64,000 nt of DNA from Maylandia zebra (taxonomy: Eukaryota; Chordata; Actinopteri; Cichliformes; Cichlidae), in NCBI RefSeq assembly GCF_041146795.1, contig NC_135173.1, forward strand, positions 54,128,365 through 54,192,364. Reading direction: 5' to 3'. The notes beneath the pieces are model-generated. The model was not told the origin of the DNA. It worked only from the letters and a program-made list of their open reading frames with translations, and did no database searches. Below, piece by piece: positions 1-64,000 of this stretch. A program made the position numbers and the translations under genes. The first letter of the stretch is position 1; each line of letters starts with the position of its first letter.

Positions 1-359
1 GAACCTATTCTGAACTGCACACAAACAACACCCCAACTGTCGCTAACTGCCGCTTTAACGTTAGCTGAGCGGGGGATGTGCTACATGATAAGCTAGCGAT
101 ACGACTAGTTTATTGGTATAAACATGTATAGTGCTTTTCTCTTCTTTTCTTGTCTTTTTGCATCTTTAAACTTGATAAACATTTTTTTGCCTGCTGAGCG
201 TAGAGCGACGCATTTGTCACGTGTTCGTGACGAATAAGGAAGTTCTGCGTTGTAGAGCAAGAAGCTAGTTGGTTTACATGTTTAGCGCGGTATCACCGTG
301 GTGCTATGACTATTTTGCCACAGAAAACGACTCATATCCGAAATTAGTTAGTTTTAACG
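1..359 (+). promoter_or_regulatory. Upstream/5' UTR region of the torsin gene
   Basis: Non-coding stretch ahead of the torsin start codon. A palindromic CACGTG E-box lies at 218-223. No clear TATA box near the start was identified. The promoter role is inferred from position only. Confidence 0.4.
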
Positions 360-2809
360 ATGAGAGCGAGACACGTATATGTTCTTTTGCATATTTTTTT
401 GACTGTCGGCGTGCTAGTTAAAGCATTTGATCCGATCACAACAACAGTGGTTATCGGTATAGGCGCGACTCTAGGGCGGACTATCTACAATTACTTTCGC
501 GAAAGCTGCGATTCCAAATGGATCGCCTTCAATGCGACAGGTGAGCAGGTGCCCCGTGCAGTGTAAACATAATAGCTCTGTGCACATGGTTTGTTTGACC
601 TCGATTAAAAGTGCAGGCAGCTGTAACGTTAATTAGTTACGTTATCGTACGGCGCCGACGTTACAGTGCTATCGGTGTGGCTTATTTTAACCCTCGAAAC
701 TGAAAGCTAACTATCAGAGTAAAAGACTTTTAGATCACCTTTCAGCAGTGAACATTATGTAGACCCATCGGGTAACCTGATCTAAGCCAAAGACCGCCAC
801 TGCTGCCTCTTTAAATGTGAAAGGACTGAAGGAGCTCACTGTAGATGTGTATGAATGTTTACATTAACTTTTTATCAGCCTGTAAAATGATGGAAATGTT
901 TGCTTATGTTTGACACCACTGTTCTAGGTAGTCTTAACTGCTCATCTCGTCTCCGTGCAGTGTATGATTAAGAGGGTGTTCTAAATGAAGTTCTTCTAAA
1001 AGGCACGATGTTAGCCATTTTTTATCCTCCAAGCTGGTCAGCTTGAGGATCTGGGAGCAGCTTAAAGTACTTTGGTCACATGAACCATAAACCTAGTTGC
1101 AGCTGGAGTTTGATTCAGATCTTTTATGGCCATAATACAAATTTAATTATCCATCCGCCTTCACAGATTATCCAATGGAGAATTGGAGGTTACCCAAGCT
1201 GTCAGTGCACTTAATTAAAAAATTTTAAAGTATTTATTCAAATTTTTATCCATTCTATTTTTTAACCATTTGATCAGTTACTCTTTCTTGCACACAAAGT
1301 TTGTACTGTCCTGTCAGGTACTTGTTGATATATCTTTCCACTAACTACATGAACATATGAACTTATAAATGGTTTATGATAATGAAGAAGGTGAGACTTT
1401 TAGCAGCCCTACTGCTGTGGCTAAGGAATGCAAGAAAATAGTTTTAGACTCATACATTTAGCCGTTAATTCCTTTGACATTCTGCTGTGTAGGTCTCCGA
1501 AATGACCTGGATACCAAACTCTTTGGGCAGCACATCGCTTCACGCATCCTCTTAAAAGCTGTGAGTGGATTCATGAGCAATGAGAACCCGAAGAAGCCCC
1601 TGGTGCTCTCCCTGCACGGATGGACGGGCACAGGGAAGAACTTTGTCAGTAAGCTGATTGCTGAAAACATTTACAAGGAGGGAATGGACAGCAGCTTCGT
1701 TCATGTGTTCACATCCACACTTCACTTTCCACATCAAAGTCAAAGTGCATGCTATAAGGTACGGAGAGCCACGCATTTAGCTTTTGATTGAAACCCAGTG
1801 GTCTTGCTCTGTTTGGTCCGATTTATTCTGCTGCCTCTCTCTCCTCAGTCTCAGTTACAGCAGTGGATCAAAGGCAACGTCACAAACTGCGAACGCTCCA
1901 TGTTCATTTTTGACGAGATGGATAAGATGCATCCCGGCTTGATCGACAGCATCAAGCCCTACCTGGACTACTATGTCAAGCTGGACGGAGTTTCTTACCG
2001 CAAATCAATCTTCATCTTTCTCAGGTGAAAAGCTGAATGCATTTCCACAGGACTAAGTCACTTTAAGCAGGTTCTGTATCTGTGTGGGTGTTGCACAGTG
2101 CATGTGAACAGCAATGCTCCTACTCCTCAAAAACACATTTGGAAAGAGGTTTCTGAGATGGTAATGGCTAATGGGCTCTTATTGTTGTTATTAAATCAAC
2201 TGAATATGAGCAGTGCTGTCCACAAAAAAAAAATCCCTAGCAGTATAAGGAGTGTGCTATACTTATTCTCAACAATGAAGTAAATAAAGGTATAAAGGCT
2301 GTGAGTGATAACAGACAGTTGAACGCTAAATCTTATGTTTCTAATCTTTGTCATAGCAATGCTGGAGGGGAGAGCATTATACAGACGGCGTTAGATTTTT
2401 GGAAACAAGGGCGAGATCGAGAAGAGATTGAGCTCAAAGACCTGGAAACATCGCTCTCTCTGTCAGTGTTCAACAACAACCAAAGTGAGTGTAAACGACA
2501 CTAATATTTCTGCCTTTATCCTTTATAAATGAGTAACTGCTCCACATGGAAATCTTTGTTCCAGGTGGCTTTTATCGTACGAATTTGATAGACAAGAACC
2601 TGGTGGACTTCTTCGTCCCTTTCTTGCCTCTGGAGTACCGACACGTCGTCCAGTGCGCCATGGCCGAGATGAAAGCCAGAGACATCAAGCCAAACCAGGA
2701 CGTGGCAGACATGGTGGCCAGAGATTTAGTGTATTTCCCCAAATCGGAGAGGGTTTTCTCTGTGAAAGGCTGCAAGACGATAGAGAGCAAGCTGGACTAC
2801 TACACATAA
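360..2809 (+). CDS. Torsin-1-like AAA+ ATPase of the ER lumen/nuclear envelope
   Basis: Torsins are AAA+ ATPases of the ER lumen and perinuclear space, activated by LAP1/LULL1-type cofactors. Five exons join in frame: 360-540, 1493-1758, 1849-2024, 2357-2484, 2565-2809. They give 331 aa; human TOR1A has 332. Residues 1-22 form a signal peptide and the hydrophobic segment continues to about residue 40. The Walker A motif is the torsin form GWTGTGKN (103-110). Walker B is FIFDEMDK with Glu172. The sensor-2 GCK motif has Cys320. The C-terminus ends LDYYT. The fold and all ATPase motifs are intact. The position of the human DYT1 Glu302-Glu303 pair reads Arg-Asp here. It could be any torsin-1-clade fish paralogue (tor1 or a tor1-like gene), so no symbol is assigned. 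It lies tail to tail with nsa2. Confidence 0.93.
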
Positions 2810-4045
2810 TGTCAGCATCTGATGGATGCCGGGCTTGGTCACTATGTGCACTTTTTTTTCCCCTGAGGAAAACACTCAGCCAAAAGACTAAAGAGCTGAC
2901 TCAAGAGGTCTTTGTGACGGTTTCTGTGTCTGGCCTTGTGGTCATGGAGATTATATCAGGAGGCCTTCTGTAGTGTTACATGTCACTCGCACTGAATGAA
3001 GGGCTGATGAAGAGCGCAGTGCCAGCTGAATGAAACATTAATAAGAATGAAATACTTTCCATTGCAACTGATCAAGGAGCTTGATGTCTGCTTTTATGTC
3101 GCAAGAATCTCAAAGAGAGATTTTCCTGAGAGAGCTTCTTGGTTATTAAGGGTGTCCTTCAGTCAGTGAAACTGTCACTGTGGTGCATTTGTTTTTATGA
3201 ATGTGTAATGCATCCATATAGATTACTGGAAAACACCTGCCTTACTACTTAATTTTAAATTCTTTTTAGTACTTTTAAAGTTAGGTTTGTTTTTGTTTTT
3301 TTACCCACTGGTCCACTGTACATGTAATTAAGTCAAGGGAGGACTTTGTAGGTGAGATCATCACAGTGAAGCTGTTATAGAAAAGGATTACTGTGCAGTC
3401 CAAAAAGTAATGACGCAGAATAGTTTTACATGTGTCATATTAAAATTAACATTTGCAAAACATGTGTGCTACTGTTAATGTCTTAAATTAGCTTCATGTG
3501 ATTCATTGCAAATATATTATATATGATAATATATTATGAATGTTTGTAATGCATGAATATAATCTCACTTGAAAGGACACCACAGACTTCTCTTTTTTTT
3601 TTTTTCTTTTTTTCATCACTGGAGCTGCAATTGGGCCCTGCGTAAACTCAGGATTTTTATTACTATTGTTTTGGGTTTTTTTGATAATTCAAAAATGTGG
3701 TTGTATGTGACTGGTTATCTTATTTTGATTTAAAGAAAGTAAAAAATGATTCCCCTCATGGCACAATACTGTCTGGGAAAGATGAAAGGAAGAGCATGAG
3801 AGCATACACTTGTGTTATCGTGACACTTTCCACAGGAGGAAATGATCTGCTAGTTCCCCCAAATCTGACACTTTATTGGGTTTTGAAAGCATTTCAAGGA
3901 TCTTTTTCATATTCTGCACAGCTGTTTATGGCTTCCTCTCACTCTGAGATAATTGGTGCTTATGGAAACTTACCTTACCAAGCTTCTTGGCTGCAAACAC
4001 CACCAGAGTAGCAATGCACAAATAAAATATCCAGTTTTCTTTGTG
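2810..4045 (+). terminator. Torsin 3' UTR and poly(A) signal
   Basis: AT-rich sequence follows the TAA stop. It includes a poly-T run near 3592-3617 and no further open frame resembling a protein. The AATAAA at 4021-4026 is followed by T/G-rich sequence, so the transcript probably ends near 4045. The extent is inferred. Confidence 0.5.
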
Positions 4046-5430
4046 GGACTGTTTTGTTTTTCCACATTTGGTTAGAACATAGGCACATAGCAGGACACAG
4101 TGGTATACAGATTGTATAAGGAGTATCTGAAAGCCATGCGGAAACCAATTAAAATAGCTAAATGTTAATTGTTACAGTACTCGTTATTAAAAAAGAAAAA
4201 ATGTTAGTGGTTAAGCCGTCTACTTGCAAGGTCTTTATGAAGTCGTCATTCCTTAATGAAAGTGGTTTGACTTTTTAAAGCAGGGGGTCTAAGCCATGAG
4301 TTGCATAATAATCAAACAACTTGCAAAACCTGACTGTGCAAAGTCTAAATGAGTGAACCTGTCTGAGTGAAGAGGAGCGTAACTTGATATACATTCAAGT
4401 ACGACCTTGCTCTTGTGCCAATATAAAGTCTAGTAAAATGTGAAGCTAAAAACACATTACAGAGCAAAAATCATTGTTTTATTGAAAGAATTAAGCACTG
4501 CAAAAGTAAAGTGTGATGTCAACAGTTTGAGGAATATTAACTAAGCTTTATGATGCATATGTGCAACTTTATATTGCAACAGACAAAATTTCAGAGTTCA
4601 AAGTATATGTGTCCCATTTCGTGTACTAGAGACAGACTAATAGTGAGTTTTGAAATTAATCTTTATTTATGGGCATTTTATTTCAGGATAAAACAGTATA
4701 GTTTGATTTATCTGAGAATAAAGTTGAAATGTGGAGATTAACAGTGTTAAAGTCAAACAACTTTATTCTCAAAATACAATTTTGGGTTATCTCAGTCTCT
4801 ACACCACCACAACAGGTTTGTAAATCAGTCGCCTTTAACTTAAATTCAAGGGATTTTACAGAAGTATTGCTGTTCTAGAATTTCAGCCATTTTTCTACAA
4901 GGTCTCTCATTTCCAGAGGCCCAAAAGCAACTGGACAACTGACTGACAGGCAGTTTCATATTCCGGTAAAGCCTGTCCCTTTGATATTTATGGAATTGAT
5001 TCTATACACTGAATTTGCATTTGGCATCTTCTAGCTGGAGCTCTCAATATGAGGTCCAAAGAGATGTTAATGCAAAAGAAGGACGTCCTCATGTTTCTAT
5101 GATGCTTTTCAACAGCAAAGGGATCCTGTTGCTAGTGCTTAATTATTATCTACCATACACTGCTGTAAACTAAGCAGTTTGTAAGACGTTAAAGCGTCAT
5201 GAACACATAGCACTCATATGTCTGATTATAGCTGTGATCTGGCTTTATGTAACAGCCCGTCAGGATCCCACACAGTCCTCCTTTGTTGAACACAGTATCT
5301 GAACCCTCAATATTATCAGCAACAACCAGTATCCCTGTTTACGCAGTGGAAAACATCATGACTACTTTACTATTTTTTATGTGTGCACACAAGTATGCAA
5401 GAGTCAAAAAGGATCTGGTGTCATTTCAAG
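4046..5430. other. Intergenic spacer between convergent torsin and nsa2
   Basis: AT-rich spacer between the ends of two convergent genes. I see no coding potential, RNA gene or repeat family I can name. Confidence 0.5.
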
Positions 5431-5615
5431 TTTATTTATTAAATTTCACACAGTAATTGCCACACTTTTTCCCCTCAGAGTGTCCTTTTTGTTACAAACA
5501 ATGTTACCAAGCTCAGCACCAAAATCTTCATGAGTCTGCAGATTTCATTGCTTGTTGCAAATTTAGGTGGATACACAACAGCTACCAGGCACGGTCAGAA
5601 GGCAGGTCCAAAGTC
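5431..5615 (-). terminator. nsa2: nsa2 3' UTR with poly(A) signal
   Basis: On the minus strand AATAAA appears in TTTATTTATT (plus strand 5431-5440), about 175 nt beyond the nsa2 stop. This is the expected spacing for a short 3' UTR. Confidence 0.55.
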
Positions 5616-8175
5616 TTATACCAGCAGAACTGCATTAATGCAGCCGTCGTTCTCTGGGTTATTTGTCACCTGAGCATATTTACCTAAGGAGTGAAATAGA
5701 TGACATTTAAATATTTAGCATTTGTAGCCTGAAATACAGTAAATATACACACCGCTGCACTCATCCAAGAATATGTAACCATTTGTCAACACTGATATTT
5801 TGTCATCATTTACCAAGACTGGTGAGTGATCGGACTGTTGCAGCACATGTAAATGAGCTGAGTTTAAAGACTCACCCCAGATAACTTTTCCTCCTTGTGT
5901 TACCAGGCCCAGCTCACTGACATTGACTTCTATAACTGTTCCTTTTGTGATGACTCCTAGAGAGGTGTAGAGGGGTGAGGAAGGGTTCTTCTTCACTCCC
6001 AGGATCGGAAGACAGAATGTTGCTTTCAGCTCTGGGTGTGTGACGTGAGCCTTCTTAAATCTCAAACCCTGAAAACAGAACAGAAAAATGGCAATAAACA
6101 ATGAGCATGTGAAAGAAAGGTGTTTCCGATAATTTCAAGTGCAGAATATAACGTGTAACACGTGCAAACATTTCAGTCTGTCATCTGCTTCCATCTTACC
6201 GTCGGTCTGATGAAACGTTCATACTTTGGAGGTTTACGGGTAAAGCCGTCGCCCACAAAGCAAACTTTTGTGACCATCCTCTTCCAGGCTTTCTTTTGTC
6301 TCTTTCCGGTTCTGATAACTTTAAGCACCTCTGTCTCTCCTTGTGCGCGCACCTTGGGCAGAGGCACTTCCCATTTGCCCTACAGAAATGAATCAAGGTG
6401 GAGTTTACAAACAGTGACAATATTTCCACACATCACACATCGCAAAATGAAAGATGGCCCTGAAAAAACAAACTAGAAAAGCTGCAGCTGATGAGCAGAT
6501 ATTTGCCGACACTTACGGCCTTCTCTTTCCTCTTCTGTTTGATCATGTTGGAGAGAACTTTGGCACGAGACTGTCCCTCTCTGTCCAGCAGGTAGGCTGG
6601 CACTGCTCCCTCGGGGGTCTTATCATCGTTCTTCTGCTTCGTCTTTCTCTGTTCGTGCATTTTGATGCTGCAAAGACACATTAGATATTTGGATGTTTAT
6701 GGAAGTTGTATTTTTGTGTTTTGTATTTGACTTTCTTTTTTTTTTAAACTCACGTCTTCTTCATCTGGATCTTCTCTGCGTGTCTCTGTTTGTGGTACAG
6801 TTTGGCCTTCAAACCTATCATCTTCTTGGCTTTGTGAGACCGCTCGTGGGCCTCACGGCTCTCCTTCTTCCTTTTCCTTTCATGGTGATCCAAACGGTAG
6901 CCGTGCCGCTTGCGGTGTAACTCAATGTGTTCGTTCTGGGGCTACAAGAGAAACAAAACAATCATGAAAATCAATTGAACCAAATTAAAACATATAATAA
7001 GAGCATGGCTTCTCTTTGAAATTTCAAGTAAACTCTACTGCACAGGATTCAGCACAGGATTCAGCACACTGTAGCTCCAGCACTACTGATAACAGCCTGT
7101 TCAGTGATTTAACTCCACAACCGTCTAATTCTAAAAATAAAAATCTATAAAGAGTACCAGAGGCTGTGAAGCAGGCACATCTGAATTTACTGCTGAGCTA
7201 TACGAGTTTCTCAATGAATTCAGATCAGTCTGGTGGTATTTCTACAGCTCTCTGAACCACCCCACCAAAAATAAGATGTAGAAAGCACAAGGTTAGCAAC
7301 AAAACAACAACAAAAATAAATAGGTCAGCACATATTGTCAAAATGAGTGTGTGTTTTCACAGATTCTTATTAAAGGGCAGCAGGCTGGAGATGTTGTCCC
7401 ACACACCTCTGATCATGGAGGTCAACAATATTTTTCTGATTCAAAATTCATGATTTAAATAAGTTGTAAACAGCTGGTTCAGATGGCAGAAACAGAAATG
7501 CCAACAAAAATTCAAACCTTAATGGTTTCATCACAACACAAACGTTTCATTTAACTTAAACCTCCAAAACACTACGTTGGGCTGTGAAGTTATTTAATTT
7601 ACATTAAGAAGCTTAGATCTACTTGAAATTTAATGAAATATGTTCATCAAATATTATATCAAAGAAAAGGGCCAGAAGGGTAAAAAAACAGAAAAAAAAA
7701 CCTTGTAACTGATTGTTTACATGTAACGTTTACTCATTAAAGGCTAAATTATGAATTTGTTTTACACAAAACAGGCAGGTTTGTCCAGATGTAAAAAGAC
7801 AAGGGGAGATTATTTCAACACAGAAACGCATAAGAGGTATGACAGTTCAAATGAACTTCAGTCAGCTTCACTGTCTAAAATATAAAAGCTCTACAAAAGC
7901 AGAGCGAAATGTTCTTTAGCTTCACCTAACATAGCTCTTCCACAGATAAATACCCGAAAATATTCTTAATTTTAACATTAGAGGGAATATAACGCACCCG
8001 GTTAAGTAATATCAAAATGTTTTGACACGGTAAGAATCACAGTGCTGTTCAGAGCAGCGGAGCGCGTCACTCAGCCACATGTAATCCAAAGCTAACGCTA
8101 GCACGACATGCTAACGCGTTAAACTCCCTGATAAAAGCCAATTTGTGTATTTTAAACGATTTGATTTCTTACCAT
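5616..8175 (-). CDS. nsa2: NSA2 ribosome biogenesis factor
   Basis: NSA2 is a nucleolar assembly factor of the pre-60S ribosomal subunit (S8e/NSA2 family), needed for 27S pre-rRNA processing. Six exons in transcript order: 8175-8173, 6941-6754, 6667-6517, 6379-6200, 6068-5876, 5683-5616. They join to 260 aa, exactly the human length, and are nearly identical to human NSA2. The N-terminus is Lys/Arg/His-rich ([11 protein letters not shown]). The middle carries [18 protein letters not shown]. The C-terminal half has the beta-barrel core ([35 protein letters not shown]) and ends INAVLLV. The first coding exon holds only the ATG and is followed directly by the donor GTAAGA. Intron 1 is 1.2 kb. 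It is divergent from gfm2 and shares its promoter region. Confidence 0.97.
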
Positions 8176-8813
8176 TTTGTGTGCGCGGAGTTACGTGTTA
8201 CGATAAGCGTGTCGTAGAAACTAACAGTTGGTAAAGACGCAAAGTTTCGGTGTTTTTTTGCTTCAGGCTGGGGTCCTTCTGATGTTGTTTTCCCCGGAGC
8301 CGATACTTAGAGGAAGGACGTCATCGTTCTGTAACCACTTGTCCGTTCGTTTCAACTGACCGGCCTCAGTTTAATGTAACACACGGACGGATAAAGTTTA
8401 CTGTACACGCTGCGAATAGAAAAACTTACAAAACCGCTATTGTAATTTATAAAAGTATATAAAATGAGCTACAGCCGCAAATATGGACGGAAACGGAATT
8501 GATTTCATAGCCGGAACTATGTTATGACCTCTAAGGTGTCCCGGGGATGCATTTTGACGTGTACCAAGCGTGAATGTTTTGAGAGGTTTTTCATTTATGT
8601 AGGGCTTCTTTCGGTTTTGGGTAAAGTTCAATAATCGGCTGATTAGAACTACAGTCTTCCCGGCTCTCCTGTTTTAAATGTTGTGCTGCATCCGTAAAGA
8701 GTCGGCTGACATTGCTTCGTTCAGTCCTCTTCTGTCTAATGTTCCTCCAGTATGGCTCAAGTCTTCTCTGACTCTGAAGAAAAGGCAGCTCGGATAATAA
8801 GCAGATATTAAAA
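8176..8813. promoter_or_regulatory. Shared head-to-head promoter of nsa2 and gfm2
   Basis: About 640 bp separate the two divergent start codons. Candidate sites include a CRE-like GACGTCAT at 8318-8325 and an ETS/GABP-type CCGGAA at 8511-8516, both common in housekeeping bidirectional promoters. No TATA box stands out. As I recall the human map, NSA2 and GFM2 are divergent there too. The motif roles are inference. Confidence 0.6.
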
Positions 8814-11800
8814 ATGTCTCTCAGGGGATTGCAGACCTTTAGCAGGATGATTCGGGTGAGACATAATCCCCCCCCCAAAATCAGTACTGCCAGTGATTAG
8901 ATATATGAACTCTTATGATTTGATAACCTGGTTTTGGTCCACAGGGGAGGCGTTTATTCGCTGCGGGGCTGCAGTGCTGCAGATGTAGACTAAGCTGTCA
9001 CGTAAAGAGACATTACAGCCTTCTTCCAGGTAAGTTCTCTTATTGGATTCATTGGTTAGGTGAAGATTCGTGTTATATTTAAGATATATTTTCATATGAA
9101 GTGCCTGTCATTGTGTGTGTTTTAGTTTGAGATTGTTAAACTTAATTATTGCTCTGCATTTAAAAACAGTTTGAGACCTTCTTAAATAAATTAAATTATT
9201 TTGCAGAATGTGAAAAAAACAACTGGTTCAGAAATCTTGGGTGTATGTTTGTAAAGATATCAATAGAAAGCGAACTAGGCCTTTGCTGTTCTTTCCTGTA
9301 ATACAACAGTCAGTTGCAGATAAACTAGTCAGTGATAGACTTTAATGTGGCAGCAGTGAAATCCTCATAATTGTGCTTCCTGTTCCTGTCATAGATGATG
9401 TCAAATCATTACGGGCTCTCGTCAACCCTGAAGTATCCAGGTGAGTAATTTAATTGCATTCTGCATCTGCATTAAAAAGTACCCGGCAGATTCTGCTGTG
9501 TTCTTAGAGTCCCATCAATTCGTGTGTCTACAGAATCCGAAACATCGGCATCATGGCCCACATTGATGCAGGCAAGACGACAACCACAGAGAGGATGCTT
9601 TACTACGCCGGTTACACAAGGGCATTGGGAGGTGTGCAGGAAAACAGCATGCAGCAGTGATGCAAATTCTTAATTATCCAAACCTGACTCTGATTCTTTT
9701 TTTAAAATGTTTTTTTTAAACAATTTGATTTCATGTCACTGTTGTTTTTAGATGTTGACGATGGGGATACAGTGACAGATTTTATGGCCCAAGAGCGAGA
9801 GCGTGGCATCACCATACAGTCAGCAGCAGTAACCTTTGACTGGAAAAGTCATAGAATAAATCTCATAGACACACCAGGTAAGAATAAAGAAATAAGGCAA
9901 TTTCTTGTAGAAATTTAAAAAATGACTGAATGACTGCGTCACTACAGGACACGTTGACTTCACGCTTGAGGTGGAGCGGGCACTTCGTGTGCTTGATGGG
10001 GCTGTGGCGGTGTTTGACGCGTCGGCTGGCGTTGAGGTTATTTCCCCTTTTGCAAACACCTTCTTTTTTTCATTAAAAAATTGGTTTCAGGCTCTGATCA
10101 TTGTGGGGGGTTTTTTTCCTTTGAAAACGCCAACAGGCTCAGACTCTGACCGTGTGGAGACAAGCAGAGAAGCACCACATCCCCTGTGTTTGTTTCCTCA
10201 ATAAGATGGACAAGCCTGCAGCGAAGTGAGGGACTCAGTTTAAGTTTTCCCATTTAATGGAAGTTTTGTTTTACTTTTCTGTTGCAGTGTTAAAATAGAG
10301 ACCCTTTCATTTTGTTTTCTTTCAGCTTGAGTTTCTGCATTGAGAGCATAAGGCAGAAATTGAAAGCCAATCCAGTCCTCTTGCAGGTAGGTCATCAGAA
10401 ATTTTTAACAGCTCTTTACGTTCCTGAAAAGTTTTTCTGTTTTATTTTGCCAATTTTATTTACACATAGTTTTGAGTGTCCAGCCTCAACTGACATCTAC
10501 ACATCAGCAGCTATTTAAATACATACATACATACATACATACATACATACATACATTACATTTCACAGTTTAAACACTGCACCAGTGTGCATGTAAGCCT
10601 AGGATATTAAATGTGATCCTAAACTTGGCTAGCACAAAAACAGGTTTAAAACAAAATGTACTTACTGGATGAACTGAACAGAGTGTCTTTTAGTACAACA
10701 ATACAACACAGCAGCGATATTTCAGTCTATAAACCCCTATGTCATAGATTCCTGTTGGCAGTGGAAAGAACTTCACAGGTGTTGTTGACTTGTTAACCAG
10801 TCAGAAGCTGATGTGGAAGATGAAATCTATGAGAGATGATGGCAGAGTGTTTGAAGTCAAAGCTCTTGACCGGTCTGATGATCCAGACCTCCTGCAGGTG
10901 GTCAGCGATGCAAGGACAGCTTTAATTGAGCAGGTACACGATCAGATTGGAGTAACGTTTTCCAGCATTACTTAAGGTGCCTCCGATTTTTTTCTTCCAG
11001 TTTACACGTCTTTTCTCAAATCACAGGTCGCTGATCTGGACGATGAGTTTGCAGAACTGTTGCTAACTGATTTTAGCGAGAATTTCGATGCCATTCCCTC
11101 TAATAAAGTAAGTCTTGCGAATTGTAGTGCCCCAATATGACCTTTTAAGGTACATCAGTGCTGCTGTTAGTTCTTGTGAATATAGACTTATCAGTGTCGA
11201 ACACGTCTCCAGCTTCAAGAAGCCGTGCGGCGAGTTACTCTGGCCCGTAAAGGTGTACCGGTCCTCTGTGGGAGCTCTTTGAGAAACAAAGGTGTTCAGC
11301 CTCTTTTAGATGCCATCACTGCCTACCTGCCTGCTCCTAATGAACGACACCATGATGTGGTGTAAGTGAACCTTTCATCTTACTGCTAACTTAGACTAGA
11401 CCTGTTATAACACCAAGTTAAGTATGTTTTTTACCGTTCTTATCATTTTAGATCACATTGCTCTAGTTTAGATCAGATTAGGCTGGAAGGATTGTTTTTT
11501 TTTTGGTTTTTTTTCAATTTGATATTATTAATTGTAACTGAAACGATTGTTTCTTTATCTGTTGACTAGATTACAACTGAACCTAACTACAGAGAATGCT
11601 TGGTGTTGATGCTGTGAATAGCACTGATTATCTCTTCGTCATGGCTTCTGTTAGCTGGTGGGACATATTAGGCAGCAAGTGAACATTTTGCTCTCAGAGT
11701 TGATGCGTTAGAAGCAGGAAAAATGGGAGAGCGGACGGCTTTGAGCGAGACTGACAAAGGCAAAATTGTGATGGTTAGACGACTGTGTCAGAGCATCTCC

Positions 11801-14170
11801 TAAACTGCAGCTCTTGTGGGGTGTTCCCGAGTTGCAGCGGTCAGTAGAAAGGTGAAAGAGAGGTGTCAGAATACACCGTGTGTCCCAGTTTGTTGCATAT
11901 GGGGATCCGTAATCGCAGACCCGTCAGGTTCTCCATGCTCACCTCTGTCAACCTCTGAAAGGGCCAACAATGGTCATGTTAGCATCAGGAATGGTTGACT
12001 TGGCCTCCAAATTCTGAAAATTCAATCGAGCGGCTGTGGGATGTGCTGGACAAACAAGACTGATACACGGAGGCCCTTAAGCCCTGTTCATTATCATCTC
12101 ACAGGCGGTGGTACAAAGACGACCTGTGTGCACTGGCCTTCAAGGTTCTCCACGACAAGCAGCGCGGCCCTCTGGTGTTTCTCAGGATCTACTCTGGTAC
12201 TCTGAAACCACAGATGGCGCTCCACAACATCAACAGGAACAGCACGTATGCAGTTTCGAACCTCTGATCTCCACAGCAGCTGCAGTGTAACACACTTTCA
12301 CAGACGTACTCCATCACAGAGTCATTATTACAACACAGCATGTCCAATCTTGTATATTTGCAGTGAGAGGATGAGCAGGCTGCTGGTGCCATTTGCTGAC
12401 CAGCATGTAGAAATCCCTTCGATGACAGCGGGAAATATTGCTCTTACTGTGGGACTCAAGCAGGTAGAGCTTCTCTAAATTTCCAATATTTGCTTAAATT
12501 AAGATCCCCCCCCCCCCCACCATCAAATGTTCCTTATGGTTTCTCCTTTCATTTAAGACAGTTACAGGAGACACTATTGTGTCATCGAAGGCGTCAGCAG
12601 CAGCCGCGGCCCGTCGAGCCCAAAATGACAGCGAGGCGGGAAAGAGGAGCAGAGAGTGTGCCAGCGTGATCCTGTCAGGAGTGGAGGTCCCTGATCCCGT
12701 CTTCTTCTGCACCATAGAACCGCCATCTATGTCCAAACAGGCCGGTCAGTTATTTGAGGCGATTATGTGCAAAGTGTGTAGCTGTGCTTCACCAACTGTG
12801 CTCACTCACTTATTAATTTTTTTTTTTTTTTACCATGAAAGATCTTGAAAATGTGCTCAACTGCCTCCAAAGAGAAGACCCCAGTCTCAAAGTCCGAGTT
12901 GATCCAGACTCTGGTCAGGTAATGCATCGGATTAGCCGGGACTTTCTTTGTCCAGTGCTAGAATGAGTCACCGAAACCACCTTCGCTCTCCGTTCTCAGA
13001 CCATTTTATGCGGAATGGGAGAGCTGCACATCGAGATCATCCACGATCGAATCAGAAGAGAGCACGGCATTGAGACTCACCTCGGGCCGCTGCAGGTTGC
13101 TTACAGAGAGACAATTCTCCACGAGGCTTCGGCTTCAGGTACAAACACTTTTCACTTGTTACATTTGGAGGAACAGTTTTCGTCAGCTTCGCGCAGCAGC
13201 CGTCAAATTCTTTTTATGAATTTGGTGCAGACACGCTGGACCGGACAGTAGGGGAGAGAAGACATGTCGTAACAGTGGAGCTGGCTGTCAGGCCTGTGGA
13301 TGTCGCCTCAGTGGGTGGTTCATGCGAACTGGCTTTCACAGAAGAATTAGAGGGACAGCTTTCAGCAGAAATGAAAGAGGCAGTGGAGAATGGAGTGCAC
13401 AGCTCATTTCTTCAAGGTAAATGGACCAAACTCATTTTTTCCCTCTTTCAGGGAAACACACAAAGCACTGGAACGTCCCTTATTTTAGTTAAATATTTTT
13501 TTAATTATATGCTGTATATTTATTACAATTTCCCCCCCTTAATTGCAATAACTCCTTCATTCAGGGCCACTGCTAGGTTACCCATTGCAGAGTGTGTCTA
13601 CACTGATGCAGCGTGTTACCATAGAACCTGGGACTTCACCTGCCATGGTGTCTGCCTGCGTGTCTCGCTGCATGCTGAAGGTAAAAGCATTATTGATAAG
13701 CTCTAATTGGTTAGTGCTGGAACTATAAGGCTGAGCCGTGGTTCCATTTCTTTGGATGCAGGCCCTGCGGCTCGCGGGCGGACAGGTCCTCGAGCCAGTC
13801 ATGTCGTTAGAAGTGACTGTCGGCGATGACCACCTCAGCTCGGTGCTGGGAGACTTGGCTCAAAGACGAGGAACGGTCAGAGACATCCAGAGCCGTCATG
13901 ACAACAAGGTGCTCTTAGCAACCGTGCCCCTGGCTGAGATGATGGTGAGAGGACACTCAAACGTTAACAGATTGCTTTTTTGGAGGGTTTAATTTGCTAG
14001 TGAGAATTATTTCTGATTTAAAAATTTGTGTCCACGTAAAGGGTTATTCCACCGTTCTACGAACACTGACATCTGGCAACGCCACATTCTCCCTGGAGCT
14101 GGATACCTACGAGGCCATGAACCCTCAGGAGCAGAACACACTCCTCAAAAGACTCTCTGGCCTGCTGTGA
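8814..14170 (+). CDS. gfm2: Mitochondrial ribosome-releasing factor 2 (EF-G2mt)
   Basis: GFM2 is the mitochondrial EF-G paralogue. With RRF it splits the post-termination mitoribosome and uses GTP hydrolysis to leave. Twenty exons: 8814-8855, 8945-9029, 9395-9440, 9534-9631, 9752-9877, 9948-10036, 10137-10225, 10326-10386, 10748-10933, 11027-11107, 11213-11361, 12105-12245, 12364-12463, 12558-12744, 12842-12918, 13000-13138, 13231-13416, 13565-13680, 13762-13944, 14042-14170. They give 769 aa (human 779). An Arg-rich presequence covers about residues 1-40. GTPase motifs are complete: AHIDAGKT (66-73), RGITIQS, DTPGH, NKMD and CGSSL. EF-G domains II-V follow, including [10 protein letters not shown] and [10 protein letters not shown]. 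The ATG at 8814 was chosen because it opens the Arg-rich leader; an upstream non-coding exon is possible. Confidence 0.96.
10519..10556. repeat. (ATAC)n microsatellite in gfm2 intron 8
   Basis: About nine uninterrupted ATAC units. A simple repeat away from the splice sites. Confidence 0.9.
11645..12075 (+). mobile_element. Decayed, internally deleted Tc1-family element in gfm2 intron 11
   Basis: The order of sequences matches a common fish Tc1-type transposon: a GTGGGACATATTAGGCAGCAA start, helix-turn-helix-like coding remnants around 11740-11830, then GTCAGAATACACCGTGTGTCCCAG-like sequence, then TCGAGCGGCTGTGGGATGTG near 12027. Most of the catalytic half is missing and the frame is broken, so no protein is made. 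Assigned by recognition of the family sequence; the limits are approximate. Confidence 0.65.
12507..12520. repeat. Poly-C run in gfm2 intron 13
   Basis: A short homopolymer C tract between exons 13 and 14. Length is likely variable. Confidence 0.7.
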
Positions 14171-14645
14171 TCCCAGTTCAGTAATGTGACCAGAAGCCTT
14201 CTCAAACAGAGAGATGATTTTTTTTCCTCCCCCTCAGACAATAATAGTCTGGATCAAATATTTATTCTGTGAATATCTACAGCTGGTTAACAGAGACAAG
14301 AAGTTGTGTATGATGTTCTAAAATAAACGTGAAACCAGTCACTTTAAATCCTTGGTTTTTATTTTGTAAACAACCAGAAAAATCTTCTGAACTTTTAACT
14401 TTTTATTGACAATGAATTCTAGAAACATTCATAAAAAAAGTGCAATCATAACAGTAACACCCTCGACATTAAATGTGATTTAAAAGTTCTGTGGAGCAAA
14501 TCTAAAAAAAGGACGATGCGTTTCAGAGCTCATCGGTACAGTGATCTAGGAAGTTCAGCATTTTAGTTTCATATAGTTGAAGAATAGTCAAAAGAATATG
14601 AATTTCTTCCCTTTCCATTTCATTTGCTGGGTCCGGTCTTCGTTT
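14171..14645. terminator. Convergent 3' ends of gfm2 (+) and hexb (-)
   Basis: gfm2 has AATAAA at 14322-14327. On the minus strand hexb has AATAAA at plus-strand 14402-14407, and possibly a second at 14357-14362. The two transcripts end within about 100 bp of each other or overlap slightly. Confidence 0.65.
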
Positions 14646-16601
14646 TCAGACACCCTTGTACTCATGTGGACAGTAGCTGGAAAACAGCGGCTCAGCTGGG
14701 ATGCCGCGCCTAATGTAGGACAAAATTATTTAGTAGTGGAACAACACCTTAATGCAAAATACCTAAATGAATCTCCTCTTAACAGAAAGGCACCTGCTAA
14801 CTGATAAAATTAGCAGGTAGATACAAATTAGTGGTACAAAGGCTCCTCTGATACTTACTCTACCATACGGCAGCGGTGCAGCGACAGTCTGTTGAAGGCA
14901 TCGCCGATGTCGGTCACGTCTTTGGCGCTCCACAGCCGCTCTGCCACAGCACTGGCACGAGGCCTGGAAGTAATAACAAGAAGCAGAAGTTTTGGTTGTC
15001 TGGAGTATTCAGGTTAACTCAATGAGGGAGGAAAGCAATCAGCAGTGATCTTAGAGAAGCAATTGTTGCTGCCCATCAATTTGGGAGGGCTTATATGGAC
15101 ATTTTGAAAGTCTCACATCAGAAAAAGACTGAACAAGTATGGGTTTGTTTGGAAGACTTGCCAGGAGAAAGCCTCTCCTCTAAAACATGGCAGCACAGAT
15201 TAGGTTTCGGGGATAATATCCTTTGAACAGATGAGACTAAAACAGAAGTCTTTGGCCAAATTGGTGGAAATCGAACACAGCATTGGCACAAACACCTCGT
15301 AACAACTGCCAAGCACAGTGGTGGAGGGGTGATGATTCAGGTTGTACCGAGTCAACCATGAACTCCTCTGAATACTAAAGTATTGTAGAAGCAAATGTGA
15401 GATTTCAGAAAATTCAGAAAACCTATAACAGAATGGCTGAAAGAGAAAAAAGTAATGCTGTATTGGCACAGTCAAAGTCCAGACCACGCTCTCGACCTCA
15501 AACCTGATTGAAATATACTCCACAGCATTAGATAAATACTTCAAGAGAGCTGTGTTCATGCAAATAGCTCTCAAAGGTTCCTGAAAACCTCAATAAATTG
15601 AACATTGTAAACCAGAGGTCTCCAACCTTTTTTGCGCCATGGACCGGTTTATGCCCGACAATATTTTCACGGACCGGCCTTTAAGGTGTCGCGGATAAAT
15701 ACAACAAAATAAAACTAGTACCGGTACCGAAAAAAAAAGATTTATTCATAACACACGTGAAAAGACCCAGGAAAACAGAGTTAACGATAAAAACGATAAC
15801 AAAATAACGCTGAAAACCGATAAAAACCCTGAAAACCATACATTTCACACCTGAGCCTCAACTCTCGCGGCCCAGTAGCAAACGACTCACAGACCGGTAC
15901 CGGTCCGAGGCCCAGGAGTTGGGGACCGCGGTTGTAAACAATAGAGGGCCAAAATTCCTCCACAATGTTGTGAGAGAAAACAATTACTGAATGATAAAGT
16001 GCACCTCGTTTTCTATACACTGCTTCTGCATTTTTGCTTAGTTATTGAATAAAAGAGTGTAATATGTCATGTGTTGTTGAGCTCAGGTAGCATTTACCTC
16101 ATTTAGAACTGAATAATATGCATATTGTCTGTTAATCGCCTATTAAAATGCACCTATATCAGGCTTACCAAAGTCTGGGTGTGAGGTTTGTGGCGTCCAC
16201 ATACTCTCCCCACAAGCAGGCCTCTCCACCAATCACCAGCTTTTTCTGCTCATCAGTTCCTGTTTTAAAATTTAGCATTTGATCGGGTCAGGGAAATTCA
16301 ACAATGACACATTCGAAAAACTGAAAAGGGACAAGTGATGAATAAAATAATTTAATAATTTAAATTATATATTCTCCCGAATGACAGTAAAATATTAATT
16401 TATTGTTCTGCTCGTTACTGAACAGGCTTACACCAATTTACACAGGAGTGACCTTCCTGAAACTTGAGATCTAGGCCAAAAGTTGACTACAGTGTGACCC
16501 TGACAACAACAAAGCAATAAAATATTATCACATGAACGTGGTCAAGTTCTGACAGGTTGTAAATATGAATCGGAAATGACCTTAAAAAAAAAAAAAAAAA
16601 A

Positions 16602-16646
<45 letters not shown>

Positions 16647-19600
16647 TCATTAATGCAGACACAAACCCTTAAAGTCCTGTGGGTCGGCCTTGTAAAAACC
16701 CTGCCAGTCCTGCCCGTAGGAGATACGGTTCAGGTACCAGGGAGTGGACAGCAGGGTCTGGTACCCTGATGCAGTAACGCTTGCCATCTCATTCTGGTAT
16801 TGTTCCTGGTTTCCCTTCCAAACGTGGATTAGTGTGTCTGCTTTCAGCTACACAGCACACACATACACAGACATCTCAGTAATGAGAACATAAGAGAAAA
16901 GTACGGAGAGGAACTAGGACAAAAGCTTTTTCTAGCTTTATAGAGAACCAGTCATGCACAAATGTACCCAACATTGTTTACTCATGACTTCCTTCTCATT
17001 TTTTTCAGTATCATTTCAAATATGCGATTGGTCCCCCATAGTGGTGAAAACAGCAGCACATTAAAAGGAACAACATCTGAAACCACCAACCACAATGCCC
17101 CATGTTCAGTCTGTTGGCCTTTTGTCACAACTGTGCAATTTTCAAGTGTACAAGTGTAAGCCTGTTGGAAGTAACAAAAAAATTGAGTTCATATCAATAT
17201 ATATTCAAAATATGACCAATTCTTGTTTAAAACTGACCTTCAAAGTTGAGTGGTTCAACTTTGTAGTACTTCTGCCAATCCTGCCCGTAGCTAATATAAT
17301 CTAGGTACCATGGAGCAGAGAGGATGGTGGTGTAGCCTGCTGCCGTGACATTGCTCATCTCCTTATCACTTCCGCCACCAATCCACACATGCACTACCGT
17401 GTCAGGCTTTAGCTGGAATGGTTACAAATCAAACTCGTGCACTTGAGTTAAATCGTTACATGAAGGTTGACTGTGACTAAAGAAATGATTAGAGGACATG
17501 ACTGGTGTAACATCGTTTTGCTTTGTTGTCAAGAGTTAGATGAGAATCTCAAGACTAATTTCATGTCTGTCTCTAAGTTAGCATAAAAAGCTAGTAAGCT
17601 AAGCTTACTACAAAGTCTTGAAATGGGTAAATTGCTGTTACGGCCTACATCATAAAATCCCAAAGTCTAATAAGCAGACTTTAAATCTTTTAAGCCATTG
17701 ACTCTCAAACTTTAGTAGCCAGGACCCCATACAGGCAAGACAAGCTTCTTAATGATGCAAATTGAGCTAGTTTGGACTTAGCATCATTTCACAGTATTGA
17801 TTATTTGAATATTTCTCTATGATTGTCAGCTAGCTAATATTAACAAGCTTCCTGAGAAAAGTGACTAATTTCATGACAGTTTAACACAATTATACAGTAC
17901 TGTGCAGAAGTCTGGAGTCACCTTTCCTTTCAGGCTCATGAGAAATATATATATGTATCATGGTAACTATAGCCCCAGTAACCGGCTACTAGTGCGAGCC
18001 TATAATTTAGCATTTAGACAATTGAGTATTTATCCAACTTTCAGCAAGAAAGTAAAAAAAGCATAATTTTTCCAATTAGTCCTTCACTAACTAAATGAAA
18101 AACTTCAAATTAAATCAAAGTTAAATTGATGATAAAGCATTCAACATTCAAATTGATTTAGCTAATGTTTCAAGAACTTACCTTAACACCATTGTCAAAG
18201 ACCTCCTGCCAGATCAGGTAGCCCTTCTTGGTAGAGGTCACAATATCCAAGAGTCTGTTGGATCAAGAAAGCATCAAAGGAAACTTTTTTTTTTTTTTTC
18301 ATTTCAACTATTAAATAACAAACAGAGGTTTGGTGGGAAACACACTTTTGGATGTAGAATGATTCCAGTTTTCTGTAGTCGTCTCCAAAATGTTGCTGCT
18401 CCATGAACTTCTGAATGTCTGGGTTGGACTTCCTGCAGGACAAAGCCAGCAGCTAATATCTGTTGCCTGACCTCTGAGGCGAAAAGTAATTTTTCTGACT
18501 ATGCGTGCACAGTCTCACCAGCATGTGAAGTCCACCTCATCACCTCCCAGGTGAACGTAGCCATCGGGGAACACGGTGCTGATCTCCGTGAAGAACTGAG
18601 CCATGAAGTCGTACGTGGTGTTCAGGATGGGATTCACTGGCCCGAAAGAGCCAGAGGGTTTGGACCCAGAGTAACAGGGTGTGAGAAGATCTTTTTGGCC
18701 TGATGGGAAATGATAGAGTAAAGATCAAGACATCTTCAAAAACAAAAAAAAATTGTTAAAACTAAAAAGTTGTCTAAAAACCTCACCTTTGCCCCAAGAC
18801 TGTGTGTGTCCTGGAGTGTCAAACTCCGGTATGACGCGAATGCCTCTTAGACGAGCAAACTCGATTACCATCTTCACATCGGCTGGTGTATACACGTGGG
18901 TGTATGGGTGGTAAGCTCCCTGCGAACAGTGGATCACAGCACTCTTAATAAAAAGCACCCTGCTCCTCTCTGGTGAAGTTTAAAACCAACAAACTTTGTA
19001 CCGACTTGCTCGCTGAGCTGTGGGAAGGTTCGGCTTAAGTAAGGGAAGGACTGATCATCAACAATGTGCCAGTGGAAAACATTGAATTTGTTCATTGCCA
19101 TTGTTTCCTGTATGAATGAACCAGGAGAGAAAGTAATTTAGAAAGTCTGTTAAATGATTGAAAGGTAAAAAAAAATTTTTTTAATGGTTTTACTCGCACC
19201 AAATTGGCCAAAATGACTTTAATGGGAAGGAAGTGCCGAGAGCTGTCCAGTAAGATGCCTCTGTGTTGAAACCTGGGGAAGTCATTGATTATTGTTGCAT
19301 TGATACTTTTCTGAAAAAGATGCAAAGTTGGGGGACAAAAATTCAATTCAAATCTAGCTCACAAAAAGTTCTTTAAGGATTAACATGGTAGAAACAAAAA
19401 ACAGAACCAGCCAAATGTCTTCAACTTACAGCTCCATATTCATCTTCAAACACCAACTGGCTAAAGGTTTCCAGGCCTAGAAAAAAATATAGCAATCCAA
19501 AATAAACACATGATACAGTTCTTGGAAAACATTACACACCCATAAAACTAAATGTAATCTGAAAACAGCAAAGGATAATATGACCAAAGTTCAACAACAA

Positions 19601-22585
19601 CAAGTCATGTTGAGGTGTGTCCTGTGTAAAAGCTCTTTGGCATTAACATCAGCACAAAAACTGCACTAGGAACTTCGTGGTCTGGGTTTCCAAGGCTGAG
19701 CAGCACCTGTAGGTGGCCCAGTACTTTTGGACAAAGAGTCTATGAAGCTACAACTATAGTTAGCTTAGCATTAAAGCTATAAACAGGAAGCTGTGGCACG
19801 TCTACCAATTGGAAGGTTGTGGTTTGATCCCGGCTCCTTCAGCTTACATGTTCCCAGTGTGTTCATAGGATTTTGAGTGTGTGTAGGATGTGTAGGACTT
19901 TGGGTGAGTGCAGTAAAAAGCACTTTGAGGGCTCAATTAGAGCAGAAAAGCACCATACAAGTATGAGTCCATTTAGCATTTGCAAACACGGAAGACCTGA
20001 GCAGACTATTACTGTACACAAATAAATGAGGTGCAACATGATCATTTATAAGCTTGAGAGCTGCTGGATGACTTTGTTCACCCCGTTTCTAGCTAATCAG
20101 GGCCTTGATTTGATAGCTATCATCTCGTCTCTCAGCCAGTAATCGAATAAGGAAATTTCTCAAAAAACAAACAAGATAAACAAAAACTATTCATATGAGC
20201 TATTTAATTTAAAAAAAAAAAAAGACAAAGAAATCTTTATAGAATTTCTTGTTTTCTTACTACTAAACAGAAAAGGGGAAATAAGAAATTATTTGACAAA
20301 GAAAATAAATGCTGTAAATCCTACCGTGCAGAGCTCCCCAGACCTTAGGTGCCTTCAGGACAGCAACTGGCTGATTCACTGTCAGTTCATCTGTAAGAAA
20401 CCACCACCTGTTTACTGCATATTCAGCGTGTCAAAACTTGGCCGATTGTTGTAGAGGTGTTCAGGTCAGGGTATGGAAATGGTCAAGTCACGGCCTTAAG
20501 GAAGGATTTGAACATTTGGTGTAGATTAAGGTTAGGGTTAATTCTAGTATTTGATCTCCAGGTGATCACTAATTCCACTGCAAAGTCTTCAGTGTGACCA
20601 CGGAAACCAGCCAAAAATGCTCTAGTGCACTGAAATTACCCTGCATTTCCAATGTAAATAAATGTATCATCAATGAAATATTAGTCAGAGCATTCACAGA
20701 AAAATGAATGTTATAACTTTCTTTGAATGAAAACAATTTCATTTGTAAATCAAATAAAATGCAAGTTGGTGGTACTAAAGTCAATACTGACGTTTTGTAA
20801 GAAGTCACATGTCAAAAATGTAATTAAACTCTGTAATTTAATGAAATTTTAATCTCTTTAAAACATCACAATATAAACCTGTTTTTTTTCTTCATTTCAG
20901 TCTGATTTCTAAATGTACTTCTAAGTTAGGTGTTAAAGTCTAAGAAAACAGGACAGAAACCACAAGCAAGAGTAGATAAATATCATGCTCATCATGCAGA
21001 GGCAGATAACAGTTTGCAATATTCATTTCTGCATAATCACAGATGGACGAAGTGTTAAGATCATTTATATACGCTTGTGAAAACGACCTTGTCTACAGGA
21101 CTACGCAGTCCTGTTAAAAACTACGTACACCCCTTGATTCAGCAGCAGAATGCCTCAAACTATTGTTTGCTTATTGTAGTATTGTACTGTTGTAGTGTTC
21201 TCTGTATGACTGGAATAGTCTCTCGTTGGTGTAGAGGCATTTTGGCCCAAAAGCCATGGCTGACAGTTGGTATGAGGTATTTGTGCTGATTAACTGCGTT
21301 CGAAATTTGGAGTTGTAAATTATGACCAAACATCACCCCTTGGGCATTGTTCCAGAAGTGTTGTGATTCATTCTTATGCACATAAAAAAAAAAAAAAAAA
21401 CATAAAAAACCTCTCTAAACAACCCATTTGGAGAGGCTGTTTGTAATTGTACTATCATGGATTTTAACCTTTAACATGCTAACTGAGGCCTGTAGTGTCT
21501 GAAATGCTTTTGCTCTGACCTTGGGGTGAATTTCCTGGGATGTTAAATGCCCAAACTTGTGCCTTTAGAGAGGTGCCCACAGTGGCCAATGATCAATTAA
21601 TCAAGCTGGCACCTGGCTGCCACTTAACCTTTTAATTCCTATGGGAGCTGTAAGCGTGTACTTAGTTTTTCCACATGGTTGCATAGTATGAAAATTTGTT
21701 TTCAGGTGGCAATAGTTACAATCAAGTTAGGAACACTTCATACATAATCAATATAAAACAGCTGTACAAATTTGCTCCATATTTTCATTCATTCGGTTTC
21801 ACTTTCATTGCACATCTTTTTCGTTTGGTTTGCTTTGTAAAATCAGAAAGTGGGAAGTACCCTGAAAAGCTGGAACATACATGTAATAGAGTAAAAAGTA
21901 CACAATTTCCCCTCTGTGACGCAAGGCAGTTTAGTAACAGTAGTTACAGCTTGTTACATGGAATAGCTGAGGAAGAGGCGCCTGATTGGATACCGCCGTA
22001 AAACATGACATGAACGAGGAAGGGAAGGTACTCACATGACTCGTCAGAAGTCACACTGGGGTATCCGTCACATTCAGAGTCAGGTGATGTGATCCACACC
22101 TGCAGCTCGGACAGATCAGAGGGATCTGATCGCCTGTTGTTTTTGCTCCACCACTGCTTTTTAGCGCTGCCGAACATGTACTCATAATACCTGCAGAGAG
22201 AGACCGCACGAGGGTGGAAACTGGCCCCTGAACGCAACACGGGCTGCGGTGTTGAGATTTCGCCACATATATAAATAATGTGCAGCGATTTAAATAAATA
22301 AATATAAAAACAGCTTATAAACACAGCTGCTCACCTCCTGTATGCGCTCTGTAGGAGACTGCAGCTCGGTCCAGCGGACGATGCTTTGGCATCAACAATC
22401 CTGAAGCTGCTACTGGTTAACTTGAATGAAACCTCTGAAATCTGCACTTTCTGCGGCAGAGGCCACAGGGAGCCGTACTTTGACGCCTCGAAAACGGGCT
22501 CGGCCTCAACATAGTCGTCGATGTTGTTGTGCTGCAGGCCCTGGCAGAAACTAAGGGCCAGCAATAGCGACACGAACTTCAGCAT
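14646..22585 (-). CDS. hexb: Beta-hexosaminidase subunit beta (GH20), with two alternative exons 11
   Basis: A lysosomal GH20 enzyme that removes terminal GlcNAc/GalNAc from glycolipids and glycans. Exons in transcript order: 22585-22335, 22190-22036, 20390-20325, 19476-19430, 19310-19200, 19107-19006, 18919-18787, 18699-18519, 18432-18346, 18254-18182, 11a 17412-17238 or 11b 16847-16667, 16259-16169, 14963-14859, 14709-14646. This gives 546 aa with 11a or 548 aa with 11b (human HEXB 556). Residues 1-16 are a signal peptide. The substrate Arg is Arg190 ([11 protein letters not shown]). The catalytic pair is Asp342-Glu343 (HLGGDEV). The C-terminal part is beta-like ([21 protein letters not shown]). 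Exon 8 encodes GSKP at 300-303, resembling the human alpha GSEP loop. Synteny with gfm2 and enc1 makes it hexb rather than hexa. The exon 6 donor is the weak GTCGGT. Confidence 0.95.
15035..16110 (+). mobile_element. Decayed Tc1-family transposon in hexb intron 12, split by a hAT element
   Basis: Transposase remnants run from about 15035 (GAAGCAATTGTTGCTGCCCATC) through GCCAGGAGAAAGCCTCTCCT, GACAAGAT-like and AGTCAAAGTCCAGACC motifs to 15604. They resume after 15940 with GGGCCAAAATTCCTCCACAA and the 3' tail TAATATGTCATGTGTTGTT. Many frameshifts make it dead. It lies antisense to hexb. Confidence 0.75.
15613..15931. mobile_element. hAT-type MITE nested in the Tc1 remnant
   Basis: A 319-bp element with imperfect terminal inverted repeats: CAGAGGTCTCCAAC on the left and, read inversely, CCGCGGTCCCCAAC on the right. 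A perfect 8-bp target duplication TTGTAAAC flanks it at 15605-15612 and 15932-15939. The ends and duplication length are diagnostic of hAT. No coding capacity. Confidence 0.9.
16584..16643. repeat. Poly-A plus (TA)n tract beside hexb exon 11b donor
   Basis: 22 A residues (16584-16605) followed by (TA)n to 16643. On the hexb sense strand it reads (TA)n then poly-T. It starts about 23 nt past the exon 11b donor, where U-rich tracts can affect donor choice. Confidence 0.9.
16667..16847 (-). other. hexb: hexb alternative exon 11b (alpha-type pocket)
   Basis: A 181-bp open exon with acceptor TAG and donor GTTTGTG. It starts in phase 0 and ends with one leftover base, as 11a does. It is homologous to 11a over its whole length (VW, SGY, PWYL, ISYGQDW). 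It reads [11 protein letters not shown], so residues 442-443 are Asn-Arg, as in human HEXA Asn423-Arg424. The stretch from the VW motif to SGY is 19 residues, against 20 in human alpha and 17 in beta and 11a. There is no stop, and the splice-site dinucleotides are intact. Expression is unproven from sequence. Confidence 0.85.
17238..17412 (-). other. hexb: hexb alternative exon 11a (beta-type pocket)
   Basis: A 175-bp exon with acceptor CCAG and donor GTCAGTT. It reads [11 protein letters not shown], so residues 440-441 are Asp-Tyr, matching the Asp-Leu of human HEXB. The loop length equals human beta. This is probably the default exon of the gene. Confidence 0.9.
19785..19980 (+). mobile_element. 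tRNA-derived SINE fragment in hexb intron 3-4
   Basis: A B-box-like GGTTTGATCCC lies near 19822-19832 and the A-box part is lost. The tail (AAGCACTTTGAGGGCTC ... CAGAAAAGCACCATACAAGTA ... GTCCATTTAGC) matches the tail of the SINE at 56438-56705. A truncated, diverged copy. Confidence 0.75.
21085..21695 (-). mobile_element. Decayed Tc1-family transposon in hexb intron 2
   Basis: The same family as the element in intron 12 but in reverse order: TGGAGTTGTAAATTATGACC, CATTGTTCCAGAAGTGTTGTG, TTTAACATGCTAACTGAGGC, then GTGTACTTAGTTTTTCCACATGG near the end. Extensively mutated. Confidence 0.7.
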
Positions 22586-22800
22586 TACTGTTTTGTTGAC
22601 AAGTTACAGTCAAGTCACAAGACCTTGCGACAGCAGCACTTTTATTTTGCGAGAGGGGGCGGGACTTCCATGCGGAAGTCAAATTTAACAGAAATTTAAA
22701 GAGAAACCACAAACCTGCCTACTCTCTTGAAAAGTACAATGTATCGTATATTTACTCACCCAAATCATCGAGTCGGGTCCAGTATGAATGAAATGTTATT
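22586..22800 (-). promoter_or_regulatory. hexb: hexb promoter region
   Basis: Sequence immediately upstream of the hexb start includes a GC-rich patch (GGGGGCGGGACTT, 22656-22668) that fits an Sp1-type GC box. No TATA box or exact TFEB CLEAR palindrome was found. The role is inferred from position. Confidence 0.4.
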
Positions 22801-22819
22801 GAAGTAAGCTGATTTACTA

Positions 22820-23485
22820 ATGCTAAACTATTACAAAGTACGCAGAACAATCAGCATGAAGCTTGGTGAGAAAATGATAGCTGTTTGTGTGATTATTCAG
22901 AAATGGAAGACATACAAAATGACAATGAATCACCTTTGGTGTGGAGCTCCATGCAAGATCTTGCTTCATGTGGTGAAGATCATCATGAGAAAGGTGGGGG
23001 ATCAGCCCAAAATTACAAGGGAGGAGTTTGTTAATGATCTGAACAATCACAGAGAACACCATTGGTAACTCAGTAAGGACTGAATGGATGTAATCGATTG
23101 AAATCCTGCAGTGATCATATGGTCCCTGTACATGAAGACAGGTGTACAGGCCCATCTTAAGTTTGCCAATGATCATTAAATGATTCAGTGAAGGATTGTG
23201 AGGAAACGCTGTGGTCACTCGACCCGCCATGTTTAGAGGAAGAGAAATGCTGAGTATAATCTAAAGAACACCCTTCCCACAGTCAAGCATGGAGGTAGAA
23301 GCATCATGCTTTTGGGTTGTTTTTCTAATAAGGATACAGGATGACTTCACCATTCAGCCAGAACACTGAAGCTGGATCACGGATATGTCTTCCAGCACGA
23401 CGGTGACCCAAAACATGTCATAAAATCAACAAAGGATCGGCTAAAGAAGAAGCACATTGATGTTATCAGTTTAGTTTCCAGAAGA
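22820..23485 (+). mobile_element. Decayed Tc1-family transposon upstream of hexb
   Basis: Recognisable transposase stretches in order: ACAATCAGCATGAAGCTTGG-like start, GTGTGATTATTCAGAAATGG, GAAATCCTGCAGTGATC, CAGTCAAGCATGGAGGTAGAAG and AAGAAGAAGCACATTGATG. Frames are broken throughout and the 3' part is missing. Confidence 0.75.
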
Positions 23486-24590
23486 TTCTAGTTTATTCTG
23501 CCACAATAGGCAGGCCGTCATGGCAGCTGCGTTTTTAATAGTTTCTCTGCTTTTACTTTTGTATTGTGTAAGTCAAAAGCACACTACATTATTGTGACAT
23601 CAGGTTTCTGACTTGGCCTTTTAACAATATTCCGTTTTTTTCTTTCTTTGACTTAAAAAGAAGGTTTTTTCACACTATGTTTTGGGATAGCACCTAAATG
23701 TACAGTATGCTTTGCATCACGAACCTACCTTTCTGTTTAAAAAGAAAGACACCAAACTTTGACCAGTATGTAAATTATACCTTATTATTCTATTATCTAG
23801 ATTATGTGAATGTGTTTACAGCCTAAAGTGAAGTGTGTGAATTTACATACAACTTGCCATCGGGTATATTTGCTTACTCATTTCTAACTGACGTGCTTGG
23901 CCGCTAAAGTTAGTGCTAAACAAGAACAACAGGTTTTACTGTGTATCTTTGACAGCCCACATGACAGGGTAATCTAAAAAACCGTAACATAACTAGCTCT
24001 TTGCATGCTTATTCGTCCATTAATTACTTTTAAACACAAGAACCCCAAACTGAAAGAATAATATGCAGATTGGAGCATTTATTTAACTCACAAATGATAA
24101 AAATATAGGCAGACACTTTGGGTAAAACAGTATTTGCATTGTCATTTGGTCATTTTAACTCATCACTGATGCTTCCTTTCAACATCTACTAACCACAGTG
24201 TTATTCAGCTGTGTGAGGCCAATGTTTTTTTGTTTCTCATGTCATATAAAGTATTTTATGCCATTGGATTGATGGCTTTGCTCCTAAATATGGCACATCA
24301 TTTTGTTATCTATATATGAATCGACAAATAACAGTATGATCCCTGCTTTAAAGAAATTGGTGTATAGTATTCAGAATACCATTTTACTACAATTAGAATA
24401 GACAAATAAATCTACCAAACACCACATGGACTTGATCAATACACTATGTAGTTGAATATCTACCACTTGTAACCACTTGTATAATGGCATACCAATAATT
24501 AGAGGTATGCCATCATACAACATAGCATACCACTTTATCTATCCATGAAGCCAGATAGGACACAACAATTAGTTAAACTGCAGTTGTCTT
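23486..24590. other. Intergenic AT-rich spacer
   Basis: I see no gene, RNA or nameable repeat here. Confidence 0.4.
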
Positions 24591-24594
24591 AAAG

Positions 24595-25475
24595 ACATAA
24601 ACACCATGGATGGCCTCTAATTTTCTGCTTCTAAATTCACATAAAACTGAGGTTATTGTACTCAGCCCTAAAAATTGTAGAAATATGGTATTTAACCGGA
24701 TACTTATTCTGGATGGCATTACGGTGGCCTCCAGTAACACTGTGAGGAACCTTGGCGTCATTTTTGACCAGGACATGTTCTTTAATGGACATATTAAACA
24801 AATATGTGGTACTGCTTTTTTGTATTACCGTTATATCTTTGAAATTATGAATATCCCGTCTCAGGATGACGCTGAAAAACTAGTTCATGCATTTATTGCT
24901 TCTAGGCTGGACTATTGTAATTCATTATTATCAGGATGTCCGAAAAACTCCATGAAAAGCCTTCAGTTGATCCAAAATCAAGAGTACTGGCAGGGACTAG
25001 AAAGAGAAAGCATATTTTGCCTATATTGGCTTCCCTTCATTGGCTCCCTGTTAAATCCAGAATCAAATTCAAAATCCTGCTCCACATATAAAGTCTTGAA
25101 TAATCAGGCCCCATCTTATCTGAATGACCTCATAGGGCTGTATCACCTCATTGGGGCACTTTGCTCTCAGACTGCAGGCTTACTTGTGGTTCCTAGAGTA
25201 TTTAAAAGTAGAACGGGAGTCAGAGCCTTCAGCTTTCAGGGCTCTCTTCTGTGGAACCAGCTTCCAATTTTGTATTAGGGAGACAGACATCCTCTCTACT
25301 TTGAAAATGTTAGGGCAGGATCAGGTGAGCCTGAATCCTCCCATAGTTACGCTGCAATAGCTGCTGGGGGATTCCCATGATGCACCTTTTCCACTCACCA
25401 TGTCTTTATACACCTCTCTGCATTGAATCATTAGTTATTATTAATCTCTCACAGCAAGAGGATTCTGTGTTGGAA
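24595..25475 (+). mobile_element. L2-type non-LTR retrotransposon, 5'-truncated reverse transcriptase end and 3' UTR
   Basis: The open frame 24610-25278 encodes the C-terminal RT region of an L2/CR1-like LINE. Markers are WMASNFLLLNSHKTEV at the start, VRNLGVIFD, FIASRLDYCNSLLSG, APSYLNDL and FSFQGSLLWNQLP. A small deletion breaks the LQLIQN-A-A-R region. From about 25360 the LINE 3' UTR begins (GGGGGATTCCCATGATGCACC, TACACCTCTCTGCATTGAATC). The N-terminal half, endonuclease and active-site region are missing, so it is a dead 5'-truncated copy. Confidence 0.8.
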
Positions 25476-26965
25476 TCCGCTGGAGTACCAGGAGTTCTCT
25501 CCAGGTCCTCCAGTTTCCATCCATGCTACCATATGTGTGCAGGGTGTACCCACCTTTCACTCTATGGCATCTGGGACAGGCTCCACCTTGAAGCTTCATG
25601 TAAAGTAGTATTACCTAATGGTGATTTGTTAGTGTATGTATTATCAACTTATAGAAAGTACAGTAAAGGGATATCACGTTAGCTTGGACCTCTGACCTCT
25701 TCTTCAAGGTCATACAAGGTCAAATTTTCATAAAAGTGTTGAGAATGAGCTGCTTAGTTAGGAATATACTGTAATATAAAGTTATTCAGTTATCCATTGT
25801 CTACTCCTATATAATGTTTGTATAATAAAGAAAACATATGTCATGCCATGCTACATTTACCTGATTTTTACTGCACTACAAACTTCTTACAAGTGAGCAA
25901 AGAAACAATACAAAAACCTGTTTGTCTGCTAGTCTGCTGTTGACAATAATTAATTATTTGACAATAATAATTATTGGCAAATATATTAAATTGTCATTAT
26001 TTGGCGACAATTATGCTGCCAAATAAAGTAGCATGCTGCACATAACAGGCCTACTTGCATGACTTTGCCCACTAGGTGTCTCTCTTGCCATACACAAAGT
26101 CCATGTTAGAGCGCAAAGACGTTTCTCTTCAACACTTTTCAGAGTGTACTTCCCTGGTGAACAGTATGCTGCGTTATCCTCAGCATAAACCGATTGTTCG
26201 GTTTTCATCAACAGTCGATGGGAAAGGGAACTGGGCGTGAGTTCTCAACAGCTCTGTGGCCACCACACTGCACATCAAAAACAAACAAACCAAACAGCAA
26301 CATCACAGCCTCGAGGATCCTCTGAAGAGTTTAGTCACAGCCAAATGCACCGTCAACGAGCACCGCAGATGTGACTCACACAAGATGCTCACAGATAAAA
26401 TTGGACTTCCCGTTCCCAGCTCTCCCCCCTTTTACTAAAAACCACAGAGACCTTTGTAATCCTATAGGACCTGACACTGGCTCAATGTGACTCAGTCAGA
26501 CTTTGTGGCATTTCCTATATGTTATTGTTTCACAATGTCTTGGAGTGGCTGTTTATAGTCTTGAGTCCACAAAGCACAACACCGGAACAATACCTTTAAT
26601 TTTCTCTTGACTCTTCTGTCACAATGCTGGGTGGATCCTGTTTGGTCTTCTGAGGAACCACTAAACCATTACGTGGACTGCTGCGACGCAGATCCTGCAC
26701 ACTGTATCAGAATTTTACTAAAGCATTTGCCTTTCAAACCAAGTTAAGCACCGCTCCTATCCACGCAGCCTGCTTAGTAGTTACTTTGTAGAAAGATTTA
26801 GAGACATATATATATATATATATATACAGATACGTTAATCATATTAATGATTACGTTAATCATGCATTAGACTCCTCTAATGCATACTTTATTAAGAGTC
26901 TGAACGGTCAGAAAGTCCTTAAAAAAGAAAAAAGAAAACTTTAACTGAACTCATCTTTAGCGATT
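25476..26965. other. Intergenic spacer upstream of enc1
   Basis: AT-rich sequence with a short (TA)n at about 26807-26826. No coding region was recognised. Confidence 0.4.
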
Positions 26966-26989
26966 ACTTGGTAATTATCTTACACAGTG

Positions 26990-27426
26990 GGATGGTATGG
27001 TACATGTTCTCTTTCCTTCGCTCGGTTTCGTGCGCGAGGTTACGGTCCTCCCAGTTCCCACTGTGGACACACCCACTTGTTTCAGTGAGAGAGAAGTGGG
27101 AGCGCAGGAGAAGGAGGAGGACACATAGGATTCAGTCACACAGCAGCAGCAGCTTTAGAGGAGCTCATCCAAACATCTCCGCTCATCCTTCACATCACAG
27201 CTACCATCTATTGATACCCGGCTGCCCAGAGGTCCATTGAAGCCTCGGTAAACTACCTGTAACTCACAATCGGCGTGGATCTCGACTTAGTATTCCGTGA
27301 CCTTTCGGATATAAATCCCACGGAGTTGCACTCCCCGAGCGTAAGGCTTGCATCGTGGCTCTTGTAGAAGTGGCATGTTCGAGGGAAACTCCGGGCACAA
27401 TTGAACTCCTGCTTTCACCCAAAGAG
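26990..27426 (+). promoter_or_regulatory. enc1: Candidate enc1 promoter and non-coding first exon
   Basis: A GC/GA-rich island (CAGGAGAAGGAGGAGGACAC, CAGCAGCAGCAGC) stands out from AT-rich flanks. It ends in the donor AAAGAG|GTAAAAC at 27427. The enc1 coding exon starts just after an acceptor at 32530-32531, so an upstream 5' UTR exon must exist, and this is the best candidate. Inference; the transcription start is not located. Confidence 0.5.
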
Positions 27427-30400
27427 GTAAAACAAAACAAAGCATAATAATAATACTGATTATAATAATGATGATACTAATAATGCTAAACCACCTCACT
27501 GCATCATGTTAAAGCGTGTGGCTCGATTGTTACATAGTAACTACGAATGCATCCCCCTTCTGCTCCAGGATGGAGCATTAGGAAGCGCAACAATGTTTAC
27601 ATTCGCTGATCACGTTCAGGTTCATTTTATTGATTTATTGATTTATCGATAGCTGATCTCCCCTCGGTCGTCTGCGTTCATGTCCTCAGCTGTTTCCTTG
27701 CACATTCGTGCATGCTGGGGATGTTTTGCTTGTTTAAAATGCGACGTCAGGTGTGACACGCTCTTCTCGACGTTACAAAGCCATGATTTTAATTTATTTA
27801 ATTAGGTTTTTTTGTTTGTTTTTTCAATTGTACGGCGTTTGTTTGTGCATTTAGACTTGAGATCGTACATTTCGATCTTCAACACTGAAGAAGCAGGCGA
27901 ACACATCTATAGCTCATTGCTCTTTCCTCTTGTTTTGCATCTTGCTTCAATTACCGCCCCCACTCACCGAGTGGCAGATGTACAGAACGAGGTCCACATA
28001 AGCTCCGGTGTTTACTTTTGAAGTGACTCCCCTCCCATCCCTCTTCCTGAGTCCATGGTTGACTGTGAACACCTGGCAATGATTTTTAAACAGGCTGTAG
28101 TCAGCCAGGCCCTGGCTCGAGTCCAGTGGCTGCATGTGCATGTCCTTTAACTGTGTGCTTTCTGAGTGAGGCGTGTAGTGTGGGCTTTCTGGGCTGTGTG
28201 CTCGGTGTGTGGATCTGATTTCTGTGAGGGGTGGGATGAGGAAGACATCTCTCCCTCTCTCAGCCACTGAGCCAACCACACATCTTGGCACTGCTGGCAT
28301 TTCTTCCTGTCTGGACCCTTTGGTGTACTGACTGTGGTATTATAATAGAGGGAAGTCCTCCAGAGCAGCGTGGAAACCTCAATGCTGATAAGCTGTCACA
28401 AATTATTATTTTAGTCTAGTTGTTTGTATTAACTTGTGCAACAGAGATATTTGCTTTATTATACCACAAGCTGTCACATATTGTAATGGTCATCAAAGGG
28501 TTTGTGTTTGAAATTAGGCTGCATTATCTGCACATTTGCGGTAAATTGGGCACCACCTTTGCAACTGTGAGTCTTTCTCTCCACTGTCCTTAAAAATAAA
28601 CTATAAAAATGACCACTTTGTAAAAGAAATAGAAATATTAATGGCACAGCAGAACTTCTCGGTACTCACAGCAATGGCTTTTGTTCTTTCTGACCAACAG
28701 TACAAAACCTTCAGGAATTTTCTCACCAATTTGGTTTGAATGGAGGCAGGGCGGGGACTTAAACTACTTGAGGTTGAACCTCTTTGTAGGTTATGTTAAT
28801 AAAGTTTCATTAACCTAAAAATCTTTGCTACTTTGCTTTGTCATGAAGCTATGAATAAGTAGGAGGAAGAATGTTGCGCAAAGAAAAAAGAGTCAGAAAC
28901 ATCAGATAATCAGATAAATTATGGTATGAAAAACTTGAGTCACCAAAGAGGGAAGTGCATGTTTCCCAACATGTTATGTAAATGTTGTCATTTGCTTATT
29001 ATTATTATTATTTTTACTTTGAAATTGATTATATTTTCCTATATTCTCATGGAAAATGATTGCGTCTGCAGATGTGAAGATGTGTCCAGGAGTTTGTTCT
29101 CATTTAGAGCAGGAGTAAGACAGCCTGCATTAGTTCATAGCCGAAAAGGGTTTGTCAGTTTAATCCTAGCTTTGAAATAGTTTTCCTTTTGTAACTTCCA
29201 TGTAATTTACAGTTTCCAGACAGCTGTCAGGAATTTTTACAGACTTGTCACACTCGTGATGTTTGAATGCGCCCTGTGCCTGTGCCCTGTGGATGATGAG
29301 ATTAAGCAAATTTAAACAGTGATACGAGTTATCTAATTTCCTCTGTAATCAGATCAAAACAAGAGAAACGTGCTTATGTTTCAGAGGTTAGTCTAAGTTT
29401 AAGCTTATAATCAGGAAGCAAATCCAACACTTTTAAGCGTAAGTGCAGTCTTCAATTATTCTTTCTCGTTGCATTGTCTAAGATTTGTATAAAACTTTTT
29501 TTGTTTTGTTTTATTTATTTCTATTTTGAATCTAGCCGTGCTTGTATATGTCACAGACGGGTTTCGGGACCAGCTGCTTGAGCTGGTAATCCAGACTTTA
29601 CCCTTTAATATGCAAATAGTTGAGGCATGTGGTTTACTGATCTTTTCATTGTTCACCTTTCCCGCACTCCCCAGTATGCGGGCGTGAGTGAGCACTTTCG
29701 TTTGACAACAGGGAAAATGAAGATTGTGCAAACAGATCACCTTTGGTAATTGTGCTGGCCACCAGTGTTGTTTGGAGGAATGAGTGCATTGCAGTGAGAT
29801 TAAATGGAAAAGCTGTGTTATGCTTTGCTATTTTATTGCCACTAAATGATTTGTTTGGCAAAAGAACAGAGACGGTTAGCAGCTCAGCTAAGTGTCTATC
29901 ATTTACTGGTAGACTATAATTAGCTTGTAATCATTTTGCTACCTAGTATGAAGCTAAATTATTGGACTAACTGAAGTGTTTATCTGCCAGCTCCAGTGCC
30001 TGAGAGTACCAATGGTTCTATTTATTAATATGCCAATGATTAACAAGTGTGAAACCTCTTCATTTTAGCGCCTGACTTATAAGGATCACATATTTAAATC
30101 GAGTCACTTACAACCTCCAGTTAGAAACCCTGAGCTGCAATGTGTCCGTGTGTGTGTGTAGCATGTGACGTGTGCAAGGAGATTAGGTGAGGATGTTCTC
30201 CTTACAGATGAGCCAGAGGCCAGGAGTAGACAGGTTGCCAGTTTTGTCACTGCAGGAATGCAGTAAATCCTGTTCAACCGGTGGCGGTTGGTTTTGGGTT
30301 TCATTAACTTGTGATAAATAAGATTCTTCCTCTTTATACAAAGACGTGGAATGGCTGTCCTTTGAGCTGTGCGCTGACATCCCTGTGCGAACATGTTCAA

Positions 30401-30773
30401 AGGGACAAAGCCCAGAATCATTAGGATTCATCCTCTGAGCACCCTGAATGCCAAAAAAATAAAATCAAAATTCATAGCTGTTCATTCAGTATGCATTGAT
30501 ATTAAGCCCAAGGTATGAGTGCCACTGCTCACCAGAAATCCCCACTGGACTTGCATTTATACCTGCAGGGATTGGGCTTGATTTCCTATTCATGAGACTG
30601 CATTCTGAGGATTTTGGAACAGATGATGCAACTTAGCGAAAATGGAAACTGTCCTTAGCTCTCTGTAGCTTTCTGTTTTTTGAAGAGGAGTCATTTATGA
30701 CAGCAAGGAACTTTTGAACTCTTTCACTCTTGAAGTGAAAATCCTATCATTCGAACATCAAATGCTCGCCACC

Positions 30774-31195
30774 TCAGAATCAGAATCAGAATCAGAATAC
30801 TTTATTGATCCCTGGGGGAAATTATTTTTTGTTACAGTGCTCCATTTTAAACCAACATTAAGACAAGACAGACAATACGCTAACTAAGAATAGTACAATA
30901 TATACATATATATACATACATACATACATAAGTCACTTATAAATAAATAGTTGGAAAAGAAACATGTGTAGCTGTAGCAGCAAACAGTGTGTTAAGTGGA
31001 TGCGTTGTACAGGGAGATGGCCACAGGCAGGAATGATTTCCTGTGTCGTTCAGTGGTGCTTTTCGGTAATCTCAGTCTCTCACTGAACGAGCTCCTGTGA
31101 CTGACCAGCATGTCATGGAGTGGGTGGGAGGTGTTATCCAACATTGTCTTTATCTTGGACAGCATCCGCCTCTCCGACACCACCTTGAGGGAGGT
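30774..31195 (-). mobile_element. Non-LTR retrotransposon 3' end
   Basis: On the minus strand an open frame (31183-30992) encodes a typical LINE C-terminus: DNTSHPLHDM, SSFSERLRLP, TERHRKSFLPVAISLYN. A 3' UTR follows, ending in AATAAAGTATTCTGATTCTG with a tandem 6-bp tail (four CAGAAT units on the plus strand). The rest of the element is absent. The exact clade is not decided. Confidence 0.7.
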
Positions 31196-31299
31196 GTTTT
31201 ACAAACCTGTAGGTTTGTAAAACATTTGCTTGCTGACAGAGCTTGACCCCTTTCAGCTACAATAGATTTCACTTCAGGAGAGCCTTTGAAATGCAGAAA

Positions 31300-31401
<102 letters not shown>

Positions 31402-32543
31402 TGTTTTATACCTAGCATATAAATGGAAGTCTGTTCCTTCTTCTGAAGCATTTTATTGATGTTTTTTTTTTTCTTATTGAGCCATCAGAACTTTTTAATC
31501 ATTATAATTTACAGCAGCTGTCAGGTTGTGGAGCTATTTGCAGTCAAGAATGAAATTACAAAACCATTAGAAACAAGCCCAGTCCTGTTTTTGTACTAAA
31601 ACCTACCCTTACTACTAGGATTAACCAGCCTTCTATCAAATTCTATCAAGACCGATAGACTTAGGGGCAGGCTGACAACTTAAAATGTCTGTCAGCTGTG
31701 GATTTACTGGGTTAGACAGAGACTTGGTCCCTCTGTAAATAGAGTGCAGAAGGCACTAGACATGTCTAGAAATTGGTTGGAATAAAAGCGAGCTGTGAGC
31801 GAGCACAGGGCGAAGACAGTGAAGATGGGAGCTGTGATTTTCTGGAAGGAGAGTGCATTTCTCAGAGGCTTAAAAGAGCCCCACTGTCTCTTTCTTTTTC
31901 CCTTTTCATGAAGAATCCTCTGCAAAGGGAAACTTCATTGTTAATCGTGGCATCTCTGAAAGAGGAGGATTAGCATTGCTCAGAGCTGCAAGGCCTTGCA
32001 GTCTCTGCAAGAACACAATTGTTATCTACTCGACCTTCAGAACCCTCAGATTTATGCTGTTTTGTAATTTGTAATCACTTGATCTCTTTCTGAATATCTT
32101 GATCTCTTGGGAATGATTGAGATTCCTCCTCCAAAAATACATTTTACGTTTTTGTTTTTTTATCTCATTGTGGATATCAGTGCCCAACAATGTAATATAT
32201 CAGCATCAACATCACCACATAGTGCATCCACTGTATTCACTTCACTAAACCTACATTTTTATGACTAATTGTACAGGACAAACAGTTTGTTTGCACTGTA
32301 AAGCTCCTGATTAATAGCTACTACATGCCCCATTTTTCAACATAAATTGCATCTAGCTTTAAATTTTAGTGGATGTGTTTAAAAGGTTAAGATACACCAT
32401 ATTACAGACTATTTGAAGACGGAAGATACACGTTGTGGGAAATGTTGAATTGGTGAATAATAATTATGTGTAGTGGGCTTCAAATGTGCAGTGCATTGAT
32501 GAGAGATTTTTCTTTATCTCTTTCATTTTAGGATTCAATGAAA

Positions 32544-34313
32544 ATGTCCGTGTGCGTCCATGAGAACCGAAAATCGCGAGCCAGCACCGGCTCCATGAAC
32601 ATCTACCTTTTTCACAAGTCCTCCTATGCCGACAGCGTCCTTATGCACCTCAACTCGCTGCGGCAGCAAAGGCTTTTCACCGACGTCTTGCTCCATGCTG
32701 GCAGCCGCTCCTTTCCCTGCCACCGCGCAGTGCTGGCTGCCTGCAGTCGCTACTTTGAGGCCATGTTCAGCGGTGGCCTGAGGGAAAGTCAGGCCAGTGA
32801 GGTTGACTTCCATGATTCGATCCACCCGGAGGTTTTGGAGCTCCTGCTGGATTACGCTTATTCATCACGGGTGGTCATCAATGAGGAGAATGCAGAGTCG
32901 TTGTTGGAGGCTGGGGACATGTTGGAATTTCAGGACATCCGGGATGCCTGCGCAGAATTCTTAGAGAGAAACCTTCACCCATCCAACTGCCTTGGCATGC
33001 TTCTGTTGTCAGATGCCCATCAGTGTACCAAGCTGTCAGAGCTCTCCTGGGGCATGTGCCTCAGCAACTTTCCTGCTATTTGCAAGACGGAGGACTTCCT
33101 CCAACTGCCCAAAGATATGGTGGTGCAGCTTTTATCACATGAGGAGCTAGAGACAGAAGACGAGAGACTGGTTTACGAAGCTGCTCTTAACTGGATCAAC
33201 TACGACTTGGAAAGGAGGCACTGCCATCTCCCGGAGCTCCTGAGAACGGTTCGCCTTGCGCTATTGCCTGCCATCTTTTTAATGGAGAACGTCTCTACCG
33301 AAGAGCTAATTAACTCCCAGGCCAAGAGCAAGGAGCTGGTGGATGAAGCTATTCGCTGTAAGCTGAAAATCCTGCAGAACGATGGCGTTGTTAACAGCCC
33401 ATGTGCTCGACCCAGAAAAACCAGCCATGCCCTGTTTCTTCTGGGTGGCCAGACTTTCATGTGTGACAAGTTGTACCTTGTGGACCAGAAAGCCAAAGAG
33501 ATCATCCCAAAGGCTGACATCCCCAGTCCACGGAAGGAGTTTAGTGCCTGTGCAATTGGATGTAAGGTGTACATCACTGGTGGCAGAGGCTCAGAAAATG
33601 GCGTGTCCAAAGATGTTTGGGTCTATGACACTGTCCACGAGGAATGGTCAAAGGCGGCACCCATGCTGATTGCCAGGTTCGGCCACGGGTCTGCAGAGCT
33701 GAAACACTGTCTCTACGTCGTAGGTGGTCACACCGCAGCGACAGGCTGCCTTCCAGCTTCTCCATCAGTGTCTCTCAAACAGGTGGAGCAGTTTGACCCC
33801 GTGGCAAACAAGTGGACAATGGTAGCTCCTCTGAGAGAGGGTGTGAGCAACGCAGCAGTAGTTAGCGTCAAACTCAAACTCTTTGCTTTCGGAGGAACCA
33901 GCGTCACCCACGACAAGCTGCCCAAGGTGCAGTGCTACGATCCGCAGGAGAACCGATGGACCGTGCCTGCATCCTGCCCTCAGCCATGGCGCTACACAGC
34001 CGCCGCTGTCCTGGGAAACCAGATCTTCGTCATGGGCGGAGACACAGAGTTCTCAGCATGCTCAGCATACAAGTTCAGCAGCGAGAGCTACCAGTGGACA
34101 AAAGTGGGTGATGTGACTGCCAAGAGGATGAGCTGCCAGGCTGTGGCATCAGGGAACAAACTCTATGTGGTGGGTGGGTACTTTGGCACACAGAGGTGTA
34201 AAACTCTGGACTGCTATGACCCCACACTGGATGCATGGAACAGCATAACTACAGTGCCATACTCACTCATTCCTACTGCTTTTGTCAGCACCTGGAAACA
34301 TCTACCTGCTTGA
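32544..34313 (+). CDS. enc1: Ectodermal-neural cortex protein 1 (BTB-BACK-Kelch)
   Basis: ENC1 (KLHL37) is an actin-associated Kelch protein and a CUL3 substrate adaptor, expressed in the developing nervous system. The entire 589-aa coding sequence is in one exon and is near-identical to human ENC1 (589 aa). The BTB domain covers about residues 40-145 (FTDVLLHAGSRSFPCHRAVL, FEAMFSGGL). BACK spans about 150-250. Six Kelch repeats follow from about 295, with GG pairs and spaced W residues (FLLGGQ, YITGGRG, YVVGGHT, FAFGGTS, FVMGGDT, YVVGGYF). It ends FVSTWKHLPA. I chose ATG 32544 because vertebrate ENC1 starts MSV; an in-frame ATG at 32538 would add two residues in a weaker context. The acceptor at 32530-32531 leaves a short 5' UTR on this exon. 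Confidence 0.98.
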   Translation: MSVCVHENRKSRASTGSMNIYLFHKSSYADSVLMHLNSLRQQRLFTDVLLHAGSRSFPCHRAVLAACSRYFEAMFSGGLRESQASEVDFHDSIHPEVLELLLDYAYSSRVVINEENAESLLEAGDMLEFQDIRDACAEFLERNLHPSNCLGMLLLSDAHQCTKLSELSWGMCLSNFPAICKTEDFLQLPKDMVVQLLSHEELETEDERLVYEAALNWINYDLERRHCHLPELLRTVRLALLPAIFLMENVSTEELINSQAKSKELVDEAIRCKLKILQNDGVVNSPCARPRKTSHALFLLGGQTFMCDKLYLVDQKAKEIIPKADIPSPRKEFSACAIGCKVYITGGRGSENGVSKDVWVYDTVHEEWSKAAPMLIARFGHGSAELKHCLYVVGGHTAATGCLPASPSVSLKQVEQFDPVANKWTMVAPLREGVSNAAVVSVKLKLFAFGGTSVTHDKLPKVQCYDPQENRWTVPASCPQPWRYTAAAVLGNQIFVMGGDTEFSACSAYKFSSESYQWTKVGDVTAKRMSCQAVASGNKLYVVGGYFGTQRCKTLDCYDPTLDAWNSITTVPYSLIPTAFVSTWKHLPA

Positions 34314-34347
34314 GTTCAGAACCCTCTACATGCACCCTTTCCATTAG
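34314..34347 (+). other. enc1: enc1 3' UTR part on the coding exon, ending in a donor
   Basis: 34 nt after the stop the sequence reads CATTAG|GTAAGAT, a strong donor, so the 3' UTR is probably interrupted by an intron. Human ENC1 also has an exon after the coding exon, from memory. Confidence 0.5.
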
Positions 34348-37300
34348 GTAAGATCGTGCTCCTGATGCCTTTGATTTTACGTGCCTTGTGGAGTACTGGT
34401 ATTATGCGATATATGAGAACAGTTGTATGAAGCAGGTTTTTTTTGTTTCAGTTGGAGCTGTAAAAAAATCCAATAAATTTCCTGAAGTAACTGGAAATTT
34501 AACTAGAAATACGAAAAAAAAAAAAAACCCACCTCAGCAGTACACTTCCCTTCTGTTTGAGACTAGCACCTCGAGGCTATGTTAGCCACTGCTATAAGAC
34601 ACCTGACTCTTTGACAGCTCTGTCAGCATTCGTGTTTGATCTAGGGCAGTCCAAGAATCGGGTTTTCCCAAGGGAAATCATACAATTTGATCCTTTTTTA
34701 AGAACCCTCTATCACAAATCTGACAGTGCTACACTAGAGCGATTCTTTGAAGCAACCTTTGAAGGGTTTGACAGTTTTTGGTAGTATAAACACTCAGTAT
34801 TGAATTGCATTATTAATGTTTTACCCCCGTATAGATGTATGTCTATGTGAATTGCATTTAGAGTTTGAAGTATCATGATTTTAAAGTTAAAAAGAATTCA
34901 GGCCTGTAACATGATGCAATTTTTCACTCTGTTAGGCTTTTAGATTTTCACAATAAGAGTTATACTGGCACGATAAGTGGAGTGGAGGGCAGACCAGTGG
35001 GGGATTGATAGGGCTTGTGTGCTTTAGTTAAGTGAGTTATGCGGCTGCGGGGATGGGCCGAAGGACAGAGAGGGTAATTGAAAGAGAATAGGATACTTTT
35101 ATTGCTCCTGTGGGGGAAATCTCTCTAAGAGGGAAAAAGGGGTCTGCCAATTAGACAAGCTCCACACCAGCAGGCTGCAACACCCCAGCGCGGATAATCC
35201 ACTCTCAGTTGCCTTCCTTTGATGAGGTTATGGTCTTTACACTGGGTGAGAGGGAGGTGGCCGGCGACTCACGCAGTGTCGGAAACCATTCATCATCAGC
35301 TACAAGATGAGGCGACTGCGAGAAGTGGCAGTGAGGGACATGAGGAGGCGTTGTAAAGCTAGACGGCGTGAGACCTACCCCTCAGCCCACTCAAACACAC
35401 ACCATCCTTCATAGTAGTGGCCTCGCTCTGAAAATTTACGGTCTCTTCCGGTTCCGTCTGTGCCTTCCTGGTCTTATTTTTAACTACGGTCTCCGGCTCT
35501 GATGGTAAATAGGCTGGACGTATGTGGAGCATGGGTAGTGAGCTGGCAAACCTGATCTTTCTGCGCACTGCAGGCTGGAGGGTCATGATCACATCACATC
35601 AGACAATCACTGCAACCTACTCCGATGCCCACGCACACATAGCCTTGCAGACAGTCTTTCATTTTTCTCTATTTTTTTCTGAAATGGCTAGCAGGTATGA
35701 ATGCAAAGTACTGACACACACAAACGGTGTCCCACTTGATAATCCCAGGAAACTGCTCGGAGTGGCATCACTGCTATAAGGCTGTGATGTTCCTCTTCTT
35801 TACTGGATGAAATATTTTGCATTGTTTCTTTTTTTGTGTGTGACTTGTCTCTGAAAGAGAGACTGAAGGCCTGAACTATCTGTAAGCCAGCGCAATAAAA
35901 TGCTCAGTGAAGTGAATAATCCTGCCACTAATTTAATAGAGAATTTGTTTTTTTTCTGTGTCTGCCTGTCATGGCAACTGACAGTCTACTCAATGAACGC
36001 GGTGAAAAGATGAAATGTGGAGGAATGGAAAAGAAGGCTGACTGTTTAGGAATAAAAGGAGAATGAAGGATGTTAGACCTCACAGGAGGAGATTGTAGCT
36101 GTGAGGGGAAAAAACGAAGTTTGCAGTCTTTTTCTCCCAGGGGAAAATTCCTAACTCCTCTTTGAGTTCTCCTTTTTTATTTTCTCAGAAAGCTGTTAGC
36201 AGGGGAAAATGGTTGAAGAATTACCACCAAAATGCCTAATGTGAGGCATAACAGAATCATTTTAGGCCTCAGTCTTTGTATGGGTGAAGCGAATATAATG
36301 GTTGATGGCTTTTGTTAGCATCAGATGAAGCCACGCTAGCTTTTTCTCAATTTTCCACAGTTAGCTGCTAAGCTAAACTAAGATAAGATAAGCTAAGCTA
36401 ATAATCCCATCTTTTAGAACATGTCAGAGTAATCAGGCTTCAAACAACAAACTATTGACATAAAAGTAAACAAATGGAGATCACACAGTATCCACTGCTT
36501 TAAATACTCTAGCAAATCTGTGTTAATCTCTGGACTAAAACAAAACTCAGGACTCCAGTTTTCAGACTACTAATAATTTTGAACAGAAATCCAGTACTTA
36601 AATAGGTTTCTGGATCTGAAGGTACACAACAGCACTACCCATACGGGGAGAGTGTAACACAGACATATACTCATATGCACTTCACTCATCTCTTTTCACT
36701 CTCTATGTGTTTATGCACTACTTTGCATTTAGTCACGAGTTATTATTATTAGTTTCTTCCTGTTAAAAGGGGGAGTTTTTCCTTCCCACTGTTGCCAAGT
36801 GCTTGCTCATAGAGGGTTGTCTGACTGTTGTGGTTTTCTCTGTATTATTGTAGTGTCTTTACCTTACAGTATATAGCACCTCGAGATGACTATTGTTGTG
36901 GTTTGGCGCAATGTATAAACAAAATGGAATTTAATTAAACTGAATATACTGCTAACAGAAGGAAACTTGTAACCAACATGTGAGGCACGCTCACCCAAAT
37001 GACACCAAACACTACACTTCTCTCACTGTGGTTCCCAGCAATACATTCACTGAGTTTGAATTAGATTCACTGATTCTGCAGTAAAACACAACCTGTGGAC
37101 TGTTCATACTCCTAAATTGTTGTTTAGATCATGTGCATCACTCATGTCTGTCATGATTATTAAGTGAATTAAACACAATCCAATACTGCTCATGTAAAGA
37201 CAAATACACGTCTCCAAAAAGCTGACTCAACAGCAGGGATACAGTCCACTAGGCAGGAGTTTGGTTTTATTTTGTGCACCCTGACTCTTTAGACAGAAAA

Positions 37301-37441
37301 AAAATCTTTTATTCCTAATCCATCTTCTGTACTGTTTTGATTAATTAAAAGGTCACCTTTAAACTGTTTAGCACTGTTTGCTTTCAGGCATTTTCACCTT
37401 ATTAGCCTGCCTAATGAGTCTTTCTTTTCTCTCTCCCTTAG
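34348..37441 (+). other. enc1: Probable enc1 3' UTR intron
   Basis: 3.1 kb between the donor at 34348 and an acceptor with a long pyrimidine tract ending CTCCCTTAG at 37441. It contains an L2 LINE tail (36745-36945). No other gene was seen. Confidence 0.45.
36745..36945 (+). mobile_element. L2-type LINE 3' tail
   Basis: TTCTTCCTGTTAAAAGG, TTCCCACTGTTGCCAAGTGC, GTCTTTACCTTACAGTATA and TTTGGCGCAATGTATAAA in order are the conserved 3' UTR of the LINE family also seen at 25360-25475 and 56255-56437. Confidence 0.75.
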
Positions 37442-39905
37442 ATTTCCCTGTTTTGCATCATCTACTGGTCTCCCAACTGTGAAGAAGCACACATTCTTTT
37501 TCTCCAAAAGAGACACTGAGCAGTGATGTACAGACGCCCGCATTCATTTTGATGTTGCAAAGAGGCAAAAAAAGAAAGAAGAAAAAAAATCAGAGGCATG
37601 GACAGATGGACGCTTTCACTAGAACGATGCCATCTCTCGTTTTGTGAGATGGAAGCTGAGGCGTACAGTAAAAAGAAGTTCACGCAAACAAACCAAACAA
37701 ACTGCTGCTTGGCACAAACTCCCACTCTGCGTGGGGCATTTTACACTTGTGCTTTCATGCTGCCACTGGCGTGCTGAAAACATATCACACTACCTGCATT
37801 TCTTTCCCCCCGTTCAGTCATGAAATGCTTGTTAGGACTTTATTGTTGTTTTTAAATATTAAGAGAAAAAGAAGAAAAAAATGTATAGCATGACAGATGC
37901 CCTGTTTAGATTGCTGGAGGTGGAACACGAGGATAGGTTAAAGTTTGACTGAACATAGATGATTTATAAAAGGCAGAATGAAGGAGCAAACACCCCCTCA
38001 GTCCTCTAATAAGCTCTTCCGTTTGTATCTTCTTTTGCGTCGTTTCAAGCTTGTGCGTCTAACAGCTGTGACACAGAAACAAACCAGGCAGTGACAGGGC
38101 ACTGCCTGGTTTGTGAGGTTTTGATGGCCAACACAAGCTGAGTTGGAAGAGGTTGGAGGGGTAGATCTGTGCATGGCCAAGGAGTGGGATGGGGTGAAGG
38201 TGCCTTGAGGTCATGACCTTACATGTTTGCATGTGACGCTCGCTGAACCAACCCACTGTACACAGGGCTGGGCGGATTTCGGCAGGCTCGGAAGGAACGC
38301 CGTAACACTTCATGCTGTAAAAGACTGGCTTTGCTTCTGACAAACGCAGCGGCTCGCTCGCCTGAGTCGTAGCTGAACCCTTTTTTGAGCATGTTTGTGG
38401 TGATTCGCTAAGAAAACAAACAAAAGATAACAAAAAAACTGGCATGGACTCTCGTCACCTTAAACGCAAACTGAGAAGTTATCAGTTTCTTCTTAAACTT
38501 GCTGCAATGTAGTCTTAATTTATATGGCAATGAATACTCTTGTTATGTTAAGATGTTTTAATCGTATTTATTTTCTTCTCTGCCTGTGTTCATTATGTGA
38601 ATGTATGTTTGGGTTATGTTGTGCATGGCCGGTTGTTGTGTTTTAATTTCATCGCAGTTGGGGCGGGCGGCTGTATTTTGGACAGTCCAGTTTTTTGCGT
38701 GAGGTACTTGGTTCTTTTAAGAGAAACCTCTCCCAGGGTTTCATGGATGCAAGAGGCAGAATGACTCACACTACGGATAATGTAAAGCAGTCATTAGCAA
38801 GACTATAGAGTCCCTTACACTATAGAAGACTGAACGGCTTTGAAAGAAATGTTGTTTTAATTCTCTTTAAGCTCTAATCTGGGTCCAAACTTGCCTTAAA
38901 TCAGCCTAAATAGGAGCCCAAATGAAGTGGGTTAGATGAACCATAAAACAGAAAAGGCTGGCAGATCGGTGCAGTATATGACCCAGTACCAACAAGGGAG
39001 AGTAACCCTGACATGGCTAAGATTGTGACAGCTGGACGACTGTCACATGTGCTAACTTGGCTTCTCGTGAGTCTTTGTAATCATTAGGTTAAGAACTCCA
39101 GTAAGCTGTGCATTGTTAAGGGCAGACACCACAGTGCTTTTCACCATAGTGTCATTCATACACATTAAAAAAAAGAAGAAAAAAAAAAAAGAGGTATCCG
39201 AAGACCAAAACATGTGTCATTAAACACTTTCATATGAAACACTTGGCAACATTAATCAGCGTTTTTCATCTGTGTGTCTGTCTGTGTGACCTGAACATTG
39301 GCGTTTTACATTTGAATATTAATGGTATCATTGAATTTCAATGTAAGAGGTAATGTTTTGGTGGAATATGTATGTAATTTTTTTAAAACTTCTATGTGCA
39401 CTCAAATTAAATCAACAGGGGATTAACAGCCCAGTAAATTCTGCTTCAGCGCCCCAAGCCACCCAAAAGTTCCCTTTTATTGTCAATTTCAGGACAAACC
39501 ATTGTGGCTCCATAAGTTTGACCTCATCCAACCACGGAACACGGAGCCTCCGGCCCCGCCAATCAGACGGGAGTACTTCTTTCCCTGTAGAACACAAGTT
39601 TCCCTGGCAACAAGAGAGTAATGAATGCCCCTTCAATTTGCACCTAATTGCTGAGTGGCATTTCCCATTTCAGCTCTTTGCCCTCCTTTATCCTCTTGTT
39701 TTATCTGGAAATCCAGCCGGCTCAGAATCGGATGCAGTATCTTGCTTTCATGTGTTGATGTAAATTAAGCCACCGTCGGTGTGCATCGGTTCCTTTCGTC
39801 ATGTAAGAGTTTTAATTTCTATTTTTATGGCATTATTTTGTACATGTGATTTTTTTCACAATGTGAAATTCATGGCTAAATAAACATGAGAGTTTTTTCC
39901 TCTTG
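37442..39905 (+). terminator. enc1: enc1 3' UTR exon with poly(A) signal
   Basis: Non-coding sequence ends in AATAAA (39879-39884) followed by a GT-rich downstream element (GTAAAGTGTTGTGTC). It includes a poly-A run near 39168-39191. Long open frames here have no protein-like composition. The boundaries are inferred from splice and poly(A) signals. Confidence 0.5.
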
Positions 39906-42204
39906 ACTGTAAAGTGTTGTGTCTTTCTTCTCAGTGCCAAAAACCATTTGTCCATTGGCTTGTTTTAACGCGGTGGTGGTGGTGGTGTGTATTTTAAAGG
40001 GCGCAAGGCAGCTTCAGCACAGCATAGGAGACTTTCTGCACTGCTGCATGTTTCACATATTTCGGCAGCTTTGGGGTGAACGCAGCAGCCAGAGCGTCCT
40101 GAGGTATTTAAGGCAGTATATCATGCGTACGGCTTTTGTTCTGTGGAGGAGGGACTGAAATCATCTTATCTGTGCCCCTGGCTTCTGAGCTTCCTGCACA
40201 AGAACAGCCAGATACTTTCCCTTTCTCTGTCAAGTCACCTTGGCAACAGCAACCTTTTTTTTTCCCTGCCAACTGTGGGGGCTGGAAGACATCATGAAAT
40301 CTTAAAAAGCACCTCCCCAGCCCTGACTCCCCCTCTCACTTTTTACACCCCCTCCCCCTCCTCTATCTTCCAATGAAATGCATTGCAAAGCAGCACGCTA
40401 GTAGTGAAGTCCTTGCTGCTTTAGGACGTCCCCAGGTTTTAACAAGTAACAAGTTTTAACATCCCATCAGCCCGCGACCGCCACCGGCTGAGTTCCTCCA
40501 GCTCCAGCTCTGCTGACTCTGTTTACATTCTTCGCCCTGACACAACTCCTGACCGGTGACATGTGGTTGAGAAACACCAGTTCTACTGGATCCCCGACCC
40601 TCATGCAAGCAAAAACACGCTGGAGGGGAGGGGATGGTGGCTTGAGAAATAAACAAGTGTTTTTTCTGACTGTGTCAGCATGTGCTGAGATGTTGTGAAA
40701 AAACAAAAAAAGCTGTGAAAAATCGTACCGGCACCATTTTCACTTTTCTTACAAGAATGTTTTTCTCAAGCACTCTGAGATCCGGGGGAAAAAAACAACA
40801 TCAAGCTGACACTGAAGGTTAAATGCGAGGGCTTTGTGTGTGGGAGGCCCCTCTGTGCCTCAACAGTCCCTTCATTAATCAAGACAGGAAGTTGGGCTTC
40901 CTGTCCGCCAGGATGTCGGCCTTACCCCCACCTCCCTGCGCCTCCCAGACCATACCGAGGGTGGCTCGACCCTTTAACACTGTGAATCCTTTGGGTGCTG
41001 TAAGCTTATGCAGAACTTGGCTTGAACAGACTAAAAGTCTAGGATTTTGTGTGGGCAGTCTGTATGTGTGGCCGAGTGTGATAAAAACAATGTACCTACA
41101 TGTCACCGTCGCCTGGCAACGCAGGCATTAGGCTTGACTCAGTAATGTGCACACACGCACACGCGCACACAGACAAAAACATTTCAGATGTTTTTCCAGT
41201 AAAATATAAAAACTGCACATTTGTTGTGTCTTTACCACCACTCTGTGTTTTGTAAATGTCAGCAGATGATCTGGAACATGAATGAAAGATGAATGAAAAA
41301 GTATCAAAGGTCTTATTGATTTATTTATACAAATTTTGAGATGGGGCACAAAAATGTTCCTGAACAATTAAATATAATTACGTGGCTATATGGTATCATT
41401 ATATTTTATTCATCTTGCATTAGAAGGCCAAAACAAACAGTGCATATGTCTCAGTGCTGGTTTGTCTGGGGTACTGAACTCCAAGATCTTTGGTTCCTAT
41501 AGAAAATACAAATACATATACAGATATTTAGTTTCATTTTATTTGTAGATTCTTCCATTTCTCAAAACTGATGGGCACTGTAGTTTTTAACTTTACTGCT
41601 ACTCAAGCATGAGTCAGAGTGCATTTTATGTCGGTGACTTTTTACAGTTGTTTACGAGTACACATGTGATGCACTGATGAGTACTTCCAGCATTGGCACT
41701 GTGTATGTGAGATGGCCCCAGAATGAGGGCGAACATTTGGCAAATGATGTTTTTAATTGCCTTTGGAAACAATAAAGCTCCATGGTACAAAGAAATTACA
41801 GCATACAATATCAGATTAGTACTATGCTCACAGTAGGGGGAAGGCTTCTGAGAGTTGAATGTGCATATTCTCTTCAACCTAAAGCCATAAATTCAATATC
41901 AGGATGACATGCCACAGAGCGGCAGTGTCAGACATGAGGCCTAGGGGGCCAGTATCGACCCGGCAAAGACTCAATTAGCCCAGTGGATGGCTTTGGAAAA
42001 TAGGAAGGATTTCTATACTACATGAAAGCAATAAATTGATCTAAAATTTATTATTAGCACAGAGGAAGCATACTAAAAAAGAGGACGTTTTCTGTAAATT
42101 AACGAAACCCTAATATTTGTTTGATTTTATAACTACAGGACACTCTGTGCTACCAGAACTTTGTGTGCAATTTTACACACATTATCATGTCATTTCACTG
42201 GTCA
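39906..42204. other. Intergenic region downstream of enc1
   Basis: No protein-like frame. Two sites match the RFX X-box pattern: GTCACCTTGGCAAC at 40234-40247 and GTCGCCTGGCAAC at 41108-41120. A small GGT repeat lies near 39971-39985. Function unknown. Confidence 0.4.
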
Positions 42205-42985
42205 AGCCCACAGTACATTTGCATAATGACTGAAACCAGCCCACTGAAGGAGCAATGGGCTGGGAGGTCAGTTCCTTAATCTTAATTATGCAAATTCTCA
42301 TGACCATTGATCAACACCACTGACCAAAATCCACTGATCAAAGCCCCCCCAAGGATCGGGTCCCCTGACACAAACAGAGTAACGTAGTGTTTGCTGTCAA
42401 GTGCCAGGAGGATTGCCAGGATTTATACATCGGGGAAACCAAACAACCTCTGGCGAAGCGGATGGAACAACACAGAAGAGCCACCTCATCAGGCCAGGAC
42501 TCTGCAGTCTATTTAAACCTACAGGCCAGTGGATACTCTTTCAAGGATGAGGATGTGCACATCTTGGACATGGAGGAATGCTGGTTTGAGCGCGGAGTCA
42601 AGGAGGTCATTTATGTGAAAAGGGAAAGACCATCAATGAATTGAGGAGGGGGCCTAAGGGTACATCTTTCGCCATCTTACAATGCTGTGATTGCAGCCAT
42701 TGCCCAACTCTCTGTGAATGGTACTCATGGCCATTGATCAGTGGGTTTTAGTCAGTGGTTGCTGATCAATGGTCATGAGAATTTGCATAATTAAGATTAA
42801 GGAACTGACCTCCCAGCCCATTGTTCCTTCAGTGGGCTGGTTTCAGTAATTATGCAAATGTACTGTTTATAAGATTGGGGAAACCTGCAGTCAGCTGAGA
42901 CTGAAGAAGTCACTTGGATGAGTGACGAAACGTTTCTCCCACAAAACGCTACGTCCAGATGAACAGAATCAACTTTTGGAGACAG
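42205..42985 (+). mobile_element. Penelope-like element fragment (GIY-YIG end) with inverted arms
   Basis: The frame 42387-42644 encodes the GIY-YIG endonuclease end of a Penelope-like retroelement: DLYIGETKQPL, RMEQHRRA, CWFERGVKEVIYVKRERPS. It starts mid-protein (upstream DRVP-like) and ends at a TGA. A frameshifted remainder (ATCTTACAATGCTGTGATTG) follows. The 3' UTR (42735-42864) is repeated in inverted orientation at 42212-42340. The 3' end carries GAAGAAGTCACTTGGATGAG and GACGAAACGTTTCTCC. The reverse transcriptase is missing. Confidence 0.85.
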
Positions 42986-44480
42986 CTGTGCAGAGGTTCA
43001 GGTACATGGACACAAAGCTGGAAGCTTCTTTGGTTTTGCCCAACCACGAAATTTTCATGCCATTCAGGGTGGAGCTGGTTCAAACCACCCCAGACAGACA
43101 ATGTGATCATGCCAGGAATGTTTTCGAAATGAGAGAGCCTTCCACTGGGCTGTGCTCCCTCTGACCTATGAGTTACATCAGCATTCAGGCAGGCAGCTGA
43201 AAACCAATCTGCCTCAGGCAAGGGTACTGTGTCAGGGGCCAGTGTGCCACTGTCACATGTCCCAAAATGAAGCTTATAGCAGAAAAAAAATCCACATGAT
43301 AAAGTTAATCTTTCACTTAAAAATTTAAAAAGTTTTCAAAGTACTCTCTAAAATAACTTCATAGCACAAGTACACCAGGTTTCCCTTTGAAATATTATAT
43401 TACATTTTCTAGATTGCTTGAAAATGCAATGGTGACATTGAAATGTTTTGGTATTTCTTTTGAACCTTGTTGTTTTCTGTGTCCTTCAGTGAAGTTTAAT
43501 TTACTTTCAAAAGCCCTTCAGCATATGCTGCTTATCTAGACCACAAAGCAGACTCAGGAGATAACATAACGGGCAGGAAAAAAAGAAAAATGATAAACTG
43601 CTAAAGAAAAGGCCATGCAAGGCTCAGGTCACAGAAGACTTTCAAAACCTTCCTCTAACCTTCATCAAGGCTTCCTTTTAACTGCAGACAGGAATGTCTG
43701 CAGAGATGTTCTATGGTTTTGGCTTATTGCTGTTTGTCTCTACCAATTTAAATTTCCATTACATGTTTGTTTTTGCTTCTTTCTTTTTTTTAAACGAGTT
43801 TATTCCAGTTCATTTAAAACACCTTTGTTCATTTTATTTATCCTCCACAGCACGGCTCTTGCATTGTTGTGAGAAAGCTGAATGAAAATGGATGGGCAGA
43901 AAATAAGTCTGAGGAAGTCTCTCCTGATCCACAATGACTCTGTTTCTTATTCTTTTATTTATCTTTGCCCTGTGCTTTTGTCTCTTGCTTGTGTCATTAA
44001 TGTAGCCTCCCCCAAGGATAATCCTACTGACCCTGTCCTTCAAATTTTGTGGGTATCCCTGGAAAGACATCCTGCTGATTATGGTGCTTTGCAGCCACAA
44101 GCTAATTTACTGCTTTACATCACCTGAAGTGAGATGAGGACATTAAGAAAAGTGCTTTAATTAAAAGAACACAAGGGAGCTACTAATGCATGACTGACCT
44201 TGGTTTTGTTCACCTCTCAGTCCAAGTGCAAATTTAGACAGCAAACTTAGTTTGTTAAAGTTTTGCTTCATAAAAAAAGAAGGGAAGGTGCCTGTTGTTG
44301 TTGTGCCTGTCGATAAACACGTGAGGTGAGCACCATGACTCACAGGAAGAAGAAGTTGTTGTTAATGACTTGTTCAATAAAGTAGTGTTCAGCAAGAGCT
44401 TTCCTGCTCCTGGTTTTGTTTGATTTTGGAAGACTTTAGAACTAGGTTACTATTAAATGTGTTAATTAGTGGGCTTCAGA
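42986..44480. other. Intergenic spacer
   Basis: No gene or named repeat recognised. Confidence 0.4.
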
Positions 44481-44492
44481 GGTGCTGTCTGT

Positions 44493-44671
44493 GTTTTTAT
44501 TTTATTTTATTTTATTTTATGGACAGAGGCAGGCTAGCATTTTCATCTTGTTTTCTATCTTTTTGCTAAGTTCAGTTACTGACTACCAGCTAGCTTATCT
44601 TATCTTAGCACAGCACAACACAGCACAGCGCAGCACATCCATTCATCCATTCATCCATTCATCCATCCATT
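44493..44671. repeat. (TTTTA)n and (CATT)n simple repeats
   Basis: TTTTA units at 44493-44520 and CATTCATC units at about 44636-44671, separated by non-repetitive sequence. Confidence 0.9.
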
Positions 44672-44699
44672 GTCTTAGCCCCAGAAATGGTTAATGGAT

Positions 44700-45306
44700 T
44701 GTCACTTATATATATGAGGACTCAAAGCATGTTCTTCACATAAGTGTGCACCTTGACTAGTAGTCGCACTTACACTCTGATGGCTGCATCTGCAGAAACT
44801 CGTCCCAAACTGGTTGAGGATGGAACCATTGGTAGAGACAGTGAGCCCCACCTTCCTATAGTGTCTCTCCGTGTAAAAACTGACACAGACAGCCACTCGC
44901 CCACCACATTTGCGCCTGTAGCCATTTCAGAATCAACAATTAGTTCCGATACCTGACTTGAAGGATGCCCCATTTATACACTGATTTATACACAATACAC
45001 ACAATTATTAATCAGGTTTATGGTTATGCCTGGTTTATAGTTTTGCCTACACATTCATATGACTTTCAGTGGTTTTAAATCCCTACTGTTGGCTGCTTAG
45101 TGAAAATGCACATAACTTACACCGAGTCTTTAGACAAATTGTTACGGCTGGTACGTTGAATGACAATGTTAACATATAGCAGGTTTAATATTTCCAGTCA
45201 TTTGACCATAAATCACTGGACAAAAAATAAGAATTCACCTGGAGGGGGCATACACTCAATAACATAAATGTCAACCTCGTGGTGCTGCAAAGGGAAAGGT
45301 CAGGGG
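44700..45306. other. Intergenic spacer
   Basis: Nothing recognised beyond short AT-rich tracts. Confidence 0.35.
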
Positions 45307-45500
45307 ATCCATTCATCCATTTTTTTAACCGCTTATCCAATTTCGGGGTCATGAGGTGTCAGTTGCCGGAGCTTATTTGAGTGCAAAAGGCTGGACATGA
45401 AAGGGCCAGCACAGAGAGAACAACGACCGCACGCTCACCCATCCACACCTACAGCCTATTAGAATCACTTATTAACTTAACATGCACATCTTTGAACTGT
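45307..45500 (+). repeat. Degenerate interspersed repeat of a common teleost family
   Basis: CATCCATTTTTTTAACCGCT, GGGTCATGAGG, CGCTCACCCATCCACACCTA and ACTTAACATGCACATCTTTG occur in the order of a widespread fish repeat. Recognised by sequence memory; the class is not decided. Confidence 0.55.
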
Positions 45501-46984
45501 GGAGGGAAAGGCCAAACCTTGTGTTCTGTGACACGACAATGCTAAGCAGTCCTTTTGGATCCCCTAAATGGCACATATACATTTTGATTCAGGAGTTGCT
45601 AGGGTTTTTTAGTGTGGACACACCACCTAATCAATATTTGGCACGGTCTTAACAGGACCTATCCTCCGTACAATATCATTTTCCAGTCCAAGACTTCCAC
45701 CAGCTAACATTCCTGCACGTGATGAAATAAAATCACCTTTTCTAGACTTTCCAAATGTTATTGGATCGAGTGGTTTGTGATGCTACACAAGATTCATCAT
45801 TGCACAGCTGCTGCTGTTCCAATGACTGTGTATGGGAGAAAATGCCTTCTGGGACAGAGCACATGTATCATGTGTAATGACACACTCACTTGCATCTCCC
45901 ATAGGAGCTTGAGAACAACTGAGCAACCAATCTACGGGACTCTTATCTGAATTGTCACTGAGACACCATACCTCTTGACAGAAGCACCCGTGACCCTTCT
46001 TAAATTATCCTCTGCTGGATTTTAAACACTTCACGCTGCTTCAAAGCTGTGAGACAGAAGCAATTTAGATGGCGTAGATGGTGAAAACACAAGGCTTTTT
46101 AGTTATGGTTTAATGGTTTTGAAAAGGACACAATCAGGAGATGAAGTTGTACTTAGGTGAGGCCGTAGATAAGACTGTGTTTCTACCACAGCTCAATAAC
46201 TGCATGTTGCAAGTGTCATGAATACCTACACTCCTTTTTTTCTGACAGCTGCAGATTTACGAGCCTACGAATCAAAACACCACTTCACCCTCTGGTTATG
46301 CTGGCGCTTTATCAGGCTTTTTTATGTTGATAAGATGTGTTTGGGAGTCATTAGTACATACTTATTAACCACTCAGGGATGCTTTTAAGGCCACTTAGCT
46401 TACCTCAGCTTTCTCAGGCTTATCTCAGTGCTGAAAACCACAGAAAGATGAAATGCCGAACTACTTCATAAGATGTAATAACAGTGGGGTGAGTTACTGC
46501 AGGCAGCGTGCTCCTAACATTGTTTATGTCGTCTTTGAAATGGGGTTGGTGGGTCTTTTAATCAGTGTGGCTCAAAGGCATTTGCCCTGCAATTTCTGCT
46601 GTTATATGGATTTTCACTCGGGTGTGGTTTGAGGTTGGGAAAGGAAGGGGTGGGGGGGAGTAGTTGAAGAAGGGCCTGGTGGTTTAGGTGGGTTGATGGG
46701 GTAAAAGCGTTTAACTTTAAAGTAGCATAGCTCAGGCTGAAGTCTGTAAACATTATTCCCTTGTGACGTGAATGAGAAGCCAAAACAATCAATTAACTCT
46801 TGCCTTCTAATTAAGGGAGGGAACAGGGGCGGTGGGGTCTAAATGTGCCCTGTTTGCATCTTCCACTCCTCGTCAGCTGCCCTTTTCAAACAGACAACAT
46901 TAGGAACAAGTATGGTGGCATGTCACTGTTGACCTATATCAATCTGACAAGATGTATAGCTGCAGAAATCATTCAGAATAATCA
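45501..46984. other. Intergenic spacer
   Basis: No gene recognised. A G-rich patch lies at 46645-46662 (GGGGTGGGGGGGAG). Confidence 0.35.
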
Positions 46985-47148
46985 GTTATGGGGGCGCTTC
47001 ATGGCTTAATGGTAAAGAGCACATGTCACAAAACCACTAGCTTGACCTTTGCTGTATGTCTCTATCCTTTCCTACAGTTCCTGTCTGTACCTCCAGTATC
47101 ACTGTCAATACAGGGACAAGCTAAAAAAAGCTACTTTGAAAGCAGACT
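46985..47148 (+). mobile_element. Probable tRNA-derived SINE remnant
   Basis: An A-box-like TTCATGGCTTAATGG lies near 46998. The body resembles fish SINEs that read GCTGTATGTCTCTATCC, CCTGTCTGTACCTCC and CACTGTCAATACAGGGAC. The B box is not clear. Confidence 0.45.
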
Positions 47149-47225
47149 TTGAATGTGGCATGGTTGTTGGTGCAGGAAGGGTTCATCTGAGTGTTTCAGG
47201 AACTGTTTAGTGTAGTGACAGGAAA

Positions 47226-47230
47226 GCTAC
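47226..47230. repeat. Target-site duplication GCTAC, left copy
   Basis: The 5-bp GCTAC immediately precedes the 5' LTR. The second copy is at 51022-51026. Perfect match. Confidence 0.93.
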
Positions 47231-47787
47231 TGTCATGGTCCTGGGCCATGTGGGCCCAGTATTCTTAGTTTTCATGTATTTTTGTATTTTGTTCTTTATT
47301 TAGGCCATGCTTCCTGGGTTGATCTGTTACGTTGTTCCTTATGTGTTTTCCCTTCGTGACTCTTACCCCCTGTGTGCCCCTCTGTGTATTTATGAGCCCT
47401 CGTCTCTCTTTGTGCTTTATTCTATGTTTTCCCCAGCCCGTTATGTCTGCGTTCTCCCCGTGCTCTCTCTCCTCCTGTTTGAACCTCTGTGTACTTCCTG
47501 CTTTACTTTGCCCATCTCCCATCAGTGTTACGTTCACTCCTGCCGTGTCTTGTTATGATTATCAGTGTCACCTGTGTTCCCCGTGTGCATCCACTTCCCC
47601 TTATCATCCCTCATGCTGTGTGTGATTCCCCTGTGTTCCTTGGTGAGCTTTATGTTAGTTTTTCCCAGTTTAGTTTTGTATTGTTTCTCGTGGCCAGCAA
47701 TAAAGCTGTGTTTTTGAGTTCATCCCCGTGTGTGTGAGTTTTGCGATTGGGTCCTCATCCTGCCTGCCACACAGCCGAAACATGACA
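47231..47787 (+). repeat. 5' LTR
   Basis: Starts TGTCATGGTCCTGGGCC and ends CGAAACATGACA. A 7-bp stem CTGGGCC/GGCCCAG (47241-47259) lies near its start. The poly(A) signal AATAAA at 47699-47704 is followed by GT-rich sequence, marking the R/U5 zone. TATA-type promoter not obvious. Confidence 0.95.
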
Positions 47788-47805
47788 GAAGAACGCGACC
47801 ACAAC

Positions 47806-50454
47806 ATGGACCCAGCAGTTCACAACCCCTCCACGGACCTCCAGGACGACACGACCATGTCAGACTCAGCGGACATTTCAGAGGAGGTAGGGGAGGAGCT
47901 GAACCGGCTCTGCCGCATTATGGATCGCATCATCGGATGCGCGGATCCAAGTGTGGTTTCCACAGGATTGGCGGCCGTGGACGCCGTTTTGTTGCGGGAG
48001 CCACGGTTGTGACAGCTCCCCCACCTCGTCGAGGTGTTTGACTCCCTGGGCCCCCTTAAGGAGGAGCTTCGTGCCCGTGCGCTGGCCCAGAGGGTCCTGA
48101 ATGCCGCCTCAGCACCCACACCTCCGTCCCGTGAACGGGTGTCATCGCCGCTGTCTCAGGAGCCGGAAGCAGTTGCGGTTGGAACGGTGAGGCTCGCCAC
48201 CGACACACCCTCCGCTCGCGCCCCGTCGGCTTCCGCGTCTTCACCGCGGTCTGGCCGCACGGCGTGGCACACGGAGACGACGGAGGCCATAGACTTTGGC
48301 GAGGAAGAGCGGCAGCAGGTGTTACGGGCTTATCGGGAGGACGAGCTCCGGTGGAAGCCCTGGCTCATCCCGGAGGAGGACCTCTCACCTGCTGCACAGC
48401 CTACCAGCCGCTCGCCGTCTCCAATCCGCTTAGACTTTACTTCGCCTGCCTCATTTCTGGCAAGGATGTGGGCGGACGACCGGGAGATCGCCGCTACATC
48501 ACCCCCTGCATTGGTGCCATCAGCGCCCATCGCGCCAGCTACCAGAAGGGGGCGGCGCCGGTGCCGCCGTGGCACCGCATTAACTCCGGTGAGTGACTGC
48601 GTTTTCGTGCCTCACGTCCCCTCTATGAAGCAGAGTGAGATGAGCATTGATTTGCCGGGGCCGGACACTATGACTGAATCGTGTTCGGAGACTGACAGTA
48701 CAGTGTTTAGTTGTTTAGAAAGACCTACTAAGGAAATCATGGAGTCCGGTCTCTGTGAGCAGCAGCAAGCAGCTTGCACCCACGTAGAGGAGGAGCTCCG
48801 GGGAAAGCCGTGGCCTACCCCCGATTGTCAGCACATCTTTCGGGGAACACGCCTGGCTCTCGGGGGCCCTCGGAGCCACCAGGGTCCGCAGCCCTTCACA
48901 GTTCAGTTAGCTCCCTCGCAGCCACCCTCAGTTCAGTTAGCTCCCTCGCAGCCACCCTCAGTTCAGTTAGCTCCCTCGCAGCCACCCTCAGTTCAGTCTC
49001 CCGTGCCGCCTGTAGCGCAGGCCCCAGTAGCTCCCGTGCCGCCTGTAGCGCAGGCCCCAGTAGCTCCCGTGCCGCCTGTAGCGCAGGCCCCAGTAGCTCC
49101 TGTAGCCCAGTCCCCGATAGCAGTACGGTCCGCTGGTCAGCTTAACATTCAGCCAGGGGTCTCAAGTCTCTCTGGCTCTGCATCAGCTCCTGCTGGGAGC
49201 TCGGATGAGCTCATCCAGGACTCCGCGGCTCCCACGCCGCCACCTACCTCGTCAGCTGGAGGGTCCGAGGGGCCCGTTCAGCCTCCTGTCTCCGCTGGAG
49301 GGTCCGAGGGGCCCGTTCAGCCTCCTGTCTCCGCTGGAGGGTCCGAGGGGCCCGTTCAGCAACCTTCCTCGTCAGCTGGGGGTTCTGGAGAACCGCACCA
49401 GCCTCATGCCACGTCAGCTGGAGGGTCCGAGGGGCCCGTTCAGCCTCCTGTCTCCGCTGGAGGGTACGAGGGGCCCGTTCAGCAACCTTCCTCGTCAGCT
49501 GGGGGTTCTGGAGAACCGCACCAGCCTCATGCCACGTCAGCTGGAGGGTCCGAGGGGCCCGTTCAGCCTTCTGTCTCCGCTGGAGGGTCCGAGGGGCCCG
49601 TTCAGCCTCCTGTCTCAGCTGGAGGGCCCGAGGAGCCCGTCCGGCCTCACGCCTCGTCTGCTGGAGGGCCCGAGGAGCCCATCCAGCCACCTTCTGCTAC
49701 GCCTGGTCCGGCCTGTGCTTCGTCTGCTGCAGCTCCGGCCTGTGCTTCGTCTGCTGCAGCTCCGGCCTGTGCTTCGTCTGCTGCAGCTCCGGCCTGTGCT
49801 TCGTCTGCTGCAGCCTCAGAGTCTTCGTCTGCTGCAGCCTCAGAGTCTTCGTCTGCTGCAGCCTCAGAGTCTTCGTCTGCTGCAGCCTCAGCCGGTGCTT
49901 CGCCTGGTCCCGCCTCAGCCGGTCCTGTGCCCACCGGGCCTCGGCCAGTACGCCTGACACTGGAGAGCCGCCGCCGCCGCCTTGCGCACTGCCAACCCCC
50001 TGAACTGCTTCGCCGCCGCCTTGCGCACTGCCGGCCCCCTGAACTGCTTCGCCGCCGCCTTGCGCACTGCCGGCCCCTTGAACTGCTTCGCCGCCGCCTT
50101 GCGCACTGCCGGCCCCCTGAACTGTTCTGTCACCGTGGCCACCTTTCCCGTGGCCGGCCTCCGGATCTGTTCTGTCACCGTGGCCACCTTTCCCGTGGCC
50201 GGCCTCCGGAACGGTTGGACTGGACTTTTGTGTTGTCGCCTCTCGGGTTGGCCTTCGGGCCTCTTTGGACATTCGCCTTCCTGTTCTGGACTCTTTTGTG
50301 TATTTGTGGACTCAGTTTTGTTCTCGTGCTCCTTGTTTTTGGTTCGTTTTGTTCCCTCCGTCCTGGTCCCCCGCCTCCCGCCCTGGGTGGGGTGTTTTCT
50401 GTTTCGCTTGTGTTTTGTTTCTCGGGTTTGGGCTGTCGGGAGCCAGCCCTTTAG
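47806..50454 (+). CDS. Repeat-built internal reading frame of the LTR element, with one in-frame TGA
   Basis: From ATG 47806 one frame covers the interior: 68 codons, a TGA at 48010-48012, then open to TAG 50452-50454, just before the 3' LTR. The 806-codon part begins at GTG 48034. The N-terminal 200 residues look helical and acidic (EELNRLCRIMDRII, LKEELRARALAQRVL). Related blocks EDELRWKPWLIPEED and EEELRGKPWPTPD occur twice. Tandem peptides follow: PSQPPSVQLA, PVPPVAQAPVA, SAGGSEGPVQPPV, ACASSAAAP, SESSSAAA, RRRLAHCRPPELL and HRGHLSRGRPP. A hydrophobic stretch (about 50226-50350) could be a membrane segment. No gag zinc knuckle or polymerase motif is seen. Function unknown. Confidence 0.6.
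48889..50215 (+). repeat. Mosaic of coding tandem repeats inside the LTR element
   Basis: Successive arrays have units of 30 bp (x3, from about 48900), 33 bp (x3, from 49010), 39 bp (about 11-12 copies, 49255-49690), 27 bp (x4, 49705-49812), 24 bp (x3, 49813-49880), 39 bp (x4, 49970-50120) and 45 bp (x2, 50120-50210). All unit lengths are multiples of three, so several frames on both strands stay open. Confidence 0.9.
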
Positions 50455-50464
50455 GGGGGGGTGG

Positions 50465-51021
50465 TGTCATGGTCCTGGGCCATGTGGGCCCAGTATTCTT
50501 AGTTTTCATGTATTTTTGTATTTTGTTCTTTATTTAGGCCATGCTTCCTGGGTTGATCTGTTACGTTGTTCCTTATGTGTTTTCCCTTCGTGACTCTTAC
50601 CCCCTGTGTGCCCCTCTGTGTATTTATGAGCCCTCGTCTCTCTTTGTGCTTTATTCTATGTTTTCCCCAGCCCGTTATGTCTGCGTTCTCCCCGTGCTCT
50701 CTCTCCTCCTGTTTGAACCTCTGTCTACTTCCTGCTTTACTTTGCCCATCTCCCATCAGTGTTACGTTCACTCCTGCCGTGTCTTGTTATGATTATCAGT
50801 GTCACCTGTGTTCCCCGTGTGCATCCACTTCCCCTGATCATCCCTCATGCTGTGTGTGATTCCCCTGTGTTCCTTGGTGAGCTTTATGTTAGTTTTTCCC
50901 AGTTTAGTTTTGTATTGTTTCTCGTGGCCAGCAATAAAGCTGTGTTTTTGAGTTCATCCCCGTGTGTGTGAGTTTTGCGATTGGGTCCTCATCCTGCCTG
51001 CCACACAGCCGAAACATGACA
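50465..51021 (+). repeat. 3' LTR
   Basis: Direct repeat of 47231-47787, the same 557-bp length. Poly(A) signal at 50933-50938. The flanking GCTAC at 51022-51026 completes the target duplication. Confidence 0.95.
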
Positions 51022-51657
51022 GCTACAGTAACTCAATTAACCACTCTTTACTACAAAAGTATGCAGAATACCATCTCTGAATGCTCTTCAGTAGCAGAAG
51101 ACCCACAGGTGCCACTCCTGTCAGCTTACAACAAGGCTGTGTGGTGCCAAGCGAATGGCACCATTAGACAAAGTTACACCAAATGAACGTCACATCCACT
51201 GTCGCAAGATGCCATTTGTGCCGGTCGTGCATCTTTCAACCATGTCAGTTTTTAACACAGTTTCAATGGCACATCAGCACAGAGATTCACAGATTATACA
51301 GAGGGAGATGATGTGGAGGAATGTTTTAACTTGCAACACCTACTGTTCAGGAGAATATTGCAGTGGCTAGTTAACGCCAAGCATGAATGAATGTTACTGT
51401 GTTGACATTACTGGCATGCAAAGTGACTACTGTGGTATACTGTGGCCTTAAAACTATTGCATGATGCTATCACAAGGAATTATTTCAAGACCTTGCTGAA
51501 TCTGTCCACCTGGTACCAGCAAGATGTATGTTGCAAAGTAGCTGGTGAGTGAACGTCATACTTTAAATAAATCACTTGCATCCTCTTTTAGGGACAAAAG
51601 CAACACCCCATGACATAATTGATTACATTTTAGTATGAAGATTGAGTATAAGGTAAT

Positions 51658-53329
51658 TAGGGGTGCAACGATACACAGAATTCACGGTTCGGTTCGGTTC
51701 GATACTTTGGTGTCACGGTTCGATATTTTTTCGATACAAAAAAATGTTCATGCACTTTTAATTTGTCATTTATTAAAATTATAAATATATATTTTAACTC
51801 AAAAGTACAGTTTTTAAATTTAACCCTAACCCTTGTGCGTGTTTTTTTATTTTGACAGCGAATGCGCACCTGCGGACCACTTATGTGCAGCCCTGGTTAT
51901 TTAGCTCGTCATATTGCAGCCACAGAAATTATTTTGTCCAAAGCTGCACTTTCTTTTTGCCTTATAGTCTGATTTGTCATAACTTCTCCGTTTTGTGGTA
52001 AGCTTTTCTTTGGCTGTCACTTCTTCACCCTGACCTGTCTTATTTGGCTCAGCAGAACTGAAATGCTTTTACACACGCACTCACATAAGCTCAGCGATTC
52101 TCTGCGCGATCAACCTCTCACATGTTTAAGCTTGCTGCGGGAGATTTCACTTGTCATGTTTGCATAGTAAGCTAACGATTAATAAGACGATGTCAGAGGA
52201 ATTGGTGCACAAATTATCATCACTCACAGATCAGTGCTGTCGCTCTCTATACACAGTTCGCACGATTGCAAAGTGAAAGCAAAAAAACAAGCGCAAATTC
52301 AAACGCGACTTCAATATGTCACATATTGGCAGTGGCTCACCGATGCCAATGACATAATTACCCAGCTACATTTCTGAAAGAATGCAAAAGCATTGACATA
52401 TATTTTTCCTACAATAGCCCGACGGGCAAGGAAGAGATAGATTTTGGTAGCCCGACTGAAAAAATCTCTAGCCCCGGGACGTCAGGCTAGCGATATTGCG
52501 AGCCCTGTATCTGATTGAGGAATCACTCATCTTTGGAAAAGAGAGTTTATTACAGAGAAATGTCTCTTTCCAAAATAAAAGCTATACTATCCGCTTCTTC
52601 TGGGCTATATTCTCAGCAGCATAAGGAGAATCATGTGCTAACAGCTGTCTAAATGACTCGGCTAAAGTTAGTAGCATGCTTGCTTGTTTTTTTTCTGCTT
52701 CCACTTGTCTTTGCACTAGGATGATGTCGGCGTAAATGTGCAGTCATATTCGTTGTGTTCCCACTAGTGCTTTCAGGTTAATCTCGTTGAAATGACCTTA
52801 ACGCCACAACACGGCAAATCTCCGTTAACGAGCTACCACCGATCGCCCTGTGCATGGGGCTAGACGGCCAACACGTTAACGAGCTAACTGCGCTAACACA
52901 CTAGTTCCCACCCATGTAATTGAGCATTGCATGGCACATCCAACATACTGTTTTACTTTAGTCCATGACTCGCTTACCTTCAGGGTCATACATCACATGA
53001 AAACCAAAATAATTCCAAACGCCAGATCTGAATGAGGTTCAATTTGCCTGTTGCAAGGAGAGCTTAACTTCTGTCTCGCTAGCTTGCCCTGCGCTCTTCC
53101 TTCTGACTATGCTGTCTGTGTTGAGCGCTCAGTGGATCTGCGCTGGACAGTGCAGCCTAGGCGGAGTAGTCGAACACAGATTCACTGAGCGCTCAACACA
53201 GACAGCATCGTCAGAAGGAAAATTGATAAAATAAATTACAAATGTTGTATTGTTCGATACATATGCGTACCGAACCGAAAGCACTGTATCGAACGGTTCA
53301 ATATCGATACGAATATCGTTGCACCCCTA
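51658..53329. mobile_element. Non-autonomous hAT element, 1672 bp
   Basis: Perfect 16-bp terminal inverted repeats TAGGGGTGCAACGATA and a perfect 8-bp target duplication AAGGTAAT (51650-51657, 53330-53337). The subterminal zones are rich in GGTTCGGTTCG/TCGATAC motifs, which may bind transposase. The interior lacks a transposase frame and includes a long hairpin near the right end. Confidence 0.92.
53097..53220. repeat. 38-bp-arm inverted repeat within the hAT element
   Basis: Arms 53097-53134 and 53183-53220 are complementary with one mismatch, separated by a 48-bp loop. The core is GTTGAGCGCTCA, itself palindromic. Confidence 0.92.
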
Positions 53330-53337
53330 AAGGTAAT

Positions 53338-55631
53338 ATATGGTTAGGTTTGGGTTAAGAGGTTAGGGTACAATGGCATGTTTAGAGGTAAAATTAATTA
53401 ACTCTTTAATTTAGGCCCCTCAATCCAAAATAGTGCAAATCCCTCGTTTCACTTTTAAGAATATTTTGAATTTTCTGTTTACCTCTGCAATTAAAGTGAA
53501 GTAAGTTTTGCATAAAATTGAAAAGTAGCTCAAAACTGTTTACTCTCAGGGACTTAAAACAGTGCACCTCTAGCTTTCCTGATTAACCAAACGACTGGAA
53601 TTCTGCAATCTTCAAGGACGGACATGATGTGAACTCATTATTACCCACCGTTCTCTGGGGACAGACTTTCCCTGATCCTTTGAAACTACCTGTCAGATAA
53701 AGGTCAGCGCTGCTTTTACTCTGACAGACATGTCGGTACAAACAACTCCGGGCTAAGACCTTAATCTGCAAACCAAAACAACCTGACTAAGAGGGAAAAA
53801 TACATATATATCAAGACAACAATGAAAAGAAAACATAGCTGAAGGAAAAGAAAACAGTGTTTACTGAGGTTTGCTCACAATGAGCTTGATAAATGAATGT
53901 TTGCTGATGTAAGGTAGCTTAGCCGCAGCTAATGAATGAGTGTGAGCGGTGTGCAGAGCTGCAATTTCTCAGGCATTTTTATAAGCACTTGAAGTCAGAC
54001 TGCAGGTTTGAAGCATTTCTCATTAATTAGGAAAGTCTCCTTAATTAAATGCCACGCTTACAGATGGAGCAGAGGTGAGGCTGGGACAGCCGAGGGTGTT
54101 GGAGGTGGTCGCAGGGGGGGGGATCTGGAAACCCACAGAGTTTGTAATTAGCAGAGTAATGCAGGACGTCTGACAGCTGGTTAGGATTTTGACTGTTTTA
54201 TCCGTTGCTTGGCTTCCATCATGGCAGGTTGTTATCTGAGCCTTAGAGGGATTTCATTGGCTTCCACTGGCTTCCCTGATGAGGCTATGAAGCTTTATCT
54301 CAGGGCCCCAACAGTGGGGGACACCTAAACTTTTAGTCTTAATCGCACAAAAGGATTCCTCGCTTGACTCGGGCATGTGGTCCCCATTGGGGTATCAACA
54401 AGCACGCGAGAAGATGAAAGCCTGCCTCTCTTTCCCGTTCCGAATGTGCTCTGCGCACGCCAACCCCGCCGATGAGTGTCCGCTTTTGTTCTGCACCGGA
54501 CCACACACGCACACATGAACATAAACACTGCAAGCCGCACATGCGCCCGAGCACACTTCCAAACACCCACAGACACACTCTGCTGGCCGCAGTCGCTCAC
54601 ACACCCAGTCCCCAATGCCCCAATGTGCAGTGAAAACTTTTCGAAACACCCAAAGCTCTGCGTCAGAAACGATGAAAAGCGTCTGGCATTTCGGAGGAGC
54701 TTTATCACACGGCTTTACTGACAGCTTTAGTGGCCACATCAAACTTTACTTTGGGTCGGCTCCTTAAACATGTTTCCCTCTCCAGCATTTTGCTTCATTT
54801 AGTCTAAGCAAAGGAGATAAAGACGGGCAGAAAAGGACCAACATGAAAAAGCCATCTTTTCAGAGCAGATCAATGGCAACAACATAAACTTAAAGCACTG
54901 GATTGATCTTTAGAGGACTAAGTGTCCCATTTTCATCACAATTTTTTTTAAAATCCCACTTTTAAACGTGCACACTGGATGTATTTGACAATATATGTGT
55001 GATCGGGCTTAATCACATTGGCCGAGCAGAATGTGTATTTCAGCAAAGTAGATCAACATATGGAATATGTTAGGAAAAATTACTGGCTTAAGCAGGGTAA
55101 GCTGCTCTTTGCCAGCAACCTGTTTATAGTCTGGAAGCGTGGCCACAACAATGCAACCATTAGGCTGAAAGGAGCAAGATAAAACATTTAGTTAGCATAA
55201 CCTTGCAGAAAATGTCACACTCTGAATACAACCCATCTCGAATCCTTTCACAGGATTTAATCGCTGCGCCTTTATGAATAATGAGCCTGTGCTGTTTTTA
55301 GAAGATTTCGGCAGTTGGGAGAGACATGGACAGCGGTGCTGTGGTCCATGTGGAGCTTTTAAGGTACAGTCGCTGGCAAAATTATGAGCTAAATAACAAT
55401 TTTGGAGCAGAGCAGATCCAAACACGAGCCCTCTATGGATTAGCCACAGTCCACTTTTTGTTCGAACAGTAATTATAATTGGCCTATGCCAGCTACCACT
55501 CAATCCTCAGACCTTGTCATCTTAATCTCCACTAATCCTCCTTTGTGTTTGCAGAAATTAGTTCTTAAAGTGGCCTCAATCTAGGTCAATCCTTTGGGCA
55601 CTTTGGAAAGAGTCTGATGGGGGTTTTGTAG

Positions 55632-55671
<40 letters not shown>

Positions 55672-56254
55672 GTGACAGATTTGATGTGAGGTTGGAAGAA
55701 GGGAGGATGGAGCTGGGGTGCAGTGGTGAGCACTGAGTTGGGCAAACACCTATTATTGCCATTTTAATTGGAGATTAGTGTGAGGATTTAGCTGTAGTCT
55801 GTAGGGAGGCAGACAGCAACGGGTGCTGGCAGCACTCTCTGTGGGCATGACTTTGCGCTCTCTACATAAGCCTGCAAATCTGTTTATGCTCAATGTGGAG
55901 GGAAATGTCTCTTTGGGGAATAGTGAGAAGACTCTTCCTTGCTTTTTTGTCTTCCCTCGTTCTTTCCTCTGAGAAGAAAAATAACTTAAATGTGATGGAG
56001 TGAAGTGACAATTTCAATTATAGTGCCAAATGAGTTTGCCCTTCGACAACGAGAGAAGCAATATTCTTTCAGTGGATTCCCGAGACAGTAATGGAAATGG
56101 GTCATGCTGTATCATGAGCAGAAAAATAACACTGAATGTAAAATGGACGACACAATGAGGTTAGAATAGTTTGTAAGTGGCAACACATGATAGGAGTACA
56201 ACCTAATATATTCTGGCTTTTGATTAATAATTTAAGATATAAATTATTGTCTCC
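53338..56254. other. Intergenic spacer
   Basis: No gene recognised. Some stretches, such as 53990-54060 with repeated TTAATTA homeodomain-type motifs, could be regulatory. That is speculation without conservation data. Confidence 0.35.
55633..55667. repeat. (TG)n microsatellite
   Basis: About 17 TG units. Confidence 0.95.
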
Positions 56255-56750
56255 AACACCTCACCCCAACCTGTCGCGACAGAGGTTTCTTCCTGTTAAA
56301 ACCGAGTTTTTCTTTCCCACTGTCTCCAAGTGCTTGCTCACAGGGGGTCATCTGATTGTTGGAGTTTTCTCTATATCATTGTAGGGTCTTTACCTTACAG
56401 TATAAAGCACCTTGAAGCAACTTTTGTTGCGGTTTGGAGTGGCTGTAGCTCAGGCGGTAGAGCAGGTCATCACCTATCGAAAGGTTGGTGGTTCGATTCC
56501 TAGTCTGCGTGCCAAATATCCTTGGGCAAGATACTTAACCCCAAATTGCTCTCCAATGCATCCATCGGAGTGTGAATGTTAGTTAGAAAGCACTAAGAAA
56601 ATGTGCTTATGCGAATGGGTGAAAGTACAAGCTGTGTAAAGCGCTTTGAGTGCTCAGAAGAGTAGAAAAGCTCTATATAAGAACCAGTCCATTTACCCTT
56701 TACTATAAAACTGAATTGAATTGAATGTGTATCATCAATAGATGGCTAGG
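56255..56750 (+). mobile_element. L2-type LINE 3' tail interrupted by a SINE
   Basis: The tail motifs (TTCTTCCTGTTAAAACC, TTTCCCACTGTCTCCAAGTG, GGGTCTTTACCTTACAGTAT, TTTTGTTGCGGTTTGG) stop at 56437. The tail's final TATAAAACTGAATTGAATTG resumes at about 56704. Confidence 0.75.
56438..56703 (+). mobile_element. tRNA-derived SINE with intact Pol III boxes
   Basis: The tRNA-like head has A box TAGCTCAGGCGG (56446-56457) and a perfect B box GGTTCGATTCC (56490-56500). The body (TTGGGCAAGATACTTAACCC) and the tail (AAAGCGCTTTGAGTGCTCAG, AAAAGCTCTATATAAGAACC) follow. Not a tRNA gene: no acceptor-stem closure or CCA-side sequence, and the tail is SINE-specific. Confidence 0.85.
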
Positions 56751-59700
56751 CATCAATCAGTGTGCTTATCCATCATTCCATATTGGATTCTAGTCAATGG
56801 ATGTTGACCTATGGATATGGATAGATGGAGGATATCCATACTCATTAATAGATTCTTGATTGAGCCACATTTAAAATCTGCATAAATGTTGGAAGAAGAC
56901 TGTGTATCAAACATTAAAAAAAAGAGTTGTGTTTGTGCGATGTGTTATGTATGACGGTTGTTCTGTGGAGAGCTCTTTTGGCCAACACTATTTTATGGTT
57001 TCAGGTTTCAAAACTATGCTATGATTAAAGCAACAAGAATGATCTTAAGATTAATATAAAGCTAGATTTGGTGTGCAAAGGTGGACACATGGTACCATGG
57101 TTGTGTTGGGTTGTTTGTATTTGGCTATGCGGAGTGAAGAATTATGGAATGCAACCTAAGCAGATGTGGTTGCGTGTAGTCCCCCCAAAAAGCCACAGAG
57201 CCTGACAGGGATGACACAACCTGAATGCTGACTGGTTAAAAACGGGCCTCAAAAGGAAAGGGAGCATCAGCGGAGTTCACCACAGCATGAAAAGCGCAGA
57301 TAATGCAAAGGGTAGTTTGCATTGTTTCAAACAACCTGTGCCACTTTAGCTCTTTGTATGTTATAACTTACCTTCTCTTCTGACTGATGAACCAACAACA
57401 GCACATGGAAAAAGAGTCCACAGACCATTTGTTCCACATATTTCTGACACTGCAACTTGCTTGTAGACAACAGTGCAAAGAATGTATGCATAGGGTCTTT
57501 GTAAGAGCAACAGGTCCATAATTGTAAAACAGGCTTTATAAAGAATGTTATTTTCATTCTGCATAGATACTATTATATGAAATCCAAACATATTGAAAGT
57601 CTCAAGAAAGTAATACTACACCATCTCCTGTTGGAGCATTCACTGATTGACTCTGTGTGACTACATAATAGTACCTTACATTTAACTCCGTGTTAGAAGC
57701 AGCCCTGCAAACCCCTACTGAAGTTATTTACTGACCTGTCGACCGGCCCAGTGAGAGGAGCTAAGCCTTAATTATACTCTTTTAAACCTTGATCATACTC
57801 TGTTGCGGACACGGACAGCTGGAGACACCATGGTCGAGTAATCATTCCTGTTATACTTCTTTTAAGTTGGTTTGAAGTCAGCCGCCTGAGGTGCATGCAT
57901 AGTTGGTGTTTAATTACATGAAATTTCCATGGACAAGTCTGCACGGTAGCGAAAAACTAGCAGATGAAAAAAACTGGACAGATGCTCACACTCTGAAATG
58001 AAATCTGTGTTACTTGGACCTAAGTAAACTTGGAGATACGGAAAGGCAAGGCCTCGGGAAGGGTTCACATTTAGGTGTTGCTTCAGTGACAGGTGTGCTT
58101 GACATTTGAAGATATTATCACAGCGATAACAGTCACTGTAATGCTGAAATCATCATTCAGCAGTGATAGTGTGCTGGGAGTCCATGGGCAGCCCATCTAC
58201 TTGAGAGCGTCTGTTAACGATGGTACAAAGTATGCAGTACAATCGGTGTATGATCTACTCTTGCTTACACTGCGACCAGCTGTGAACCGTTATAACATAC
58301 AAGTGTTATAAACAATGAACACTGCAATCAGTCACTTGTTTTCATGCTATATCCTTTGATTTTTGATGTTGGTTCATTCGATCTCAAATCAACCTGGGCC
58401 TTTTGCTCAAGCCTTTTGCTTCATACTTTAAAGTATGAAAAAAAAGCCCAGTACTCCTGCAAAGTCCTATATTTGAGTGTAAACTAATAAGAAACTGCAT
58501 TCTATTACTACATAATTGTATTGCCACTAGCTGTCTTTTGCAATGTGAAGTTTCTCATTAGTGTAAAATACTGGATTCTGTAGGACAGCATGAATTCTTT
58601 TTTGATCTGTCCAAAATTACAGATTCTGGTTTAATTTGATGACGAGAACCACCAGTGAAAAATTTAGGCTTTCATCTTTTAATAGTTTTTGAGACATTCC
58701 TGTTAAAACATTACCTCATCCACATCTAGTAACGTGCACCTACAGCGAACGTCTGCTGTCTGTATGGAAATCTGCATGCAAATGTACACACATCAGTTTG
58801 CATGTTCAGGTAACACAGGATAATTACTCAACATAGTGATCAACTTCTCCTTTATTTGATGTCAGATTACGGGCTGAAATAATAATATGATTAGACTGAC
58901 TAGTGGCAGCAGTGGATCACTTAAATAAATGTGGTTTTATTGACTTCCAAATATAAGCGTTTCTCAGCTCTTCAGCACAAACAAACTGAAGGAGCAGATT
59001 GGTCCAATACAACAACACATGACGTCACCTTTTTTTCAAGGTAAACAGGATGGAAGATCGCTGAAACCTGAAAGGTGTGCCTCGGAATGTGGCGTTGCTG
59101 AAATACAACACACTTCACACTGAAATCAGGTACATTAGGTCAAAAAAGGCGAGGGGCAAATAAGCAAATTTTCCTTTTTAAAAAAAGAAACATTTCAAAC
59201 AATAATGCCGTAGTAAATGAGTTTAAAAGAGTTTAAAAGCAAAGGGTGCAAAAGCACAGCCTCTTTTAAAGTCAAGTCAGCATATTCAGATTGGTGAAAG
59301 GACACGACAGATCGGAAATGTCCTCAGGGGTTTCCCTGTGCTGAGCCTGATGAGTAATAACCACAATTTTAGATTTAATTCTAAATTCTGCTGGCAGCCA
59401 GAGCTAGAATAATGGCTTCCTGTACTTTATTATTTGTGTCTTGTCATGTTTCAAAAGCATGGCATAATTGCCCTCGATTTTTTTCATGCCAACAGAGAAA
59501 TCCAGAGACGAGTCAAATGTGACAAAGTGCAAGGAGCGGATTTGTTTTGTGACTCAAAACAAATCCATTTGCACAGCAAATGATTAATATATTTGGTGAT
59601 AAAACATGAGCGTGAAAAGCCTTTGCACAAGAAATCTTTGAGGGAGAAGAGAACTGTCACTATCAAGGTGAGTTTTGGAAACAAGATTGCCATCGCTATT

Positions 59701-62700
59701 AAGATTACAATGCTGAGAGAAACTGCAGTGTATTTCTACTTACATTTCATTTAAGGCACAATTAAATTTTACTACCTCTTGGATTCACACCTTCAGATTT
59801 ATCACCAAGTTCTATATCTATACAACAAACAAGCTGTAGGTTGTAGTCAAGTTACTTTTAGTCAGCATCAGATTAAACTGTCATTCAGAAGACTCAATCA
59901 CACATTTGTAAACCATAAACTCTTCAATATTTAAAAAACCACACCTCCAACAAACAAAGGATCAAGATTTAAGTAGCTCGAAACGGTCAATAGTGCTGAG
60001 ACTGAGCACAAACAGGCTGAATCAGCAGCCATAGTGCAGGTGCTCATTGATAAGAGTTTTACGATTACGGTTATCTCACACAGCACAGCACCTTCAGGTG
60101 TTACCTTCTGACTACTGTCATATGTCTCCACAGAAAAGTGGACTGTGTTTAATCTTGGGTGTTTAAACTGCAGGAAAATGTGCTACCATAAAATATGCAG
60201 GGGTATAACCTTGGCCAGAGTGTGTTGGGGTGTGATAACACATATGGCCCTCAGCGCTAATAGGCAGAAGAGCTGAGGGGGATCTAACATGATATACTGC
60301 AGCTTAACGCAGTTAATGTGCTTGAAAGAATGTCTTGTTATCTTGCTTATTTTGCTTGTTTCCCACAAATTTATCTTCTCCGGCGCTGTATCCGCCACTC
60401 TGCCTCTCATTTCTCACTGTCCGCCCAACCATTTCTTCCTCAGCTGTAATTTTCCTCATGTGCGATATATTTAAGCTGGTTGAAGATCACAGAATGAGAA
60501 AACCCTCCACTCCACCTTCACACCCCACTTTAGACGGCCAAATTAAAGACTATTGTACATTTGTTTAATTAATAACACTCTTGTATGTGTGCTATAAAAA
60601 TGTAGCTACAGCTAGCTTAGCTAATTAGCTTAGTTAGCATCAAGGGAATAAAGTGGGGAGGTTCAGCTAGCTTGCTGGATAAGCTATTGGAGATAAAACA
60701 GAGAGTTAAAAACTTCAAATTTCTCCCAGGATGCAAAGCTGCTTAAAAATGTTCTTTACAAAAAGATTTTGTAAACTCATGTGAAAATCTCCTTAGCTGT
60801 TTCATGCTTTGACTTTTTCGTGTCTCCCTGCAGTCACTGTTTAGCAGTTCACAGTGAGACTAAATATGGGTAAATGATGAGCAAATATCTGTATTTTACC
60901 CTATCCTCCTCAGATTCAGATGTGATCCCTATTTCTTTCTGCACTTAAATCTCAAGAGACACTGGCCCACTTTTCAACTTTAAACTCATCTCGACTTTTC
61001 TGTGAAAGCAGCAGCAGTAAATCTCCATCTATTACATTACATGCAGGGAGCACAACCCCCCTACTCCCTTATGACTAATCAGCTGGAACAATTCTTCCCA
61101 AAGCACTGCATACCATCCTCTCCCACACAGACTGTAAACTCTTGACCTCACCTCACACCATTTGCAAATCACCAGTTTTACCCTGAAAAAATAAATGAAA
61201 AAAACAAAACAAGCAAACAAAAAACTATCATGCTGAAATAATTACTGGGCTAATTAAATACCTCAGTCTTTCAGAAAAAGAAATGAAGTGTTAACTGAAT
61301 GTATTTTCAAACTGATAGAAACTGACATGAATAATAAAAAGTATTGCAAGGTTGTTTTTTCAGGTATAAGGTCAATTAAAATGAAAAATTAATATAAAAA
61401 AAGTAGACAAAACACCTGTTTTTAATTCCATTATATTTTGCTAGGATAATGGGAAATAAGTGCAAAGATTTATTGTAACATGTGCAAACATACTTGGTTG
61501 TATGTTTGCACATAAAATCTGTTTCCAAGTATTTTCATTGCAGTCTTCTGTAATTTGGCACACCTCAGCCTGTTCTTCCTGTTACCCTTCCATAAGAATA
61601 CCTTCTTGACAGCTACCCTTCCACTAAGACCATTTCTGATGAGCTTCAGTGAGGAGTAGATGTATCAGCTGAAGGGGCCGATGCATCTCTCAGGTCCTGT
61701 GTCACGCCTTTGATGGATATTTTCCTGTTTCTTAAGGACATGTCTTTCAGACCCTAACCCTACCATACAGCTCATCTGCTGTAGATGGGTAGCCTATAAC
61801 ACATGGGAAAAACATGACAGAAAGGATGACAAAATACCTTATTAATGTAATCATAATAGCCAGTCATAATCTAAGCTCTCCTCTCCTCTCCATTAGCAAA
61901 CTTTAAGTAATGCTGACCTGCTAATAAGTCACCACTTTGGTCCTCTTTGGCACTGGCTATGCAGTGGACCATTAGTGATAGAGCTGCTTCACTGTCTTCC
62001 AGATCACTCAAGGTCACTGTTCAATACTTATATGGCTGTTCCCTCAGGCAGCTCATTTACTGTGAGGTTTTTCCTTTCCTGTATCTGAGCACAGAGAGAA
62101 ATTATTTTTTTGTGTCATCGGATGTCCTGGAGCCAAAACCTGAAGGCTGTAATCCTCATAGGTTTTTATCATCAGGTTGTGAAACCATTTTAAAACACCA
62201 TGGCTGGTATGTTACACCAAAATGAAAGCCACTTCCTGTGAAGCCACACTGGAATTTTAATTGACCTTGAAATCAGAGCCTTTCCTATTTTGCTTCTGCT
62301 GCAGAAATGAACACATTACGCTGTACACAGTACATTTCATCTGACCAGCTTACCTTTATTCAGGCATGAACTAAAACTGAAGCTCATGGAAGCTAATATA
62401 AACTAAAATATTGCTTCACTTAGAACCAACACATTTCATCACAAATATGTTGAATGTAATGCATTTAGGCACATAACAATAAATACATTTAGGTCCTGTC
62501 AGAAATGCTGAAACCTGAAAAAATATTTAGCAGTATTTTAAGTATTAACATATCGATGGTTGCATTAAAAACCACAAATATCTTTGTTAAAGCCCTCTTT
62601 CTAGTGTCACAAAGCAGGTCACATATCAAGATTTAACGCTACTTTTTTGGCATACGATTAATCAGACCAGGCCACCTTCTTCCATTACTGTGGTCTAGTT

Positions 62701-64000
62701 CTGATGCTCATGGGCCCATTGTTGGCACCTTTGGTGATTGACAGAGGCCTGCGTGACACCCTGACTTGTCTGCAGCTATTCAGCCCAATACGCAACATAC
62801 TGCAATGCTCTGTGTATTCTGACCTTTACCTCTACCTCACTATGTTATAAGAGTAAAATTTATACAATTAAAATGATTCTGAATTATTTATAATTACATA
62901 GTAACTATCCTTTCTGCGGATGGCTCTTGTACTGGCTGATAGTATAAGCAGTTGTTTCTACTTTCCAGGCTCTTAAGCTGGATCTAGCATGGCACACTTT
63001 CTCTACCACACTTCGATTACAGTCACTTTGTTGTTTGAGCTACCAGCTAACTGGCCTGACGGATTTAAATATGCATCACGTTCAGGATAGTTTCCTGAAC
63101 ATGTTGGACAAATCACAGGAATGATGGTACACAACTGACCCAAATATAAATCAGTGTTTATCTGTTACACACAGTCACCTGCCAATGTGCCTCAGGCTGC
63201 TGGCTTGTCCAGTCTTGGAAATACCAGCAGTCATGTCTAATGCAAATCAGCTTGTGTAGTTGCATCTGAAAGGGCCACGTAAGACCACAGGTTACAGTTT
63301 AACCCTGCTTGTTAAAGCAGTCAGGTAGCGGCACTACTGTTTGCCAACCTATTTCTCCTCCCACCCCACCCCCGCGCTCGATTTCCACACTAAAATCCTA
63401 ACAAGCCTATTGCGATTCAGGAGAAGGCGTTTAATTTGCCCCGGAGCCAACATTTTTTCCAGCATGTGTACACTGTAATGAGATTTCCACTGCATTTCCC
63501 TGAGCTTTGAAACCATTCTCACCACATTTGAATACAGAGAAACTACTGCAATTCTCCCCAGAAATAAAAACTCAACGGTGAATAACAATAAGCACAGTTG
63601 GTTTTTGCATCACTCTGCTGTGCCTGGGACTCAAGCCTCTGAGAAAAGACCCAGTAACATAATGCCTTGTTTACTCATTACTGGAAGTCTTCTGCTGAGA
63701 AGAAATAATGGTCTAAAATGACTCATCCTGCAGCACTGTGGGTTGAGCAGCTTATTGTCATTTGTTTTTAATTCGTTGTTTGGTGTTGAAATTATTACTA
63801 ATTTCTGCTCGCAATTACAAAAAATACAGGATACCAAGTGAAACTAAATAAAAGTGTACTGCAGTGCACGAGTACGGGAGGATCATTTATAACACAAATT
63901 AAATGGTATTACTATGAAAAGTTTGCAAACATATATGAAGATAATATCACATCAACAGTGTCGTACAGCATGTGGTTATTTATCAAACTGACTGCAAAAG
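56751..64000. other. Gene-free spacer to the end of the window
   Basis: Scanned on both strands: frames are short, lack protein-like composition and show no splice-linked exons I can join. A palindromic CRE TGACGTCA occurs at 59020-59027. Possibly regulatory DNA of enc1 or of a gene beyond the window. Confidence 0.4.

Follow-up and report, generated by a model that had tools for sequence, protein, structure and literature searches.

The presence of two homologous exons in tandem within the hexb gene of the cichlid Maylandia zebra raises the question of whether one hexosaminidase gene can supply, by choosing between them, both a beta-type and an alpha-type substrate pocket. The stretch of DNA analysed (64,000 nt, referred to here as the window) carries a complete hexb gene of about 8 kb on the minus strand (14646-22585), read as 14 coding exons in a joined exon frame (Table 1). 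The joined frame is open with either form of exon 11, giving 546 amino acids with exon 11a (isoform A) and 548 with exon 11b (isoform B). Isoform B is identical over all 548 residues to an M. zebra protein record labelled 'isoform X1' (P0017), in which the GH20 catalytic domain (PF00728, E = 4.9e-92) and the N-terminal domain (PF14845, E = 3e-23) are both recognized. In a quick tree of 27 proteins made without bootstrap and with exon 11 left out (SH-aLRT 98 for the hexb clade and 96 for the hexa clade) the gene groups with HEXB and not with HEXA, and it is predicted to be the HEXB orthologue, encoding the beta subunit of a GH20 beta-hexosaminidase. Further along the window lies a BTB-BACK-Kelch ORF (32532-34310, plus strand), which we take to be enc1, ENC1 presumably being a neighbour of human HEXB. 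A C-terminal coding sequence lying tail to tail with hexb (about 12500-14170, plus strand) resembles gfm2 when judged by eye, and GFM2 too we take to be a conserved neighbour of human HEXB. The window also contains a torsin-family exon (1462-1788, plus strand; PF06309, E = 3e-37) and two direct repeats (47268-47552 and 50502-50786) with nearly identical translations; between the repeats is an 813-codon repetitive frame (48013-50451) that resembles an LTR element and gave no Pfam match.

Table 1. Exons of the hexb gene, and the intron between the alternative exons, by position in the window
Feature	Positions	Strand	Remarks	Basis
Coding exon 1	22335-22585	-	start codon; isoform B identical to P0017	joined exon frame
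Exon 2	22036-22190	-		joined exon frame
Exon 3	20325-20390	-		joined exon frame
Exon 4	19430-19476	-		joined exon frame
Exon 5	19200-19310	-		joined exon frame
Exon 6	19006-19107	-		joined exon frame
Exon 7	18787-18919	-		joined exon frame
Exon 8	18519-18699	-	common to both isoforms; 13-residue segment aligns with the GM2-activator docking loop	joined frame, alignment
Exon 9	18346-18432	-		joined exon frame
Exon 10	18182-18254	-	donor AAG/GTAAGT; spliced to 11a or 11b	joined frame
Exon 11a	17238-17412	-	beta-type pocket (11-residue motif); 175 nt; phase 0 in, phase 1 out	
Intron between 11a and 11b	16848-17237	-	390 nt	
Exon 11b	16667-16847	-	alpha-type pocket (11-residue motif); 181 nt; phase 0 in, phase 1 out; donor AGG/GTTTGT	
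Exon 12	16169-16259	-		joined exon frame
Exon 13	14859-14963	-		joined exon frame
Exon 14	14646-14709	-	stop codon	joined exon frame

The two forms of exon 11 lie where the first-pass annotation had placed them, on the minus strand with GT-AG sites, and their pocket motifs read as it had given them; the existence of the pair is confirmed. Aligned as proteins the two exons score 192 with BLOSUM62, far beyond chance, since the highest score among 2000 shuffles was 30. At the nucleotide level they agree at 117 of 174 positions, and third positions of shared residues agree in 14 of 30 cases, so that the duplication is old. Either exon alone keeps the reading frame, whereas inclusion of both leads to a stop at codon 480 and omission of both to a stop at codon 411, so that one or the other must be used if an enzyme is to be made; the double-inclusion and skipped products would presumably be removed by nonsense-mediated decay. 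The proposal that the exons are used in a mutually exclusive way is therefore supported by the logic of the frame, together with the existence of records carrying one exon or the other, and with their shared phases the two appear to be mutually exclusive homologous tandem exons. Arrangements of this kind are known as tandem duplicated exon substitution events, in which homologous tandem exons are used one at a time and which are often ancient; in the main text of a survey of such exons in human, fly and worm the terms HEXA, HEXB and hexosaminidase find no match (PMC9741552).

An artefact of assembly or annotation was considered as a source of the pair and rejected, as the pair recurs across ray-finned fishes. 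Among the best 120 of 122 matches to the exon 11b region every match with a named organism was a ray-finned fish, the range taking in Acipenser ruthenus (P0092), Arapaima, elopomorphs, otophysans, salmonids, cods and percomorphs. Among the best 120 of 358 matches to the exon 11a region the range was similar and included the sturgeon Huso (P0227), many of the records being labelled 'isoform X2'; it should be noted that both ranges describe the matches listed, and the absence of sharks, gar and tetrapods from them carries no meaning. Between cichlid and sturgeon the protein identity of 11b (77%) is close to that of 11a (79%) and lies within the range of the other exons (49-94%), 11b being about as constrained as its neighbours. 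For 21 species one 11b record and one 11a record were chosen by eye from the matches listed, and in 13 of these the two records show no differences and no gaps outside exon 11; in the other eight they also differ or have gaps elsewhere. From the same best-120 lists 224 hexb proteins were classified, these being entries of a database clustered at 90% rather than species. Fifteen of the 224 models contain both exons; they were taken to be prediction errors, because in the window's gene the frame is lost when both are included (in P0039, P0040 and P0146 what looks like a second copy is a PWFL match outside exon 11).

The first-pass annotation would have been undermined by a lack of transcripts joining exon 10 to 11b and 11b to 12. 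Protein records with the 10-11b-12 join and with the 10-11a-12 join both exist, and six of them come from contigs of about 2 kb: P0025 and P0068 for 11b (1984 and 2110 bp) and P0136, P0150, P0195 and P0197 for 11a (1868-1963 bp). These six contigs (1868-2110 bp) encode 546-564 amino acids continuously across the 10-11-12 joins and, as the gene in the window occupies 8 kb in 14 exons, are most simply explained as spliced transcripts. Judged from such protein records both isoforms are probably expressed. The X1 and X2 isoforms are thus already in public records, where the switch has, as far as we have seen, apparently gone uninterpreted, and many of the isoform labels look like automatic annotation.

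Splice-site scores bear on how the choice might be made and on whether 11b is a working exon at all. Donor scores, which rest on a matrix of assumed frequencies, are 8.5 for exon 10, 4.4 for 11a and -0.9 for 11b, and those of the constitutive exons 5 and 6 are -0.1 and -1.3. The 11b acceptor has a pyrimidine share of 0.56, the same as for exon 3, and exon 12 has a lower one (0.44). Weak 11b sites as a sign of regulated inclusion are not well borne out by these values, the donors of exons 5 and 6 being as weak and the acceptor ordinary. The same low donor score, set against that of 11a, could be taken to mean that 11b is a decoy or dying exon that is rarely spliced and exists mostly as a prediction of annotation software, as could the automatic look of many records, but exons 5 and 6 manage with donors of the same order. 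Such a reading also has to accommodate the passage of 11b from sturgeon to cichlid at 77% identity without a stop or change of frame, the transcript-like contigs behind P0025 and P0068, and the listing of damselfish hexb as differentially spliced, even if the event there is not named (PMC8933327), and we regard it as highly improbable. That 11a is the default and 11b the regulated choice is only a guess. Neither steric exclusion nor a mixture of spliceosomes is evident as the basis of exclusion, since 390 nt is no short distance for an intron and every splice site is of the GT-AG kind. A distant branch point, as described for OGDH (PMC7969005), would be another candidate. Just downstream of the 11b donor, at 16576-16651, a stretch of A, which is T on the strand of the gene, is accompanied by an (AT)n tract, and these could affect splicing in this lineage. 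The damselfish listing refers to the prolonged phase of a marine heatwave, and the main text of that study names no event (PMC8933327).

As claimed in the first pass, the loop ahead of the pocket is of beta length in 11a and nearly of alpha length in 11b: between VW and PWYL, anchors of our own choosing, there are 23 residues in 11a and beta, 25 in 11b (beta plus two) and 26 in human alpha (beta plus three). The absence from 11b of the Glu of the alpha pocket that we take to be Glu394 of human alpha was also borne out, the aligned position being Gly. The contrast between the pocket residues themselves is well kept across fish copies. Among the 224 hexb proteins 11b-type copies read NR in 116 of 119 cases and NY in three, and 11a-type copies have Asp in 119 of 120 (111 DY, seven DL and one DW) with a single NI. 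The NY copies (P0084, P0088 and P0089, from two gobies and Siganus) are natural cases of loss of the Arg. One clupeiform hexb protein (P0121, Coilia grayii), counted with the 11a type, combines an 11b-like loop length and tail with DY in the pocket, a mosaic such as gene conversion between the two exons might produce. Human HEXB has the loop length and the Asp pocket of 11a, and human HEXA shares the N-R pair and a longer loop with 11b, so that two pockets that lie in two genes in humans could both be made from one gene in these fish. The interpretation offered in the first pass, of mutually exclusive and deeply conserved exons with pockets of beta and alpha type, is therefore supported by comparison of residues, substrate specificity being predicted from sequence.

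A further alpha-like element lies outside the alternative exons. In exon 8 the docking loop for the GM2 activator reads GSKPSGS, as compared with GSEPSGT in HEXA and RQNKLDS in HEXB, and agrees with HEXA in five of seven letters. The loop was readable in 214 of the 224 fish proteins (one of the other ten has GSSPSGT), and of these 214 proteins 208 have the first Gly, 201 the Pro, 206 the Ser that follows it and all 214 the second Gly, at the sixth position. The GM2-activator loop in the shared part of fish hexb is thus alpha-like. The combination closely resembles that built into human beta subunits by design. In modHexB (mod2B) Asp452-Leu453 of human beta was changed to Asn-Arg (DL452-453NR) for recognition of anionic substrates and RQNKLDS312-318 to GSEPSGT for binding of the GM2 activator, and the homodimer reduced GM2 in Sandhoff mice (PMC13198282); an earlier form, modB, carried only GSEP in the docking loop (PMC3243693). 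Both share with isoform B a beta backbone with an N-R pocket and an alpha-like activator loop, although each is one fixed, designed protein and the fish version is natural and spliced. Relative to mod2B the fish docking loop carries K in place of E and S in place of T, and the 11b loop is two residues longer than that of beta. Isoform B matches seven of the nine alpha residues grafted into modHexB and isoform A five. Because the shared exon 8 loop is alpha-like and the set of residues is nearly that of modHexB, the alpha-like reading of isoform B is stronger than was apparent in the first pass. In a comparison with PDB sequences the best match of isoform B was modB (5BRO; 755 bits), ahead of wild-type HEXB chains (739-742) and HEXA (662), and in a fold search 5BRO was again first, almost tied with wild-type HEXB chains; this lead partly restates the shared NR and GSxP residues, which are the point at issue. 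An AlphaFold2 model built from 45 sequences with both isoforms mixed has a mean pLDDT of 84.6 and falls below 50 at residues 440-443, so that it is uninformative on the pocket itself.

Exon 11b also retains features of beta. At alpha positions 429 and 436 it has the beta-like Gln and Lys, and at 432-433 it has QG, which is neither alpha nor beta. The engineered alpha homodimers HexM and HexD3 likewise combine an alpha pocket with beta residues at the dimer interface, HexM taking its beta residues within the exon 11 region at alpha 429, 432-433 and 436 (PMC11698352). HexM starts from HEXA, and isoform B differs in the QG at 432-433. From these features a scheme can be proposed in which 11a would give a beta subunit with an Asp-Tyr pocket for neutral GlcNAc or GalNAc ends, and the Asn-Arg pair of 11b would hold an anionic group, either the 6-sulfate of GlcNAc or GalNAc or the sialic acid of GM2. 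Exon 8 would already supply both isoforms with an alpha-like docking loop, and the beta dimer-interface residues that remain may permit B/B homodimers or A/B heterodimers, through which a single gene could supply activities like those of Hex A or Hex S. It is also conceivable that the exons are truly mutually exclusive but that 11b serves to tune pH optimum, choice of dimer partner or action on another neutral glycan, its N-R resembling HEXA by chance or for some other reason. The loss of the Glu394 equivalent and the three NY copies of 11b would fit such a role, as would the variability of HEXA itself, which in a small sample reads NR in human, echidna and Dromiciops, NH in possum and NI in a caecilian, with NV or NT in the b-type exon of sturgeons and paddlefish, so that the Arg and alpha function do not always go together. 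Retention of NR in nearly all 11b copies argues against a non-anionic role, as do the alpha-like docking loop of fish hexb and the finding that the pocket substitutions together with this loop give human HEXB an activity like that of Hex A (PMC3243693, PMC13198282), and we consider a non-anionic role rather unlikely. The reading that we prefer, and think probable, is that hexb carries an old pair of mutually exclusive exons of which 11a specifies a beta subunit and 11b an alpha-like subunit for anionic substrates.

The age of the pair can be approached from its relatives. In exon trees the fish 11b copies fall together (97/95 and 99/96) and human HEXB falls with fish 11a (90/91 and 89/88, values that are not starred and that concern a long human HEXB branch); the tree giving 90/91 was drawn from a hand-picked part of 247 proteins in which the a-type units of Albula and Gymnothorax were missed. 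From this position it seems that the hexb pair already existed before ray-finned and lobe-finned fishes diverged, 11b being lost later in the human line. Exon 11 is 175 nt long in human HEXB and 184 nt in HEXA, which fits the two exon types. Sturgeon hexa has both types as well. In A. ruthenus (P0133) and A. sinensis (P0135) an a-type is followed by a b-type, which is also how they are ordered in hexb, and in P0233 ('isoform X2') and P0230 the two types are used singly; the sturgeon hexa pockets read NL in the a-type and NV in the b-type, and in the sturgeon records examined an N-R pocket occurs only in hexb and not in hexa. It might be supposed instead that 11b is no old paralogue of 11a and that hexb acquired it as a copy from hexa, through gene conversion or exon transfer in an early ray-finned fish. 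The b-type exon of sturgeon hexa does score higher with hexb 11b (mean 208) than with hexb 11a (191), and the exon trees are compatible with a fish-only clade, but the possession by sturgeon hexa of both types in the same order is unexplained by transfer alone, and the grouping of human HEXB with the 11a type, for all its long branch, also speaks against it; we hold a transfer from hexa to be distinctly unlikely. The AU test, on an exon tree that left out P0121 and the duplicate a-type of P0133, rejected none of six groupings (p = 0.399 for a fish-only clade, 0.438 for all a-types, 0.455 for all b-types, 0.53 for all hexb, and 0.425 both for all hexa and for the sturgeon hexa a- and b-types together), 59 columns being too few and the tool itself giving a long-branch warning. 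A fish-only origin of the duplication, though not rejected by this test, is not supported by the position of human HEXB.

Individual characters lean towards grouping by exon type rather than by gene. A Glu before VW is present in 7/13 a-types and in none of 23 b-types or six outgroups; the first Leu of the LLS motif is replaced by Ile or Val in all 13 a-types and is kept in 21 of 23 b-types and all six outgroups; Tyr at column 55 is found in all 13 a-types, no b-type (0/23) and three of six outgroups; and a loop of more than 23 residues is seen in 22 of 23 b-types and in no a-type or outgroup. Columns 58, 59 and 61 follow gene or lineage, sturgeon hexa b-type having V-E-L like hexb 11a and hexb 11b having A-D-[QHY]. 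As nine invertebrate and algal proteins read NL (eight) or NY (one), N-L looks ancestral in this small sample. For the pocket Arg either a single gain followed by several losses or two separate gains may be envisaged, and fish 11b and mammalian HEXA could owe their N-R to inheritance or to convergence. A more far-reaching possibility, which we entertain tentatively, is that the pair arose before HEXA and HEXB separated. The ancestral vertebrate gene would then have produced both pockets through splicing, and after its duplication the line to mammals would have lost one exon from each copy, HEXA keeping the b-type and HEXB the a-type, with ray-finned fish hexb and both sturgeon genes still keeping the switch.

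In the literature searched, which left most subscription journals outside, no description of the switch was found, and hexb was met as differentially spliced in a single listing. Loss of human HEXB removes both enzymes too, and for this reason the loss of activity in hexb-null zebrafish fits the one-gene reading but is no test of it. That loss is reported to exceed 99% of Hex A plus Hex B activity (PMC6772114, PMC10002607). The zebrafish knockout targets exon 1, and the paper speaks of a single hexb gene, its main text being without the word 'isoform' (PMC6772114). If our reading is true, such a knockout in exon 1 would remove both pockets at once, and a zebrafish hexa knockout alone need not model Tay-Sachs disease.

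The alpha subunit is the one lost in Tay-Sachs disease. If isoform B is alpha-like, fish would make from a single gene a substitute for Hex A like those engineered for therapy of Tay-Sachs and Sandhoff disease, and more than 100 natural variants could guide therapeutic design. How the alpha and beta subunits arose could then be tested as a division of splice forms among duplicated genes. If the pair does predate the split of HEXA and HEXB, the division of labour between human alpha and beta would be a splice choice frozen into two loci, from which Tay-Sachs and Sandhoff as diseases of two genes would follow.
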